Source: Chitinophaga pinensis (GTDB taxonomy: Bacteria; Bacteroidota; Bacteroidia; Flavobacteriales_D; Crocinitomicaceae). Taken from it: a stretch of 64,000 nt of DNA. The notes under the pieces were generated by a model. That model ran no database searches, was not told the origin of the DNA, and saw only the letters and a program-made list of their open reading frames with translations. Positions within the stretch are counted from its first letter, which is position 1. Each line of letters starts with the position of its first letter. Shown here piece after piece: positions 1 through 64,000 of the stretch. Position numbers and translations under genes: made by a program. Location of the stretch: NCBI GenBank assembly GCA_945863605.1, contig CAMAZP010000007.1:1-64000 (forward strand), given 5' to 3'.

Positions 1-1098
1 GAAATCTATATTTAAAGTAATTCCTGTTCTGAATGGATAAACAGCAACAGTTTTTCCTTCTTTAAAAAGCGTGCTCAGATTATATGTTGCAAATAATCCA
101 AATGGTCCAAAACCAGTTCTCACTGTTGCTTCCAATGAAAAAGGAGCAAAATTATACTTTGATCTTACATTCAGGTCAAATCGATCTCCATTACTAAATT
201 TTCCTGTTTGTCGAGTATTTGAGAATATTCTTACACCACCAATAACACCTACTGCAAAATAGTAACTTTTCTTTTGTTCTTTTTTCGTGGCAAATTCCAA
301 AAGTAAAGGAACTGTTAGGTACTGAACATTTAAAGTATTAGCTCGGTAAGTTTGAATGCTATTGCTAATGGCAAAAATAGTATCTACAGTATGGACAATA
401 TCATAGTTTTTATTCAAACTAATAGTTGTAAAATTCCATCCTAATCCAGTTGTTATACCTAAATATTGTTTAAAAATTGGTAATTTATAATCTAATAAAT
501 TTAAATTAAAAGCTGTTGATTTAGCCACGTTATTTTTCCAATAATCGTTTGTTCCAAATTCTGTTTTGAAAAGGTCACTCATTAAAATTAAAGTTCCAAA
601 ATCAAAACCTGCCCAATGAGCATCATAAAGTTTTCTTTCTTCTTCTTTTTCGTCTTCGATATCTTCTAACTCTTCTTCATCAGTTAATTGAAAATTTACA
701 GGTATTCTTACAATCGATTTAACAGGTTGGTCAGCAAGTAAGGCAGGTTTCCAATTTGGCATTGATTTTACAACACGAATCGCTTCTGCATTTAAACTAT
801 CACTAATCCCTTTTACAACTTTTACATCTGAAATAGAACCATCCTTAGCAACAATAAACGAAAGAAATACCCTTCCTTGTTCATTTATTTCTATTGAAGA
901 CTGTGGATACCTCACATTTTCTAGCATGAAATTCATCAGTGCATCAATTCCTCCTGGAAATTCTGCCTCAATATCCGGAAGTTCTTCATTAATTTCAGTA
1001 GATACGGCGTCAGAAAAACCTATGTTTGGTTTTTGGGTTATTTGTGATAAAAGAACCAAAGGTGAGAAGATAATAAAAAAAAATAGATTTGATTTCAT
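1..1098 (-). CDS. TonB_C-domain / outer-membrane barrel protein (C-terminus off window)
   Basis: The reading frame opens at ATG 1098 and stays open to the left edge (366 codons read), so the stop lies outside. A signal peptide (MKSNLFFFIIFSPLVLLSQ) is followed at about residues 45-145 by a TonB C-terminal-like domain: FPGGIDALMNFMLENVRYP, then GRVFLSFIVAKDGSISDVKV and PVNFQL. An acidic linker (EEELEDIEDEKEEE) leads into roughly 200 residues of alternating aromatic strands typical of small PorT/OMP_b-brl barrels, reaching TGITLNIDF at the edge. A TonB_C domain exported ahead of a barrel cannot act as an inner-membrane transducer, because there is no N-terminal anchor; the domain may bind peptidoglycan or another envelope partner. 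It lies 66 bases downstream of the AsmA-like gene on the same strand. The domain call is by pattern; function is unknown. Confidence 0.75.
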   Translation of the reverse strand, partial: MKSNLFFFIIFSPLVLLSQITQKPNIGFSDAVSTEINEELPDIEAEFPGGIDALMNFMLENVRYPQSSIEINEQGRVFLSFIVAKDGSISDVKVVKGISDSLNAEAIRVVKSMPNWKPALLADQPVKSIVRIPVNFQLTDEEELEDIEDEKEEERKLYDAHWAGFDFGTLILMSDLFKTEFGTNDYWKNNVAKSTAFNLNLLDYKLPIFKQYLGITTGLGWNFTTISLNKNYDIVHTVDTIFAISNSIQTYRANTLNVQYLTVPLLLEFATKKEQKKSYYFAVGVIGGVRIFSNTRQTGKFSNGDRFDLNVRSKYNFAPFSLEATVRTGFGPFGLFATYNLSTLFKEGKTVAVYPFRTGITLNIDF

Positions 1099-1164
1099 AG
1101 TTACAATAAGTTTTATTTAAAATGAACGTTAGATTTTAGTTATTATTTTTGAATGAAAAGTTTA

Positions 1165-3822
1165 CTAACCCCCCACTTTAAACCCTGTTTTTTTTTCTTG
1201 TTCTTGTTGTAGTTTCCAGCCTTCAAGGGTTTTTTTAAGTTTAGAATCTTTTTTTTGTTTTTTCTCTTCTATAAATTCTTGTTTCGTTGCTGGCCCAAAT
1301 TGAATTTTTAAATCTTCTTTTGGAACATCTTTCGGCACATAAACCTTCACAGAAGTATCTTTTTGAAACAATCCAAATTCAGACTTTAAGATTGATTTTG
1401 CGTCTTTTTTGGCTTGTTCACGGTTTTCTTTTGCTTGTTCCTTTCGCGATGAATTGTCCCATTCGATGATTGGATTATCCAAAGTTCCATGCATTCGCAT
1501 ATACATTTTGATTCCAGTTCCATCATCAATAACCTGGCCAAATTCACTATCTCTATCGTTGGCCATCAAATCTCTAAACCGAAAAATAAATCGGTAATCA
1601 ATTTCATTTTCAAAGCTGTGGGTTCCCGAAACATCCATATCTAATGCCGTAGAACCTATGTGCATTTTTGGAATTCGCAAGATACCGTCTTTTATTAAAA
1701 TACTGTTTTCAAGTGTATTGAATGAAATACTTCCCAGTTTTTGTTCCAACAAATCAATATTCTTCTTACCCAGCACTAATTTCCCTGAACTTGTTTTTAA
1801 ACTTTGTATGATATCATTGAAAGAACTAACATTTTTCAATTGACCATCAAAGACACGTAAGTCGAGTTTTGCATCAATAGATTTCATTATGATTCCAGTA
1901 CGCAAGTCAAAAGGAGCGTAGAAATACAATTCAGCTTCAGCTCTACCAGAAATGTTTTGTTCCGTTAATACGCTTTGTTCAAAATTGTCCCATTCTTTAA
2001 AAAGTGGTTTAAATTTCAGATTTTTGGTAGCGATTTGAGCAGTAATTGTAAAAATCTCAGGTAATTTTTCTTCAATAACCAAAGCACCACTAACCAAAGC
2101 CTCAGCATTCACCAAACTCAATTGTGGAAAATGGAGTCGCCGTTTTTGAATTTGCATTTTACCAAGAATATTGGAGAAAATATGTTGCTCATAGCGCAAC
2201 GTTCCAACAGTTAATTTCACCGAACCGCTGATATCATCTGGAATTACATAAATTCTACTCTCTTCAATTTTTTCCTCCTTGGTGGTAGTTCCTAAATCTT
2301 CAATTTTCAAGTTATTACTTTCAATATCAATATCGGTCAACAAAGGACTTTTTCCTTTTAAATAATCGTAAATGTTTGAAAATAAACCTTCTACTTTCAA
2401 ATCACTCGAACCTACTTTTAAAGATGCATTTTGAATTCCTGCTTCACTACCACGTAGAAAAACACTCCCATTTATACTTTCAAATGTGCGTTTATCGTCG
2501 AGTAATTTCAACCAAACATTTCGCATTACAACGTTTCCATCACATTTTCTAACATCAACTGTTCCAGTTTCTGTAACACTTTGAACTGCAAAATCTGTAT
2601 TTACCGAAATAGCGCCATTAACAGTTTCGATTACAGGAAATTTAAAAATAGCGTGAGCAACATTCAAATCAATATTTCCACTTGCGTTTCCTTCGATGAG
2701 TGGGTTTTCAAATTCCGTCATTCGAATGGTTCCATTGAAAGGACCTCCTGCCGTTTTAAAATGTAATTTTCGCAATTCCAGAAATTCATCTTGTACACCT
2801 CCTTCGTTGGAATATTTCCCTTCCACATTAATTTCACGAATCTTTAAGCCTTGATAAGGTTCTGTAAGTGAGCCATTTTCAACACCAAAATCGCAAGTTA
2901 TGGTCGTTGGTTCGGTAGATTCCACAGCGCCATTTATCGCTAAATCAAAGTCAACGAGCCCATCGCCTTTGAATTTTTTGATATCGTCAGTTGCTGAAAG
3001 TGAAAATTTATTGACCACATCTGCTAATTGAATATCTTTTGATTGCACCCTAAAAGCTAAGCTGTCTGGGTCCACTTTCCCATTGATTTCAAAAGGTAAA
3101 CCTGCCACATTTATAATTGCTTTTGGAAGCGAGAATAAACCTTTCTCTGTGTCCACATCTACTTTTAAATCGTATTTTAAAGATTTATTTCTAAGTAATG
3201 TCACCTCGCCACTTTTCGCTCGAAGCACTTTTGCATTTCCAACAGCAACGACTGAAAATTTACTTGCTGAAAAATCGCCAGCGAGGGTTGATTCAATGAA
3301 TTTGGTGTTATAGAATTGCTTGGTTAGTTTGTTTTCATAAGCAAAACGAACGTTTTCAAGTTCTATTTTTTCAAGTTTTAAATCAAAAGTTGTAGTTGAT
3401 TTACTTTCACTTGGTTTGAAAATATCGTAATTAACCTTGCCGTCTTTGTCAATTCTTAAATTCAAAGTTCCGGGTGAAATTTCAATAGCCTTAACATGAT
3501 AATTTTTATTCCATAAATCTACTGGATTAAACTTCAATCGAATGCGTTCTGTGAATAGCAATGTATCCCTAAAAGCAGCATTTTCAAAAGCATCTTGGAT
3601 GTAAACATTTTTGAAATCGATTGATAAATTTGGAAAACTTCCCCAGAAAGCGAGGTCCACTTCAGAAACCGAAACTGGTACTTTGAGATGGGTGTTAACT
3701 TCTGAGATTACAACACCAATAATGCGGTCTTTAAACAGATACAACGAACCAGATATGAGCAAAACGATGCTCAAAATTATACCAACAATCCACTTGCTTA
3801 TTTTTAAAACAGTTTTCCACAT
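1165..3822 (-). CDS. AsmA-like inner-membrane/periplasmic protein
   Basis: 885 residues. One N-terminal membrane helix (about residues 10-30, WIVGIILSIVLLISGSLYLF) precedes a long beta-rich periplasmic body. The start (KVPVSVSEVDLAFWGSFPNLSIDFKNVYIQD) and the late region with paired repeats of the DLRVFDGQLKNVSSFN type match the AsmA superfamily. AsmA/TamB/YhdP proteins are elongated lipid-transfer bridges or assembly factors between inner and outer membranes. The last 90 residues are a Lys/Glu/Gln-rich tail, probably helical. It follows serS by 111 bases on the same strand, so it may be co-transcribed. Its length suits the Bacteroidota AsmA group rather than the larger TamB. The family is fairly certain; the cargo is not known. 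Confidence 0.85.
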   Translation of the reverse strand: MWKTVLKISKWIVGIILSIVLLISGSLYLFKDRIIGVVISEVNTHLKVPVSVSEVDLAFWGSFPNLSIDFKNVYIQDAFENAAFRDTLLFTERIRLKFNPVDLWNKNYHVKAIEISPGTLNLRIDKDGKVNYDIFKPSESKSTTTFDLKLEKIELENVRFAYENKLTKQFYNTKFIESTLAGDFSASKFSVVAVGNAKVLRAKSGEVTLLRNKSLKYDLKVDVDTEKGLFSLPKAIINVAGLPFEINGKVDPDSLAFRVQSKDIQLADVVNKFSLSATDDIKKFKGDGLVDFDLAINGAVESTEPTTITCDFGVENGSLTEPYQGLKIREINVEGKYSNEGGVQDEFLELRKLHFKTAGGPFNGTIRMTEFENPLIEGNASGNIDLNVAHAIFKFPVIETVNGAISVNTDFAVQSVTETGTVDVRKCDGNVVMRNVWLKLLDDKRTFESINGSVFLRGSEAGIQNASLKVGSSDLKVEGLFSNIYDYLKGKSPLLTDIDIESNNLKIEDLGTTTKEEKIEESRIYVIPDDISGSVKLTVGTLRYEQHIFSNILGKMQIQKRRLHFPQLSLVNAEALVSGALVIEEKLPEIFTITAQIATKNLKFKPLFKEWDNFEQSVLTEQNISGRAEAELYFYAPFDLRTGIIMKSIDAKLDLRVFDGQLKNVSSFNDIIQSLKTSSGKLVLGKKNIDLLEQKLGSISFNTLENSILIKDGILRIPKMHIGSTALDMDVSGTHSFENEIDYRFIFRFRDLMANDRDSEFGQVIDDGTGIKMYMRMHGTLDNPIIEWDNSSRKEQAKENREQAKKDAKSILKSEFGLFQKDTSVKVYVPKDVPKEDLKIQFGPATKQEFIEEKKQKKDSKLKKTLEGWKLQQEQEKKTGFKVGG

Positions 3823-3933
3823 CTGCTACGAATTTAATAGCTCTTGACTTATCTTTTAAGTCTTACAGATGGAATTATTAACGAAAGTTTGTTTGTTGGT
3901 TGCAGACAGCAATTCCAGAAATCAAATAAAAAA

Positions 3934-5202
3934 CTATATCTTATCGAATCCTGTGTAAGGTCGAAGCACTTCTGGAATGATAATGCCATCTTCAGTTTGG
4001 TAATTTTCCAACAATGCTGCCACGATTCTTGGCAAGGCCAAAGCCGAACCATTCAAGGTGTGACACAATTGTGTTTTCTTATCTTCACCTTTAAAACGCA
4101 GTTTCAAACGATTTGCTTGAAAAGTATCAAAACGGGAAACAGAACTCACTTCCAGCCATTTTTCTTGAGCTGCTGAATATACTTCAAAATCGTAAGTCAT
4201 AGCGGAAGCAAAACCCATGTCGCCACCACATAGGCGTAAAATACGGAACTGTAAACCTAATTTTTCTAACAAACCTTTAACGTGCTCCATCATTTCGTCA
4301 AGTGCAGCAGTAGTATTTGATGGATGTTCGATGCGTACGATTTCAACTTTGTCAAATTGATGTAAACGGTTCAAACCACGAACATCTTTTCCATATGAAC
4401 CAGCTTCACGTCGGAAACAAGGTGTGTAACCAGTCATTTTGATAGAAAAATCAGCAGAAGGTAAAATCACATCGCGATACATGTTAGTTAAAGGAACTTC
4501 AGCCGTTGGGATCATATAGAAATCATCCTCTTTCATATAGTACATTTGACCTTCTTTATCAGGCAATTGTCCCGTTCCAATTCCACTAGCTTCATTCACC
4601 ATCAAAGGCGCTTGAATTTCTTCGTAACCTGCTTTCGATGCCTCGTCTAAGAAAAAAGCGATAAGTGCACGTTGTAATTTTGCACCTTTTCCACGGTAAA
4701 ATGGAAAACCTGCACCAGTAACTTTTACTCCTAATTCAAAATCTATTAAGTCGTATTTTTTTGCCAAATCCCAGTGTGGAAGGGCTTCAAAAGTGAAAAT
4801 TGGAATTTGACCAAATTCGTAAACAGTTTGATTATCGTTTGCATCACGACCAGCTGGAACCAAATTATTCGGTACATTTGGAATCGTGTAAAGTAATTGT
4901 TGAATTTCGGATTCAAGTACATCAACCTTTATTTTCAATGCCGCTTCTTTTTCCTTTAATTCAGTTGTTTTTGCTTTTAATTCATTTGCTTCAGCGTGTT
5001 GTCCTGATTTAAATAAATCACCAATTTGTCGAGCTAATTGATTTAATTCTGCAGAAATAAGATCCGACTCTGTTTTTGTCGATCGCCATTCTGAATCTTT
5101 TGATAAGATTGCATCAATAGTTTCTTGAGCGTTGATATTTCTTTTTTGAAGACCAGCTAATATGGCATCTTTTTCTGCGCGAATACGTTGAATTTCTAAC
5201 AT
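3934..5202 (-). CDS. serS: Serine--tRNA ligase
   Basis: 422 residues, the usual length. It charges tRNA(Ser) (and tRNA(Sec) where present) with serine in the cytoplasm. Residues 1-110 form the long antiparallel coiled-coil arm that grips the tRNA variable arm. The class II core follows: motif 2 around TPCFRREAGSYGKDVRGLNR (about residues 258-277) and motif 3 at NGSALALPRIVAALLENYQ (about 384-402). The start is ATG 5202. A Bacteroidota -7 box, TAATTTTG, lies upstream on the minus strand at 5228-5235. No truncation or odd residues were seen. Confidence 0.97.
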   Translation of the reverse strand: MLEIQRIRAEKDAILAGLQKRNINAQETIDAILSKDSEWRSTKTESDLISAELNQLARQIGDLFKSGQHAEANELKAKTTELKEKEAALKIKVDVLESEIQQLLYTIPNVPNNLVPAGRDANDNQTVYEFGQIPIFTFEALPHWDLAKKYDLIDFELGVKVTGAGFPFYRGKGAKLQRALIAFFLDEASKAGYEEIQAPLMVNEASGIGTGQLPDKEGQMYYMKEDDFYMIPTAEVPLTNMYRDVILPSADFSIKMTGYTPCFRREAGSYGKDVRGLNRLHQFDKVEIVRIEHPSNTTAALDEMMEHVKGLLEKLGLQFRILRLCGGDMGFASAMTYDFEVYSAAQEKWLEVSSVSRFDTFQANRLKLRFKGEDKKTQLCHTLNGSALALPRIVAALLENYQTEDGIIIPEVLRPYTGFDKI

Positions 5203-5227
5203 AAATTAATGTACTTTTTAAGTAGGA

Positions 5228-5235
5228 CAAAATTA
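5228..5235 (-). promoter_or_regulatory. Putative -7 box for serS
   Basis: The minus strand reads TAATTTTG, matching the Bacteroidota -7 consensus TAnnTTTG, 26 bases before the serS ATG. No clear TTG was found at the -33 position, so this is a partial promoter match. Confidence 0.4.
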
Positions 5236-5286
5236 GTTAAAGGAAATGAAAATAGATTTTATTGTAAAATTTAATTTATCTAAAAC

Positions 5287-6294
5287 TCATTCTTTACAAA
5301 GACCTTGAATTATATGAAAAGCGTCATGCGCTTGTGTAATTAATTTTTTCAGCGTTTCATCTTTTGCGCTATTCCGAACAGCTTTCTGTATTTCAACACT
5401 TACCTTCAACAATTTATCCATTGCGGCTTGAATTCCAGGTTTGTTTAAAGAAACAGGCGGAGTTGAATTTTTGAGCAATAAAGCTTTCGCTAAAAACTCA
5501 TTACTTCTTGTGCGTAAAGGTTTGAAATCTCCAGTTTCCGCAGGGTGAAAAGTTTGCGACATTACTTTATGAAAATCTTTTAAAGCTGGCCAAGAATCTT
5601 TTTCAATAGTAATTAACAATGAATCAGTTAATGCTGCTTTGTATTTTTCTGAAACAATTCCCCAGTCAACTAAATTCCAAATTCCAGCTAAATAATCGGC
5701 GCGTTTGTTTTGGTATTTTAAATAATAAGCATGCTCCCACACATCAATTCCTAATATTGGAATACCGCGATCTTTAGCTACATCCATAATTGGATTGTCC
5801 TGATTTCCAGTGCTTGTAACCAATAATTTTTTATCAGGTGTAACAATTAGCCAAGCCCAGCCTGAACCAAAACGTGTTGCACCTGCTTGATTGATTAATT
5901 TTTTAAGTGAATCCAAAGAACGGAATTGAGTTTTAACCGCCGTTTCAAAATCAGAATTAATGCTTGTTGTTTGCTTATCTTTCGGTGCTAAAATTTCCCA
6001 GAATAAGGTGTGATTGTAATGTCCACCTGAATTGTTGCGAACGGCATCCGAACGAAAACTAGCATAAAGCAACAAATCAATTAAAGAAGTCGACTCCATT
6101 TTTGTACCAGCAATTGCTTTATTCAAGTTGTCGATGTAAGCTTTATGGTGCTTTGAATGGTGAATTTGCATCGTTAATGCGTCAATATCTGGCTCGTAAT
6201 CAGTGTATTGATATTTTAAACTCGGAAGTGAAAAAGTTTGAGCTTTAAGGGTAATGGCTTGTAATAAAACAAGAAGAATTAGGAAATATTTCAT
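5287..6294 (-). CDS. Exported Fe/Mn superoxide dismutase with C-terminal extension
   Basis: The chosen start is ATG 6294, giving 335 residues with a leader (MKYFLILLVLLQAITLKAQ); a longer frame from 6354 would bury the leader. It converts superoxide to H2O2 and O2, here outside the cytoplasm. All four metal ligands can be read: His45 in IHHSKHH, His95 in NHTLFW, and Asp184 and His188 in DVWEHAYY. The SOD fold ends near residue 215 (WNLVDWGIVSEKY). About 120 further residues, mainly helical by composition, end in HDAFHIIQGLCKE; normal Fe/Mn-SODs are about 200 residues. GSGWAWL and the ligand spacing indicate an intact enzyme. Metal preference cannot be decided. The tail is unrecognised. Confidence 0.9.
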   Translation of the reverse strand: MKYFLILLVLLQAITLKAQTFSLPSLKYQYTDYEPDIDALTMQIHHSKHHKAYIDNLNKAIAGTKMESTSLIDLLLYASFRSDAVRNNSGGHYNHTLFWEILAPKDKQTTSINSDFETAVKTQFRSLDSLKKLINQAGATRFGSGWAWLIVTPDKKLLVTSTGNQDNPIMDVAKDRGIPILGIDVWEHAYYLKYQNKRADYLAGIWNLVDWGIVSEKYKAALTDSLLITIEKDSWPALKDFHKVMSQTFHPAETGDFKPLRTRSNEFLAKALLLKNSTPPVSLNKPGIQAAMDKLLKVSVEIQKAVRNSAKDETLKKLITQAHDAFHIIQGLCKE

Positions 6295-6389
6295 ATTTTG
6301 TGTTTTTGACAAATTTACTGTAAATAGAAAGTTCAAAAGCAATATACCTAACAATTATACTATTCTTTTGTTTTTTTCGTTAGTTGCCT

Positions 6390-7838
6390 ATGCTTAAAGG
6401 AAAAATTTCTCCTGTTTTTCATTCCAATTTTCAGCTTTTTACCATTTTATTATTGGTGGTTGGTGTTGTTTGCAGTAAATTTTTAATGTCTTTAGGCTTA
6501 CTTTTCGGTGGTATTGGATTTCTAATTGAACGTGATTTCAAAAATTATTGGCAACAGCTTAAATCAAACCGATTATTTTGGTTCTTGCTTGCTTTTTATC
6601 TTTTGCATTTTGTTGGATTGATTTGGAGCAAAAACCTCGACTATGGATTGAATGATATTCGCGTTAAATTTTCATTGTTTGCTATTGCTTTGATAATTTG
6701 CACTCGTCCAGCACTTTCAAAAAATCACTTGACGATTTTCTATTTAATTTTTGTGTTGGCGCTATTTACAACTTCGCTCGTAAACTTTACTTGCTACCAA
6801 TTTTTTCAAGATAAAATCAATTATATAGACATTCGCGATTTATCGCTATTTGGTTCCCATATTCGCTTTGGAATATTAATCGCTCTTGGAATTTTGGCTA
6901 ATTATTTCCTTTGGAAATTGAAAGCAAACTTCCGATGGTTATGGGGTCTATCGTCAATTTGGTTTGCGTTTTATACCTATTTCAGTCAAGTGTTATCTGG
7001 CGTAATTTCGCTTGCTATGGTTTTGTTTGTGCTCTTGATTTGGGAATTATATCAGCGTCGAAAATGGAGTATTATTATTGGAACACTTTTAGTTTTGGTA
7101 ATCGTTAATATCGGTTTTATTTTATATTTGAATAAACCGATAAATCAAAAAAGTGCCTTCCAAGAAAATTACGTTAGTTTAAAAAAGGAATGGAACAAAC
7201 GTGCAAAAATCCCTTACGATAGTTTAGACTTAAGAAAACAAGGACTTAAATATACTTTAGAGCGTTATTTAATCTCTAAAAATTTACCTGTACGTGGTGA
7301 TGGTGTTGCAAAACTTTCAACTAAGGATATTCAAAATATAGAAAAAGGTTATGCTGATATCAACGAAACAAAATCAGGGTTAATTGCTCGTTTGTACGGT
7401 TTGCGTTTTCAAATTCACAACACACAAAACCCAAGTGGACATTCACTTTTAGAACGTTTAGAATTTTGGAAAACAGCAATTCTTATAATCAAGGAAAACT
7501 TGTTTTTAGGTGTTGGGACAGGTGATGTAAACGATTCGTTTTTAAATAAGTACGAAGAAACAAACTCACCTTTAAAAGCAGAGAGACGTTTGCGAGCACA
7601 CAATACCTACTTAACTGAAACTGTAAGTTTTGGTTTGTTTGGAATGTTATTTTTTATGACTTGGATTTTTTACTTTTTGTATCAACAAATTATATTCCAG
7701 CAAGTTTTTGGAGTAGTTTTCATACTTGTTGCAATTGTTACCTTTCTTATTGAAGACACTTTGGAAACTCAAATGGGTATTACTTTTTTTGCTCTTTTTT
7801 ACGCAATTTTTTCTAGAAAAATAGAATTTAAATCTTAA
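6390..7838 (+). CDS. O-antigen ligase / Wzy-like membrane protein
   Basis: 482 residues from ATG 6390; a TTG two codons upstream is possible but less likely. About ten or more hydrophobic helices are visible, with a large hydrophilic loop (about residues 245-390) between late helices and then the Wzy_C-like segment WKTAILIIKENLFLGVGTGDVNDSF ... RAHNTYLTETVSFG. This is the usual design of WaaL ligases and Wzy polymerases, which transfer lipid-linked glycans in the periplasm. The gene starts 95 bases from the divergent superoxide dismutase gene and precedes icd. Ligase and polymerase cannot be told apart from sequence, and no glycan cluster surrounds it. Confidence 0.8.
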   Translation: MLKGKISPVFHSNFQLFTILLLVVGVVCSKFLMSLGLLFGGIGFLIERDFKNYWQQLKSNRLFWFLLAFYLLHFVGLIWSKNLDYGLNDIRVKFSLFAIALIICTRPALSKNHLTIFYLIFVLALFTTSLVNFTCYQFFQDKINYIDIRDLSLFGSHIRFGILIALGILANYFLWKLKANFRWLWGLSSIWFAFYTYFSQVLSGVISLAMVLFVLLIWELYQRRKWSIIIGTLLVLVIVNIGFILYLNKPINQKSAFQENYVSLKKEWNKRAKIPYDSLDLRKQGLKYTLERYLISKNLPVRGDGVAKLSTKDIQNIEKGYADINETKSGLIARLYGLRFQIHNTQNPSGHSLLERLEFWKTAILIIKENLFLGVGTGDVNDSFLNKYEETNSPLKAERRLRAHNTYLTETVSFGLFGMLFFMTWIFYFLYQQIIFQQVFGVVFILVAIVTFLIEDTLETQMGITFFALFYAIFSRKIEFKS

Positions 7839-7851
7839 GCTATAATGTAGC

Positions 7852-7879
7852 TTGTTGTTTCAAAAAAATCCTACATTTG
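7852..7879 (+). promoter_or_regulatory. Promoter of icd (Bacteroidota -33/-7 type)
   Basis: TTG at 7852-7854, 17 bases, then TACATTTG at 7872-7879, a perfect fit to TTG-N17-TAnnTTTG of the Bacteroidota housekeeping sigma factor. The icd ATG lies 18 bases downstream, so the leader would be short. Confidence 0.7.
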
Positions 7880-7897
7880 CAATCATAAAAATTTTCT

Positions 7898-9127
7898 ATG
7901 TTAAAAATAAAAGTTTTAAACCCTGTAGTAGAATTAGATGGTGATGAAATGACACGAATAATTTGGAAGTTCATCAAAGACAAATTGATTTTACCTTACC
8001 TTGATTTGGATATCAAATATTACGATCTAGGTATTGAAAAACGCGATGAAACCAATGATCAGATTACGATTGATGCTGCTGAGGCAATTAAAAAATATAA
8101 AGTAGGAATCAAGTGTGCAACGATTACTCCAGACGAGCAACGTGTTGTAGAATTCAACTTGAAATCAATGTGGAAATCTCCTAATGGAACAATTCGTAAT
8201 ATTTTGGACGGAACTGTTTTTCGCGAGCCAATCGTCATGCAAAACGTACCGCGTTTAGTAACTAATTGGACTGCTCCAATTATTGTTGGACGTCATGCGT
8301 TTGGAGATCAATACCGCGCTACAGATGCTGTTTTCAAAGGAAAAGGTAAATTAACAATGACCTTCACACCAGAAAACGGTGGAGAAACGCAAACATTTGA
8401 AGTATATAATTTCAAAGGTGATGGAGTAGGAATGGCAATGTACAACACTGACGAATCAATTCGTGGATTTGCTAACAGCTGTTTTAACATGGCACTTTCT
8501 AAAAAATGGCCTTTGTATTTATCTACAAAAAACACCATTTTGAAAAAATACGACGGTCGTTTCAAAGATATTTTCGAGGAAATTTTCCAAGCGGATTATA
8601 AAGCAAAATTTGACGAATCTGGTATCGTTTATGAGCATCGTTTAATTGATGATATGGTTGCATCAGCATTGAAATGGAATGGAAATTTTGTATGGGCTTG
8701 TAAAAACTACGACGGTGATGTACAATCAGATACAGTAGCACAAGGATTTGGTTCTTTAGGTTTAATGACTTCTGTTTTAATCACTCCAGACGGTGAAATT
8801 ATGGAAGCAGAAGCTGCTCACGGAACAGTTACACGTCACTACAGAGACCACCAAGCTGGAAAGAAAACTTCTACTAATCCAATCGCTTCTATCTTCGCTT
8901 GGACAAGAGGTTTGGCGTTCAGAGGGAAATTAGACAACAACCAAGAATTGATCGATTTCTGTAACACATTAGAGAAAGTTTGTGTCGAAGTTGTTGAATC
9001 TGGCGTTATGACAAAAGACCTAGCGGTTTGCATTCACGGTAATAAAGTGAACCACGGCGAACACTATGTTTACACTGAAGAATTTTTAGATGCTCTCGAC
9101 AATGGTTTGAAAGCAAAAATGAAATAA
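7898..9127 (+). CDS. icd: NADP-dependent isocitrate dehydrogenase (eukaryote-like type)
   Basis: 409 residues. It oxidatively decarboxylates isocitrate to 2-oxoglutarate, making NADPH in the TCA cycle. The start ([24 protein letters not shown]) and the segment [23 protein letters not shown] match the IDH1/IDH2-type homodimeric family rather than the E. coli Icd type. The metal and substrate loops ([28 protein letters not shown]) and the cofactor region ([15 protein letters not shown]) are intact; the His/Arg residues there favour NADP. It is monocistronic, with its own promoter just upstream and a gene-free stretch after it. Confidence 0.95.
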
Positions 9128-9516
9128 AAACCAAAACCAAGAAATAGAACAGAACCAAGAACTAACGTTAGCGAACAGTTTTGGCCTTGAATTTCTAGTT
9201 TTTAGCTACTGAACTGAAACTGTTAATTTTTAAAATTTCAGTAAGAACATTTTTAAAAAATTTCAGTTTCAGAAAGGAGTTAAAATTGTTCGCTACGAGT
9301 TGTAAATAATTATAGGACAATGATTTGCGAACAAAGAGAAATTCAGAGCCTTGATTTTTTGTTTCTTTTTCATCAAGGAAAAAGAAAGGCAAAATAAAAT
9401 AAAAGCTCGTACTATTAATTTTTGTTTTGTTTGAATTGCGAAACATTAGGTTTTACTTAAAATTTATTGTTCTAAAATAGACTAAACTGATTTATTATTA
9501 GATTTCATATAACTTT
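9128..9516. other. Gene-poor intergenic stretch with short inverted and direct repeats
   Basis: About 390 bases between icd and the next gene. It begins with an A-rich run of near repeats (CCAAAACCAAGAA / CAGAACCAAGAA). It also holds the self-complementary CTAACGTTAG at 9162-9171 and the inverted pair CTGAAACTG (9214-9222) / CAGTTTCAG (9264-9272). An 83-codon minus-strand frame at 9195-9446 (FFLDEKETKNQG...) has no start context, domain or neighbour support. The stretch looks like an interspersed intergenic repeat rather than a gene, but only a genome-wide search could show that. Confidence 0.4.
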
Positions 9517-9541
9517 AAGGGCTCAATTAGAGCCCTTTTTT
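9517..9541 (+). terminator. Intrinsic-terminator hairpin abutting the next start codon
   Basis: AAGGGCTC (9517-9524), loop AATTA, GAGCCCTT (9530-9537), with a T run continuing to 9541. The 8-bp stem, GC-rich in its inner six pairs, plus the T tract is a textbook rho-independent terminator on the plus strand. It ends one base before ATG 9542. It could end transcripts from icd or the gene-poor stretch, or act as a leader attenuator for the next operon. Confidence 0.75.
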
Positions 9542-10054
9542 ATGCGACTAACTTTTTTATTTATTCTTGTTTCGTTATCATCACTCTATTCTCAAGCATT
9601 CCCAAAAGGTTGGTTGGGAAAATACGCAGGTACAATGGAAATTATCAATGGCGAAAGCAAGCAAGAAGTTGCTGTTGAGTTTGAAATGAAAGAACTTCAA
9701 AAAGATAGCGCTTGGTCTTATATTATGACTTATAAATCCATTGAGAAAGAAGCAATCGTGAAAGATTACGTCATCAAGCGAACGGGAGCTTCTTGGACTT
9801 TTTTACTAGATGAAAAAGATGGTATTCTGATCGATATGCGCTTGATGGGAAATGTCCTTTATGATTTTTATGAAGTCAACGGAATGTTTTTCACATCAAG
9901 ACTTTCCAAAGAAAAGAAAGGTTTGTATTTTGAACTGATGGGTGGTATTAAAAGTGATTTCAGAAAATCATCAACAGGAATTAGTGAAATAACTGAAGTT
10001 TACGCCTACCCTCCTGCTTTCGTTCAACGTGTTAAACTCAAAAAAATCAACTAA
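9542..10054 (+). CDS. Secreted protein of unknown function
   Basis: 170 residues, with a leader (MRLTFLFILVSLSSLYSQ) cleaved near AFPKGW. The mature part is beta-rich: KYAGTMEIINGESKQEVAVEFEMKEL, then SWTFLLDEKDGILIDMRLMGNVLYDFYEVNGMFF. It resembles a small lipocalin- or calycin-like barrel, but no family could be named. It is the first gene of a tight three-gene envelope cluster: the DUF4403 lipoprotein starts one base after its stop, and the OmpA-like gene follows. A likely periplasmic or outer-membrane role is inferred from context only. A terminator-like hairpin ends one base before its start codon. Confidence 0.75.
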   Translation: MRLTFLFILVSLSSLYSQAFPKGWLGKYAGTMEIINGESKQEVAVEFEMKELQKDSAWSYIMTYKSIEKEAIVKDYVIKRTGASWTFLLDEKDGILIDMRLMGNVLYDFYEVNGMFFTSRLSKEKKGLYFELMGGIKSDFRKSSTGISEITEVYAYPPAFVQRVKLKKIN

Positions 10055-10055
10055 T

Positions 10056-11438
10056 ATGCGCTTACTTTTTTCCGTTTTCATTCTTTTCATTTTAGCAGCT
10101 TGTAAACCGATTGAACCGCTTGCGCCAAATCAACGCGTTTTAGTAAAACCGATTGAAAACCCAATTACCTCTAGTGTAGCGATTCCAATTGAAATTGATT
10201 TAAAAAAGCAATTAAAACAAGTTGAAAGTTCCTTACCCAAAGAATTCGACGGTAAAGAAGAACAATGTGAAGGAATCAGCTTTGCTTATAAATTTGTTCG
10301 TGAGCCTATTGATTTCACTTTCAAAACAAGTGAGATATATTATGAAGTGGATGGTAAATTTGAGTTGAAATTAAACTACTGTCCAAAATGTCACGAACTA
10401 TGGGATGGAGGTTCGTGTACAATACCACGTGTGTATGCAAGTTGCGGTGTTGGAGAACCGATGCGTCGCGTAAAAGTTGGTTACTCAACAAGTGTGGATA
10501 TAAACAGTAACTATAAATTTCAATCAAAAACAGAATTGAAAAAGTTTGAGATTTTAGACCCTTGTCAAATCACAGTTTTTAAATACGATGTTACATCCGA
10601 GGTTAAAAAACAAATAAAAAGTCAACTGGTAAAATTAGAAGATGAAATCGATAAACAAATTCAATCCATCGACTTAAAATCAATATTAGCAGATGTTTGG
10701 AAAGAATTGCAAATACCAATTGCTTTAGATTCTTACGGCTTTATGTACCTTTTTCCAAAATCAATGGCTTTTAGTGAACCGCGTTTTAGTAAAGACAAAG
10801 TAAGCATCGATTTAAATTTGGGTGTTGCGCCAATTGTGAGTACAAATAAACAAATTGTTAAAAATATACCTCTTCCAAAATTGGAGGAATTCAAGAAGAA
10901 AAAAGGCTTCGATTTATCCATTGATATAAATGCATCTTATGATTCTCTTTCATCCATATTGAATAAGCAAATGAAAGGAATGATTCTAGATTTAAAAGGA
11001 AAAAAAATAATTGTTACACAACTTGGTATTGATGGGACACAAGACAATAAAATACTATTTAAACTGTCTTTTGAAGGTTCAAAAAAGGGAACTTTGTATT
11101 TAACCGGTATTCCACAGATAGACTCGGCTAAACAAGTGCTTTATATGGATCAATTGGATTTTGACCTCGAAACAAAAAGCGTTTTGCTAAAGTCAGCGAA
11201 ATGGTTATTTAGTGATAGAATTTTATCGGAAATTAAGAAAAATGCTACATTTGAAATAACGCCTATGTTGGAGGATAGTAGAAAAATGATTTCTAAACAA
11301 TTAAACATCAACCTCAACGAAGATGTTGCAATGAAAGGGAATATTGATAGTGTAAAAATTAAAACGATTTATCTAAGTGAACGTTCAATTGTTGTAAGAA
11401 CACAATTGAGTGGTGATTTGAAACTAAAAATGAAATAG
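10056..11438 (+). CDS. DUF4403-type lipoprotein
   Basis: 460 residues from ATG 10056; an upstream in-frame ATG at 10029 would overlap the previous gene and spoil the leader. The lipobox is LFILAAC, giving an N-terminal acylated Cys. The body opens with the DUF4403 pattern (SSVAIPIEIDLKKQLKQVESSLPKEF) and carries two Cys-rich turns (CPKCHELWDGGSC, ASCGVGEP) likely to be disulphide-bonded in the periplasm. The repeated amphipathic strand/helix pattern fits a long beta-rich envelope protein. Function is unknown for the family. Spacing to both neighbours (1 base before, 15 after) argues for a shared transcript. Confidence 0.75.
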   Translation: MRLLFSVFILFILAACKPIEPLAPNQRVLVKPIENPITSSVAIPIEIDLKKQLKQVESSLPKEFDGKEEQCEGISFAYKFVREPIDFTFKTSEIYYEVDGKFELKLNYCPKCHELWDGGSCTIPRVYASCGVGEPMRRVKVGYSTSVDINSNYKFQSKTELKKFEILDPCQITVFKYDVTSEVKKQIKSQLVKLEDEIDKQIQSIDLKSILADVWKELQIPIALDSYGFMYLFPKSMAFSEPRFSKDKVSIDLNLGVAPIVSTNKQIVKNIPLPKLEEFKKKKGFDLSIDINASYDSLSSILNKQMKGMILDLKGKKIIVTQLGIDGTQDNKILFKLSFEGSKKGTLYLTGIPQIDSAKQVLYMDQLDFDLETKSVLLKSAKWLFSDRILSEIKKNATFEITPMLEDSRKMISKQLNINLNEDVAMKGNIDSVKIKTIYLSERSIVVRTQLSGDLKLKMK

Positions 11439-11453
11439 TCCGTTAAAACGTCT

Positions 11454-12602
11454 GTGAGAAACTTATTTTTAACTTTGCTATTTATTCCAGTTTGTTTTTT
11501 TTCATTCAGTCAGAAGAATGATTATAGCGTTTGTAGAGGAAGTGTGCAAATAAATTCAGCAACTCCCTATAGCTTAAGTTTTACCGGGAAAAAAGGTGTA
11601 GATAAATCAGAAGTTTATGGATACATCAAAAAAATGAGTGTCTCTAAAAATCAAATTTGGACAAAGTTCGAGCCCGGTAAACGAGGGAAACTTCAAATAA
11701 AATGTAAGTCTCAAATTGATAGTTTTCACATAGTTGTCTTCAAAACGAATGTTGGTTCAAGTTGCATCGATTTAGCAACTAAAAAAGCAGAACCTGTTTT
11801 TATGAAAATGAAATCGAGTTGCTTAGAACTAGAAAATGCAACTATCGATTTATTAGATGGTTATGAATATGTAATCTTGTTCATTACCCAAGAAAAAAGC
11901 AATTCGAAAATTGATTTTGAATTGAAATTCACGCCCACCGACGAAAAAGGAAAAGAATTTGTTGATACCCTTACTATGAATTTAGTCTATAATAAAGTTA
12001 AACCTATTTACTCATTTCATGTAATCAATGAGATCACAAAAAAACCTGTTACTGCAAGGATTTCGATTGCAAGTCAATCAGATATAGATGGGACATACTT
12101 TGCTAGCGATTTATATTTGAACCTTAGTAAAACCCTCAAAAACTGTTCTATTAAAATCGATGCAGAAGGTTACAATTCAAAAGATTTAACCGAATATAAA
12201 ATTTCAAGTACTGGTCATACCAAAGACACTATCAAATTATTACCTTTTAAGCGAGGTACAACAGCAAAATTAGATGAAATATACTTTTCTCCTGGATTAG
12301 CAACAATATTAGAAGATTCATATCCGCGTTTGGAAAGATTGCGTGATTTTATGGTATTAAACCCTCAAATATCCATTGAAATTCAGGGTCATGTAAATGA
12401 AGATAAAACAATTAGTGGTTTATTTTCTGTTCGTCTATCAAAGAAAAGAGCCTTGCGTATTTTAGACTTTTTAGTAGAATCTGGAATCGATCCGAATCGT
12501 TTGACAGCAATTGGATTTGGAAATTCTAAACCAATATATCCTGATCCAAAAGACAGTATTCAAAAGGAAGCAAACAGACGAGTGGAGATTTTGATTAAGT
12601 AA
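11454..12602 (+). CDS. OmpA-family outer-membrane/peptidoglycan-binding protein
   Basis: 382 residues, starting at GTG 11454, with a leader (VRNLFLTLLFIPVCFFSFSQ). The C-terminal 115 residues form an OmpA domain: DEIYFSPGLATILEDSYPRL, then EIQGHVNEDK, LSKKRALRILDFLVESGIDPNRL and a final ANRRVEILI. Such domains hold the outer membrane to peptidoglycan. The N-terminal 250 residues are a beta-rich region without a recognised domain; a short carboxypeptidase-regulatory-like fold near residues 190-250 (SFHVINEITKKPVTARISI) is possible. It is the last gene of the three-gene envelope cluster. Confidence 0.85.
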   Translation: MRNLFLTLLFIPVCFFSFSQKNDYSVCRGSVQINSATPYSLSFTGKKGVDKSEVYGYIKKMSVSKNQIWTKFEPGKRGKLQIKCKSQIDSFHIVVFKTNVGSSCIDLATKKAEPVFMKMKSSCLELENATIDLLDGYEYVILFITQEKSNSKIDFELKFTPTDEKGKEFVDTLTMNLVYNKVKPIYSFHVINEITKKPVTARISIASQSDIDGTYFASDLYLNLSKTLKNCSIKIDAEGYNSKDLTEYKISSTGHTKDTIKLLPFKRGTTAKLDEIYFSPGLATILEDSYPRLERLRDFMVLNPQISIEIQGHVNEDKTISGLFSVRLSKKRALRILDFLVESGIDPNRLTAIGFGNSKPIYPDPKDSIQKEANRRVEILIK

Positions 12603-12608
12603 AATCAA

Positions 12609-12694
12609 TAATTCTAAATTTTAAGCATAAAATTAAATATTTTTAAACCCTAAAGTGCTTTGTTTATCCATTCGTAATTCTAAATTTATAGCAT
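12609..12694. repeat. Pair of imperfect 20-bp direct repeats
   Basis: The 20-mer at 12609-12628 and that at 12675-12694 share 18 of 20 bases (both start TAATTCTAAATTT and end AGCAT), 66 bases apart in the gap between two convergent genes. Such AT-rich intergenic repeats are common in Bacteroidota. No function is inferred. Confidence 0.5.
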
Positions 12695-12699
12695 CGCAA

Positions 12700-13236
12700 T
12701 TATTTCTCTTTCTCCTTTCTCTTCACCTCTCTGTCATTTACCAAAACAAATCTTGCGCTTAAGAAAATGTTATTGGCTTGAAAATAATTAGTTGAACTTT
12801 TTCGCATTGGAAACAAAAATTGATAACCTGTTTGTAAATGAATTTGCCAAATTTTGTATCCTAGAACTGGTGTAAATCCAAAGCGGTATTTTTCGAAGTT
12901 GGTTCTTGCACAGATAGTTGCTCCATAAGTCAAGCTTAAATTGTCTTTTCGGAACCAATATCCCATATCGTACCCTAAAATTGGGTTCCAATTCGAAAAA
13001 TCGTAAGAATAATTGACACCGAAGTGAAAAGCATTTGTTGAAGGAGATTTAAGTTTCCCTTGTTTCCATTGACGCTCCATCCCTATTTCACCGGCGTAAA
13101 AGCGACCACTTTGTACTCCAAAATATGGTCCAGTTTTTACAATTGTTTTTTTAATTTTCTTGTCACCGAATAGTTGTGCATATGATTGAAAATGAACTAA
13201 ACTAAAAAAAAATAAACTAATTATTGTATTTCTCAT
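12700..13236 (-). CDS. Exported protein of unknown function, probable small barrel
   Basis: 178 residues from ATG 13236 (MRNTIISLFFFSLVHFQSYAQ leader); an ATG three codons earlier is also possible. The body has alternating aromatic/polar strands (GPYFGVQSGRFYAGEIGMERQWK, NAFHFGVNYSYDFSNWNPILGYDMGYWFRK, GFTPVLGYKIWQIHLQTGYQFLFP) typical of an 8-stranded outer-membrane barrel. It overlaps the end of the cvpA frame by about 20 bases on the same strand, so the two are probably translationally coupled. Residues after about 165 are a short basic tail. No family was recognised. Confidence 0.75.
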   Translation of the reverse strand: MRNTIISLFFFSLVHFQSYAQLFGDKKIKKTIVKTGPYFGVQSGRFYAGEIGMERQWKQGKLKSPSTNAFHFGVNYSYDFSNWNPILGYDMGYWFRKDNLSLTYGATICARTNFEKYRFGFTPVLGYKIWQIHLQTGYQFLFPMRKSSTNYFQANNIFLSARFVLVNDREVKRKEKEK

Positions 13237-13849
13237 GAATTTCAATTACTGTTTTAACATCTTGTTTATCTATACCTAATGAATCGGCAATTGCTCTAGC
13301 TCTTTGCACCTCATCATAGGTCATTTTGGCTTCGTTGGCTGTTTGTTGAATCTCGATAACGTTTATAAGATCTGTATGTTTCACTCCAGGAAGCGAATAT
13401 TTTAAAACACTGGAATTAACACCATACATAAACGACTTTTCTTTGTTTGACCTCTTAATTATCCTCTCCTCTTTATCAAAGGAAACTAAGAAAACAAGTA
13501 TACAAGCAGTTAAATAGAGCCATTTAATAATCCCAAGAATTGCCCCAACAACCTTATTAAAAGTCGATAATTGTACTATTTTTAATATCTGTTCAAGTGC
13601 CTTTCCTCCAAAATAAACCATTGCTCCCACTAATAAAAACAATACAATAAAACTAATTGCTGGCATATATGAATGTGTGGATTTTCCAAACTCCATATAT
13701 TTTGAAAATCTATCCGAAAAATTAAAAGCTGCATACAATCCAACAAAAAGGGCTAAGATTGTAAAAAGTTCCATAATAAAACCTTTTTGAAATCCTTTCC
13801 AAGCACCATAAATCAAGGGTAGAATTAATAAGATGTCCAAAATTTCCAT
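13217..13849 (-). CDS. CvpA family membrane protein
   Basis: 210 residues from ATG 13849 (MEILDILLILPLIYGAWKGFQKGFIMELFTI). An upstream in-frame ATG at 13909 gives a Phe/Asn-rich extension and is unlikely. Four transmembrane helices with the CvpA signature GAWKGFQKGFIMELF at the start identify the colicin V production family, small inner-membrane proteins linked to envelope homeostasis but without a defined biochemical role. The C-terminal 60 residues are soluble and charged. Its 3' end overlaps the following gene for an exported barrel-like protein. Confidence 0.85.
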   Translation of the reverse strand: MEILDILLILPLIYGAWKGFQKGFIMELFTILALFVGLYAAFNFSDRFSKYMEFGKSTHSYMPAISFIVLFLLVGAMVYFGGKALEQILKIVQLSTFNKVVGAILGIIKWLYLTACILVFLVSFDKEERIIKRSNKEKSFMYGVNSSVLKYSLPGVKHTDLINVIEIQQTANEAKMTYDEVQRARAIADSLGIDKQDVKTVIEIHEKYNN

Positions 13850-13948
13850 GGGTGAAAAATAAGTTGATTTTAGATTAAAAAATAAATAAATATTATTTCT
13901 TCTGAACATTTTTTTGTCAGTTGTTTATTTAGTTGTTATTCTTGTAGC

Positions 13949-14398
13949 ATGTTAATTAATCCTTACAACGACGAATACTTTATGAGACAAGCATTGCAAG
14001 AGGCAAAAATTGCATTTGAAAAAAATGAAGTTCCTGTTGGTGCTGTTATTGTTTGTAAAAACCAAATTATAGCACGTGGCCATAATTTAACAGAAACTTT
14101 TACAGATGTTACTGCTCATGCTGAAATTCAAGCAATTACCGCTGCAGCTCAATATTTAGGAGCAAAATATTTAAAAGAATGCACACTTTATGTGACCGTT
14201 GAACCTTGCTGTATGTGTGCAGGAGCATTATTTTGGTCTCAAATTGATAAGATTGTTTTTGGTACTCGTGATGAAAAACGTGGTGCAAGTACAATTGGCA
14301 AAAGTTTGTACCACCCCTCTACCCTAGTTTTAAATGGTGTATTTGAAAAAGAATGTGCTGAATTAATGAAGATTTTTTTCGCTAAGAAAAGAAAATGA
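13949..14398 (+). CDS. tadA: tRNA-specific adenosine deaminase
   Basis: 149 residues. It deaminates A34 to inosine in tRNA(Arg)ACG. The zinc and catalytic residues of the cytidine-deaminase fold are present: His57-Ala-Glu59 (TAHAEIQAI) and Cys87/Cys90 in VEPCCMCAGAL. VPVGAVIV and RGHNLTET are typical of the TadA/nucleoside deaminase family. The length equals that of standard TadA. A guanine or cytosine deaminase paralogue is possible but less likely given the pattern near the C-terminus (GTRDEKRGA). It is followed after 36 bases by the HI0933-type flavoprotein, same strand. Confidence 0.88.
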   Translation: MLINPYNDEYFMRQALQEAKIAFEKNEVPVGAVIVCKNQIIARGHNLTETFTDVTAHAEIQAITAAAQYLGAKYLKECTLYVTVEPCCMCAGALFWSQIDKIVFGTRDEKRGASTIGKSLYHPSTLVLNGVFEKECAELMKIFFAKKRK

Positions 14399-14434
14399 TT
14401 TAGTTATTCAATCAACTAACCTTATCTTTACATT

Positions 14435-15646
14435 ATGAAAATTGCCATAATTGGTGGAGGAGCAGCTGGATTTTTCGCGGCATTAACAGCAAAAAAAGAG
14501 TTTCCTTCAGCAGAGGTTACTATCTATGAAAAAGCAGCAAGAGTTTTAGCAAAAGTGAAAATTTCAGGAGGTGGACGTTGTAATGTCACTCATGCCTGTT
14601 TTGAAAATAAGTTGTTGGCTACACATTATCCTCGTGGTGAAAATTACCTCAAAAAAGCTTTTGAACAATTCAATGCTGATTCAACAATTGAGTGGTTTAA
14701 TAATCGAGGTGTTGAAATGAAAACTTATCCCGATGGATGTATTTTTCCTCTTTCAAATGATTCGCAAACGATAATTGACTGTTTCTTAACTGAAGCTTCA
14801 AAATTAGGAATTAAAATTTTATACAATCATTCGATTATTCTAGTTGAAAAACAGGATTCGGTTTTTATTATTAATACGCGTGAAAAACAATTTAAAGCGG
14901 AGCGTTTAATTGTTACAATCGGTGGTCAACCCAAACGTTCAGGTTTGGAATTTTTGGAGAAAATTGGTCATGCGATTATTGAACCTGTCCCCTCGCTTTT
15001 TACGTTCAACATGCCTGAAAATCCAATTAGAGAGTTGATGGGAAACGTAGTTGAAAAAACTACAGTTAAAGTAGAAGGTACTAAACTACTTGGAAAAGGA
15101 CCGCTTCTAGTAACACATTGGGGAATGAGTGGACCAGCTATTTTACAACTTTCAGCTTGGGGAGCTCGCATTTTGGAAGAGAAAAGTTATCACTTTGCTG
15201 TTTTAGTAAATTGGCTAAACGATGTCAGAGAAAATGAATTACGAAAATTTATTGATGAAACTATTATTAATCATGGTTTGAAAATGATTGGAAACTTAAA
15301 TCCTTTTCCTATTACAAACAGATTATGGCACTTTTTAATGCTAAAATCCGAAATTTCACAAGAAATTCGTTGGAAAGATCTAGGAAAAAAAAACATAAAT
15401 AAATTGGTAAATACCTTAATTAACGACCGTTATGAAGTTAAAGGTAAAACAACTTTTAAAGAAGAATTTGTAACAGCCGGTGGAGTTTCTTTGCAAGATG
15501 TAGATATTAAAACAATGGAAAGCAGGAAAGTAAAAGGTCTGTTTTTTGCAGGTGAAGTGCTTGATATTGATGGAATAACAGGTGGTTTTAATTTTCAATC
15601 TGCTTGGACAACTGGATTTGTTGCTGGAAAAAATTGCGGTAACTAG
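14435..15646 (+). CDS. HI0933-type NAD(P)/FAD-dependent oxidoreductase
   Basis: 403 residues, the usual size for the HI0933/YhiN family of flavoproteins. The FAD-binding GGGAAGFFAALTA is at the N-terminus; KVKISGGGRCNVTH and the second nucleotide region (LIVTIGGQPKRSG) follow; the C-terminal FAD clamp is GLFFAGEVLDIDGITGGFNFQSAWTTGFVAG. The substrate of this conserved family is not established. The TATCTTTAC just before the start (14423-14431) resembles a -7 box. Confidence 0.88.
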   Translation: MKIAIIGGGAAGFFAALTAKKEFPSAEVTIYEKAARVLAKVKISGGGRCNVTHACFENKLLATHYPRGENYLKKAFEQFNADSTIEWFNNRGVEMKTYPDGCIFPLSNDSQTIIDCFLTEASKLGIKILYNHSIILVEKQDSVFIINTREKQFKAERLIVTIGGQPKRSGLEFLEKIGHAIIEPVPSLFTFNMPENPIRELMGNVVEKTTVKVEGTKLLGKGPLLVTHWGMSGPAILQLSAWGARILEEKSYHFAVLVNWLNDVRENELRKFIDETIINHGLKMIGNLNPFPITNRLWHFLMLKSEISQEIRWKDLGKKNINKLVNTLINDRYEVKGKTTFKEEFVTAGGVSLQDVDIKTMESRKVKGLFFAGEVLDIDGITGGFNFQSAWTTGFVAGKNCGN

Positions 15647-15682
15647 CTGATAAATGTCTGCTATATTTAAAATTTAGTTTCC

Positions 15683-17131
15683 TTAAAACTCTGCATTTTG
15701 TGGTGTTCTTGGGAAAGGTATGACATCGCGAATATTTGACATTCCAGTTACAAACATCACCATACGTTCGAAACCTAAACCAAAACCTGCATGTGGAACT
15801 GTTCCGAACTTACGTGTATCCAAATACCACCACAATTCTTCTGCTGGAATATGGAATTCTTCACATTTTTTTAATAAATGATCATATCGCTCTTCACGTT
15901 GCGAACCTCCAACGATTTCTCCAATTCCAGGGAAAAGGACGTCCATTGCAGCAACAGTTTTTCCATCTTCGTTCAAACGCATATAAAACGCTTTTATCTT
16001 CGCAGGATAATCTGTTAAAATTACAGGACAATTGAATTCTTTTTCCACCAAATAGCGTTCGTGCTCACTTTGTAAGTCAATACCCCATTCAACTGGATAT
16101 TTAAATTTTTTCTTTTTGTAATGGTTTGAATTCATCAACACATCAATCGCATCTGTATATGTCAAACGTTTGAATGGATTGTTGATAACAAATTCTAGGC
16201 GCTCGATTAGAGACAATTCATTGCGCTCATTTTGAGGTTTTTGAGTTTGCTCTTGTTTGTCGCGATCGTCTAAGAATTTCAAATCTTCAGCGCAATTTTC
16301 AACGATGAATGAACAGATATATTTCAAGAAATCTTCTGTTAAATCCATATTATCTTTCAAGTCGTTGAATGCAACCTCTGGTTCAATCATCCAAAACTCG
16401 GCTAAATGACGAGATGTATTTGAGTTTTCAGCTCGGAAAGTTGGTCCAAATGTGTACACTTGTCCCAATGCTAAAGCTGCTAATTCTGCCTCCAATTGTC
16501 CAGAAACGGTTAAGTTCACTGATTTTCCGAAGAAATCTTCTTTATAATTGATAGAACCGTCTTCGTTTAACGGTGGGTTTTTTGGATCTAAAGTCGAAAC
16601 ATGAAACATTTCTCCAGCTCCTTCAGCATCAGAACCAGTAATAATTGGCGTGTGTAAATAGAAAAAACCACGATCATTGAAGAATTTGTGGATAGCGTAT
16701 GCCACAGAATGACGAATTCTAAAAACCGCACCGAACGTATTGGTTCTAAAACGTAAATGTGCTTGTTCACGCAAAAATTCGAGGCTGTGACGCTTTGGTT
16801 GCATCACCGTTTTTTGAATATCATCTGGATGAGCATCTCCCAAAATCTCAATTGTATTTACTTGTAATTCAACTGCTTGTCCTGTTCCTTGCGATTCAAC
16901 CAAAGTTCCAGTTAAAGCAATAGATGATGCAGTTGTTATGCGTTTTAGTATTGCTTCATCAAATTTTTCAAAATCCACAACAGCTTGTATTGTTCCAATA
17001 CACGAACCATCATTAATTTGAATAAAGCGATTGGAACGAAATGCACGAACCCAACCTTTGACCGTTAATTCTGTATTTATTAGCGATTGACCTTCTTGGC
17101 CTAAAATCTCTTTAATTCTCCATCTTTTCAT
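15683..17131 (-). CDS. asnS: Asparagine--tRNA ligase
   Basis: 482 residues. An N-terminal OB-fold anticodon-binding domain (about 1-110; [21 protein letters not shown]) is followed by the class II catalytic core. That core includes [26 protein letters not shown] (motif 2) and [29 protein letters not shown] (motif 3). The Asn-type residues and C-terminal [12 protein letters not shown] separate it from AspS. The minus-strand TATTTTTG at 17136-17143 lies directly before the ATG, so the mRNA may have little or no leader. It is the next gene after the sigma-54-controlled small gene; read-through is possible but not shown. Confidence 0.96.
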
Positions 17132-17296
17132 GATGCAAAAATAATGGTTTTAATACTTTGATTAAACATGAACTAAAGAAAGTAAAGAAATACTTCAAAT
17201 ATCTTTTATAATTATCGAAAAGTGATTTCTAGTAGAAAAGGAAAGAATTTTAAACTATTAATAATCAGAGTTTGTTAAAATACTGGATTATAATTT

Positions 17297-17770
17297 TCAA
17301 TTCATCCTAGCAATCTTGATAATATCTTTAATGACTTTTTTGGGGTGGCGGATGGAAAATATTTTTTCTGCTTTAAATTCAATGGCAAGACGAATGACAC
17401 CTTCGTTAAATTCGGGTCTTTCTGGTAAACCAAATTCGGGTGGGGTGAAATCTCCACCTGTGAAATCAGAACCCAAAACAGAAAAACGAAACTCAATCAC
17501 ATCTTGCTTTGGTAGGTAATCAAAAGAAAATCCGTGATTAATATTCATATTTTCGCGCCCAGGTTTTCTTTTTACTTTGTCAAACTTCTTTATCAAATAA
17601 ACCATCGCTTGCCCTCGAGAAAACTTTCCGAAAAAAACACCTCTTGGATCTAAAAGTTCTGACAAAATAGTCATGTTTTCTGTAAGAATTGCAGCCTCAA
17701 GTCGGTGCTTGATTTCTCGTTGAAGATATATTTCTTCTTCTGTGATTTGCTTAATTATTAGTTGTTGCAT
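17297..17770 (-). CDS. Small NTF2-like protein behind a sigma-54 promoter
   Basis: 157 residues, function unknown. The order is a helix with SnoaL/NTF2 flavour (HRLEAAILTENMTILSELLD then GVFFGKFSRGQAMVYLIKKF, about 22-64), a basic linker, then three or four strands ending VIRLAIEFKAEKIFSIRHPK (about 126-145). This layout resembles NTF2-like domains that bind or turn over small ligands, but no catalytic residues can be assigned. There is no leader or membrane segment, so it should be cytoplasmic. It is divergent from the RtcR-like activator, and its start is 31 bases from a -24/-12 element, so it is the obvious target of that activator. Where rtcR is divergent from rtcBA in other bacteria, this gene occupies the output position. 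Confidence 0.75.
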   Translation of the reverse strand: MQQLIIKQITEEEIYLQREIKHRLEAAILTENMTILSELLDPRGVFFGKFSRGQAMVYLIKKFDKVKRKPGRENMNINHGFSFDYLPKQDVIEFRFSVLGSDFTGGDFTPPEFGLPERPEFNEGVIRLAIEFKAEKIFSIRHPKKVIKDIIKIARMN

Positions 17771-17800
17771 CGTTGTTTGGTTTAGTTTTCACCCGAACAA

Positions 17801-17816
17801 GTCAAAGTGTGTGCCA
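17801..17816 (-). promoter_or_regulatory. Sigma-54 (-24/-12) promoter for the small gene
   Basis: The minus strand from 17816 reads TGGCACACACTTTGAC. Against TGGCACg-N4-TTGCa, the -24 half TGGCAC is perfect, the spacing from GG to the -12 G is exact, and the -12 half is TTGA instead of TTGC. The predicted start site is near 17790, leaving about a 20-base leader before ATG 17770. The divergent gene encodes a sigma-54 activator, which supports the call strongly. Confidence 0.75.
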
Positions 17817-17873
17817 TCTCTCAAAAGCTTTAATTATAGTTTAAAAAAAATGATTTTGTTATCAAAAAATAAA

Positions 17874-17905
17874 TTAGCTTATCAATAATTGATACATTTA
17901 GCTAA
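17874..17905. promoter_or_regulatory. Dyad before the RtcR-like regulator gene, possible operator
   Basis: TATCAAT-A-ATTGATA (17880-17894) is a perfect 7-bp dyad, flanked by TTAGCT (17874-17879) and its complement AGCTAA (17900-17905). TACATTTA at 17893-17900 could be the gene's -7 box, which would place the dyad on the promoter. This fits a repressor or autoregulatory site, but the binding protein is unknown. Confidence 0.4.
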
Positions 17906-17917
17906 ATTTTATAAAAA

Positions 17918-19339
17918 ATGAAAATTCTTGTTTCTTGGCATGCTTACAATCAAGATTTCACCAATGGTCAAGTGGTGGAAGATGGTCCAACAGCAGCTTA
18001 CCATAAGCATTTTTACAAACACGAGAAACATATTTTACTTTCCACTCAAAAAGAGGAAGATTTACGCGCTTTGCATTTGCGAACCTATCTACAAAAAAAT
18101 TATCCAGATAGATTGGTTGAAATTCGCTATTTAGATGTTCACGACCCAATAGATCACTCGGAAATTCAATCTAAAATCCATCCATTTTTGGCGGAATTGA
18201 AAGATGATGAAATTGATATTTTTGTTTCACCAGGAACACCTTCAATGCAAGTTGTTTGGTATTTGGCGCACATGAGTTTGAATTTAAAAACAATGCTTTT
18301 TCAAACGCGCCCAGCAAAATACACCTCCAAAAAAGACAAGCCAGAATTAATTAAAATTCAAATGGAGCGATCTGCTATTGGTTTGACCGCGCTTTACCAT
18401 CAGCAAGAAGTGAAAAAAGTGGCCGTTTCCGATCGTTTTTTAATTACACCAGCAATTGAACGCATTTATGAAAACGCTAGAAAAGTTGCTTTAACAGACG
18501 AAGTCACAGTTTTGATTTTAGGCGCAAGTGGAACAGGAAAAGAAAATTTAGCCAAACACATTCACCACAATTCTATAAGGGCGAATAAACCATATATCGC
18601 CATCAACTGTTCCGCTTTCAGTGATTCTTTGTTGGAGTCGCGTTTATTTGGCTACAAAAAAGGTGCGTTTACAGGTGCAGACAAAGACAGTGAGGGCTTG
18701 TTTGAATTGGCAAATGAAGGAACAATTTTCTTAGACGAAATTGGTGACATTTCACCGTATATGCAACAAGCCTTATTACGTGTTTTACAGGAAAAAGAAG
18801 TGATGCCATTAGGTGGCAAAGCGCGAAAAATTGATGTTCGAGTAATTGCCGCTACCAATCAAAATTTGGTAAATCGTTGCGAAGAAGGAAAATTTCGTTG
18901 GGATTTATATTATCGACTATCCGTTGTGGAACTGGACTTACCTACCCTTTTGCAACGGGGAAAAACAGATTTAAAAGCGATGGTTGATTTCTTTATTGGT
19001 CAGAAAAAGAAAGAGTTACGCAAGGCAAAAAAGCTAACTTTTACCAAAGAAGCAATGGAAATCATCTTGAATTATTCGTATCCTGGCAACATTCGCGAAT
19101 TGGAAAATATCATTTCAAGGTTGTATGTCTTTAATGAGGAAACCGTTACTGTAGAAGTATTGCCAAAAAGACTGAAACAAGAAGCATTCAACAAACCGAT
19201 GAATTGGGAATACATTGAAAAAGAACACATTGAGCGTGTTTTAAAACATTTCAATGGTAACAAACGGCAAACTGCTTTAGCAATCGGATGGGCTATTAAT
19301 ACATTGGTGAGCAAAATGGAGAAATATAGGATTGAGTAA
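17918..19339 (+). CDS. RtcR-like sigma-54 activator with CARF-type sensor domain
   Basis: 473 residues. Residues 1-165 match the RtcR sensor: a Rossmann-like start (MKILVSWHAYN), then DEIDIFVSPGTPSMQVVWYLAHMS (97-120), parallel to RtcR's TTGTHVAQICWFLLA segment; RtcR's sensor is an established CARF relative. The AAA+ domain has Walker A GASGTGKE (202-209), the sigma-54-contacting GAFTGAD (249-255), Walker B FLDEIGD (271-277) and an Arg finger near FRWDLYYRL. A Fis-type helix-turn-helix closes the protein (NGNKRQTALAIGWAINTLVSKM, about 448-469). All parts for remodelling sigma-54 polymerase are intact. By family, the ligand is expected to be an RNA-derived signal such as a tRNA fragment with a 2',3'-cyclic phosphate. 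No rtcBA genes lie nearby. The target is inferred to be the divergent gene. Confidence 0.88.
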   Translation: MKILVSWHAYNQDFTNGQVVEDGPTAAYHKHFYKHEKHILLSTQKEEDLRALHLRTYLQKNYPDRLVEIRYLDVHDPIDHSEIQSKIHPFLAELKDDEIDIFVSPGTPSMQVVWYLAHMSLNLKTMLFQTRPAKYTSKKDKPELIKIQMERSAIGLTALYHQQEVKKVAVSDRFLITPAIERIYENARKVALTDEVTVLILGASGTGKENLAKHIHHNSIRANKPYIAINCSAFSDSLLESRLFGYKKGAFTGADKDSEGLFELANEGTIFLDEIGDISPYMQQALLRVLQEKEVMPLGGKARKIDVRVIAATNQNLVNRCEEGKFRWDLYYRLSVVELDLPTLLQRGKTDLKAMVDFFIGQKKKELRKAKKLTFTKEAMEIILNYSYPGNIRELENIISRLYVFNEETVTVEVLPKRLKQEAFNKPMNWEYIEKEHIERVLKHFNGNKRQTALAIGWAINTLVSKMEKYRIE

Positions 19340-19340
19340 T

Positions 19341-19763
19341 TTAACGCCTATTAAAAACAAACTTTAGCTTTTGACTAGTGTAACGTTTAAACTTTGTGTC
19401 AGAAGAAATTAAAGTTAATTTATCGGAAATAGCTTGGGAAATAATTGCATGGTCAAAAGGATCATTGTGATTTTCGCTTACAATTAGCTTTGACAATACT
19501 TCTAGATTTTGAATCGAGAATGGTTTAATTTTAATCAACAAATCTGTTTCTATTGATTTAATCAAGTCATTTGCAGACTTGAATTTCCTAGATTTTACTT
19601 TGCCAATTCTCCATAATTGTAAAAGCTCGTTTACAGCAATTATACTAACATACAGTTGACAATTATAATCACTTAATATGCTCTGCGTTTCTTGGGAAAT
19701 TTTATCTTTTTCACCAAAAAGCATAAAAACTAAAATGTTTGTATCTAAATAAAATCGATCCAA
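19341..19763 (-). CDS. PIN-domain toxin (VapC-like ribonuclease)
   Basis: 140 residues, starting at TTG 19763, four bases after the stop of the 49-codon gene upstream. The PIN acidic residues can be read: Asp7 (FYLDTNILV), Glu46 (VNELLQL), Asp101 and Asp104 (NDPFDHAII), and Asp122 (SSDTKF). PIN toxins are Mg-dependent ribonucleases that cut tRNA or rRNA when freed from the antitoxin. The length suits VapC. Its end is one base from the convergent RtcR-like gene. The TTG start and short gap suggest translational coupling that keeps toxin output below antitoxin output. Confidence 0.85.
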   Translation of the reverse strand: MDRFYLDTNILVFMLFGEKDKISQETQSILSDYNCQLYVSIIAVNELLQLWRIGKVKSRKFKSANDLIKSIETDLLIKIKPFSIQNLEVLSKLIVSENHNDPFDHAIISQAISDKLTLISSDTKFKRYTSQKLKFVFNRR

Positions 19764-19767
19764 TTTA

Positions 19768-19917
19768 TCACTTTAAAACAGCTCGCATATCTAGAATTTC
19801 ACCTGTGCCAACATTTGCAAGTACTGCCAACCAAGTTTTAGAAACCTTTGTTGGCTCTTCCTTTTTTGATTTAGTAGCTTTTGTTGATTTAGCTGTTTTT
19901 TTCGTTGTTGCTTTCAT
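19768..19917 (-). CDS. 49-residue putative antitoxin paired with PIN toxin
   Basis: Reading the minus strand from ATG 19917 gives a Lys/Thr/Ser-rich N-terminus (MKATTKKTAKSTKATKSKKE) and a conserved tail with KVSKTWLA, GEILDMR and AVLK, then TGA 19768-19770. It precedes the PIN gene by four bases, the normal antitoxin position, and a damaged paralogue lies just upstream at 19983-20159. The basic half may bind DNA or RNA, and the tail may occupy the toxin. It matches no antitoxin family that I recognise (not AbrB, RHH or Phd-like by eye). Function is inferred from position. Confidence 0.6.
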   Translation of the reverse strand: MKATTKKTAKSTKATKSKKEEPTKVSKTWLAVLANVGTGEILDMRAVLK

Positions 19918-19982
19918 AGCATAAAATAATTATTACAAATTTAGCCTTTATTGATTTATTTTCCAAAAGATTAAAACAAACT

Positions 19983-20159
19983 CTACTTCAAAACTGCTCG
20001 CATATCTAATATTTTCCCTCCAGCTCCATTTTTATTTTTCTGCATAGCCAACCAAGTTTTAGAAACCTTTTTATATTTTTACGATGTGTATTTAGCTGAT
20101 TTTGAATATTTTATTGATTTATTATTTTCAAGTTTATTCATATCTAAAGGTTGTTTCAT
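19983..20159 (-). pseudogene. Broken paralogue of the 49-residue antitoxin gene
   Basis: Translation from ATG 20159 gives 26 codons (start MKQPLDMNKLENNKSIKYSK) and then an in-frame TAA (20079-20081). The same frame continues through KVSKTWLAMQKNKNGAGG to KILDMRAVLK and TAG at 19983-19985. The blocks KVSKTWLA and ILDMRAVLK are identical to those of the intact copy downstream, so the two are duplicates. No toxin gene follows this copy. A single nonsense codon separates it from an intact 58-codon gene, so sequencing error or recoding should also be considered. It starts 34 bases after the reverse-transcriptase stop. Confidence 0.7.
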
Positions 20160-20193
20160 TATTGATTCTCCCAAAGAAAAACAAGCAAATTTT

Positions 20194-21318
20194 CTAATAC
20201 TTATACCTATTTCTTTCATCTTCGACAATCGCAAAGCAAGAAGCAAAACCACTTTTCATTTTTTTATAAATAACATCGTCCTTTCCACGGACTTGTCCAA
20301 TGAAATTGATTGTTCCGTTTAACTTTTGCAGAAAAATAAGTTGATCATCTTTACTTGGTTTGTACTCCGTTTTGAGATGATTTTGAGCTGCTTTGGATGC
20401 TCCGTTTACACGTAAATCAAACAACATAGCACGTGTTTTTTTTAGCATTTTACGGTCAATATTTACTTTTTCATTGACCACCAATCCTGTTACAAGTTGC
20501 TTTTTATTAGAAGTTCTAACTCGAAATTTCTTTTCATTTGGTTCAAATCTTTCTTGTACTAATACCTTTTTAATGAAGTCTATTTGCACTGATGTAAAAG
20601 CCTCATTTGACGAAAAGGTTAAATCATCTGCATATCTCGTATAACTCCATTTGTTTTGATTTGAAAAAGCTGTGAGTTTTTCGTCTAGCGATAAACAAGC
20701 AAAATTGGATAAAATCGGAGAACTTGGGGCACCTTGGGGCAGACAGCCATTTGTAGTTACTAAATATGTTAATGCTGATGCAATTTGTGTGTCAAAACAG
20801 AATGGTGCTGCTCTAAAAATTAAATAAATCCGTTGGTCAGAAATGGAGGTAAAGAAATCCTTGATGTCCATATTTAATAGGTATTTATTACCAACGTGTG
20901 GCATTGCATTTTCTACAATATTTGCTTTTAAATTACTGTCTTTTCTATGTAGAACAAACCCTTTGGCCGAATCAGGTTTTATACTTGAATAAACTCCTTG
21001 CAAATGGCGATTTAGTTTTTTTTGTATTTTTTTTAACCTTCCAATTGGTGCATTAATCGATCGAATACCATTCTTTTTTTTCGGCAAATGATACGTGGTA
21101 TAATTTGGTTTATTAATGATACTTTCCAATTCTAAATGATGGATTTTGAAAAAAGCACAAAGATCACTAGGTCGGTCAATAGAAAGTAAGCATAAAGCAT
21201 AGCGTTCAAAACTCGTCAGTCCATTGGGAGCATCATCTATGAATGAACCTGAATGTAGAGTCCTTCTGAAGATTGTTCCATATTTTTCTTTAAGATCCAT
21301 AAGATTATTTTGCTTCAT
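20194..21318 (-). CDS. Retron reverse transcriptase
   Basis: 374 residues. It makes msDNA from the adjacent structured RNA. The retron marks are both present: the X-region NAxxH as NAMPH (137-141) and the Y-region VTG (276-278). RT motifs include SINAPIGRLKKIQKKLNRHL (88-106), DIKDFF (151-156), LPQGAPSSPILSNF (193-206) and the catalytic YADD (229-232). The protein has no fused domain and no group II maturase or DGR features. The msr-msd RNA lies in the 200-base gap upstream, the canonical arrangement. A DnaB-like helicase gene comes before it and toxin-antitoxin pieces after it, all on one strand. Retrons are anti-phage systems that work with a partner effector; which neighbour is the effector here is not established. 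Confidence 0.93.
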   Translation of the reverse strand: MKQNNLMDLKEKYGTIFRRTLHSGSFIDDAPNGLTSFERYALCLLSIDRPSDLCAFFKIHHLELESIINKPNYTTYHLPKKKNGIRSINAPIGRLKKIQKKLNRHLQGVYSSIKPDSAKGFVLHRKDSNLKANIVENAMPHVGNKYLLNMDIKDFFTSISDQRIYLIFRAAPFCFDTQIASALTYLVTTNGCLPQGAPSSPILSNFACLSLDEKLTAFSNQNKWSYTRYADDLTFSSNEAFTSVQIDFIKKVLVQERFEPNEKKFRVRTSNKKQLVTGLVVNEKVNIDRKMLKKTRAMLFDLRVNGASKAAQNHLKTEYKPSKDDQLIFLQKLNGTINFIGQVRGKDDVIYKKMKSGFASCFAIVEDERNRYKY

Positions 21319-21332
21319 ACTATTTTTTAAAA

Positions 21333-21487
21333 AAGCCGTTGACGATTATCTTCGATTTATTTACAATGAAGCGTAGCTTCGTGTAAAACAGCCCTTAGTA
21401 TAGTGACTATTTTACATTGTGGGTTGCAGGAGCACAACCGCAAGTCTATTTCAGTAAATGCGACTCATAAGTTTCAATCAACGGCTT
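21333..21487 (-). ncRNA. Retron msr-msd RNA
   Basis: The region is bounded by a perfect 10-bp inverted repeat: a1, read on the minus strand, at 21487-21478 (AAGCCGTTGA) and a2 at 21342-21333 (TCAACGGCTT). It starts 32 bases after the helicase stop and ends 14 bases before the RT start codon. Inside are an msr-like hairpin (GGTTG 21422-21426 with CAACC 21435-21439, 8-base loop), a hairpin with GAAGC 21368-21372 / GCTTC 21376-21380 extended by TTTA/TAAA pairing, and a competing stem TGTAAAA 21382-21388 / TTTTACA 21410-21416 with TAGT/ACTA above it. The size (about 155 nt) and position fit a retron RNA. The branching G and the msDNA end cannot be set by eye. Confidence 0.8.
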
Positions 21488-21518
21488 ATATTATTCTAAT
21501 GTAAATTGGCATTTGGTT

Positions 21519-22592
21519 TTAAAATGGACTATCAGCATCTTTTGGGTCAGCAAATGGTTTCCGCTCAAAAACAAAAGGGGTATTTATATCCTTCATAGGT
21601 TCGAGCTTCAAAGAAGGAAATGTCAGATGAAAATTAAACCGATCAATAGCACCTGTTCGGTTTTTTACCATAAGTAATTCCAATTGTCCTTTTGTGGTGT
21701 TGCCATCTTCATTTGTTGTAATACCATAATAATCAGGTCGATAAACAAAAATTACTTTATCAGCATCTTGTTCAATTGCGCCACTTTCTCGTAAATCTGA
21801 GAGTAATGGACGTTTATCGCCTCCTCTAGTTTCTACGGATCTACTCAATTGAGAAGTGACAAGCATACAAATATTTAAATCTTTAGCGATTTTTTTTAAG
21901 GTTCGACTGATATAACTAACTTCTAACTCCCGATTGTGTCGATAGCGATTACTTGAAAGCATTTGAAGATAGTCGATTGCAATTACCCGAATGCCTTTTT
22001 CTTTCACCATTTTTTCGCAAAAGGATTTTAAAGCAAACATCGAATCAAAAGTTGTTTCGCAAACAGAAAGTTGCATAACTTCAAGATAATCAGTTACAAA
22101 ATTTAGTTTTTCCTTGTCGATTCTACGTAAATCTTCCGGTCCTTTGAGTGGTAAATCATAATCCAAAACACTTGAAATGATACGGTTTGAAATTTGAACA
22201 GCAGTTAATTCAAGAGAAATAAGCAATACAGGATTACGCAAGGAAATTCTTCTAATTAAATCGATTAAAACAACTGTTTTTCCCATACCAGGTCTTCCGC
22301 CAAAAACAATAAATTCACCCGGGCGAACTCCCCCAATACCTGCATCAACATTACTCCAACCCGTTTTTATGGGTTGGTATTCTGATTGCAAATCTGATTG
22401 AATAAAATCTTTGAAAACAGAATAAATATCACTTGTTCGGTTTGGAATCGCCTCCTTTGCTTTCCTCTCTTCTATCAACTGTTCAATTTTACTGGATAAA
22501 AATGACTCATCATCTTTCGTTATGGCAATAATCTCACTTATTTCTTCAGCTAGTTTTTTCTTCATAATTTGATACTCGACTCGCTTTTTCAA
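21519..22592 (-). CDS. DnaB-like helicase core lacking the N-terminal domain
   Basis: 357 residues. All RecA-fold motifs of the replicative helicase are intact: Walker A GGRPGMGKT (98-106), Walker B RVIAIDYLQM (202-211), SQLSRSVETR (247-256), LLSDLRESGAIEQDADKVI (263-281) and the Arg-finger segment LLMVKNRTGAIDRFNFHL. The N-terminal primase-binding domain of normal DnaB (about 130-150 residues) is missing and replaced by about 60 helical, charged residues. It is therefore unlikely to be the chromosomal replicative helicase and looks like an accessory or phage-type copy. The stop is 32 bases from the retron RNA on the same strand, with no clear promoter between, so shared transcription is likely. 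It could be the retron's partner protein. Confidence 0.88.
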   Translation of the reverse strand: MKKRVEYQIMKKKLAEEISEIIAITKDDESFLSSKIEQLIEERKAKEAIPNRTSDIYSVFKDFIQSDLQSEYQPIKTGWSNVDAGIGGVRPGEFIVFGGRPGMGKTVVLIDLIRRISLRNPVLLISLELTAVQISNRIISSVLDYDLPLKGPEDLRRIDKEKLNFVTDYLEVMQLSVCETTFDSMFALKSFCEKMVKEKGIRVIAIDYLQMLSSNRYRHNRELEVSYISRTLKKIAKDLNICMLVTSQLSRSVETRGGDKRPLLSDLRESGAIEQDADKVIFVYRPDYYGITTNEDGNTTKGQLELLMVKNRTGAIDRFNFHLTFPSLKLEPMKDINTPFVFERKPFADPKDADSPF

Positions 22593-22623
22593 TTATAATA
22601 CCAAACCAAGAAAGCAGTAAAAA

Positions 22624-22652
22624 CGAATATAAATCAATCTATAATATGTCAA
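22624..22652 (-). promoter_or_regulatory. Putative promoter for the helicase-retron transcript
   Basis: The minus strand has TTG at 22652-22650, an 18-base spacer and TATATTCG at 22631-22624, one mismatch from TAnnTTTG. It lies 32 bases before the helicase ATG and is partly covered by the inverted repeat at 22648-22679. Confidence 0.45.
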
Positions 22653-22679
22653 AATTTGAAAAATAATTTAAATTTTGAC
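22648..22679. repeat. 10-bp inverted repeat overlapping the island promoter
   Basis: GTCAAAATTT (22648-22657) and AAATTTTGAC (22670-22679) form a perfect dyad with a 12-base spacer, covering the proposed -33 element. A third GTCAAAAT half-site is at 22709-22716. The layout suggests an operator for a repressor of the helicase-retron transcript. Confidence 0.5.
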
Positions 22680-22727
22680 TGAAAAAATTCAACTCTTGGT
22701 GAGTATTTGTCAAAATAAATACCGTAT

Positions 22728-23048
22728 TTATAAATTCTTTGAGTTCAGACTTTCAATTATATTAAATTGGATTTGCTTTAATAAATCTGGATTTTGGGCA
22801 TAGAAATCGAAGCTTTTAGAAAACTGAAGTTTGTTTGTTTTGTATTTTTTAAAAATAACTTCTACAGATGAATCTAAAGCTGCTTTGTAAACACTTGGGC
22901 TTCCATATTTCGTTTGATAATAATTTTCAAGAAGCATAACTTCTTGTAACACCACTGTCATTTTTTCTTCGTCAAGAATACCTTTGGGTTTATCTGATGA
23001 ACATGAAAAAAGACAAATAGTTAGTATAAGAGCAACTATAACTTTCAT
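22728..23048 (-). CDS. DUF4296 lipoprotein
   Basis: 106 residues with a lipobox (LTICLFSC) giving an acylated Cys near residue 16. The body (ILDEEKMTVVLQEVMLLENYYQ, then FKKYKTNKLQFSKSFDFYAQNPDLLKQI) is the helical DUF4296 pattern, a short Bacteroidota-specific lipoprotein family of unknown function. It starts five bases after pyrC ends, in the mannosyltransferase-pyrC-DUF4296 order common in flavobacteria. It marks the conserved edge of the accessory island. Confidence 0.85.
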   Translation of the reverse strand: MKVIVALILTICLFSCSSDKPKGILDEEKMTVVLQEVMLLENYYQTKYGSPSVYKAALDSSVEVIFKKYKTNKLQFSKSFDFYAQNPDLLKQIQFNIIESLNSKNL

Positions 23049-23053
23049 TGTGA

Positions 23054-24388
23054 CTATACTTTAAAAAGTAATCTTTCTCCCATTCCTACTTCTTGAATTT
23101 TTCCGTTTGCCCACACTAAATTTCCATTCACAAATGTTGAATCGATACTGTGCGAAAAAACTTCTCCTTCAAATGGCGACCATCCACATTTATACAAACA
23201 TTGCTCTTTGGTAACGACAGTTGATTTGTTTGGGTCAACAATCACGATATCCGCTTTATAACCTTCACGAATGAAACCTCTATCTTCAATTCTAAATAAA
23301 ATTGCAGGATTGTGAGCTGTTTTTTGAACTAATTGTTCCAAGCTAATCATTCCTTGTTTAGATTTCTCCAATAAAGCTATCAAAGCGTGTTGAACCAAAG
23401 GACCACCAGATGGAGCTTTTGTATAAACTTGAGCTTTCTCCTCCAAAGTATGAGGAGCATGGTCAGTTGCAATCACATCAATGCGATTATCTATTAAGGC
23501 TTCCCATAATCCCTTTCTGTCTTCAGCAGATTTAACTGCCGGATTCCATTTTATAAAATTACCTTTTGTAGCGTAATCTTCATCTGAAAACCACAAATGA
23601 TGAACGCATACTTCGGCAGTTATTTTCTTCTGCTCTAATGGAAGCGTATTTTCAAATAAATCTAATTCTTTTGCTGTTGAAATATGGAAAACATGTAACC
23701 TTGCACCCGTTCTTTTTGCAAGATCAATTACTTTAACTGTTGATTTATAGCATGCTTCCACACTTCTAATTTCTGGGTGAAAACGTACAGGAATATCATC
23801 TCCGTATTCAGCTTTAAAACGTTCTAAATACGTTTTTACCGTTGTTTCATCTTCGCTATGAACGGCAATTAATAGATTTGTATTGGAGAAAATCTTTTCC
23901 AAAGAAGCTGAACTATCCACTAACATATCGCCTGTTGAGGAACCTAAAAACAACTTTAAGCCCGCAACATTTCTTGGATTGGTTTTTAAAATCTCTTCTA
24001 AATTATCATTTGTTCCACCCATCATAAATGAATAATTCGCGATAGATGTTTTTGAAGCAATTACGTATTTATCTTCAAGAAAAGCTTGAGTTACTGCATT
24101 AGGAACGGTATTCGGTTGTTCAATGAAAGAAGTAATTCCTCCTGCAACAGCTGCGCGCGATTCCGTTGCGATTGTTGCTTTATGAGTTAATCCTGGCTCG
24201 CGAAAATGCACTTGGTCGTCAATAAAACCAGGTAAAATGTATTTTCCTTCAACGTTTATTTCTATATAATTTTCAGAAATAGAAAGCGACGAACCTATTT
24301 TTTCAATTTTGCCATCTTTTAAAAAAACATCACCCTGAAATCGCTTGCCTTCGTTGATGATTAGTCCATTGCGCAACAAATAATTCAT
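23054..24388 (-). CDS. pyrC: Dihydroorotase
   Basis: 444 residues from ATG 24388, whose ATGA overlaps the preceding gene's TGA. It closes carbamoyl-aspartate to dihydroorotate in pyrimidine synthesis. Amidohydrolase marks: GFIDDQVHFREPGLTHKA near residue 55, the carbamylated-lysine region AGLKLFLGSSTG, LHVFHISTAKE and IATDHAPHTLEEK. The first His of the usual HxH metal pair is Gln here (DQVHFR), which from memory is normal for the Bacteroidota group rather than a defect. The C-terminus KCGWSPFEG is typical. Confidence 0.92.
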   Translation of the reverse strand: MNYLLRNGLIINEGKRFQGDVFLKDGKIEKIGSSLSISENYIEINVEGKYILPGFIDDQVHFREPGLTHKATIATESRAAVAGGITSFIEQPNTVPNAVTQAFLEDKYVIASKTSIANYSFMMGGTNDNLEEILKTNPRNVAGLKLFLGSSTGDMLVDSSASLEKIFSNTNLLIAVHSEDETTVKTYLERFKAEYGDDIPVRFHPEIRSVEACYKSTVKVIDLAKRTGARLHVFHISTAKELDLFENTLPLEQKKITAEVCVHHLWFSDEDYATKGNFIKWNPAVKSAEDRKGLWEALIDNRIDVIATDHAPHTLEEKAQVYTKAPSGGPLVQHALIALLEKSKQGMISLEQLVQKTAHNPAILFRIEDRGFIREGYKADIVIVDPNKSTVVTKEQCLYKCGWSPFEGEVFSHSIDSTFVNGNLVWANGKIQEVGMGERLLFKV

Positions 24389-25098
24389 AACTTCATTTTT
24401 TTCATTTTCCAAACACCCCAAAAGGCTTCTTTAAAAATACCAGTGCTCATTTTTGATTCTCCGTACAATCTATCAATAAACGTAATTGGAATTTCTTTTA
24501 CTTTAAATCCATGTTTCAAAGCTGCATATTTCATACAAATTTGAAACGCATATCCTTTAAATGTTATGTTGTCTAATTGTATTTTTTGTAAAACTTCTTT
24601 CTTATAACATTTGAAACCTGCTGTGGTATCTTTTAATGAAATCCAAAGAATCAAACGTACATATACACTAGCGAAGTAAGACATCAATATACGTTTCATT
24701 GGCCAGTTTTTCACTTTTCCACCTGGAACATAACGCGAACCAATTACTAAATCAGAGCCGTTTAATGATGCCTCTCGTAAACGGACTAAATCTTTGGGAT
24801 CATGGGAAAAATCGCAATCCATTTCCACAATCATTGGATAATTTTTAGCGATTGCCCATTTGAATCCGTGTATGTAAGCTGTACCTAAACCTAGTTTACC
24901 TGGGCGTTCTTCTAGGTAAATCCGATCTGGATAAAAGGCTTGAATTTCTTTAATTTTTTTTGCTGTACCGTCAGGGGAATTGTCATCGATAAAAAGAATG
25001 TCGAAAATCTGAGGCAAAGCAAAGATTGCGTCCACCATTTTATCAACGCTTTCTATCTCGTTGTAAGTTGGAATAATAACAATGGTATCTGAGGTCAT
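24385..25098 (-). CDS. Polyprenol-phosphate mannosyltransferase (DPM1-like GT2)
   Basis: 237 residues. It transfers mannose from GDP-mannose to a polyprenol phosphate on the cytoplasmic face of the membrane. GT2 features: VIIPTYNEIESVDKMVDAIF at the start, FIDDNSPDGTAKKI, the metal-binding VEMDCDFSHDPKDL, and SRYVPGGKVKNWPMKRILMSY. There is no C-terminal membrane domain, as in short DPM1 forms. Overlap with pyrC by four bases indicates translational coupling. The 245 bases upstream to the divergent helicase gene hold no other gene. Confidence 0.9.
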   Translation of the reverse strand: MTSDTIVIIPTYNEIESVDKMVDAIFALPQIFDILFIDDNSPDGTAKKIKEIQAFYPDRIYLEERPGKLGLGTAYIHGFKWAIAKNYPMIVEMDCDFSHDPKDLVRLREASLNGSDLVIGSRYVPGGKVKNWPMKRILMSYFASVYVRLILWISLKDTTAGFKCYKKEVLQKIQLDNITFKGYAFQICMKYAALKHGFKVKEIPITFIDRLYGESKMSTGIFKEAFWGVWKMKKMKL

Positions 25099-25342
25099 AG
25101 ATGCAAAACGAAATTAAGTAAATAACTCCATTTTAACATATAAATTTTTCTTTTTACAGAAATTTATGAAATATAGACAACTATTTCTTTTAATAAAAAT
25201 AGATATTTAATCTGTCGAAAAACATCATTACAGCTTTTTGAATTGAATAAGATCAAAGTAAATTGATTTTTATAAATGTATTTTTTTGACATTTTTTTTT
25301 GAAGTCTTGCATCAAACTGACTTTTTTTAGTATCTTCAATAA

Positions 25343-27637
25343 ATGAACATACAGACACAAACCCCAACTTTAGACCCTGGAACCTTTACAGAACGCTTTA
25401 TCAATCAAACAAACAGGTCTATTTTTTTAACTGGAAAAGCTGGAACTGGTAAAACAACTTTGTTGCGAAAAATTGTTAGTTCAACACATAAAAACACAGT
25501 GATTGTTGCCCCAACGGGAATTGCAGCTTTGAACGCTGGCGGAGTGACCATCCATTCTTTTTTTCAATTGCCTTTTGGAAGTTTTATTCCCGATTTTAAA
25601 ACACCTTCGATCGGAGTTGTTGTTAATGTTGAAAATAAAAGCACTTTAAATCGTCATTTCAGAATGAATCAACGACGCATTGCTTTGATTCGAAGCTTGG
25701 AATTATTGATTATTGATGAGGTGAGTATGCTCCGTGCAGATTTACTAGATGCTATGGATTGGACTTTGCGCTCCATCCGAAGAAATAATTTTCCTTTTGG
25801 TGGCGTCCAAGTTTTATTCATTGGTGATTTGCATCAGCTTCCTCCAGTTGTGAAAAATGACGAATGGGAATTGTTGAAATTGTACTATCGAGGCGTTCAT
25901 TTTTTTAATTCGCACGTTGTCCAAGAAGAACAACCACTTTACATCGAGCTGGAAAAAATTTACCGTCAAGATGACCAAACTTTTATTTCGCTGCTGAATA
26001 ATCTGCGTAACAATCAAATCACTCAAACGGATTTAGAACTTATCAATAAAAATATTCGGATAGATTTAACTTCCACCGAACGAAAAGGTTATATCACTTT
26101 GACGACGCACAATTATAAAGCGGACGAAATGAACACGCGCGAATTGGCGTCATTGGAAGAAAAATCACATTTTTACGAAGCAGAAATTGAAGGCGAATTT
26201 CCTCCACATCTTTTTCCAATCGAACCTCGCATGGAATTGAAAGTGGGAGCACAAATTATGTTTATCAAAAACGACATTTCGTTTGACAAGCAATTTTATA
26301 ACGGGAAAATGGGTTTTATAGATTCCTTGCACACAGAAGAGATTGTTGTTTCATTCCCTGAAGAAAAGAAGAAAATCTCCATTGAAAAATATGAATGGTC
26401 AAACATCAAGTATTCCTTGGATGAAAATTCGCAAGAAATCAAAGAAGAAGTGCTTGGAACTTTTGTGCATTATCCGATTAAACTAGCTTGGGCAATTACT
26501 GTTCATAAAAGTCAAGGATTAACCTTTGAAAAAGCAATTTTGGACGTTTCAGATGCTTTTGCGCCTGGACAAGCTTACGTTGCATTTTCGCGATTGACTT
26601 CTTTAAATGGTTTGGTACTATTGAAACCTTTGCAAATTAAAGGCATTGCCAACGACCAACAAATGATGGATTATGCTAAAACTAAAGCTGACAAGGAAAA
26701 GCTGAGTAATTCCTTGAGCTTGGACACGTTGATTTACCTAAAAACGCAAATTCTTCAAAGTTTTGATTGGTACCCTTTGTTTACGCTTTGGACGGTACAT
26801 ACTTCTTCTTACAATGTTGCAGCACCTAAATCCGAAAAGGCAAAACACACCGATTGGGCCAAACGAACTTTAGCAGAATTGGACAAAACAAACGAAGCGG
26901 CAAGTAAATTCAGACGGCAAATTGAATCACTTTTCCAGGTTCAAGCGCCCGATTTGAACTTTATCCAACAGCGAATTGAAGCAGCGTATGTTTATTTTTT
27001 CGATATTCTTGACCCTGTTTTAACAGACACCTATCGCAAATTATTGGAATTGCAATTAATCAAAAAAACAAAGCAAATCATTGATGAAATTGAACCTTTG
27101 AGTGAAGGTTTGTTGAAAGTAATTCTAGGATTAAAGAAATTGAAACTCTTTTTCGAAGCAATCGTTAACGGCAAGGAAATAACAAAATCACTTTATAAAA
27201 CGAGTGAAATCGACAATTATAAGCTTTCTAAAATCGCTGTGATTCAAAATGAATTTCGACAAAAAGCAAGTACTACATTGATTTCGAACGCAGAAGAAAT
27301 AGAATTTAAAGTGAACCGAACGCAAAAGAAATTAAACTTAGAAACTAAGAAATCAACTTACGATTTAACTTTAGAATTATTGCATGCTGGAAACACCTTG
27401 GAAGAAATCGCACGTTCTCGCCAATTATCACAAGGAACAATCAATAGCCATTTTGTACAATTACTAAAAGCTGAAAAAATTGAATTAGCGGACATAATGG
27501 AACAACATCGCATAAACGAATTCCAAGAATTACTGGAAAACAGAGAGTTAAGTTCTTTGTCAAAAATCAAAGACGAATTAGGCGATCAAATTTCGTGGGA
27601 TGAACTGAAATTGTATCAGGCTTCAAAAATGTTGTAG
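25343..27637 (+). CDS. Pif1-like DNA helicase with C-terminal helix-turn-helix region
   Basis: 764 residues. The superfamily 1B helicase core takes the first 440: Walker A GKAGTGKTT (31-39), DEVSMLRADLLDAMD, GDLHQLPPVV and AWAITVHKSQGLTFEKAILD. This is the Pif1/RecD2 pattern of 5'-3' DNA unwinding. Residues 440-680 are charged and helical. The last 90 hold an HTH_40-type segment (STYDLTLELLHAGNTLEEIARSRQLSQGTINSHFVQLLKAEKI) found in bacterial RQC/Pif1-like helicases. The length is normal for this Bacteroidota family. It is divergent from the mannosyltransferase operon and monocistronic. Confidence 0.9.
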   Translation: MNIQTQTPTLDPGTFTERFINQTNRSIFLTGKAGTGKTTLLRKIVSSTHKNTVIVAPTGIAALNAGGVTIHSFFQLPFGSFIPDFKTPSIGVVVNVENKSTLNRHFRMNQRRIALIRSLELLIIDEVSMLRADLLDAMDWTLRSIRRNNFPFGGVQVLFIGDLHQLPPVVKNDEWELLKLYYRGVHFFNSHVVQEEQPLYIELEKIYRQDDQTFISLLNNLRNNQITQTDLELINKNIRIDLTSTERKGYITLTTHNYKADEMNTRELASLEEKSHFYEAEIEGEFPPHLFPIEPRMELKVGAQIMFIKNDISFDKQFYNGKMGFIDSLHTEEIVVSFPEEKKKISIEKYEWSNIKYSLDENSQEIKEEVLGTFVHYPIKLAWAITVHKSQGLTFEKAILDVSDAFAPGQAYVAFSRLTSLNGLVLLKPLQIKGIANDQQMMDYAKTKADKEKLSNSLSLDTLIYLKTQILQSFDWYPLFTLWTVHTSSYNVAAPKSEKAKHTDWAKRTLAELDKTNEAASKFRRQIESLFQVQAPDLNFIQQRIEAAYVYFFDILDPVLTDTYRKLLELQLIKKTKQIIDEIEPLSEGLLKVILGLKKLKLFFEAIVNGKEITKSLYKTSEIDNYKLSKIAVIQNEFRQKASTTLISNAEEIEFKVNRTQKKLNLETKKSTYDLTLELLHAGNTLEEIARSRQLSQGTINSHFVQLLKAEKIELADIMEQHRINEFQELLENRELSSLSKIKDELGDQISWDELKLYQASKML

Positions 27638-27757
27638 GATAAATTTTTCATTACTTTGGTTAGTGTGAAAATTATAATCTACAATTGAAATACATTTTTT
27701 AAACTTTGTTGCGAATCCTAAAAATTATATATCTTTAATCACTTCAATACTTTAAAC

Positions 27758-28369
27758 ATGAAAAAAATAGTTGGTTTTTTATGTCTTTTTCTCATCTCAA
27801 GCTTAGCTTTTGGGCAAGTTAAATTAAAAGAAAAAGCACCATTGGCTGATGTTAAAATGAAAAACACACAGGGTGGCGAACTCTCTTTAAACGATGCGAA
27901 AAAAGAAAAAGGTTTAATCGTTGTTTTTAGCTGTAATACGTGTCCGTTTGTGGTTGGTACGCCTGATTTTCCTGGTTGGGAAAGACAATATAACGAATTA
28001 CTCGAACTAGCAACAAAAAACAATACTGGTTTTGTACTGGTAAATTCCAACGAAGCCAAACGAGATGGTGCAGACTCATTTGATGCTATGTCTGAGCGTG
28101 CTACAGAAAAACAATATGCAATGCCTTACTTAGTGGATGTTAATTCACAATTAGCAAACGCTTTAAAAGCGGTTACGACGCCTCACATTTATATGTTCAA
28201 TGCAGACATGGAATTAGTTTATGTTGGTTCAATTGACAATATTTGGGACAGCAAAAGAAAAAGCGACGAACCTTATTTGAAAAATGCAATTCAAGCACTT
28301 GGAGAAGGTAAAAAAATTAAAACAGCAAACACCGCTGCGAAAGGTTGTAGTATTAAAAGAAAAAATTAA
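27758..28369 (+). CDS. Exported thioredoxin-like (redoxin) protein
   Basis: 203 residues, with a leader (MKKIVGFLCLFLISSLAFGQ). The redox centre is Cys59/Cys62 (SCNTCPF) after the strand KGLIVVFSCN. The fold continues with FVLVNSNEAKRDGADSFDAM and cis-Pro near TTPHIYMF. The CxxCPF arrangement places it with the AhpC/TSA-like thioredoxin family. It acts in the periplasm, probably on protein thiols or disulphides. The C-terminus has an extra Cys (AAKGCSIKRKN). No partner lies beside it. Confidence 0.88.
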   Translation: MKKIVGFLCLFLISSLAFGQVKLKEKAPLADVKMKNTQGGELSLNDAKKEKGLIVVFSCNTCPFVVGTPDFPGWERQYNELLELATKNNTGFVLVNSNEAKRDGADSFDAMSERATEKQYAMPYLVDVNSQLANALKAVTTPHIYMFNADMELVYVGSIDNIWDSKRKSDEPYLKNAIQALGEGKKIKTANTAAKGCSIKRKN

Positions 28370-28376
28370 AAAAAAA

Positions 28377-28522
28377 GTGGAGAGTTGAAAGTTGATAGTG
28401 AAGAATTAGATTGCAAATTACAGATTTGAAATTGGCATATTTCGAATTCATTCTCTCATTTTTCATTCTCTCATTATCTCAAAAAGTCCTAAAGTCCTAA
28501 TATCCTAAAGTCCTAAAGTCAA
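28377..28522 (+). repeat. Low-complexity direct repeats upstream of the protease gene
   Basis: The gap contains CATTCTCTCATT in two copies (from about 28448 and 28463) and then five near-tandem units of TCCTAA(AG/TA) from about 28487 to 28520. Such short direct repeats are often seen between Bacteroidota genes; they may reflect slippage. They end seven bases before the protease ATG. Confidence 0.6.
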
Positions 28523-28527
28523 AACAA

Positions 28528-30801
28528 ATGAAAACACTCCTAATATCAATCTCCTTATTTTTAACTCTTGGAGCGATGGCGCAATACCAAGGTAATGGTG
28601 GAAAACCAAAAAGTTATAAGCTAGCAAGCGACTATAAAAACATTGAAGTTCGATTTTTTGCAGAACCTGATGTTGCTGCTTTGCGTGCAGAAGACGAGCA
28701 AATAGACGACACAGGAACTGCTCCTTGGCGTTTTGGGTTTAATAATTATACTGCCCTTACACTAGACAATTCAGGAACTTGGATAGAACTTCCGAATGGC
28801 GATATGATTTGGCAATTACTTGTTAAATGCGAGCAAGCGTTGAGTGTAAACCTTACATTTTCAAACACAAAAATTCCAGCAGGAAACGAGTTATACGTTT
28901 ATAATCCAACCAAAGACTTTATCCTTGGAAAATTTGAGCAAAATCACATTTACAATGGTGTTTTAGGAACAGAACTAATCCCTGGAAATACAGCAGTTTT
29001 AGAATATTACGTTAAAAAAGGAAACGAGCTTGGAAGCCTAAACGTTTCAACTGTGACCCACGGTTACCGAACAGCAAATGAATTTCAAGTTAAAGCTTTT
29101 GGTAGCTCAGGATCTTGTAATATGAATGTAAACTGTCCAGATGGTTCTACTTGGATTCCACAACGAAATAGTGCAGTGATGCTCGTTTCTGGAAGCAATG
29201 GATTTTGTTCTGGAGCTTTAATTAACAATACTGCAAATGACGGAAAACCCTACGTATTAACAGCAAACCACTGTTATTCAGACCCAACAGGTTGGATTTT
29301 TAGATTCAACTGGCAAGCAAGTAACTGTGCAAATCCTGCAAGTTCTCCCTCTTTTCAATCATTAAGTGGTGCTGTTTTACGTTCAAGAAGAACACCATCA
29401 GACTTTTGTTTAGTCGAAATTACTGGAGGTTTAGAAGGTAACACCGTTCCTTTGGCTTATCAACCTTATTTTTCAGGTTGGAATCATTCAGACACACCAC
29501 CAACTTCAACGGTTTCAATTCATCATCCAGCAGGAGATATAAAGAAAATTTCTTTTGACGACGATGCTGCAACTGCTGTTCAAGCAATGGGTTCAACTGA
29601 AGCAGCGAGTTCTTGGTCGGTTCAATGGGATAGAAATACCACAACGGAAGGTGGTTCATCAGGTTCCCCTTTGTTTGATCAAAATCGTCGCATTATTGGA
29701 CAGTTATGGGGTGGAGGTGCTTCTTGCTCTAATTTAAATTCACCAGACTATTATGGACGACTTTTCAATTCTTGGGAACCAGCGGGAAGTAATTCAACTA
29801 ACCAATTAAAGTTTTGGTTAGATCCTTCAAATTTAGGAGCAGAATTCATAGATGGTTACGATCCTTCTAATGCTAATCCTGTGCTTGTTGATGCTGGTAT
29901 ATCTTCCCCACAAGGAGTATCAGGAACTTTTTGCGGAGCTGAAATTTCCCCAAGTGTTACAATTTCAAATTCAGGAACTAATACTTTAACAGCTGTTGAA
30001 ATTGTTTATGCTTTTGATGGCGGAAGTCCTCAAACATATAATTGGATAGGGTCTTTACCCCAATGGCAATCAACAGTTGTAAACTTACCTACAACTTCTT
30101 TAGGTTCTGGAAACCATACATTTACAGCCAGCGTTAATAACCCTAACGCAAGTGTTGACGAAAACTCAAATAACAATGCTACAAGTTCCACTTTTTCAGT
30201 TGTGATTGGAGGTCAAGCGGTTCAATTGAACTTGACTTTAGATTGCTACGGCTCTGAAACTAGTTGGGAATTACAAGATGCGACAGGATCTGTTTTGTAC
30301 GTAGGAAGCGGATATTCCGACGACCAACCAGGTTTGGTTTCTATTGATCCATGGTGTTTGCCATACGGATGTTACAAAATGGTTATAGTTGATTCTTATG
30401 GAGATGGACTTGAAGGAGGTACTTTCTGTCAAGAAGACGGAAGTATAGATATCATTTATAATTCAGCAAGTTTAGGCGGAGTTCCAGCAACAGACCCAAA
30501 CTTTGGTGAACAGACTGAAATAGATTTTTGTATTACAGAAAATGGAGTTGGTTTAAATAACTTAAGTGAGAATACAATTTTGGTATACCCAAATCCTGCA
30601 AAAAATTTGTTAACTATTCAATTGGAAACTAGTTTAAAAGGAAATTTAAACTTTACAGATATTATGGGTAAATTAATTTTTAGCAAAGAAATTACAAACA
30701 AACAAACTCAACTTAATATCGATCAATTAAGTGCAGGTACCTATTTTATACAATTCTACCTTGAAGGGCAAGTATTGGTTAAGAAATTAATCATTGAATA
30801 A
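28528..30801 (+). CDS. T9SS-secreted trypsin-like serine protease
   Basis: 757 residues. The leader is MKTLLISISLFLTLGAMAQ. A beta propeptide-like region precedes a chymotrypsin-fold domain whose triad reads His248 (TANHCYS), Asp292 (SDFCLVEI) and Ser378 (EGGSSGSPLFD). It is closest in pattern to lysyl-endopeptidase-like enzymes. Then come a CARDB-like domain (about 450-555), a further beta domain and a T9SS type A C-terminal sorting domain (ILVYPNPAKNLLTIQL ... LSAGTYFIQFYLEGQVLVKKLIIE). It is expected on the cell surface or released. Substrate preference is not established. Upstream low-complexity repeats are listed separately. Confidence 0.9.
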   Translation: MKTLLISISLFLTLGAMAQYQGNGGKPKSYKLASDYKNIEVRFFAEPDVAALRAEDEQIDDTGTAPWRFGFNNYTALTLDNSGTWIELPNGDMIWQLLVKCEQALSVNLTFSNTKIPAGNELYVYNPTKDFILGKFEQNHIYNGVLGTELIPGNTAVLEYYVKKGNELGSLNVSTVTHGYRTANEFQVKAFGSSGSCNMNVNCPDGSTWIPQRNSAVMLVSGSNGFCSGALINNTANDGKPYVLTANHCYSDPTGWIFRFNWQASNCANPASSPSFQSLSGAVLRSRRTPSDFCLVEITGGLEGNTVPLAYQPYFSGWNHSDTPPTSTVSIHHPAGDIKKISFDDDAATAVQAMGSTEAASSWSVQWDRNTTTEGGSSGSPLFDQNRRIIGQLWGGGASCSNLNSPDYYGRLFNSWEPAGSNSTNQLKFWLDPSNLGAEFIDGYDPSNANPVLVDAGISSPQGVSGTFCGAEISPSVTISNSGTNTLTAVEIVYAFDGGSPQTYNWIGSLPQWQSTVVNLPTTSLGSGNHTFTASVNNPNASVDENSNNNATSSTFSVVIGGQAVQLNLTLDCYGSETSWELQDATGSVLYVGSGYSDDQPGLVSIDPWCLPYGCYKMVIVDSYGDGLEGGTFCQEDGSIDIIYNSASLGGVPATDPNFGEQTEIDFCITENGVGLNNLSENTILVYPNPAKNLLTIQLETSLKGNLNFTDIMGKLIFSKEITNKQTQLNIDQLSAGTYFIQFYLEGQVLVKKLIIE

Positions 30802-30811
30802 TTACTAAGGA

Positions 30812-31933
30812 ATGGCTGGGATTTATCTGCACATTCCTTTTTGTAAGCAACGTTGTACTTATTGTGATTTTCATTTTTCAACGAATTTTGGTTCGTATAG
30901 AAAAGAGTTGATTGCGGCTTTATGCCGTGAAATACATCTTCGTAAAACTGAGATTCAAACGGAAATTCAAACAATTTACTTTGGTGGAGGAACGCCAAGT
31001 TTGTTAGAAAATGAAGAATTGAGTTTAATTCTTACCACAATTCGGAAAAACTATAACGTTTCAAAAACTGCTGAAATTTCTTTAGAAGCGAATCCAGAAG
31101 ATGTGTGTGAAGAAAAACTAACACATTGGAAAAACGAAGGAATCAATCGCTTGAGTATTGGATTGCAGTCGTTTAAGGAAAGTGATATGAAATGGATGAA
31201 TCGAGCACATTTAGCAAGCGATGGAGAAAAATCTGTCCGTTTGGCGCAAGAACTCGGCTTTGAAAACATCACTGTTGATTTGATTTACGGTTTGCCACAA
31301 TTAGCCAAAGATGAATGGAGAAAGCACTTAGAATTAGTAACATCTTTGGATATTTCACACATTTCAGCTTATTGTTTGACTGTTGAACCTAAAACAGCCC
31401 TGCATCATCAAGTCAAACACAATCAAATGGTTACAGCCGATGAAGATACACAAAATGAGCAATTTGAGTTAATGATTGATTTCTTGAATACCAAAGGATT
31501 TGAGCAATATGAAATTTCTAATTTTGCTAAAAATGAGCAGTATTCAAAACACAATTCAGCTTATTGGCAAGGTGTTAATTACATTGGAATAGGACCCTCA
31601 GCTCATTCATTTAATGGAAAACAACGCCGATGGAATATCTCAAATAATACAGTTTATTACAAAAATGTTGGTGTAAATAATAGCTGGTTTACAATTGAAA
31701 ACTTGAGCGAAAAAGAACAATGGAATGAATTGTTTCTTACAGGTTTGCGCACAAAATGGGGAGTTTCTAAAAAAACTATTGAAGATTTAAATTCATTTTC
31801 AAAAGCAGAATTTAACCTGCTTCTAGATTACATTTCTGACAATTTGATTATTGAAACAGAAACTAGTTACGTGCTCTCTAATTCAGGAAAAATTCGTGCT
31901 GATGGAATAGCAAGTTCTTTTTTTAGAATCTAA
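30812..31933 (+). CDS. hemW: Radical SAM haem chaperone HemW
   Basis: 373 residues. Radical SAM motif C11-x3-C15-x2-C18 (FCKQRCTYCDF), then GGGTPSLLENEELSLIL, EANPEDV, GLQSFKESDMKWMNRAH and DLIYGLPQLAKDEW mark the HemN/HemW family. HemW inserts or carries haem for respiratory enzymes. It lacks the extra N-terminal residues of true oxygen-independent HemN, so the HemW call is preferred. The gene begins ten bases after the protease stop; no promoter was seen between, so read-through is possible. Confidence 0.9.
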   Translation: MAGIYLHIPFCKQRCTYCDFHFSTNFGSYRKELIAALCREIHLRKTEIQTEIQTIYFGGGTPSLLENEELSLILTTIRKNYNVSKTAEISLEANPEDVCEEKLTHWKNEGINRLSIGLQSFKESDMKWMNRAHLASDGEKSVRLAQELGFENITVDLIYGLPQLAKDEWRKHLELVTSLDISHISAYCLTVEPKTALHHQVKHNQMVTADEDTQNEQFELMIDFLNTKGFEQYEISNFAKNEQYSKHNSAYWQGVNYIGIGPSAHSFNGKQRRWNISNNTVYYKNVGVNNSWFTIENLSEKEQWNELFLTGLRTKWGVSKKTIEDLNSFSKAEFNLLLDYISDNLIIETETSYVLSNSGKIRADGIASSFFRI

Positions 31934-32012
31934 CAAATATAAAATGTATTCTTAATTTAAACTAAGTTGTACTAATTTTACAGCAATGAATAATTAAAAG
32001 TATTTTTTAATC

Positions 32013-33242
32013 ATGGAAGATTCATCTATTTATATACTAATTGCAATCCCATTCTTTTTAATTTTAATGGGCATAGAGTGGCTATTTGCACGTTACCAAA
32101 GAAAAAAAATTTATGATCTAAACGATACCGTTACAAACTTAAGTATTGGTATTGGAAATCAAGTGATTGGGCTTTTCATGAAAGTAATTTTAATTGGTTC
32201 TTATATCGGAGTTTACGAAAATTTCGCGCTTTTTCAAATTGAAAATCCAATAATTTCTTTCATTATTGGTACAATTCTATATGACTTTATATTCTATTGG
32301 GCGCATAGATGGGGACACGAAATTAATTTCTTTTGGGGTGCTCATATTGTGCATCACCAAAGTGAAAACTATAATTTATCAGTCGCACTTCGTCAATCAT
32401 GGTTCCATAATTTGTTGTCATTTTGGATGTTTTTACCCATTCCACTTTTCGGAATTGATCCGTTAGTTTTTATCGGAGTAAATGCTTTTAATTTATTATA
32501 TCAATTCTGGATTCATACAGAGCTGATTGGAAAGCTTGGACCTTTAGAATGGATCTTTAACACACCATCAGCACATAGAGTTCATCATTCTACGAATCTA
32601 AAATATTTGGATAAAAATTATGGAGGTGTGTTTATTATTTGGGATAGAATATTTGGTACTTATCAAGAAGAAATTGAAACTCCTGTTTATGGTATTACAA
32701 CACCATTCAAAAGTTTAAACCCTATTTGGGCAAATTTTCATTTTTATAAAGAGATTTTTAGAGCATTAAAAAATAAAAGTCTTTTCACAAAACTCAAAAT
32801 CATTTTCTGGGAAGGTCCCTCTGATGTTGGTAAATGGTTAAATAATAAGGTTGATAACAATTTTCAAAAAATCAAGAAATTAAAGCTAAATACTAAATTT
32901 TATGTGATATTTCAATTTATTCTTCTTTTAGTGGGAGTGGTTGTATTTATGGCGTATTTTGAGAGTTTAACATTTAGCTATAGATTAATTTTTCTTTTAC
33001 TAATTATCTGGACAATGTGGTCAATTAGTGCTATGTTAGAGTTAAAAAAATGGGTAAATTGGTCTGAAATCCCTCGACTTTTATCAATTTGTACCTTAAT
33101 GAATATTTTGTACTATTTACAATTCATTAATTGGTTTTATATCTTTCTAATTGCCTCTGCTAGTGCTACATTTCTAATTTTAGTTTGGTGGATTTGGCAT
33201 TTGAAAAATGAAATTAATACTCAACCAGTTAACCTAAATTAA
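32013..33242 (+). CDS. Sterol desaturase / fatty-acid hydroxylase family membrane protein
   Basis: 409 residues. The diiron His clusters are in place: HRWGHE (98-103), HIVHHQSE (111-118), HTELIG (about 167) and HRVHHSTN (about 188-195). About seven membrane helices are visible, four of them in the C-terminal third, which has no His. The family inserts OH or double bonds into lipids using O2. The C-terminal extension (about 120 residues, three or four helices) is beyond the core family. A -7-like TAATTTTAC lies at 31973-31981. The lipid substrate is not known. Confidence 0.88.
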   Translation: MEDSSIYILIAIPFFLILMGIEWLFARYQRKKIYDLNDTVTNLSIGIGNQVIGLFMKVILIGSYIGVYENFALFQIENPIISFIIGTILYDFIFYWAHRWGHEINFFWGAHIVHHQSENYNLSVALRQSWFHNLLSFWMFLPIPLFGIDPLVFIGVNAFNLLYQFWIHTELIGKLGPLEWIFNTPSAHRVHHSTNLKYLDKNYGGVFIIWDRIFGTYQEEIETPVYGITTPFKSLNPIWANFHFYKEIFRALKNKSLFTKLKIIFWEGPSDVGKWLNNKVDNNFQKIKKLKLNTKFYVIFQFILLLVGVVVFMAYFESLTFSYRLIFLLLIIWTMWSISAMLELKKWVNWSEIPRLLSICTLMNILYYLQFINWFYIFLIASASATFLILVWWIWHLKNEINTQPVNLN

Positions 33243-33265
33243 TAGTATTCTGTTTATAAAATCAA

Positions 33266-33613
33266 TTACTTTTTTAATTTGCTTTCTATAGTCCAAGCAA
33301 TAATAGCAGCTCTTTGTTTTGCTACTTCCACTTTTTCACCATCAAAAAGCTCATCGATAGTTTCATTAAACAAGGCAAGCCAACGTTGAAAATGAATAGG
33401 TTCAAGTGGCATATTTAAATGTTTTTCAACGACATTTGTGGTATAACCTGGTTCATCAAGCAATACAAAACTCCAAAAGTGAATCATTCTTGGAAGATGT
33501 TCTTCAAAATCCAAATGTTTAAAAAATGGAATCAGAGATACGTCTTTTAAAACTTTTGAATAGAAAACCTCCACCAAAAATTGAACATCTGCGGTTGTAA
33601 GTAGTGCTTTCAT
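33266..33613 (-). CDS. Group III truncated haemoglobin
   Basis: 115 residues. Helical globin features: VQFLVEVFYSKVLKDVSLIPFFKHL at the start, HLPRMIHFWSFVLLDEP, and the proximal His in EPIHFQRWLALFNETIDELF. The lack of the Gly-Gly turns of groups I and II and the IHFQRWL motif point to group III (trHbP). It would bind haem and O2 or NO in the cytoplasm; its role is not known. It is convergent with the desaturase-like gene and divergent from the giant secreted protein. Confidence 0.87.
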   Translation of the reverse strand: MKALLTTADVQFLVEVFYSKVLKDVSLIPFFKHLDFEEHLPRMIHFWSFVLLDEPGYTTNVVEKHLNMPLEPIHFQRWLALFNETIDELFDGEKVEVAKQRAAIIAWTIESKLKK

Positions 33614-33671
33614 AATTCAAAGTTACGATTACTTAGTATTTTATTTCTAAATTCATGGCAAATTCATAAAA

Positions 33672-36600
33672 ATGCTTCGTTTTCTAGTTCTTTTTATTTC
33701 AATTAATCTGACCCATGTGAGCTTTTCCCAAGTTTACAATGGCACCTATAAAATAAAAACTCCACCAGCAAAAGCAGCAGGATGCGCTCCACCAACAACC
33801 ACCACTTTTATGGAGTTGAACAATGTGCGTGCAATGATTCATACAGCTGGAAATCTCTGGCAGATTCCGAATCAAAATAATTCGATGTATGAAATCCCAA
33901 AAAATTCAGGGATCATGGCACTTTTCACAGCAGCACTTTGGTTGGGAGGTACTGATGTAAACAACCAACTTAAATTGGCAGCATTGCGTTATCGAAATGG
34001 TCAAGATTATTGGTCGGGACCTTTGTCAAACGTTACAGCTGAAACAAATTACGAAAACTGTAAAAAATACGACAAACACTTTGTGACCACACAAGATATG
34101 GTACGCGAATTTAATGCTTGGTACGAAGCAGGAATTGCTGATGGTGAAAATGGAACCAATACGCAAAGTGAATTGTTTCCGGGTTACAAAGTTCCTGATA
34201 TTATTAAAAGCTGGCCTGCTCACGGTGATGTTTCGCAAGGTCAAGATTATTATTTAGCGCCTTTTTTTGATTACAATAATGATGGAAACTATAATTGGCA
34301 AGATGGCGATTTCCCTTGGTATGACTTGAAACGGACAAAAGAATGTAGTGCTGACCGTAAAGTTTCCCTTTATGGTGATCAAAATTTTTGGTGGGTAATG
34401 AATGACAAAGGAAATATTCACACCGAAACAGGTGCTGATCCGATTGGAATGGAAATTAGAGCACAAGCTTTTGCTTTTTCTTCCAACGATGAAATCAATA
34501 ATATGACATTCTACAATTATGAGCTAATCAATCGTGGAACACAAACGCTTTTCAATACCTATTTCGGGTTTTTCACAGATGGTGCGCTCGGTGATCCTCA
34601 AGACGATTACGTTGGTTGCGATGTAAGTAGAGGTTTGGGATATTATTACAACGGTGATAATTACGATGGAGACAATGCAGGCTACAAAGGTTATGGTTAT
34701 TCCCCTCCAGCTGTTGGTGTTGATTTTTTTGAAGGCCCATATCAAGACAATGATGGAATTGATAATGCATTTGGAATTGGTGAAAATGAAGCTTTGAATG
34801 GAATAGGTTATGGTGACGGATTGATTGATAATGAACGTTACGGAATGAGAAGGTTTTTGTACTATTCAAACACAACAAATGGTGCAAATCCAAGTCAAAC
34901 GGACCCAACAAATGCCTCTGACTATTATAATTATCTAAGAGGATTTTGGAAGGACGGCAGCAAATTTGTGTATGGTGGAAGTGGACATATTTCTTCTCCT
35001 GAGGCCAATCCTTTAGTTCCTTGTGATTTTATGTTTCCAGGGACAACGGACCCACTTGGTTGGGGCACTGGTGGTATTCCTCAAGCAAATTGGACAGAGC
35101 AAACGGCAAATAATACTCCAAATGACCGACGTTTTGTGCAATCTGCTGGACCTTTTGTTTTAAAACCTGGAGCTGTAAATAATATCACAGTTGGTGTTGC
35201 TTGGGCACGTTCAACTTCTGGTGAACCTTTTGAATCAGTTGAAACTTTAAGACGTGCCGACGATAAAGCACAAGCACTTTTTGAAAATTGTTTTAAAGTT
35301 TTAGAAGGTCCTCACGCTCCAGATTTACAAATTCAAGAATTAAGTAACCAAGTAATTTTAACGATTTCAAATCCATCAAATTCTAATAATTTCAATGAAA
35401 AATACGCTGAGTTTGATCCTTTTATTGTTTCTGGAAATCCAAATTCTGACAATTTTTATCGCTTTCAAGGTTATCAGATTTATCAATTAAAAGACAACAA
35501 AACATCTGTTTCTGATTTGAGTGATCCAGCAAAAGCAAGACTGGTTGCGCAATGTGACATCAAAGACAACGTTAGTAAAATCATCAATTTTGAATTTAGC
35601 GACGATTTAAACGCAAGTATTCCAGTTGAACGTGTTAATGGAGAAAACAAAGGAATTCGTCACAGTTTCAGGGTGGAAAAAGATTTATTTGCTTTAGGAA
35701 GTTCGAAATTGGTGAATTTTAAACGCTATTATTTCATTGCTGTTGCTTATGCGCACAATAATTTTAAGCAATATATTCCCGATGATCCAAGTTCGATTGA
35801 CGGCCAAAAGAAAAGATACATTGCAAGTAGAAAAGCAGCAGTTGGCGAAGTGAAAGTAATGGAAGCAATTCCTCACAATCCGCAACCAGAAGCTGGTGGA
35901 ACTTTACATTATTTGGAATATGGTATGTCACCAGAAATCACCAGATTAGACGGTTACGGTAATGGAAATAGAGCTTTGGAATTGACTGATAATTCACTTA
36001 CAACAATTCTCGAAAATGGTTTCTTTGATACACCAACATACGCAAATGGAAAAACACCCATCAATGTGAAAGTTGTTGATCCATTGAATCTTGCAGATGG
36101 CTATTTTGAATGTAAATTTAGAAATTACATTTCAGGAACGACAGGAAACGCAGCTGATACTGCATCTTGGATTGTCTATCGCTACGATGAAAAAGATGGA
36201 GAACTACTCGATTCTCTTTCCTCGCAACTAACGATAGCCAATGACAATGAACAAATTATTCCACAATGGGGTATTTCGGTTCAAATCTACCAAGAAAAGT
36301 ATTACTTTTCGGGTTCTTCAAGTCAATTAGCAATTAGATCAACAACTATGATTGAGTCTACCTTGATTTTTGCTGATTCTTCAAAACGTTGGTTAACAGG
36401 TGTGCAGGACAACGATGCCTTTTATCCAACCAATTGGATTCGATCAGGAGACTACAATCCAGACCAAGATTTAGATTGTTTACCTGATGGACCAACCTAT
36501 TTGAATCCATGTAATTATAAAGATGAGATTACAATAGATGATGATGGGAAATTTGAAAACATATTAGATGGAATTATTGCTCCTCATCGTTTAGTTGGTT

Positions 36601-37703
36601 ACCAAGCTGATTATATGCCTTTAAGCTATTATAACTTAACCAATCCAGGTTCGGCTAAATCAAATTCGTCAATAAGTTTTTTACCAAGTGTAAATATTGT
36701 TTTCACTACCGATCAATCTTTATGGACGCGCTGTCCAGTTATCGAAACAGGAAGAGATTCAAATTTAAATAGTGGCAATGCTTTGCCTGGTGGAATGCGA
36801 AAAAGTCCAAGTGTGGGTAAAAATGGGCTACCTGACGGTACTGGAAATGGAATGGGTTGGTTTCCTGGTTATGCTGTTGATTTGGAATCTGGTGCTAGAC
36901 TTTATTTGGCTTTTGGAGAAAATTCATTTTTAGGTGGAGAAAATGGTGCCGATATGATTTGGAATCCAACAGATCGATTGGTTAGCAGTGTTGGAACGCC
37001 TTTAATGGGAGGAGTTCATCCAGTTTATGTATTTAGTTACAAGCAAGCAAGCCTAAACGGATATGTGTCTGGGTTTGATTTTCCTGCTTACATACCGAGT
37101 GAAGCAGAAAACACAACAAGTAACTTTCTCTATCAAAAATGGTCAGAAGTTGAAACAAATTCTGCACAAGCTAAACGAGAACTTTACGGAAGTATGTCTT
37201 GGGTGATGTATCCAATGTTACGAGCAGGACAAAATTTACTTTCAACAGAGGCTACGATTAAGCTTCGCATCAATAAAGAATACAAAAACCTAATAACCAC
37301 AGGGAAAAACGGAGGAAAACCAATGTATTCATGGAATATGAAAACAGAGCGCACCTTAATTGGAAGTGTGAATGCCTTGAAAGATGCACTTAATTTAATC
37401 AATATCGTTCCAAATCCGTACAATGCATTTTCAGAATACGAACGAAATCGTTTAGATAACCGCATAAAAATCACCAACTTGCCAGAACGTTGTACTATTA
37501 CGATTTACACAAGCAATGGAAAACGAGTTAGAAGATTTGAAAAAGACAGTCCAATAACCTACCAAGATTGGACTTTGACCAACGAAGCAAATATTCCAAT
37601 CGCCTCAGGAATATATTTGATTCACGTTGAAGTTCCCGGTGTTGGCGAGCGTGTTCTAAAAGCATTTATCGCAATGCGAATGGTTGATCTACAGGATATT
37701 TAA
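33672..37703 (+). CDS. Giant secreted protein with C-terminal sorting-like domain
   Basis: 1343 residues. The leader is MLRFLVLFISINLTHVSFSQ. The body is Asn/Asp/Gly/Trp/Tyr-rich with many DxNDDGN-type acidic turns (YNNDGNYNWQDGDFPWYDL; PYQDNDGIDNAFGIGENEALNG) that look Ca-binding. The last 100 residues (NIVPNPYNAFSEYERNRLDNRIKITNLPERC ... GIYLIHVEVPGVGERVLKAFIAMRMVDLQDI) resemble a T9SS-type Ig-like tail, but it ends in an extra eight residues after the usual K-h-h-h strand. I recall similar large Bacteroidota proteins without assigned function. It is probably surface-exposed. Confidence 0.85.
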   Translation: MLRFLVLFISINLTHVSFSQVYNGTYKIKTPPAKAAGCAPPTTTTFMELNNVRAMIHTAGNLWQIPNQNNSMYEIPKNSGIMALFTAALWLGGTDVNNQLKLAALRYRNGQDYWSGPLSNVTAETNYENCKKYDKHFVTTQDMVREFNAWYEAGIADGENGTNTQSELFPGYKVPDIIKSWPAHGDVSQGQDYYLAPFFDYNNDGNYNWQDGDFPWYDLKRTKECSADRKVSLYGDQNFWWVMNDKGNIHTETGADPIGMEIRAQAFAFSSNDEINNMTFYNYELINRGTQTLFNTYFGFFTDGALGDPQDDYVGCDVSRGLGYYYNGDNYDGDNAGYKGYGYSPPAVGVDFFEGPYQDNDGIDNAFGIGENEALNGIGYGDGLIDNERYGMRRFLYYSNTTNGANPSQTDPTNASDYYNYLRGFWKDGSKFVYGGSGHISSPEANPLVPCDFMFPGTTDPLGWGTGGIPQANWTEQTANNTPNDRRFVQSAGPFVLKPGAVNNITVGVAWARSTSGEPFESVETLRRADDKAQALFENCFKVLEGPHAPDLQIQELSNQVILTISNPSNSNNFNEKYAEFDPFIVSGNPNSDNFYRFQGYQIYQLKDNKTSVSDLSDPAKARLVAQCDIKDNVSKIINFEFSDDLNASIPVERVNGENKGIRHSFRVEKDLFALGSSKLVNFKRYYFIAVAYAHNNFKQYIPDDPSSIDGQKKRYIASRKAAVGEVKVMEAIPHNPQPEAGGTLHYLEYGMSPEITRLDGYGNGNRALELTDNSLTTILENGFFDTPTYANGKTPINVKVVDPLNLADGYFECKFRNYISGTTGNAADTASWIVYRYDEKDGELLDSLSSQLTIANDNEQIIPQWGISVQIYQEKYYFSGSSSQLAIRSTTMIESTLIFADSSKRWLTGVQDNDAFYPTNWIRSGDYNPDQDLDCLPDGPTYLNPCNYKDEITIDDDGKFENILDGIIAPHRLVGYQADYMPLSYYNLTNPGSAKSNSSISFLPSVNIVFTTDQSLWTRCPVIETGRDSNLNSGNALPGGMRKSPSVGKNGLPDGTGNGMGWFPGYAVDLESGARLYLAFGENSFLGGENGADMIWNPTDRLVSSVGTPLMGGVHPVYVFSYKQASLNGYVSGFDFPAYIPSEAENTTSNFLYQKWSEVETNSAQAKRELYGSMSWVMYPMLRAGQNLLSTEATIKLRINKEYKNLITTGKNGGKPMYSWNMKTERTLIGSVNALKDALNLINIVPNPYNAFSEYERNRLDNRIKITNLPERCTITIYTSNGKRVRRFEKDSPITYQDWTLTNEANIPIASGIYLIHVEVPGVGERVLKAFIAMRMVDLQDI

Positions 37704-37725
37704 TTATCTTGATAATTCTAACTTT

Positions 37726-40191
37726 TTACAATTTTAATAAAATTCGACCTAGAAAATTTCTCCCAGCTTGAGGATAATAAAAATTCTCTGTTGTTGTTTC
37801 ACCCGCATAAATGTAAGAAAAGGTATAACCATTATTGGAGTACATTGAATTGAAAATATTATTTACTAAAAAGCCAAATGTTATTTCTTTAAAGAACTTA
37901 TTTTCAATAGTGTAAGATAATGTTAGGTTTGAAAAAGTAAATGGATCAATACTACGGTTTAAATTGGAGGTATTATCTAAAAATTGTATACCTACATATT
38001 TTGACATCCAATCGATTGTGAAATTTTTCAGAGGCATAAAAGTAAATCCAGCATTTGCCACTATATTTGGTGAAAATGCAAGATCAGTATTTGTATGATT
38101 AATCAATTGTTGAGTGTAAAAAGGCTCATTATCCAAATACTCATCTACATATTCATCGAATTCTTTGATTTTATTTTGACTAAGTGTTATCGCACCATTT
38201 AATCGAAGCGATGAAATAATTTTATAGGTAGAATTTAACTCAATTCCCGCACGGTAACTATCTTTTGTGTTGGTTCTTGTGTATCCACCCACATCATTAA
38301 TTTGACCTGTCAAAATCAATTGATTGGTGTAATCCATCCAGTATAAATTTGCAGTAAAACTTAGTTTTGAAGAAGTATACATATACCCGACCTCTAAATC
38401 TCTCATATTTTCAGCTTTCGGTCTATTTGTGGGAGTACTTTCTCTAAAATCTTTTCTTACAGGTTCTCTATTAGCAATTCCATAAGAAACGAATATATTT
38501 TGACGTTCATTTATACCATAATTAATTGCCACTTTTGGATTGAAAAAATTAAACTTTACGCTTTGTTCTAAATCTAATAATTCACCACTTACATCGTCAA
38601 TACCAAGAAATGTATAGTCAACGTAACGATATTGTAAGTCTCCAGTAATTATAATTCTATTTACAGGTCTGTAGGTAGCTTTTAAATAATTACTGAACTC
38701 TGTTTTTTGTGCATCATTGTCGTAATATCGATCTCTAATTTCACCATCAGCTGCAAACCTTGCCCATATTACTTCGCCAAAATGTCTTCCAATATAAGTA
38801 TTTGCTGCACCTCCAAACACTAATTGCAATTTTGATAATTTATACTGTAATGAATAAACGCCACCGATGAAATCATTATCCAACCATCTTCTTCTAATTA
38901 GATCGGTACTTGAAATAGTATCATTTCCAACTATAACTGAATTAAAACCGTAATCTTGAAGTGCTTCATATTTTAAGTATTCTTCAAAATATCCACGTCC
39001 ATAAGTGTAGTGACTGGCAACATTCATAATTAAGTTGGGTTTAAATGAATGTGTAAAATGTAATTGGTAATTGTCTTGTTGATAATTATCCACTTGATTT
39101 TCATAGGTGTAAAAATTGTAAGTTCTACCAGAATTTAACAAATTATTTCTATCAGATTCACTTAATCCATTGCGGTCTGCGTATGCGTTCATTTCAGCAA
39201 CATCACCATTTACTCTACTTTCAGGAGTTCCATACCAAGATTGATAAGTGACTTCTTTTCCACTAAAAGCAATTGCTTTCACCACCGATTTTTTCCCAAC
39301 ATAAGAACCTGCAATATAAAAAGATTTAAGATCTGCGGTTGCTCTATCGATATAGCCGTCTGAAGTTATTTTTGATAATCTAGTTTCTAAAGAAAATTTG
39401 TTGTTAATCAGTCCTGTTCCAGCTTTTATGGTGGTTTTTAAGGTGTTAAATGAACCATAAGAATTGTCTAAAACTCCATAAGCATTCGAAGATATATCTT
39501 GGGATTTAATATTCAAACTTGCACCAAATGAAGCTGCACCATTGGTAGAAGATCCAACACCACGTTGTAACTGTAGATTTTCTATTGAAGAAGCTAAATC
39601 GGGCATATTTACCCAATAAACATCGTGTGATTCTGGGTCATTAACAGGAATTCCATTAATTGTGACGTTAATTCGCGAAGCATCAACTCCTCTTATTCTC
39701 AATCCAGTATAGCCAATTCCTGTTCCTGCATCTGATGTGGTAACAACAGAAGGTAAAGCCTCCAATAAGGTAGGGATATCTTGACCAAAATTTTTCTTTT
39801 CAATTGGATTCGTTCGCTTTATTGTCGATACAGAGGTTGAAGATTCAATCGCTCTGGTTGAAACAACTTGTACTTCCTCTAAGTTCTTGGTATTGGAGTA
39901 CAATACAATTTGAACAGGGGAATTAAATTCAGATGGTTTAACTTCTTTTTTTGTTGTAAACAAACCTGGTGTCTCGAAAATTAAGAATACAACTTGACTT
40001 GGGATGTTGTTGAACAAAAATTTCCCATTTAGGTCCGTGTACGTGTTGTAAATCCCACCTTCAATAGTCACATTAGTTCCTGGAATTGCATTTCCAGATT
40101 TATCAGTAACAGTCCCAAATAGACTATTCTGCGCGAAAAAATTAAAACACAAAGCATAAAATACGCCTATTAAAAAATGTCTTGTTTTCAT
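37726..40191 (-). CDS. TonB-dependent receptor, probably for thiamin
   Basis: 821 residues from ATG 40191 (MKTRHFLIGVFYALCFNFFAQ leader); the frame from 40242 would begin in the riboswitch expression platform. Domains: carboxypeptidase-regulatory-like (about 22-105), plug (TLLEALPSVVTTSDAGTGIG, then LRIRGVDASRINVTINGIPV, SLNIKSQD) and a 22-strand barrel ending GRNFLGRILLKL. It uses TonB energy to move substrate over the outer membrane. The TPP riboswitch directly upstream makes thiamin, TPP or a precursor the likely cargo, as for other riboswitch-linked Bacteroidota receptors. No inner-membrane thiamin transporter gene lies beside it. Confidence 0.9.
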   Translation of the reverse strand: MKTRHFLIGVFYALCFNFFAQNSLFGTVTDKSGNAIPGTNVTIEGGIYNTYTDLNGKFLFNNIPSQVVFLIFETPGLFTTKKEVKPSEFNSPVQIVLYSNTKNLEEVQVVSTRAIESSTSVSTIKRTNPIEKKNFGQDIPTLLEALPSVVTTSDAGTGIGYTGLRIRGVDASRINVTINGIPVNDPESHDVYWVNMPDLASSIENLQLQRGVGSSTNGAASFGASLNIKSQDISSNAYGVLDNSYGSFNTLKTTIKAGTGLINNKFSLETRLSKITSDGYIDRATADLKSFYIAGSYVGKKSVVKAIAFSGKEVTYQSWYGTPESRVNGDVAEMNAYADRNGLSESDRNNLLNSGRTYNFYTYENQVDNYQQDNYQLHFTHSFKPNLIMNVASHYTYGRGYFEEYLKYEALQDYGFNSVIVGNDTISSTDLIRRRWLDNDFIGGVYSLQYKLSKLQLVFGGAANTYIGRHFGEVIWARFAADGEIRDRYYDNDAQKTEFSNYLKATYRPVNRIIITGDLQYRYVDYTFLGIDDVSGELLDLEQSVKFNFFNPKVAINYGINERQNIFVSYGIANREPVRKDFRESTPTNRPKAENMRDLEVGYMYTSSKLSFTANLYWMDYTNQLILTGQINDVGGYTRTNTKDSYRAGIELNSTYKIISSLRLNGAITLSQNKIKEFDEYVDEYLDNEPFYTQQLINHTNTDLAFSPNIVANAGFTFMPLKNFTIDWMSKYVGIQFLDNTSNLNRSIDPFTFSNLTLSYTIENKFFKEITFGFLVNNIFNSMYSNNGYTFSYIYAGETTTENFYYPQAGRNFLGRILLKL

Positions 40192-40192
40192 T

Positions 40193-40230
40193 TTAAAAAA
40201 AATTAAACAAGAACAAGGGGCTAATTCTTG
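40193..40230 (-). terminator. Riboswitch expression-platform terminator
   Basis: On the minus strand, CAAGAA (40230-40225), 11-base loop, TTCTTG (40213-40208), then a T-rich run to 40193, directly before ATG 40191. The 6-bp hairpin plus T tract fits the terminator arm of a TPP switch; masking of the start region is an alternative. Confidence 0.6.
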
Positions 40231-40257
40231 AAAGTTATACAATATAAAATTAGCTCA

Positions 40258-40338
40258 GTCATCTTCCCTTCGCAAGCATTACCTTACAGGTTCAATGGGT
40301 ATAATCTCAGCCTTGTCACAGGCACCCCTTAGAGACGT
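40258..40338 (-). promoter_or_regulatory. TPP (THI-box) riboswitch
   Basis: The minus-strand RNA carries the conserved TPP aptamer parts in order: GGGGTGCC, then GGCTGAGATTATACCC, GAACCTG, GGTAATGC and GCGAAGGGAAG. The outer pairing GTC / GAC closes P1. A -7-like TAATTTTAC on the minus strand (40340-40348) puts the start of transcription just before P1. TPP binding should lower expression of the receptor gene. Confidence 0.95.
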
Positions 40339-40348
40339 TGTAAAATTA

Positions 40349-40514
40349 ATTATTAAATCAATAACCTATCCAGTAAAACTAATTTTTTTATATAAAATCA
40401 CTCAGTGTATTTATTATTCTTACTTTAAAACTACAGAATGACTATGTTTTACTTATAAAAATTATATCTACAACCTTGATTTACAAATACTTTTGTAATT
40501 AAATGCTAAAAGAC
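40349..40514. other. Divergent promoter region, no gene
   Basis: AT-rich sequence between the riboswitch and the queA promoter. No open frame, tRNA or strong hairpin was seen. It should hold the upstream parts of both divergent promoters. Confidence 0.5.
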
Positions 40515-40546
40515 TTGACAAGGGGGGTAACGATGTTGTACCTTTG
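40515..40546 (+). promoter_or_regulatory. Promoter of queA
   Basis: TTG at 40515-40517, 21-base spacer and a perfect TACCTTTG at 40539-40546. The ATG follows 31 bases later. Confidence 0.6.
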
Positions 40547-40577
40547 TAAACTTTTTTAAAAGAAATATACTACAGAT

Positions 40578-41636
40578 ATGAGTAAAATGAAATTATCGGA
40601 GTTCACCTTCGATCTACCTGAAGAATTAGTAGCTAACTACCCAACCGATAATCGTGATGATTCCAGACTATTGGTAATTCACCGAGAAACAGGAAAAATT
40701 GAACACAAACTTTTCAAAGACATGATTAATTACTTTTCTGATGGAGATGTAATGATTATGAATAATACCCGCGTATTCCCAGCAAGAATGTATGGAAATA
40801 AAGAAAAAACAGGTGCTAAAATCGAAGTATTCTTATTGAGAGAATTGAATCGCGAGAGTTTACTGTGGGACGTACTTGTAGATCCTGCAAGGAAAATCAG
40901 AATAGGTAATAAATTATACTTTGGTGATGATGATTCATTAGTTGCTGAGGTAATTGACAACACCACCTCAAGAGGCCGCACACTGCGGTTCCTTTTTGAC
41001 GGACCTTATGAAGATTTCAAAGCGAAAATTACAGAACTAGGAGAAACCCCAATTCCAAAATATATCAAACGTGAAGTTGAACCTGAAGACGAAGAACGCT
41101 ACCAAACGATTTTTGCAAGCGTTGAAGGAGCTGTGGCTGCACCAACTGCTGGATTGCATTTTTCTCGTCAGTTAATGAAAAGATTAGAATTAAAAGGGAT
41201 AAATTTTGCAGAATTAACACTTCATGTTGGATTAGGAACTTTCCGAACAGTTGAAGTAGAAGATTTAACCAAACACAAAATGGATTCAGAACAATTGATT
41301 ATTCCTGAATTGTGTGCAACTATCGTAAACACTGCAAAACATAATAAGAAACGTGTTTGTGCTGTTGGCACAACTTCCATGAGAGGTATTGAAACATCTG
41401 TATCAACTGACGGATTTTTAAAACCATTTGACGGTTGGACTAACAAATTCATTTTTCCACCCTATGATTTCAGTATAGCTGATTGTTTAATTACTAATTT
41501 TCACACACCACTTTCAACGTTGTTAATGATGATTTCAGCATTTTGTGGTCACGAGCTTATGATGCAAGCATATCATGAAGCAATTAAAGAGAAATACCGT
41601 TTTTATTCTTACGGCGACGCAATGTTGATTTTGTAA
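40578..41636 (+). CDS. queA: S-adenosylmethionine:tRNA ribosyltransferase-isomerase
   Basis: 352 residues, the family length. It adds the cyclopentene precursor from SAM to 7-aminomethyl-7-deazaguanine at position 34 of queuosine tRNAs. Typical blocks: [14 protein letters not shown] near the start, [50 protein letters not shown] and [20 protein letters not shown]. No other queuosine gene is adjacent. A strong terminator follows. Confidence 0.96.
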
Positions 41637-41656
41637 AATATGAAATTCAAATTATT

Positions 41657-41692
41657 AAATGCTCAATCTAATAAGAATTGGGCATTTTTTTT
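41657..41692 (+). terminator. Intrinsic terminator of queA
   Basis: AAATGCTCAAT (41657-41667) pairs with ATTGGGCATTT (41677-41687), eleven pairs with one T-G wobble, and eight T's run to 41692. This is the clearest terminator in the window. Confidence 0.9.
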
Positions 41693-41720
41693 AGAACCAA
41701 ATAAAATAATTTATTAAACT

Positions 41721-42797
41721 TTAGAATTTCAAAACACGTTCCGAAGAAGCAATGGCTTTATTTTTATTCGCCAACTGGCCACAAGCAGCATCAATATCTT
41801 TTCCACGACTTCTTCTAACATTAACGATTAAGTTTTTTGACTCTAAATAATTGGCAAATGCATCCACTTTTACTTGGTCAGCTTGTTGAAAAACTCCATC
41901 ATCTATTGGGTTGTATTCGATGATATTGATTTTGCAAGGAACACATTTGGTGAATTGTGCTAATTCAGCAGCGTCTTCGATCGAATCATTGAAATCTTTG
42001 AAAATGATGTACTCAAAAGTCACACGGCTACCTGTTTTTTCATGGAAATAAATTAAAGCTTCACTCAATTCCGCTAAATTATTTGATTCGTTAATTTCCA
42101 TTATTTTATTTCGCTTTTCATCATTTGCTGCATGTAAAGAAAGTGCGAGATTGAATTTAACATCATCATCACCTAATTTACGAATCATCTTGGCAATTCC
42201 AGCAGTGGAAACAGTAATCCGTTTTGGTGACATTCCTAATCCTTTTTCAGAACTGATAATTTCACATGAGCGAACGACATTTTTGTAATTCAATAAAGGT
42301 TCGCCCATTCCCATATAAACAATATTCGTCAATGGAGTATTATAGCGATTTTCTGCTTGATTTTTAAGATAGACAACTTGATCTACAATTTCACCAGCGG
42401 TTAGATTCCGTAATAATTTTAAGCGACCAGTTGCACAAAAAGTACAAGCTAAACTACAACCTACTTGAGAAGAAATACAAGCTGTCATTCGGGATTTTGT
42501 TGGAATAAGAACCCCTTCAACGATTTTACCAGTTTCAATTCCAAAAGCACACTTGATGGTTTTGTCTTTACTGATTTGCTCGTCTTCAACGTGAATTGCA
42601 TCGATGTAAAAATGTTCTTCAAGAAGGTTTCTAAAGCTTAAACTCAAGTTACTCATTTCTTCAAATGTGTGTGCATTTTTCTTCCATAGCCATTCGTAAA
42701 CTTGATTGGCACGAAATGATTTTTCACCTAATTCTTTGATTACAGTAACTAATTCCTCCAAGGAAAATTCACGGATGTTTTTTTTACCTTGAGGCAT
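41721..42797 (-). CDS. rlmN: 23S rRNA/tRNA (adenine-C2)-methyltransferase
   Basis: 358 residues. It methylates C2 of A2503 in 23S rRNA and A37 in some tRNAs by radical SAM chemistry. The cluster Cys motif is CSLACTFC within SQVGCSLACTFCATG. YMGMGEPLLNY, ITVSTAGIA and LALSLHAANDEKR are typical, and the methyl-carrying Cys is in the C-terminal DAACGQLANK. It lies seven bases after dnaN, same strand. Confidence 0.95.
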   Translation of the reverse strand: MPQGKKNIREFSLEELVTVIKELGEKSFRANQVYEWLWKKNAHTFEEMSNLSLSFRNLLEEHFYIDAIHVEDEQISKDKTIKCAFGIETGKIVEGVLIPTKSRMTACISSQVGCSLACTFCATGRLKLLRNLTAGEIVDQVVYLKNQAENRYNTPLTNIVYMGMGEPLLNYKNVVRSCEIISSEKGLGMSPKRITVSTAGIAKMIRKLGDDDVKFNLALSLHAANDEKRNKIMEINESNNLAELSEALIYFHEKTGSRVTFEYIIFKDFNDSIEDAAELAQFTKCVPCKINIIEYNPIDDGVFQQADQVKVDAFANYLESKNLIVNVRRSRGKDIDAACGQLANKNKAIASSERVLKF

Positions 42798-42804
42798 TTT
42801 GGGT

Positions 42805-43923
42805 TTATCTGTTAAGCATTACAGGCATTACTAACATTAAAATATCTTCATTTTCGTTAGTGTAAGTTGCTGGTGTCAATAATCCAGCGCGACTTGGTTC
42901 ACTCATAGCTAATTTAACTTCAACTGAATCTAAGTTCCCAAGCATTTCAATCAAGAAGCGAGAGTTAAATCCAATTTCCATATCATCACCATCGTAATTG
43001 CAAGTTAAACGTTCTTGTGCTTGATTGGAAAAATCCATGTCTTCTGCGAAAAGAACTAATTCAGATCCGGCCAATTTCAATTTGATTTGATGAGTCGTTT
43101 TGTTTGCAAAAATTGCAACACGCTTCATTGAACTCAATAATTGAAGACGATCAACTAATAATACATTTGGATTTTCTTTTGGAATAACAGCTTCATAATT
43201 CGGGTATTTCCCTTCGATTAAACGACAAACAATTGTAATATCATTGAATGTGAAAATAGCATTTGATTCGTTGTATTCTAATAAAATCTCTTCATCACCT
43301 CTTAAGTTGCTTTTAAGCATATTCAAAGGTTTTTTAGGTAAAATGAATGCTGAACTTCCATTTGCTTCGGCATCCGTTCTTCTATAACGAACCAATTTAT
43401 GAGCGTCAGTTGCTACAAAAGTGATATCACCTGGTGTAAAATGGCAATAAACACCACTCATAACTGGTCTCAAATCATCATTTCCAGTTGCGAAAAGTGT
43501 TTTGTTAACAGCTTTTAAAATAATCTCACCTGAAATTTTGATTGCATTTTTGTTTTCGATGTTTGGTAATTTCGGAAATTCTTCTCCATTAAAACCTGTC
43601 ATTCCAGAATTACCATTATCATAGGTAATTTCAATCGCATACGTTTCTAGATTCACTCTAAAAGTACACGGTTGGTCAGGTAAATTTTTTAGAATATCAA
43701 GCGCCATTTTCGCAGGAACTGCAATTTTTCCATTTTCTTCAGATTTAACTTCTAGGGTTGTCACCATTGTTGTTTCTAAATCAGAAGCAGATACAGTCAA
43801 TTGACCATCTTTGATATCAAATAAGAAGTTATCTAAAATTGGTAAGTTATTGCTTGAGTTTAGAACACCTGAAATACTTTGTAAATGACGTAAAAGGGTT
43901 GTGCTCGACGTTATAAAATTCAT
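42805..43923 (-). CDS. dnaN: DNA polymerase III beta sliding clamp
   Basis: 372 residues, three repeated clamp domains. Markers: LPILDNFLFDIKDGQLTVSASDLET, KIAVPAKMALDILKNLPDQP, FVATDAHKLVRYRR and the C-terminal LLTPATYTNENEDILMLVMPVML. It rings DNA and holds polymerase. The minus-strand TATTTTTG (43941-43948) gives a likely -7 box. It is not next to dnaA here but coupled to rlmN. Confidence 0.96.
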   Translation of the reverse strand: MNFITSSTTLLRHLQSISGVLNSSNNLPILDNFLFDIKDGQLTVSASDLETTMVTTLEVKSEENGKIAVPAKMALDILKNLPDQPCTFRVNLETYAIEITYDNGNSGMTGFNGEEFPKLPNIENKNAIKISGEIILKAVNKTLFATGNDDLRPVMSGVYCHFTPGDITFVATDAHKLVRYRRTDAEANGSSAFILPKKPLNMLKSNLRGDEEILLEYNESNAIFTFNDITIVCRLIEGKYPNYEAVIPKENPNVLLVDRLQLLSSMKRVAIFANKTTHQIKLKLAGSELVLFAEDMDFSNQAQERLTCNYDGDDMEIGFNSRFLIEMLGNLDSVEVKLAMSEPSRAGLLTPATYTNENEDILMLVMPVMLNR

Positions 43924-44076
43924 AAAAAGTAGATTTAGTACAAAAATAATAATTCACGTGGATTAACGTATCTATGTTCTTGTTTGAATTGAAATTTTCA
44001 TAAAGTTTTTTTTACAAAAATTCAAATAAGCTAATAAAAATCGATTCTTCTAATCAATTCTTATTTTAGACTAAAA

Positions 44077-44412
44077 TCATTCACTGAAATTACTTCGAAT
44101 AAATACTTTTAAAGCTTCTCGTTTTAAAATTTCACCTGCTAGACTTTTTAAATCGTCATTCATTGTAACAGCTCTATGAAATTTATTTTCTTGTAAATCA
44201 ACGGTGTAAATAAATTGTTGAAGTTCCGTCGCTGAAAGTCGAATTAATTGAGATGCAATTTGATTGGTAAGGTCTTCATTAATTGGAATTAGCGTATTTA
44301 ATTCAAACTCGATTTCCCAGCCACAGCGATTGAAATCCTTTGAAATCTGATCCATCGTTTTTTTAACGAAATCAATATTTGTAAGACTTTCATTAATTCT
44401 TAAATCATTCAT
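44077..44412 (-). CDS. Conserved-looking protein of unknown function
   Basis: 111 residues, soluble and mainly helical: SLTNIDFVKKTMDQISKDFNRCGWEIEFELN, then EDLTNQIASQLIRLSATELQQFIYTVDL and LAGEILKREALKVFIRSNFSE. There is no leader or membrane segment. I do not recognise the family. It sits alone between dnaN and folC. Steady codon use and a proper start support a real gene. Confidence 0.7.
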   Translation of the reverse strand: MNDLRINESLTNIDFVKKTMDQISKDFNRCGWEIEFELNTLIPINEDLTNQIASQLIRLSATELQQFIYTVDLQENKFHRAVTMNDDLKSLAGEILKREALKVFIRSNFSE

Positions 44413-44511
44413 AAGTCATATGTAGCAAGTAAAGTTAATTAATACAAAATAATTGCGTTTGTGATTCTAATCTAACTTTGTATTTTTTTATAAATGAAAG
44501 CATAAAGTTTG

Positions 44512-44688
44512 ATGATTGAATTATAGGAATGGTTAAATTCCATTGAAGATATACGTATGTAATCTATTTTGATGCAGTTTAAAAAAGCGGCCACAGTGGA
44601 GGATTGGGCTGAAAAGCTAACTGATGATCAACTTGAATCATTGAAAAGAGGAATTTCTGAATTGAACAAAAAAGTAATTTTGTCCTGA
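44512..44688 (+). pseudogene. Relic of a small antitoxin-like gene
   Basis: The plus-strand frame from ATG 44512 reads MIEL, stop (TAG 44524-44526), EWLNSIEDIRM, stop (TAA 44560-44562), SIL, then MQFKKAATVEDWAEKLTDDQ and LESLKRGISELNKKVILS to TGA 44686-44688. Ignoring the two stops, it matches the pattern of short Bacteroidota ParE/RelE-type antitoxins: an EWL-x-IED start and a W-x-x-x-L-x-D-x-x-x-x-S-x-x-R-G-I tail. No toxin gene follows. It occupies most of the 324-base gap between the 111-codon gene and folC. Confidence 0.5.
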
Positions 44689-44736
44689 TAACTTGTGAGA
44701 AAGAATACATTGATTTGTATTCAGCGCATCAACGAA

Positions 44737-45951
44737 CTAACTATTTTCCACATCCGAAATCAAAAAGAAACTTCCAATAACCAATAGTGTATCTTGTTTA
44801 TTTAGTGTAGGAATTAATTGTTTTATAGCTAGATTTACCTCTTGATGAACTGCTTTTATATTCAGTTTCTTTTCTTTAATTTCCTGAAGTCGCTCAATTG
44901 ATTGGCTTCGTTCATTTTTAAATGTACAAAGGTGAATTTCGGCATTGTTCGGAAAAAGAGTTATCATTTCTTCAATTGCTTTCTCTTGTGATGCGCCTAA
45001 TAGAATCGTAAGTTTTGCGTTTTCTGAAAGCTTTAACGATTTCAAAGTTGCTTTAATTCCTTCTTTATTGTGTGAAACATCTAATATCAAAGATGGATTC
45101 TTTTGTACAATTTCCATTCTACCATAAAGTCCGCTGTTTCGACGGAGGTTTTTAAGCGCTTTTTCAACTAAATTTTCATTTACAGAGAAGGAAAGTAGTG
45201 AAAGAGTTACTAAAGCTGTTTTTAAATTTTTAGATTGATAACCTGTTAATTTTAGCTCAATTGGTAGATGAAATTCTTGTGCGAAAGTAATAGAAGCATT
45301 TTGTTCTTGAGCTTTCTTTTCAAAAACGCTAGTTGTTTCAAATTGTCTTTCACCAATAACAATTGGTCTATCATTTTTAATTATTCCTGCCTTTTCGAAA
45401 GCGATTGCTTCTAAGGTTTCACCTAGAAATTGCGTGTGGTCTATGCCAATATTCGTAATAACTGAAATTAATGGGTCTACAACATTTGTTGCATCTAAGC
45501 GTCCACCCAAACCTGTTTCAAGCACAACGATACTACAATTTTCTTGTTGAAAAAAGCATAAAGCCATTGTAAATGTAATCTCAAAGAAAGAAGGTGAAAA
45601 GTTAAGTTCAATTTGTTTAATTTTCTCACAGAAAGCAATTACATATTCTTGGTCTATTTCAATCCCATTGATACGAATTCGTTCGCGAAAATCATAAATA
45701 TGGGGTGAAGTAAATAATCCAACTTTTTCTCCTTTTTCAACTAGTAAACTCGTCAAAAATGAACAGGTTGAACCTTTACCATTTGTTCCAGCAACATGAA
45801 TAAATTTTATATCTTCATGTGGATTAGCAAAAGCTCGTAATAAAAAAATAGTATTTTCAAGCCCTGGCTTATAGGCAGAAGCACCTTTTAACTGATAAGA
45901 AGGAAATTGTTCAAAAAGCCAATGGATACTTTCTTGGTACTTATTTAGCAT
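44737..45951 (-). CDS. folC: Folylpolyglutamate synthase / dihydrofolate synthase
   Basis: 404 residues from ATG 45951, overlapping the tonB-like stop by 11 bases; the frame open to 46101 is extra. It adds Glu to folates (and to dihydropteroate). Mur ligase marks: FIHVAGTNGKGSTCSFL (P-loop), GLFTSPHIYDFRERIRING, ETGLGGRLDATNVV and ISVITNIGIDHTQFLG, with SLILDVSHNKEGI in the C-terminal domain. It is the last gene of the minus-strand run. Confidence 0.93.
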   Translation of the reverse strand: MLNKYQESIHWLFEQFPSYQLKGASAYKPGLENTIFLLRAFANPHEDIKFIHVAGTNGKGSTCSFLTSLLVEKGEKVGLFTSPHIYDFRERIRINGIEIDQEYVIAFCEKIKQIELNFSPSFFEITFTMALCFFQQENCSIVVLETGLGGRLDATNVVDPLISVITNIGIDHTQFLGETLEAIAFEKAGIIKNDRPIVIGERQFETTSVFEKKAQEQNASITFAQEFHLPIELKLTGYQSKNLKTALVTLSLLSFSVNENLVEKALKNLRRNSGLYGRMEIVQKNPSLILDVSHNKEGIKATLKSLKLSENAKLTILLGASQEKAIEEMITLFPNNAEIHLCTFKNERSQSIERLQEIKEKKLNIKAVHQEVNLAIKQLIPTLNKQDTLLVIGSFFLISDVENS

Positions 45952-46693
45952 CAATTTGGACGGTGTAGAATGCATAAACTGTTCCTGAACCTGTGTCTTT
46001 TTTGAATTTAACTTGGCGAACAACCTCTGCAATAACTTGATTGATAATACGTTGATCAGTGCAAGTAGATTTTGACTTAATACAAGTTGCTGCAAAAACA
46101 TCTCCGTTAGCGTTAACGCTTAATTTCAAATGTATTTTTGAGTCAAAATCAGTATCATAGGAAGGAAGGATAGCATCATTTAGTCGCGTTCTTGCTTTAC
46201 CATCGCCAGCTCCAGATGGTCCATTCCCAAATTCCCCATCACCAGGGCCACCAAAAGGGCCATTTCCTGGACCAATACCATTTCCTCCACCACCAGATCC
46301 AAATGGGTTGTTACCTTGTACAGAGGTGGATGCTTGGTTATTTGGATTGTTACCGTTAGTTTTGTTTGAACTTCCTGTTTTAACAGTTGTTTGACCTGTT
46401 TTGCCAGTTAAAACTTGCTGCACTTGTTCTTTCGGTTGGTCAATTGGGTCATTTGTAGGTGTTCCACCGCCAGCGCCACCCGTTTCAACTTTCAATTCTT
46501 TTAATTCCAATTCTTCCAAAGTTGTTTCAGTGTTTACTAAAACGTCTTGAGGTGGTGGATCAGCAATTTGATAAGTAACAAGGAAAAAAATAATTAAAAC
46601 TAAAATCACAGTAACTATGGCACTAATCCATCCGATTTTTATATCTCTTGGGTCAGCGACACGGGTATTCAGTAAATTTAGTTTCTCTGCCAT
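45941..46693 (-). CDS. TonB-type energy transducer
   Basis: 250 residues. One membrane helix (about 24-45, AIVTVILVLIIFFLVTYQIA) is followed by a Pro/Gly/Asn/Thr-rich linker with GSGGGGNGIGPGNGPFGGPG near the middle, and a C-terminal TonB/TolA-like domain (SKIHLKLSVNANGDVFAATCI ... VRQVKFKKDTGSGTVYAFYTVQIDA). It carries energy from ExbB/ExbD to outer-membrane receptors. It is four bases from exbD and overlaps folC. TolA-like use is possible. Confidence 0.88.
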   Translation of the reverse strand: MAEKLNLLNTRVADPRDIKIGWISAIVTVILVLIIFFLVTYQIADPPPQDVLVNTETTLEELELKELKVETGGAGGGTPTNDPIDQPKEQVQQVLTGKTGQTTVKTGSSNKTNGNNPNNQASTSVQGNNPFGSGGGGNGIGPGNGPFGGPGDGEFGNGPSGAGDGKARTRLNDAILPSYDTDFDSKIHLKLSVNANGDVFAATCIKSKSTCTDQRIINQVIAEVVRQVKFKKDTGSGTVYAFYTVQIDAK

Positions 46694-46696
46694 AAA

Positions 46697-47107
46697 TTAT
46701 TTATCATAAGCTAAAACAGGATCCCAGCCATTTGCCTGAGAGAGAGCAAGTACATTAAAGACTGCCTCATAACTTGCTTTGTGGTGTCCTGCCACTTTTA
46801 ATTTCATTTTACCTGATTTTTCAACGGCTGCCGCTGTAATTTCCTTTATTTCATCAAAATCCATTGGGTTTGCTAAATCTCCACCCGGCATAACGACATA
46901 CCGATTATCTTCAGTGATTATTACCATTGCCTCTACTGGATCTTTAACAGGTTTTAAATCTGCATCTGGTTTTGGTAAGTCAATTGGTGTTTGATTATTG
47001 GCCATTAAACTCATGATAATAAAGAAAATTAGCAATAAGAATACAAGATCAGTCATGGAAGCCATTCCACCTTCAACTTTTATATTATTTCTAGGACGAA
47101 GATCCAT
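46697..47107 (-). CDS. exbD: ExbD/TolR-family biopolymer transport protein
   Basis: 136 residues with one helix (about 16-38, MTDLVFLLLIFFIIMSLM) containing the key Asp (ASMTDLVFLLLIFFI). The periplasmic domain (AMVIITEDNRYVVMPGG, then VAGHHKASYEAVFNVLAL) is standard. It forms the proton-driven motor with ExbB. Three bases separate it from exbB. Confidence 0.92.
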   Translation of the reverse strand: MDLRPRNNIKVEGGMASMTDLVFLLLIFFIIMSLMANNQTPIDLPKPDADLKPVKDPVEAMVIITEDNRYVVMPGGDLANPMDFDEIKEITAAAVEKSGKMKLKVAGHHKASYEAVFNVLALSQANGWDPVLAYDK

Positions 47108-47110
47108 TTC

Positions 47111-47821
47111 TTATTTATTTGGTTGGTTTAATAAATCCATAAATTCCAACGCTGCGTTTTCCATTTGGTATACTACCTTTCCGATTTGTCCAACCAAAAA
47201 ATTATATCCCATAAAAGAAATAATTCCAACAATTAAACCAGCAACAGTAGTAACCATAGCTGTCATGATACCTGGTGCTATTGTTTTTAATTCTAGCGCT
47301 GATGCATTTTGTAAGTCGATAAAAACAACAACCATACCTATAGTTGTCCCTAGGAAACCAATCATAGGTGCGGCTCCTGCGGCAGTTGCTAAGAAATTCA
47401 AACGTTGTTCTAAGCGAAGGATTTCAAATTTCCCAGTGTTTTCAATTGTTGCAGCAATACTTTCGTTTTTAGCAGAACCAATTCTAGAAATACCTTTTCC
47501 AAGCATTTTTGCGATGGGGCTATCAGATGAATTACAAATATCTTTTGCCCCTTGAATATTGCCATTACTTAATTGAATTTTTACATTATTCAAAAATCCT
47601 TGTTCTTCTTTGGTTGCTTTTCTTAATGCCAAGAAACGTTCGACAAATACAAAAATCGTATAGCCAAACATTATGAGTAATATTAAATTAATTATCCAAC
47701 CAATACCTTGATTTGATTGATCGATAATATCCCAAATAGGAACATCCTTAACACCAGTTTTAGGTTCAGCAGCACCTGTATTAATTCCTGGATTAGCTTC
47801 AAGAAAGAAAAATAAACTCAT
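47111..47821 (-). CDS. exbB: ExbB/TolQ/MotA-family proton channel protein
   Basis: 236 residues, three helices: LILLIMFGYTIFVFVERFLAL, then the pair LATAAGAAPMIGFLGTTIGMVVVFI and MTTVAGLIVGIISFMGYNFLV. The TVxGL/GLxGTxxG pattern identifies the family. Upstream is nhaD with 28 bases between. It probably shares a transcript with it. Confidence 0.92.
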   Translation of the reverse strand: MSLFFFLEANPGINTGAAEPKTGVKDVPIWDIIDQSNQGIGWIINLILLIMFGYTIFVFVERFLALRKATKEEQGFLNNVKIQLSNGNIQGAKDICNSSDSPIAKMLGKGISRIGSAKNESIAATIENTGKFEILRLEQRLNFLATAAGAAPMIGFLGTTIGMVVVFIDLQNASALELKTIAPGIMTAMVTTVAGLIVGIISFMGYNFLVGQIGKVVYQMENAALEFMDLLNQPNK

Positions 47822-47849
47822 AATGTCTAAACTTTAAAATTGTTATTGG

Positions 47850-49193
47850 TTACGATAATAATAAAAATACGCCAATTCCAGCGAAATAGCCAATAGCAGC
47901 TAAACCAGAAATTCTGGTTAAATACCAAAAGAATGAGATTTTTTCCATACCCATTGCAACAACTCCTGCTGCTGAGCCAATGATTAATATTGAACCCCCT
48001 GTACCAGCCGCATACGCAATGAAATGCCAAATATTCGCATCTTGTTCTTGAGTGAACATTCCAATGCTCGCTGCAACTAATGGAACATTATCAATAATTG
48101 CAGAAGCTAACCCCAGCATGGTAATAAAAACACTTTCATCAATTTTAGCACTTACTGTTTGTCCAAAATTTAAGATCATACCTAAGGATTCCATAGATGC
48201 GACAGTCATCAAAATACCTAAGAAAAACAAAATAGAAGGCATTTCAATTTTACCAAGTGCTTTTAATGTTGGACCGTGGTGCGTTTCTCCCTCTAAGTTT
48301 TCTCTATCATTGTGAGATATATTAATTTTTCGATTACTCAGAATTTCAGCTGTAATGGCTATTATACTTAAAGAGAGCATCATACCAATGTACGGAGGTA
48401 AATGCGTAATCGTTTTAAAAACAGGAACCATTATTATCATGAACAAACCAAAAATCAACATAAACGAACCATGACCACTTTTTTGTTCTTCTGCTTCTTC
48501 AGGGTCAATTTCTCCTTTGAATACGGGCATAAAGGATGCAATAATTAAAGGAAGTACAGTACAAACTAATGAAGGTAAAACCAATAGTTTCATTACTTCA
48601 CCGGTAGTTATTTTATTAGCCATCCAAAGCATAGTGGTGGTAACATCGCCAATTGGTGTCCAAGCTCCACCTGCGTTCGCCGCGATAATGATGAATCCAG
48701 CATACCACATTCGTGTTTCAGTATCTTTGATTATTTTTCTAAGAATTGTAATTAAAACAATTGTTGCAGTTAAATTGTCGATAATTGCAGATAACAAAAA
48801 ACCTAAAATCGCTACAATCCAAAGAATATTAATCTTCTTTTTAGTTTTGATTATGTTTTTTATTGAAGCAAAACCTTCAAAATGATCAATCATCTCAACG
48901 ATAGCCATAGCTCCCATTAAGAAAATAAGAATTTCAGCAGTTTTACCGAAGTGATGTAAAAGTGTTGTTTCTAATAATTCTGATTTAATTTCATGATTTG
49001 CTGTACCTATTGAAACTAACGTGCCAGAATGCGGATCTATCCAATTTTGGATACCATCAATATTTAGTGCGATAGTTGTCCAACAAATAACCATCATTAA
49101 AAGTGCAGGAACTAACTTATCAATTTTTATTGAATGTTCAAGTGTAATTGCAGTGTAACCAAGAATAAATGTTGCAATAATAAATAACTCCAT
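47850..49193 (-). CDS. nhaD: NhaD-type Na+/H+ antiporter
   Basis: 447 residues, about twelve helices, of the ion-transporter (IT) superfamily. The sequence DNLTATIVLITILRKI and the symmetrical DNVPLVAASIGMF hold the paired Asp residues typical of NhaD, and GGAWTPIGDVTTTMLW is a family block. It exchanges Na+ (Li+) for H+. It lies directly before exbB/exbD/tonB and 12 bases after the amino-acid dehydrogenase gene, so sodium and proton use by the ExbBD motor may be linked to its expression. Confidence 0.92.
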   Translation of the reverse strand: MELFIIATFILGYTAITLEHSIKIDKLVPALLMMVICWTTIALNIDGIQNWIDPHSGTLVSIGTANHEIKSELLETTLLHHFGKTAEILIFLMGAMAIVEMIDHFEGFASIKNIIKTKKKINILWIVAILGFLLSAIIDNLTATIVLITILRKIIKDTETRMWYAGFIIIAANAGGAWTPIGDVTTTMLWMANKITTGEVMKLLVLPSLVCTVLPLIIASFMPVFKGEIDPEEAEEQKSGHGSFMLIFGLFMIIMVPVFKTITHLPPYIGMMLSLSIIAITAEILSNRKINISHNDRENLEGETHHGPTLKALGKIEMPSILFFLGILMTVASMESLGMILNFGQTVSAKIDESVFITMLGLASAIIDNVPLVAASIGMFTQEQDANIWHFIAYAAGTGGSILIIGSAAGVVAMGMEKISFFWYLTRISGLAAIGYFAGIGVFLLLS

Positions 49194-49205
49194 CTCTATT
49201 TTTTT

Positions 49206-50435
49206 TTAAATTAATTGTTTTAAGGCAATTTCGAAGGCTGCCTTTGCTATACCTGTATTTTTTGAATTGACTTTAAATGTATTTTCTAACGCATTTTTTA
49301 TCACCGCGCTGGTATCGTCAAATATTAACTTATCTTCTATGCTTTTTAGGTCATTACTCATTAAATAAGCAAAAACGCGAGCCATACCACAGTTTGCGAT
49401 GAAATCTGGTATTAAGGACAATGAAGCATCTGCTTTTTCTGCAATTGTACCGAAGAAAATTTCAGGGTCAGCAAAAGGAACATTTGCACCAGAGGAAATT
49501 ACTTTAACTCCAGCAGCTAACATTCTTTTTAATTGATCATCGGAAATCATCCGGCTTCCTGCGCAAGGAATAAAAACATCTGCATTCAAATCCCATATTT
49601 TGGAATTGACTTCATCGTAACTTAATAATGAAGTATGAACTAATTCATTGCCGTTTTTACTTAGGAATAGTTCTTTTATTTCTTCAAATGTGAATCCTTC
49701 TTTATTAATCAATCCGCCTACCCTATCAATAATCCCTACAATTAAAGCTCCATTTTGAGCTAGATAGTATGCAGCTGCCGATCCTACATTCCCCCAACCT
49801 TGAACGATTACTTTTTTACCTTTTAGTTCACCATCCCATATATCAAAATAATGACGAATTGACTCGGCAACACCGAAACCAGTAATCATATCAGCAACAA
49901 CATATTTCTTGAGAACATCAGGTGTAAATAGTTCGTCTTCGATTACTTTCAAAACTCCTTGTCTCAATTGACCTATTCTATTGATTTTTTGTGATTCTTT
50001 AGGTTGAAAATGCCCATTAAAAACTCCTTCTTGCGGATGCCAGACTCCACAGTCTTCAGTAATCGGAATAACTTCGTGAATCTCATCAACATTTAAGTCG
50101 CCACCGGTACCGTAGTAACTTTTTAACAATGGAGAAACAGCAGCATACCAACGACGTAATACCCCCTCTTTACGTGGGTCTTTGGGATTGAAATTTATTC
50201 CTGATTTAGCTCCTCCAATTGGTGGACCAGCAACAGTGAATTTTACTTCCATTGTTTTTGCAAGTGATTCTACTTCCCGTTTATCTAATCCTACGCGCAT
50301 TCTAGTTCCTCCTCCAGCTGCACCACCTCTAAGTGAGTTTATTACAACCCATCCTTCTGCTTCTGTTTCAGCATCTTTCCATTCAAAGACAATCTCTGGA
50401 CGTTTATTTTCAAATTTTTGTAATAAATCTTTCAT
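49206..50435 (-). CDS. Glu/Leu/Phe/Val dehydrogenase family amino-acid dehydrogenase
   Basis: 409 residues. Family blocks: INSLRGGAAGGGTRMRVGLDK, the catalytic-Lys stretch AGPPIGGAKSGINFNP, TGGDLNVDEIHEVIP and the Rossmann GWGNVGSAAAYYLAQNGA. It deaminates an amino acid with NAD(P)+. GTGGDLNVDE differs slightly from GDH and LeuDH; which substrate is used is not decided here. It heads the long minus-strand run, 90-odd bases after anmK. Confidence 0.9.
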   Translation of the reverse strand: MKDLLQKFENKRPEIVFEWKDAETEAEGWVVINSLRGGAAGGGTRMRVGLDKREVESLAKTMEVKFTVAGPPIGGAKSGINFNPKDPRKEGVLRRWYAAVSPLLKSYYGTGGDLNVDEIHEVIPITEDCGVWHPQEGVFNGHFQPKESQKINRIGQLRQGVLKVIEDELFTPDVLKKYVVADMITGFGVAESIRHYFDIWDGELKGKKVIVQGWGNVGSAAAYYLAQNGALIVGIIDRVGGLINKEGFTFEEIKELFLSKNGNELVHTSLLSYDEVNSKIWDLNADVFIPCAGSRMISDDQLKRMLAAGVKVISSGANVPFADPEIFFGTIAEKADASLSLIPDFIANCGMARVFAYLMSNDLKSIEDKLIFDDTSAVIKNALENTFKVNSKNTGIAKAAFEIALKQLI

Positions 50436-50531
50436 TCAAGTTGTATATGAATTTCGGACAAATTTATAAAAATGAATGATTGTAACTGTTTTTTAGTTGA
50501 TACTTACTAACAACTTAATTGTGAATAAGTA

Positions 50532-51623
50532 CTATTTATTACTTTTATAGAAAACACCTGAGCATACATCTTTAACAGCACCAGTTACACTTTTGAGTGT
50601 GTTTGTTTTATTTCTCAAATAACAAGCCCCCAAAAATCCAAAAATTATTGCCTCTTTGTAATCAATAATTTCCTCATTTGGTATAATTAATTCGCCATTA
50701 AATAGGTGGCCAATTCGCTCAATTAAAAATTTATTTTTAACACCACCTCCAGTAACGAAAACTGAATCGATTTTTTCTTCGTTAAGTGTTTTACTTATTT
50801 CAATTGCAATATGTTCAATAATAGTTCTGAGTTTGTCCTCTATTAAATTTATTTTTTTAATTAACGGATGATAATTGTGTTCAAGCCATTCTATTCCTAA
50901 TGATTTTGGAGGTGAAATATGAAAATACTCCAATTTTTGCAGTTGTTCTAAAATTGAAAAATTAATTTTTCCTTTACGTGCAATTCCACCGTTGTTGTCG
51001 TAATTAATTCCAAGGGATTTAACAATTTCATTTAAAGGTAAATTACCTGGACATATATCATAAGCTATTATGTCATGATTTTTTTCATAACTTACATTCA
51101 CAAATCCTCCGATATTTAAAAATGAAGTTGCGTGCTTGTTAAACAAACAAAAGTCACCAATTGGAACTAAAGGGGCTCCTTGACCACCAGCAACTACGTC
51201 TAATTCTCTAAAATTATTAATAACATCAATTTCTGTTTTTAATGCAAGTGAACTACCACAACCTATTTGATAAGTAAAGCCATTTTGTGGTTGATGAAAA
51301 ATTGTTTGACCATGTGAAGCAATTGCTGTAATATTCGACTTGTTAATTTTGTAATGTTTAATAAAATTATTTACGCAATTAGCATAAAAACTTCCGATTT
51401 GTTTATCAAGAATTAAAATTTCAGGTACAGATAAGCTAGTCGCAATTTGTAGTTGTGATAAAACCATTGAACTATAAGGAACTGTTTGATAGTTAATAAG
51501 TTCAAAATCAACTTCATCATCTTTAAAGTTAAAAGTAACGTGCGCAATATCTAGGCCATCTAAAGATGTTCCAGACATTAAACCAATAATTTCAATTTTA
51601 TTCTTGTTTAATTGCTCACTCAA
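50532..51623 (-). CDS. anmK: Anhydro-N-acetylmuramic acid kinase
   Basis: 363 residues. It opens and phosphorylates anhydro-MurNAc from cell-wall recycling to MurNAc-6-P. GLMSGTSLDGLDIAHVTF is the family signature; IASHGQTIFHQP, VAGGQGAPLVPIGD, FLNIGGFVNVSY and FVTGGGVKNKFLIERI are also present. Its start is 48 bases from the divergent acyl-CoA dehydrogenase. Confidence 0.93.
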   Translation of the reverse strand: MSEQLNKNKIEIIGLMSGTSLDGLDIAHVTFNFKDDEVDFELINYQTVPYSSMVLSQLQIATSLSVPEILILDKQIGSFYANCVNNFIKHYKINKSNITAIASHGQTIFHQPQNGFTYQIGCGSSLALKTEIDVINNFRELDVVAGGQGAPLVPIGDFCLFNKHATSFLNIGGFVNVSYEKNHDIIAYDICPGNLPLNEIVKSLGINYDNNGGIARKGKINFSILEQLQKLEYFHISPPKSLGIEWLEHNYHPLIKKINLIEDKLRTIIEHIAIEISKTLNEEKIDSVFVTGGGVKNKFLIERIGHLFNGELIIPNEEIIDYKEAIIFGFLGACYLRNKTNTLKSVTGAVKDVCSGVFYKSNK

Positions 51624-51671
51624 AACAGAAATTCGTTTATTTTTGTCAAAATTAATTTAATTCGTCGAACT

Positions 51672-52811
51672 ATGAATTTTGAATTATCAGAAGAACATAT
51701 TGCAGTTAAAGAGGCTGCTAGAGACTTTGCTCAAAACGTTTTAAAACCAGGAGTTATAGAAAGAGATAACTTACAAAAATTTCCTGAAGAGCAAATCAAA
51801 CAATTAGCTGAACTTGGGTTTATGGGAATGATGGTTGACCCTAAATATGGAGGTAGTGGAATGGATACATTGTCTTATGTTTTGGCGATGGAAGAAATTT
51901 CCAAAATCGATGCATCTACATCTGTATGTATGTCTGTAAATAATTCATTAGTTTGTTGGGGATTAGAAAAATTTGGCTCTGAGGATCAAAAACAAAAATA
52001 TTTAGTTCCACTAGCAAAAGGAGAAATAATTGGAGCGTTTTGCTTATCTGAACCAGAAGCAGGATCAGATGCAACATCTCAACGCACAACAGCAATTGAT
52101 ATGGGTGACCACTACATATTGAATGGAACAAAAAACTGGATAACAAATGGTTCATCAGCTTCTGTTTATTTAGTAGTAGCTCAAACAAATGTTGAAGCTG
52201 GACATAAAGGAATAAATGCATTAATTGTTGAAAGAGGTATGCATGGCTTCATAGTTGGAGCGAAAGAAGACAAGTTAGGTATTCGTGGTAGTGATACACA
52301 TACTTTGTTATTCAATGATGTAAAAGTGCCAAAAGAAAACAGAATTGGAGAAGACGGTTTTGGTTTTAAGTTCGCGATGAAAGTATTAAGTGGTGGACGA
52401 ATTGGAATAGCTGCACAAGCATTGGGTATTGCTGGAGGAGCTTATGAGTTAGCTTTAGATTATTCAAAACAACGAAAAGCTTTTGGTAAAGAAATTTACA
52501 AACATCAAGCAATAGCATTTAAGTTAGCAGATATGGCTACAGAAATTGAAGCAGCTAAAATGCTAGTCTACAAATCAGCAGTTGATAAAGATATGGGTAA
52601 AAATTATGATCAATCATCTGCTATGGCTAAATTGTATGCGTCAAAAGTTGCGATGGAACAAACCGTTGAAGCAGTTCAAATTCATGGAGGTTATGGTTTT
52701 GTTAAAGAATATCACGTGGAACGATTAATGCGTGATGCAAAAATTACTCAGATTTACGAAGGAACTTCAGAAGTTCAAAAAATCGTCATTTCAAGAGGTA
52801 TTTTGAGCTAA
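51672..52811 (+). CDS. Acyl-CoA dehydrogenase
   Basis: 379 residues from ATG 51672 (MNFELSEEHIAVKEAARDFA); earlier in-frame starts extend into the divergent promoter. It is an FAD enzyme for alpha,beta-dehydrogenation of acyl-CoA: CLSEPEAGSDATSQ, GTKNWITNGSSASVYLVVAQT, RIGIAAQALGIAGGAYE, QTVEAVQIHGGYGFVKEYHVERLMRDAKI and YEGTSEVQKIVISRGIL. The catalytic Glu is expected in the IYEGTSEV block. Short-chain substrates are likely by family. Confidence 0.94.
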   Translation: MNFELSEEHIAVKEAARDFAQNVLKPGVIERDNLQKFPEEQIKQLAELGFMGMMVDPKYGGSGMDTLSYVLAMEEISKIDASTSVCMSVNNSLVCWGLEKFGSEDQKQKYLVPLAKGEIIGAFCLSEPEAGSDATSQRTTAIDMGDHYILNGTKNWITNGSSASVYLVVAQTNVEAGHKGINALIVERGMHGFIVGAKEDKLGIRGSDTHTLLFNDVKVPKENRIGEDGFGFKFAMKVLSGGRIGIAAQALGIAGGAYELALDYSKQRKAFGKEIYKHQAIAFKLADMATEIEAAKMLVYKSAVDKDMGKNYDQSSAMAKLYASKVAMEQTVEAVQIHGGYGFVKEYHVERLMRDAKITQIYEGTSEVQKIVISRGILS

Positions 52812-52891
52812 AAAACAAATTCACCTAATAATGAGCAAAGATTTATTCCAAAATCGGATTGCTTACTTTGGTTTTACTTACTAATCTCAAA

Positions 52892-53716
52892 ATGAAAACA
52901 CTGATAGATTTTTTTGAAAGATTAGACCCGGTCACAGCAGCATTAATAGCAACTACATTTACTTGGTTTATTACTGCTCTTGGTGCTTCTTTGGTGTTTT
53001 TTTTTAAAACAATACATAGAGGTGTTCTTGATGGAATGTTAGGTTTTACCGGAGGGGTAATGGTAGCGGCTAGTTTTTGGTCACTTTTAATGCCATCAAT
53101 TGAATTATCAGAAAAATTTTACCCTTCAATGCCATGGATGCCTGCAGCAGTTGGTTTTTTATTGGGTGCACTTTTTCTTTTTATTTTAGATAAAAGTATG
53201 CCTCATTTACACATTAATTTTAGTGAGAATGAATCAGAAGGTGTTAAAACTCAATTTCATAAAACAACATTACTTGTACTTGCAATAACTCTTCATAACA
53301 TTCCGGAAGGGCTTGCTGTTGGCGTATTATTTGGTGCTGCAGCAAATGGAATTGAGGGTGCTACAATCGCAGGGGCAATTACCTTGGCAATTGGCATTGG
53401 GATTCAAAATTTCCCTGAAGGATTTGCTGTTGCAATGCCATTAAGAAGAGCGGGGGCAAGTCGTTTTAAAAGTTTTTGGTATGGTCAACTATCAGCGATT
53501 GTTGAGCCAATTGCAGGAGTAATTGGTGCAGCTGCTGTAATTTATATGGAACAATTACTACCTTTTGCATTAGCTTTTGCAGCTGGAGCAATGATTTTTG
53601 TTGTTGTAGAAGAGGTAATTCCAGAAACACAAAGAGATAAATATACTGATATTGCAGTTTTAGGTTTTATAGGCGGTTTTGTTGTTATGATGGTGCTTGA
53701 TGTTGCTTTAGGGTGA
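52892..53716 (+). CDS. ZIP family metal transporter
   Basis: 274 residues from ATG 52892; eight helices. The metal site motifs HNIPEGLAVGVLFGA and IQNFPEGFAVAMPLRR lie on helices IV and V. GGVMVAASFWSLLMPSIELS and AGAMIFVVVEEVIPETQ are typical of the GufA-like branch. It moves divalent metals (Zn, Fe, Mn) into the cytoplasm; specificity is unclear. No metal-responsive regulator lies nearby. Confidence 0.92.
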   Translation: MKTLIDFFERLDPVTAALIATTFTWFITALGASLVFFFKTIHRGVLDGMLGFTGGVMVAASFWSLLMPSIELSEKFYPSMPWMPAAVGFLLGALFLFILDKSMPHLHINFSENESEGVKTQFHKTTLLVLAITLHNIPEGLAVGVLFGAAANGIEGATIAGAITLAIGIGIQNFPEGFAVAMPLRRAGASRFKSFWYGQLSAIVEPIAGVIGAAAVIYMEQLLPFALAFAAGAMIFVVVEEVIPETQRDKYTDIAVLGFIGGFVVMMVLDVALG

Positions 53717-54125
53717 TCTTGATGATTAATCTTATAACTAAATACAATAAATAGGTGCTCAAGAAATTAATTTTAAGAAACTAATTTCTTAACTCGAAAA
53801 AGAATCTCAATTTTTCCATCATTAATTCTTCTTCTCTAATTTTCATAACTAAAATAGAAAAAACTTGAAGAAGCAGCGAAACTATTCTCTAAAAATTCAA
53901 GGAAAATAAAGGTTTACATTTTTTCTGTAAATAGTTTTAATTTCAATCATATTCTTGCTTTTCAACTTAAAAAGTATTTTACAGATTCGATTAGGGATAC
54001 ACATGAAAAACTATAAATTATTGAGATAATATACCAGTCTTATAAAAACAGCAATTTGACAGTATAAAATTCATTTTTTTAGGTCTTAATATAAGTTCAA
54101 TTCAATTGACTAATTTTACCAACAC
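53717..54125. other. Gene-poor AT-rich stretch with one hairpin
   Basis: Some 410 bases without an open frame. TTAAGAAA (53773-53780) pairs with TTTCTTAA (53785-53792) over loop CTAA, a possible weak terminator of the ZIP gene but with no T run. TAATTTTAC at 54111-54119 may be the -7 box of the next gene. Nothing else was seen. Confidence 0.5.
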
Positions 54126-55628
54126 ATGGGAGTAGTTCAAAAAGAAGCAATCAAAACAACCGTTTTATCTTTTATTGGTTTGTCCTTAGGATATGTTAAT
54201 AAAGCGATTTTGTTTATTGCTCTATTAACGGTTGAGCAAGTAGGTTTAATGAATTTGATAATAACAGTTGGGTTGCTTTTTGCTCAACTTTCAAACTTGG
54301 GTTCAATTTATTCTACTTGGCGTTTTTTTCCATTTTTCAGAAATGAGGCAAAAAATCATTATGGATTTCTACTGATGAACATGCTTATTGTTATTATTGG
54401 AATCATAATTTTTACAATCTTAATTCTACTTTTCAACCAATCCATTATTAATTTTTACTCAGAAAAATCTAAACTTTTTACACACTATTATTTGTGGATT
54501 ATTCCACTCGGTATTGCCAATATTTTCTTTATGCTTTTTGAAAGTTATTTACGTGGTTTATATAAGAATGTATTGCCTGTTTTTTTACAAGAAATCTTTT
54601 TGAGGGTTTTGATTTTTATATTACTCCTTCTGTTAGCAGCAAAATTTATTGATTTTAATCAATTTTTCATAGCGCACGCATTAGTGTACTTCATTCCATG
54701 TATTGTGTTATTGATTTATTTAATTCGCTTGAAAGAATTGAAATTTTCTTTGAAATCCATAACTATACCTCGAAGATTTAGAAAAATATTGGTGATATTC
54801 AGTATGATGAGTTACTTGAACAGTTTGGCAACTTTACTTGTGATTTCAATGGACGCGATGATGATTGCTTCGTTTATCGGATTGGAAGCAACAGGAGTTT
54901 ACACAACTATTATTTATTTGACAAGTGCGCTAATGGTTCCTTATCGTGCGATTGTTCGTGTGAGCTCTACATTGGTTGCAAAGTACTGGCAGAAAAGAGA
55001 TATGATTGGGATGAAGGATATTTATCAAAGATCTTCTTCCATTGGTTTAATAATTGGTTTACTTGGTTTCTTAGTGATTTATTCACCAATAAATGAGTTA
55101 TTTTCTTTCATACCTGCATATAAATCTGGAATAAATGTATTTGTAATTTTAATGATTGGTAAAATTTTTGATATGTACAGCGGATTGAATGGTACGATTT
55201 TTTCAACTTCTAAAAGTTTCAGGTATGACTTGATTTTTACAATTATTTTGTGTGGTTTGGTTTACGGTTTAAATATTATTTTGATTCCAAAATATGGAAT
55301 AGATGGAGCTGCTATATCAACAAGTTTTGCATATATCGTTTACAATGTCTTACGCTGTGGATTTGTTTACTATTTATTTGGTTTACAACCATTTAATATT
55401 AAACAGATAAGGTTAATAAGTTTGTTTTCCATGAATGTTTTACTTTACTACTTTATAAACCATTATGAATTATTTTATAATTGGAACACGCTACTTGTTA
55501 TAATTATTAAAGAAATTATTATATTTTTAGGTTTTATTGTTCCAATTTGGTTGTTTAATTTAGAACCAGAAATTGTAAATTTTACAAAAAACACCTATCA
55601 AAAATGGTTTACTCCTACAAGAAAGTAA
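54126..55628 (+). CDS. Polysaccharide flippase (MOP superfamily)
   Basis: 500 residues, about fourteen membrane helices. The order (FIGLSLGYVNKAILFIALLTVEQVGLMNLI, a long loop-free helix series, NGTIFSTSKSFRYDLIFTIILCGLVYGLNIILIPKYGIDGAAIST) is that of Wzx/MurJ-like lipid-linked oligosaccharide flippases. It would turn lipid-linked sugars to the periplasmic face. No glycosyltransferases are nearby. It is followed by a small secreted barrel-like protein 21 bases later. Confidence 0.87.
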   Translation: MGVVQKEAIKTTVLSFIGLSLGYVNKAILFIALLTVEQVGLMNLIITVGLLFAQLSNLGSIYSTWRFFPFFRNEAKNHYGFLLMNMLIVIIGIIIFTILILLFNQSIINFYSEKSKLFTHYYLWIIPLGIANIFFMLFESYLRGLYKNVLPVFLQEIFLRVLIFILLLLLAAKFIDFNQFFIAHALVYFIPCIVLLIYLIRLKELKFSLKSITIPRRFRKILVIFSMMSYLNSLATLLVISMDAMMIASFIGLEATGVYTTIIYLTSALMVPYRAIVRVSSTLVAKYWQKRDMIGMKDIYQRSSSIGLIIGLLGFLVIYSPINELFSFIPAYKSGINVFVILMIGKIFDMYSGLNGTIFSTSKSFRYDLIFTIILCGLVYGLNIILIPKYGIDGAAISTSFAYIVYNVLRCGFVYYLFGLQPFNIKQIRLISLFSMNVLLYYFINHYELFYNWNTLLVIIIKEIIIFLGFIVPIWLFNLEPEIVNFTKNTYQKWFTPTRK

Positions 55629-55649
55629 ATTATTAAACGTTATCATTCC

Positions 55650-56309
55650 ATGAAAGCAATAATTAGCATTGTATTATTCACTTTTTTTATTGAAAAGTGT
55701 TACACACAAATAGAATTTGATGACTCTTTCACTTTTGAAATCGGACTTCCGAATTCATTCACTAATAAGGCAAACAAAGACATAATGCAAGGTCTTGTTT
55801 GTGTTGCTCCTCAATATCAGTTTGCTACAAAATTTGGTTTAGCTATCGGTTTCGGTCTTCATTACACTTATTTTAATATTAACGAATTCCGTGTCTCTCA
55901 AAAAGTTTTTGGTGGAATTCACTCAGGTGCAGGATATTTAAAGTTAAGTCATGAGAAATTTTGGACTGATTTAATTGGAACAGACATTGGAATTAAACTA
56001 GGTTATTTAGAGAGTTTTGTTAACACAGATTTATTGCGTGCAAAGGGTTTAAAATTTGAACGTAGACAATCAATACTAATCGAGCCAACATTTGCTTTTG
56101 TGTTAGCATCTGATGTAAATGCATCTTATCGCTTTGTTATTTCTTATCCATTTTATGGATATTCATTTTCACCTAAATTGATAGGAATAGATTCTAATAC
56201 TGGTTACACTCAAGCTGAATTAGCTAAAAAAAATTCATTTTTAACTGTTGGATTTGGATATACTCACTACTTTAATGGTAAAAAGAGTACTTCAGGCAAT
56301 GAAGATTAA
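55650..56309 (+). CDS. Exported barrel-like protein of unknown function
   Basis: 219 residues; leader MKAIISIVLFTFFIEKCYTQ. Aromatic-ended strands (GLVCVAPQYQFATKFGLAIGFGLHYTYFNI, SYRFVISYPFYGYSF, FLTVGFGYTHYFNG) suggest an outer-membrane barrel. It lies behind the flippase gene and convergent with tamL, four bases apart. No family is recognised. Confidence 0.75.
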   Translation: MKAIISIVLFTFFIEKCYTQIEFDDSFTFEIGLPNSFTNKANKDIMQGLVCVAPQYQFATKFGLAIGFGLHYTYFNINEFRVSQKVFGGIHSGAGYLKLSHEKFWTDLIGTDIGIKLGYLESFVNTDLLRAKGLKFERRQSILIEPTFAFVLASDVNASYRFVISYPFYGYSFSPKLIGIDSNTGYTQAELAKKNSFLTVGFGYTHYFNGKKSTSGNED

Positions 56310-56313
56310 AAAC

Positions 56314-59049
56314 TTAAAATGGATAACCTATTCCAAAATTAATTGAAGGTACAAATGGCTTAGGCATAATTTTCTTTACTTGATCTAAAGTCAAACCAAA
56401 TGCTGTCATTCCCTCTTGATAATATGTTTTTCTAAAATTTTCTTTACTAAATAAATCTTGGAACACCCATCGTGCTCCATCTGCAAATGCAGGATTATAT
56501 ATCGGGAATCCGAAATCTAAACGAATGATAAAGAAATCCAAATCCATTCGAATACCAGCTCCAGCTGCTAAAGCAATTTGTGGTAAAAAGGTCTTGAATT
56601 TAAACTGACTTCCTATTCGACTTTGTTCCTCTTTGTAGGTCCAAATGTTTCCAAAATCTGTAAAAACTGCACCTTTCAAAAGTGAACCCATTGAAAAACG
56701 ATATTCAAACGAACCACCAATTCGAATGTCGGCTATTTGAGTTGATAATCGATTGGTATCTAAGTGATACTTGTAAGCTCCTGGACCTAAAGAACGTGCT
56801 CTCCAACCTCTATTATCATTTGATCCACCAGCGAAAAAGCTGTAATCATAAGGCATTGAAGTCTTCGTGTTTCCATAAGGTATTCCAAATCCTGCGTTTA
56901 ATTTAACGTGACCAGATGTATTATGAGGTAATAATCTTGTTAGTATATACTGATTGTCAAAACGTACAAATTGAGAGTAAGGCAAATTATTAAATAAATG
57001 CTGATTATTTGCTGTATCTTGACGCTCTTTGAATAATGAAAGTGTGTTTCCTGCAGCGTCTAAAGTTGCTGTATAGTAAATTCCAGCATTTAAAAAGCGT
57101 TTTTTGCCGTCTTTGAAGTCCTTATCTTTGTTGTTGTATTCAAAACTGAATTTCATATCTTGCCAAATAAATTGATTGCTATAAGTGTTTGTTAAAAACA
57201 CATCATTAATTTGGTTCAATTGATTTGTGAAACCAGCGCTTTTATCGATATTCACGAATTTAATAACCGAAGCACCAGGTAAACCAATTTGAAAAATTTG
57301 AGTCTTACCAACCAAAAATTTCCATAAGTAGTTGAGCTGAAAAACTCGTCTGTCGAAAATGTCACGGTTTTCCCAGTTCATAGCTAATGCCATCAAAGTT
57401 CGTGGTTTTTGACGTTTAGACATCTTAGTCACAGGAACAGGAAATAATCCAGGAACATCAAACTTAATACTTGGACCAATTTCAAAAGTATTAAACGTCC
57501 GTGAACGTGTATTGTCATCAAAAACTTGTGGTTGAGATTCAAAACCACCACCAATCGAAACTGTCAATTTTTGTGCACCTTTTGCTAAATTTTTGTTAGT
57601 GTAATTAACTGAAGCAGAGACTCCTAACAAACCATAAGATGTTGTGAACTTAGGTTCAAATCCAAAAGAATTTCTTTCCGCAGCTTGAAGAAAATAATGC
57701 ACATCAACTTTGTTAGTCCCCGGAATTTCAACTATTTCAGTTTTTATGGAAGTAAAAATCCCTAATTGATTCAAACTACGATAACTTCTATCCAAATAAT
57801 ATTCTTTGTACTTGTTGGTGTGCTCTAAATAATTCTGAAGCTCTAATAAACTTGGACGCACCCACGGACTTTTTCCATTATATGTTACAATTATTTCTCT
57901 GTAAGGATCCTTACTACCTTTAGGTAACATTTTTTGCTTCAATTTCTTATTCGAATAATTTATTTCTTTGTATCGAACAGTATCGAGCGTAATCAAGTAT
58001 TTTTCAAACTTTGGATTTCTGTTACTGTAAATTTCTCTTTTATTAAGTTCTTTATAAAATTCTCCTTTATAGTTCAAGGTATCAGCCAAGTGAAAATAAA
58101 CATCATTGATTATTGTTGATTTAAATGGCACTCGAATAAGTGAATCCTTTTTATTAGGAGCAGGAACATATCGGTCTTCGAACTTCATTACTAGATTAAC
58201 TTTCATAGTAGTTTTGAAAGTATCAGCTAAAAATTTAATATTGGAGCTATAAAATTTATAGATTTCCTCATCGCGCATGAATTTTGCAACCGTTTCGCGA
58301 TACTCGTCTAAATAGCTTATATCAAAAGGTTTTTCAATTAAAGGGTTTTCTCCAATTCCATCGATTGTTCGTTTTAAAAAAGTATTGTATTTAGCTAAAA
58401 TTAGTGAAGACCCTACTACTTTAACTGAATCTATTAAATATACTGGCCCTGATTTTATGTCGTAGGTTGGAATTGCAAATCGTTTCTTTTCATTAAATTC
58501 TACTGATGCGCTAATAGAGCTATAATAATATCCGCTTTTTTTGAGGTACAATCCTAATTGTTCAACACTTTTGTTGTAAAGAATCGTGTCAAATACGATT
58601 GGTTTTTGGCCAAATTTATACTTGATTCGTTCACGAAATAGCACTTTATCATAAACGGTGTCTTTGTAAATTTTTTCTGTGTATTCAGTTCTTTGCTTTT
58701 TGCGTGCTTTTTCTATTCTATTTTCATTAATTTCCTTGGTCCTTAACTTTTTACGCTCGACTTTTAGATAAAAATGATTGATTTTTTTTTCTTTTTTAGT
58801 TGCAACTATTGCAGAATCTATTGAATTGAAAATGCGCAACTTAAAATTTATCCCTAGTGTTTTTTGATTGGGTTGTTGGCGAATTATTGGCAAAACATCG
58901 TCTATTAAAATCGCTTTGTTGTCAATGTTAACAATATTAGCCTTGAGCAAATAACGTTTTTCGGGAACATTGCGTGTGATATTACAAGCGCTCAAAACGA
59001 GCAACAACAAGAGTAGATTTATATTTTGTAATTTCGCTTTTTTCAACAT
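56314..59049 (-). CDS. tamL: Translocation and assembly module lipoprotein TamL (BamA/TamA family)
   Basis: 911 residues from ATG 59049; the longer frame from 59100 hides the lipobox LLLLVLSAC. Periplasmic POTRA-like repeats occupy about 30-480, with long Lys/Glu-rich inserts, followed by a 16-strand barrel (FFAGGSNDNRGWRARSLGPGAY, AALAAGAGIRMDLDFFIIRLDFGFPIYNP) ending SINFGIGYPF. In Bacteroidota, TamL takes the place of TamA beside TamB in outer-membrane or surface-protein assembly. It is divergent from a TrmH-type gene, an order common in the group as I recall. Confidence 0.9.
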   Translation of the reverse strand: MLKKAKLQNINLLLLLLVLSACNITRNVPEKRYLLKANIVNIDNKAILIDDVLPIIRQQPNQKTLGINFKLRIFNSIDSAIVATKKEKKINHFYLKVERKKLRTKEINENRIEKARKKQRTEYTEKIYKDTVYDKVLFRERIKYKFGQKPIVFDTILYNKSVEQLGLYLKKSGYYYSSISASVEFNEKKRFAIPTYDIKSGPVYLIDSVKVVGSSLILAKYNTFLKRTIDGIGENPLIEKPFDISYLDEYRETVAKFMRDEEIYKFYSSNIKFLADTFKTTMKVNLVMKFEDRYVPAPNKKDSLIRVPFKSTIINDVYFHLADTLNYKGEFYKELNKREIYSNRNPKFEKYLITLDTVRYKEINYSNKKLKQKMLPKGSKDPYREIIVTYNGKSPWVRPSLLELQNYLEHTNKYKEYYLDRSYRSLNQLGIFTSIKTEIVEIPGTNKVDVHYFLQAAERNSFGFEPKFTTSYGLLGVSASVNYTNKNLAKGAQKLTVSIGGGFESQPQVFDDNTRSRTFNTFEIGPSIKFDVPGLFPVPVTKMSKRQKPRTLMALAMNWENRDIFDRRVFQLNYLWKFLVGKTQIFQIGLPGASVIKFVNIDKSAGFTNQLNQINDVFLTNTYSNQFIWQDMKFSFEYNNKDKDFKDGKKRFLNAGIYYTATLDAAGNTLSLFKERQDTANNQHLFNNLPYSQFVRFDNQYILTRLLPHNTSGHVKLNAGFGIPYGNTKTSMPYDYSFFAGGSNDNRGWRARSLGPGAYKYHLDTNRLSTQIADIRIGGSFEYRFSMGSLLKGAVFTDFGNIWTYKEEQSRIGSQFKFKTFLPQIALAAGAGIRMDLDFFIIRLDFGFPIYNPAFADGARWVFQDLFSKENFRKTYYQEGMTAFGLTLDQVKKIMPKPFVPSINFGIGYPF

Positions 59050-59079
59050 ATTTAAGATTGCAAATTTAACATTATTCAC

Positions 59080-59823
59080 TTGGAAACAATTTCGAATCAA
59101 AAGATTAAATGGATTAAGTCACTTCACCTCAAAAAAAACAGGGAAAAAGAAAACCTCTATATCGTAGAAGGTGAAAAAATAGTGAATGAGTTAATTCAAA
59201 ATTTTCCGGAATTGATTCGTTTGATTGTTTGTAAAGGTTCATTTGCAGAAAAATCTTTGGAACTAAAAGCAATCCGAAAAGAGTTCGTTTTTCAAGCAAA
59301 TACGGAGGAAATGGAACGGATTTCGACTCTAAATACCGCCTCAACTGTTCTTGCTGTCGTTGAAAAATTTCAAACTAAAGCTATTGATGCTTCAAAAAGT
59401 TTGTTGCTCTTAGATGGCATCCAAGACCCTGGAAATTTAGGGACGATTATTCGCACAGCAGATTGGTTCGGAATTGACCAAATTTTATGTTCACCAACAA
59501 CTGTGGAATTATACAATTCAAAAACACTTCAAGCGACGATGGGCAGTTTTATGCGCGTCAATGTACAATATGAAGACCTAAAACCCTTTCTTATTGAAAA
59601 TCAAGAAAAAGTTTACGCTGCATTAATGGATGGAATTCCGTATCAACAGATTTCAAAAGAAAACGTTGAAATTATTATTCTTGGAAATGAGGGAAATGGT
59701 ATAAGTCAGGCGTTAATTCCATTACTAAAAAACCAAATAACAATAAAAGGTAAAGGGAAGGCCGAATCTCTGAATGTTGGAGTCGCTTGTGGAATATTAT
59801 TGAGTTATTTTTTTAGTAATTAA
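59080..59823 (+). CDS. TrmH/SpoU-family RNA 2'-O-methyltransferase
   Basis: 247 residues, starting at TTG 59080 because no ATG fits; the next in-frame Met would lose the substrate-binding start. The SPOUT trefoil knot motifs are clear: LLLDGIQDPGNLGTIIRTADWFGI (about 107-130), ILGNEGNGIS and the final SLNVGVACGILLSYF. The N-terminal 95 residues are the L30e-like RNA-binding domain (KIKWIKSLHLKKNREKENLYIVEGEKIV). It methylates ribose in rRNA or tRNA; the target is not known. Confidence 0.9.
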   Translation: METISNQKIKWIKSLHLKKNREKENLYIVEGEKIVNELIQNFPELIRLIVCKGSFAEKSLELKAIRKEFVFQANTEEMERISTLNTASTVLAVVEKFQTKAIDASKSLLLLDGIQDPGNLGTIIRTADWFGIDQILCSPTTVELYNSKTLQATMGSFMRVNVQYEDLKPFLIENQEKVYAALMDGIPYQQISKENVEIIILGNEGNGISQALIPLLKNQITIKGKGKAESLNVGVACGILLSYFFSN

Positions 59824-60114
59824 TTTAAGATTAAAGAAAATAATTGAAACTATCTTATTTTTGAAAATAAATATTTTCAATTATACTATTTCTCAAAAGT
59901 TACAATGTTTTTTTTCAGCTCAAATTTACTTACCATAGTAAAAAATTATTTTGTTAACTAAAGCTATAAAATAATAGTAATATAAAAGCAACTTAATATA
60001 GATTAATTCGTTGTGAAGTTTGTCAATTTTGTAATTATCATTAAAAAAAAATTGATATATTTACGTGCATTTTGAAATAAAAGTGTAAAACAAAGATTTT
60101 AATTCTCATTATTG
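59824..60114. other. Intergenic stretch before the SprB-repeat gene
   Basis: TTGAAAAT (59861-59868) and ATTTTCAA (59873-59880) form an 8-bp hairpin after the methyltransferase gene, a possible terminator without a clean T run. The rest is AT-rich with no gene. Confidence 0.45.
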
Positions 60115-63100
60115 ATGCCCAATGTATTATCTCATTTATTGGTACAATTAAAATTAATTATTCTAAAATCCTTGGAAATAAATAAATTATATATTTCAAA
60201 TAGAACAGTCAATAGCTTACAAGTAAAAACAAATAATTCGAAATTCTCTTTTGTACATTCCTGTTTATTTAAAATTGGTAACAATTCATCGTCGAAAAAA
60301 GGCTTTAAAGAAAATTCATCTTTTAAGAAAATTTTTGTTTTCGGTTTATTGTTTTTTCTATTTACAATAAGAATACACTCCCAAAATGCAATGGTTGCCT
60401 ATTCCAACCAAGTATTTTCAATTTGTCAAGGAACCATAATAGATATTCAATTTGCTCAAGGAGATTGTCCTTCACAAGACATTTATTCAATAAGCATTAA
60501 TGGTCAATCTGGAACATATCAAAACGTAACAAATGTAACAGGTTTCATAACCAATTGGGATGCTGCTAATAGGATTGTAACAATTAATACATCAAATGCT
60601 GTTGGATCAATTTGGGTAGGATTAAGTAGTTGTGGATGTTCAGTGCAAGAAACTATCGTTTACAACGTAAACCCAGCCCCAACGGTAAATCCATTAATAC
60701 AATCAATTTGTACAGGAAATACTTTTACTTACACACCTTCAGATATAACTAATGGTTCAATTCCAGTTGGCACAACCTATACTTGGACTGTAGTTGATAA
60801 TCCAAATGTTACTGGTGAATCCAATCAAGCTTCAGCTCAATCTAGTATATCCCAAACATTAACAAGTACCTCATTGATAGCTGAAACAGTAACTTATTCA
60901 GTTACTCCTACACTTGGGGCATGTAATGGTCAGACATTCAATATTGATATAACTGTAAATCCTACTACTTCTCCTTCATTTAATCCAATTGGTCCATATT
61001 GTTCAGGTGTGATAATATCCCCTTTACCAACTTCATCTTTAAATGGTATTTCTGGCACTTGGTCACCAGTATTAAATAATACAGCTACAACTAATTATAC
61101 CTTTACACCAACCTCTAATTCTGCTCCTGTTTGTGCATCAAATCTAAACATAACATTAACAATTAATCCTGTAGTAACCGGTACAGACGTAATCTCCTCA
61201 TGTACTCCTCTAACTTGGATTGATGGTACAACCTATACCACTAGTAACTCCTCTGCAACTTTTACAATTACAGGTGGAGCTGCAACGGGTTGTGACAGCT
61301 TGGTGACACTCAACTTTACCTTATTGCCATCATCAAGTGGGGTTGATATCCAAACAGCATGTGATTCATATACTTGGATAGATGGAGTTACCTATACTAA
61401 CAGCACCTCAACAGCAATTTTCAATATTATTGGTGGAGCTATAAATGGGTGTGATAGTTTAATTACATTAAATTTAATTATAACACCTTCAACTTCATCA
61501 ACTTTGACAGTTTCACAATGTGTTAACTACAATTGGAATTCTAACGGACAAAATTATACGGTAAGTGGGATATATACGAATACAATTGGGTGTAATACTG
61601 ATATTTTGGATTTAACAATATTACCAACATCTCAATCTTCAACAAACTTAACAATTTGTTCTGCTCAACTACCTTATCAATGGAATGGATTAACATTTTT
61701 GAATTCAGGATCACAAACAGCAACTTTAGTTTCTTTAAGTAATGGATGTGATTCGTTAGCAACATTAAATCTAACAGTAAATCAATCAACTTCAAATACT
61801 ACAACTGTAGTTGCTTGTGATACATATACTTGGGCTTTAAATAATGTGACTTATACAACTTCAGGAATATATACAGTTGTAAATGGTTGTGATACAGAAA
61901 CTTTGAACTTAACAATCAATAATTCTCCAACACTTGGTGGGTTAGTAGTTACGGATGTTTCTTGTAATGGATTAACAGATGGTAGTGTTTTATTTACTAC
62001 TTTGGGAGGAACACCTTCATATATCATTTCTCCATCACCAACTAATTTAAGTGCTGGAACATATATTTTTACAATTACGGATGCAAATCAGTGTTTCTAT
62101 AATTCAACTGTTACAATAAATGAACCTACAGTACTAATTTCTCAAGTTGCAAATACAGTAATTACATATAGCGGTGGAACTTCAACAGTTACAATTGGTG
62201 CAACAGGCGGAACACCTGCTTATGTTGGAACAGGAAGTTTTAATGTGACGGCAGGAACTTACACTTATACAGTAACTGATGCGAATGGTTGTACAACCGA
62301 TACAACATTAACGATTACAGAACCTCTTCCATTAACAGTTACAGCGACTGGATTAAACGCAGCTTGTTTTGGTGATTTGGTTCCTGTTAGTGTTGTAGGT
62401 AATGGTGGAACACCACCTTACATAGGTGATGGAACTTTCAATGTTGGCGCTGGAACTTATACATATACGATTACGGATTTCTATGGTAATACAGCTTCTA
62501 CTTCAATCACAATTACACAACCAACAGCTTTAGTGGCTAGTTGTAACCCAGTATTAAATGCCTTAGCTTGTAACTATGATTCTACATTGGTAACAGTAAG
62601 TGCAATCGGTGGAACAGGAATTCTTAGTGGCATCGGAACTTTCAATGAAGGGTTAGGTATACATTCTTACATTGTTACAGATGCTAACGGATGTCAGGTT
62701 ACAACTTCGGTAACAATCACCGCACCTCCTGCAATCGTAACAAGCGTTTCTATTCAAGACGTTTATTGTAGTGGAGGAACCGGTTCAATTGATTTAACAA
62801 TTTCAGGTGGAGTAGGACCTTATAATGTAATATGGGATGGAACTGTATTTACGGAGGATTTAGCTGCTGTTGTAGCAGGAACATATGTGGCAGAAATAAC
62901 AGATGCTAATGGTTGTCTTGCTATACAATCCGCAAATGTTGTTAATGATTTCAGTAATATTCCAATAGGGATAACAAATTTAACAGGAACTAATACACTA
63001 ACTTGTATAGTAACTTCAATAAATTTACAAGGATATGGTGGTTCAAATTACATTTGGAGTAATGGTACAAATTTAACAGGTGCCTCAAATAGTATCACAA

Positions 63101-64000
63101 CACCAGGAATATATACACTTAGTCTTAATGACTCAAATGGTTGTCCTAAACAAATAACAATTTCAATAAATGAAAATATAATACCACCAACAGCTGTTAT
63201 AAACAATTTAAATACGCCTCAAACAACAATTATTACTTGTTCTACACCGACAATCAATTTACAAGCTACTGGTGGAGCAAGTTATTTATGGTCTAATAAC
63301 TTAGGAACAAATTCAACTCAAAATATTTCAACAACTGGAAGTTATACTGTAACAGTTATTGGAACAAATGGCTGTACCGATACAGAAACAATAATTATAA
63401 CAAATGATATAACCCCACCGATAGCAGGTATTGTAAACAATACAGCTTCAAATACTTTAAATTGTAATTATCCGACTATAAGTTTAACAAGTATTGGAGG
63501 TGGTACTTACCAATGGAGTAATAATATGGGAACAATCCCAACAATTAATGTTACTACAGCTGGAAGTTATACTGTTACAGTTACTGGCACTAATGGATGT
63601 ACAGACACAGAAACTTTTAATATTAATTACATCCCAAATCCAAGTTTAACTGTTAGCAATATGACAATTTGTTCAGGGAATTCAGTGAGTTTAAATGCAA
63701 TTGCAACTCCTCTACTGGGTGGTACATATTATTGGAGTGGAGGTTTAGGAAATACATCAAATTCATCAATTACCTCTCCAATTCTTGGAACAAATACAAT
63801 ATATCAAGTTTATTATGAGGACCCTAATGGTTGTACAAGTAATACTGTAAATGTTACAGTTACAGTATTACAATCTCCTACCATTTCAATTTCTGGTACA
63901 ACTACATTATGTTCAGGAATAAATGGAAATCTTACAGCGATACCATCTATACCTGGCGGTACTCCAAATTGGTCTTCTAATCCAGCTGGTAATTATCCTA
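60115..64000 (+). CDS. Giant SprB-repeat / gliding-adhesin-like protein (C-terminus off window)
   Basis: The frame from ATG 60115 is open to the right edge (1295 codons). The first 75 residues are basic/Asn/Ser-rich, then the hydrophobic KKIFVFGLLFFLFTIRIHSQ acts as the leader, giving an unusually long N-region. The mature part starts CQGTIIDIQFAQGDC. From about residue 360 it has Cys/Trp repeats (CDSYTWIDGVTYTNS..., GCDSLITLNL), then several SprB-type repeats (GTPPYIGDGTFNVGAGTYTY, VTDANGC) and later WSNN/GSYTVTVTGTNGCTDTET repeats. Such proteins are exported by T9SS and serve gliding or adhesion. A sorting domain should lie to the right. Confidence 0.88.
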   Translation, partial: MPNVLSHLLVQLKLIILKSLEINKLYISNRTVNSLQVKTNNSKFSFVHSCLFKIGNNSSSKKGFKENSSFKKIFVFGLLFFLFTIRIHSQNAMVAYSNQVFSICQGTIIDIQFAQGDCPSQDIYSISINGQSGTYQNVTNVTGFITNWDAANRIVTINTSNAVGSIWVGLSSCGCSVQETIVYNVNPAPTVNPLIQSICTGNTFTYTPSDITNGSIPVGTTYTWTVVDNPNVTGESNQASAQSSISQTLTSTSLIAETVTYSVTPTLGACNGQTFNIDITVNPTTSPSFNPIGPYCSGVIISPLPTSSLNGISGTWSPVLNNTATTNYTFTPTSNSAPVCASNLNITLTINPVVTGTDVISSCTPLTWIDGTTYTTSNSSATFTITGGAATGCDSLVTLNFTLLPSSSGVDIQTACDSYTWIDGVTYTNSTSTAIFNIIGGAINGCDSLITLNLIITPSTSSTLTVSQCVNYNWNSNGQNYTVSGIYTNTIGCNTDILDLTILPTSQSSTNLTICSAQLPYQWNGLTFLNSGSQTATLVSLSNGCDSLATLNLTVNQSTSNTTTVVACDTYTWALNNVTYTTSGIYTVVNGCDTETLNLTINNSPTLGGLVVTDVSCNGLTDGSVLFTTLGGTPSYIISPSPTNLSAGTYIFTITDANQCFYNSTVTINEPTVLISQVANTVITYSGGTSTVTIGATGGTPAYVGTGSFNVTAGTYTYTVTDANGCTTDTTLTITEPLPLTVTATGLNAACFGDLVPVSVVGNGGTPPYIGDGTFNVGAGTYTYTITDFYGNTASTSITITQPTALVASCNPVLNALACNYDSTLVTVSAIGGTGILSGIGTFNEGLGIHSYIVTDANGCQVTTSVTITAPPAIVTSVSIQDVYCSGGTGSIDLTISGGVGPYNVIWDGTVFTEDLAAVVAGTYVAEITDANGCLAIQSANVVNDFSNIPIGITNLTGTNTLTCIVTSINLQGYGGSNYIWSNGTNLTGASNSITTPGIYTLSLNDSNGCPKQITISINENIIPPTAVINNLNTPQTTIITCSTPTINLQATGGASYLWSNNLGTNSTQNISTTGSYTVTVIGTNGCTDTETIIITNDITPPIAGIVNNTASNTLNCNYPTISLTSIGGGTYQWSNNMGTIPTINVTTAGSYTVTVTGTNGCTDTETFNINYIPNPSLTVSNMTICSGNSVSLNAIATPLLGGTYYWSGGLGNTSNSSITSPILGTNTIYQVYYEDPNGCTSNTVNVTVTVLQSPTISISGTTTLCSGINGNLTAIPSIPGGTPNWSSNPAGNYP

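Follow-up and report, generated by a model that had tools for sequence, protein, structure and literature searches.

The RtcR protein of Escherichia coli and Salmonella, the activator of rtcBA, is built of a CARF domain, an AAA+ motor and a Fis-type helix-turn-helix (HTH), and a sigma-54 target lies beside the regulator. The CARF domain is inhibitory until its ligand binds, according to the available text of two papers (PMC7790460, PMC9650030). RtcR-like sigma-54 activators are described, in the accessible part of another, as 'often associated with restriction-modification' (PMC4012209), and RtcR homologues are found at CoCoNuT superoperons, where the available text predicts that they induce defence genes (PMC11090510). 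Members of the RtcR_PspF2 family (PADLOC PDLC01995) are predicted sigma-54 activators with no rtc linkage.

The locus reported here is found in a window, i.e. the whole 64,000-nucleotide stretch of DNA that was analysed. Its parts are an RtcR-like regulator, a small gene divergent to it and a retron operon. In our main reading, which we hold with a probability of roughly three in four, an inducible activator would switch both the small gene and the ATPase–retron unit, and the locus would be a retron-centred defence regulon. The domains, promoters, dyads, their geometry and conservation, and the fold of the retron RNA are read directly from the DNA:

17297–17770, minus strand: small gene of family c0, 157 codons, the first predicted target; an open reading frame with a weakly suggested NTF2/SnoaL-like fold
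17801–17816, minus strand: -24/-12 (sigma-54-type) promoter of the small gene, TGGCACACACTTTGAC (core TGGCACACACTTTGA at 17802–17816), 31 bases to the ATG at 17770
17860–17866, minus strand: second half-site TTTGATA of the small-gene promoter, 50 bp before the -24 box
17882–17892, minus strand: putative enhancer dyad of the small-gene promoter, TCAATTATTGA, start 76 bp before the -24 box
17918–19339, plus strand: sigma-54 activator, CARF–AAA+–Fis HTH, of the RtcR_PspF2 family; an open reading frame of 473 amino acids with profile matches
20194–21318, minus strand: retron reverse transcriptase (RT), 374 amino acids, with RVT_1 and RT motifs
21330–21490, minus strand: retron msr/msd-type non-coding RNA with a covarying fold (limits approximate)
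21479–21486 and 21334–21341, minus strand: RNA arms, a1 AGCCGTTG pairing with a2 CAACGGCT
21519–22565, minus strand: DnaB_C-like ATPase, 348 amino acids from the ATG, the upstream retron partner; an open reading frame with a Pfam match
22588–22603, minus strand: -24/-12 promoter of the ATPase–retron operon, TGGTATTATAATTGAA, 22 bases before the ATPase ATG
22649–22659, minus strand: putative enhancer dyad of the retron promoter, TCAAATTTTGA, start 56 bp before the -24 box
22668–22678, minus strand: further dyad of the retron promoter with one mismatch, TCAAAATTTAA, start 75 bp before the -24 box

The 473-amino-acid regulator matches the Pfam families RtcR (29.2 bits, cut-off 23.1), Sigma54_activat (212.5 bits) and HTH_8, and its translation contains SPGTPSM and GAFTGAD; the RtcR-like sensor protein proposed in a preliminary description of this DNA is thus borne out. 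The PADLOC model RtcR_PspF2--CARF_AAA_HTH matches over its full length (451.5 bits, residues 1–473 on model positions 1–481 of 481), the PADLOC RtcR model scores far lower (190.2 bits), and a PDB profile search adds weak support for the CARF domain (8bao, E 0.0074). By these matches the protein is classed as a CARF/sigma-54 activator of the RtcR_PspF2 family, and not as the rtcBA regulator. It resembles RtcR in its three domains and in having a sigma-54 target beside it, and it differs in scoring 284.6 bits with the NCBIfam RtcR equivalog against a cut-off of 650, in the lack of RtcB and in its predicted targets, the small gene and the retron operon. Since RtcB (PF01139) has no match in the organism's own genome, which is 99.98% complete, rtcBA is excluded as a target; rpoN is present. 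The closest regulators, from three metagenome bins, are 94–95% identical in the CARF domain.

Sigma-54 promoters have GG and GC boxes at a set spacing. Judged by this consensus, the GG is kept and the spacing is correct, and the -12 element reads GA and not GC (TTGA, not TTGC). The preliminary description had placed a site of sigma-54 spacing 31 bases before the small gene, and it is found at 17802–17816 on the minus strand, where it is conserved and has a dyad upstream. By itself the pattern is weak, since there are 0.23 chance matches per window; conservation and the upstream dyad make the case for the small-gene promoter strong, and on this evidence the site is judged real and conserved. 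The same dyad, TCAA-N3-TTGA, is found at both window promoters at conserved distances (76 and 56 bp). Perfect composites, i.e. box plus dyad, occur exactly twice in the window (17801–17816 and 22588–22603, both minus strand), as against 0.067 per shuffled window (60 shuffles). With one dyad mismatch allowed there are four sites vs 0.98 per shuffle, and the two extra ones (52717, plus strand, and 3973, minus strand) are probably due to chance. The half-site pattern has four matches in the genome, the two window promoters and two others, C25 and C27. The latter were considered as further targets and are taken as chance, since they lie in mechanically called open reading frames and a reversed control pattern equally gives two matches.

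The small protein had been taken for the single output of the regulator. This is not supported: the retron operon has its own -24/-12 site with the same dyad, and the relatives L091 and L092 each have a co-oriented, uninterrupted run made up of the small gene, an unknown gene, a vWA gene, the ATPase gene and the RT gene.

The neighbouring retron, which had also been noted beforehand, is real as judged by its RT motifs and covarying RNA. NAxxH, YADD and VTG are hallmarks of retron RTs. The window RT has NAMPH, YADD and VTG, and among 28 RTs from linked and unlinked loci YADD is found in 27, NAxxH in 28 and [VA]TG in 26. RNAalifold modelling of the RNA from 21 of 28 available loci gives 26 consensus pairs, and in 13 of these at least one sequence differs on both sides and is still paired; no gathering-level Rfam match is present in the window. 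The closest PADLOC RT models are those of types XI (303.6 bits), XII (289.7 bits) and I-C (289.4 bits), which are retrons with fused effectors. In contrast, the window RT is unfused: its 374 amino acids match only RVT_1 in Pfam, with no fused protease, TIR or Toprim domain, and its partner is a DnaB_C-like ATPase that matches none of the PADLOC retron models. A search with the RT at E 1e-60 in 395 genomes of the phylum found the own genome only.

The order ATPase–RNA–RT is repeated in 17 linked loci and in 11 unlinked ones (one of which ends before the RT), so the ATPase seems to be a constant partner of the retron. Its Walker A motif is intact in the aligned 9 of 29 relatives. A longer TTG start of the ATPase reading frame would overlap the retron promoter. 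A PIN (VapC-like) gene lies on the minus strand beyond the regulator and before the RT gene.

To survey relatives, a -24/-12 matrix built from the consensus was scanned over 759 upstream regions, and the best-scoring ones include those of small genes, of ATPase genes, of a DUF3127 gene and of the genes that open CBASS operons. The box alone is not specific, since four c7 genes reach 13.6 bits with the dyad absent. TCAA-N3-TTGA is found in 23 of 45 upstream regions of small-gene, ATPase and DUF3127 relatives, and spacings of 0–2 and 4–8 are found 0–2 times each; the chance level for a spacing of 3 in these regions is 0.72 (shuffle mean) or 1.30 (expected from 623 control upstream regions). In 21 of the 23 the distance from the start of the dyad to the box is 74–76 or 55–56 bp, and for the other two, the small genes of L105 and L107, it is 75 bp with a better box.

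A composite was defined as a box of at least 6 bits with a dyad of at most one mismatch at 72–78 or 53–58 bp. In counts that re-use the loci where the dyad was found, and in which loci are related, composites precede 26 of 35 small genes, 9 of 17 linked retron ATPase genes, 2 of 6 DUF3127 genes, all four CBASS first genes, both Cas6 genes of type III CRISPR systems, both n73 genes, and one of eight n0 methylase genes, the one that is divergent to a regulator. They precede 2 of 629 other genes, with a regulator 3.3 kb away in one case (L132) and 1.7 kb away in the other (L140), and none of 53 regulator genes. Left out of these counts are two ATPases at contig ends (L127 and L162) and a CBASS locus with no n17 gene (L137).

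Nine small genes miss the composite. Five are downstream copies in tandems or operons, that of L099 has a weak box, and one L109 copy has neither part; the small-gene promoters of L091 and L092 have the box with the dyad absent. Of the eight misses among linked ATPases, three lie behind a same-strand gene and five have sub-threshold boxes, four of these alongside a perfect and correctly placed dyad. Unlinked retron operons and their neighbours are a natural negative control: the composite is found before one of ten ATPase genes and before none of 60 neighbour genes. The retron does not need this control, since nine of ten unlinked copies lack such a promoter. Among ten loci with no intact neighbouring regulator, the composite lies directly before the small genes of L078 and L084 and heads an operon in L079; the L079 genome has a composite-type element at two promoters and no detected regulator.

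The close-regulator set consists of 42 loci, the window plus L088–L128, some being near-copies of one another. A relative of the small gene is found in 29 of them, immediately divergent in 18; the retron ATPase is found in 18, and neither gene in six. In five of these six the contig breaks off no more than 4 kb away on one or both sides; the exception is L089, whose CARF domain is 94% identical, yet the small gene and retron are absent within flanks of 10 and 8.9 kb. The arrangement named in the preliminary description, in which a retron adjoins an RtcR-like sensor and its divergent target of sigma-54 type, is thus found again in relatives.

Of the 150 genomes searched in the family, 22 have the small gene, 24 the CARF domain and 18 the two together (overlap counted by hand). 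The small gene and regulator thus co-occur as 18/4/6/122 (Fisher p 1e-14, hand-counted cells). For the ATPase matches listed in the same 150 genomes, the corresponding figures with the regulator are 18/2/6/124 (Fisher p 3e-16, also hand-counted), with a cut of more than 200 bits and an open frame under 400 amino acids; one genome without the regulator (G012, 187.8 bits, 359 amino acids) falls just below. Co-occurrence is not taken as proof of regulation, since kinship is uncorrected and several genomes have the ATPase on a different contig, without the promoter. By the preliminary description, a small gene that is widespread in genomes with no regulator would speak against the circuit. This is so in part: 4 of the 22 small-gene genomes have no detected regulator, and among 13 small-gene copies at the ten loci with no intact neighbouring regulator only two directly carry the composite.

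The small protein matches SnoaL_2 in 2 of 40 family members (best E 0.028, weak), and the unrelated families ALN_composite and DUF5866 match 4 of 40 members each (E 0.03 and 0.067). The PDB entry 1tuh, whose fold we take to be SnoaL-like, is a weak match (E 0.94), and precomputed Pfam domains are absent from 29 relatives. The signals for the NTF2-like (SnoaL-type) protein named in the preliminary description are weak and no better than the matches to unrelated families. The protein might act as an effector, as an adaptor or as a brake on the retron. Read-through from the small gene into asnS, which had been suggested earlier, is dropped; L088 and L090 are the closest relatives in which the small gene is kept, and there a different gene comes next and asnS does not adjoin it.

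Other defence systems adjoin more distant relatives of the regulator. CBASS genes (patatin, DncV-like cyclase, E2) are next to the regulators of L134–L138, Cas6b and Cas10 are beside those of L139 and L140, and type I restriction genes beside those of L130, L133, L186 and L187. Cas1, Cmr4 or Csx1 is found at L183–L185, and another retron-type RT at L182; at L180, L181, L132 and L141 no clear defence system could be named. These identities come from family models for L135 (CBASS), L140 (Cas6/Cas10) and one to three genes of other loci, and from sequence clusters for the rest. In the regulator tree the CBASS members form one group, and starred branches force at least seven changes of the retron label, so gains or losses of the retron were repeated; the deep placements are unsure (long branches).

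Eight distant regulators of 36–53% identity, taken from further families within the class or phylum, were examined after the composite counts. Strict composites are found in 2 of 132 upstream regions, at two of the eight regulators and divergent to the regulator in both cases: before Cas1 in L183 and before a methylase-specificity protein in L187. Before the type I methylase of L186 the box scores 19 bits and the dyad is 86 bp away, i.e. about one helical turn (10 bp) further. The remaining five loci lack the composite. L186 and L187 are not fully independent, since they are grouped on the tree with L133, which had already been seen. The composite rule appears strong in the clade of the window and partly carried outside it.

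The binding of the regulator to the dyads, sigma-54 transcription of both units, the ligand and the role in defence are what we infer from these patterns. In the resting regulator, the N-terminal CARF domain would restrain the AAA+ motor. An RNA or nucleotide ligand tied to infection or damage would release it; that the CARF domain frees the motor on ligand binding is expected by analogy with RtcR. The freed regulator would bind the TCAA-N3-TTGA dyads that lie roughly 55 and 75 bp ahead of the two -24/-12 promoters, and sigma-54 polymerase would be opened at both. One promoter would then give the 157-amino-acid protein, and from the other would come the retron RNA together with the DnaB-like ATPase and the reverse transcriptase. 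The small-gene dyad ends 25 bp before the regulator ATG, and for this reason negative autoregulation of the regulator is likely. Retrons are usually treated as constitutive toxin–antitoxin-like units; here the retron would be induced or boosted on alarm, rather than constitutive only.

It may be asked whether the divergent small gene is the only target, with the retron under its own control and its box and dyad there by chance. The retron box is indeed the weaker one (7.9 bits vs 11.8 for the small-gene promoter), and unlinked copies of the same retron mostly have no such element (1 of 10). However, two perfect composites in the window where 0.067 are expected, the same element before 9 of 17 linked retron operons, and the one co-oriented run of small gene and retron in L091 and L092 make this improbable. 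The fixed, enhancer-like position of the dyad relative to the -24 box bears on a different question, whether the dyad is the site of another DNA-binding protein, e.g. a repressor, with the regulator near defence genes merely by defence-island clustering. Such a protein would fit the absence of the element at five of the eight more distant regulators, as well as its presence at two promoters of L079, where the genome has no regulator detected. It fits poorly with the position of the dyad, and with a dyad that is mostly missing from retron operons elsewhere (1 of 10) and absent from their 60 neighbour genes, and we find it quite improbable.

RNA ends, e.g. tRNA halves with 2′,3′-cyclic phosphate as for Salmonella RtcR, are a possible ligand, at somewhat less than even odds. 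The CARF domain is of the RtcR type, a VapC-like PIN gene is next door, and the available text on Salmonella RtcR provides the precedent (PMC7790460). Against RNA ends, the known repair partner is missing, with RtcB absent from the genome, and the Pfam RtcR match is just 29 bits. A cyclic oligoadenylate (cOA), or another cyclic nucleotide from a CRISPR or CBASS enzyme, is an unlikely ligand. Relatives of the regulator do lie beside Cas10/Cas6 (L140) and CD-NTase operons (L135 by models; L134 and L136–L138 by cluster), but a search of the own genome for two cyclase types, the Cas10 palm domain and SMODS, gave no match. Moreover, RtcR-type CARF domains in general mostly have no K/R after strand 4, according to the accessible part of one source (PMC4012209), and cOA is likely not used by E. 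coli RtcR in the available text of another (PMC9650030). RNA ends are the likelier class, since the genome has no Cas10 palm or SMODS match and E. coli RtcR likely functions without cOA.

Part of this picture has been predicted already, as the available texts include RtcR-like control of restriction and CoCoNuT systems (PMC4012209, PMC11090510). The regulator is similar to the RtcR_PspF2 family in its full-length match, lack of rtc linkage and prediction as a sigma-54 activator. It differs from the earlier description of that family, as far as the accessible text goes, in the linkage to a retron and small gene, the enhancer geometry, and the CBASS and type III CRISPR neighbours. With the CoCoNuT homologues it shares an RtcR-like CARF regulator that is predicted to induce defence genes. 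Those RtcR genes are at the 5′ end of the superoperon in the text available, whereas here the small gene is divergent and the retron has a promoter of its own (PMC11090510). In searches for CARF or RtcR with retrons or CBASS, and for retrons with DnaB, none of the matches listed is about such a link, and absence from print is not claimed; one paper names retrons and CARF in passing only, in its accessible part (PMC7159879). What this analysis adds is the retron as a predicted target, together with its DnaB-like partner, the family of small genes, and the shared composite with its geometry.

A wider proposal, to which we give an even chance, is that in Bacteroidota the RtcR_PspF2 activators define an immune regulon that depends on sigma-54 and is portable. 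A single CARF sensor would act through one transplantable cassette, made up of a -24/-12 box and two TCAA-N3-TTGA sites in helical phase. Unrelated systems, namely the DnaB-ATPase retron, CBASS, type III CRISPR, restriction-modification and the new family of small proteins, would in this way share one infection-induced switch, and retrons would here be inducible. The switching-on of defence systems is poorly known. The locus supplies a candidate for the activator, two promoters and an operator of defined sequence, which makes inducible retron control directly testable; further defence genes could be traced by the operator. The pairing of a retron with a DnaB-like ATPase would in addition give a lead on an effector, or a mode of sensing, that is new. 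The relatives of the regulator at other virus-defence systems point to a shared way of arming immunity.

The retron is absent and the regulator present in the related loci L112-L116 and L123-L125, where the small gene comes first in longer operons that also contain vWA genes, transglutaminase-like genes and unknown genes; a Pfam search within this group covered L112, L114 and L124. In some of these loci the opposite strand carries an HDAC-like gene. In L067, a Fic gene adjoins the regulator. The regulator of L089 has a CARF domain 94% identical to that of the window, and neither small gene nor retron is present within the flanks examined (10 and 8.9 kb).

Beside the regulator of the window lie two features:

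19341-19763, minus strand: VapC-like PIN gene
about 19767-20110, minus strand: stretch upstream of the PIN gene, with a short ORF ending ..ILDMRAVLK

The short ORF may encode an antitoxin. A second, broken-looking copy of its tail is found farther upstream, and a relative of the PIN gene is present at L090:11424.

NUDIX-like genes adjoin the regulator in L096, L097, L098 and L128, and in some of these PRPP-synthetase-like and NAD-salvage-like genes do so as well; all three labels were assigned by eye from sequence. Other RTs, of 396–429 aa, are found in L068, L085 and L086, each adjoined by a WYL-cluster regulator gene on the opposite strand; these loci also contain small-gene relatives.

The composite element, i.e. 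the predicted -24/-12 box with its upstream dyad, is not confined to the small gene. It also precedes the n73 gene (185–186 aa), which is divergent to the small gene in two loci:

L123:2462, n73 gene, with no match in Pfam
L124:11437, n73 gene

In L079, the element is present twice, at an operon of DUF3127 and small genes and at a divergent gene of 182 aa, and the regulator was not found in that genome. Genome G015 has an unlinked small-gene copy with the composite element (L084:8406) and the regulator on a different contig. This copy is likely to be a target in trans.
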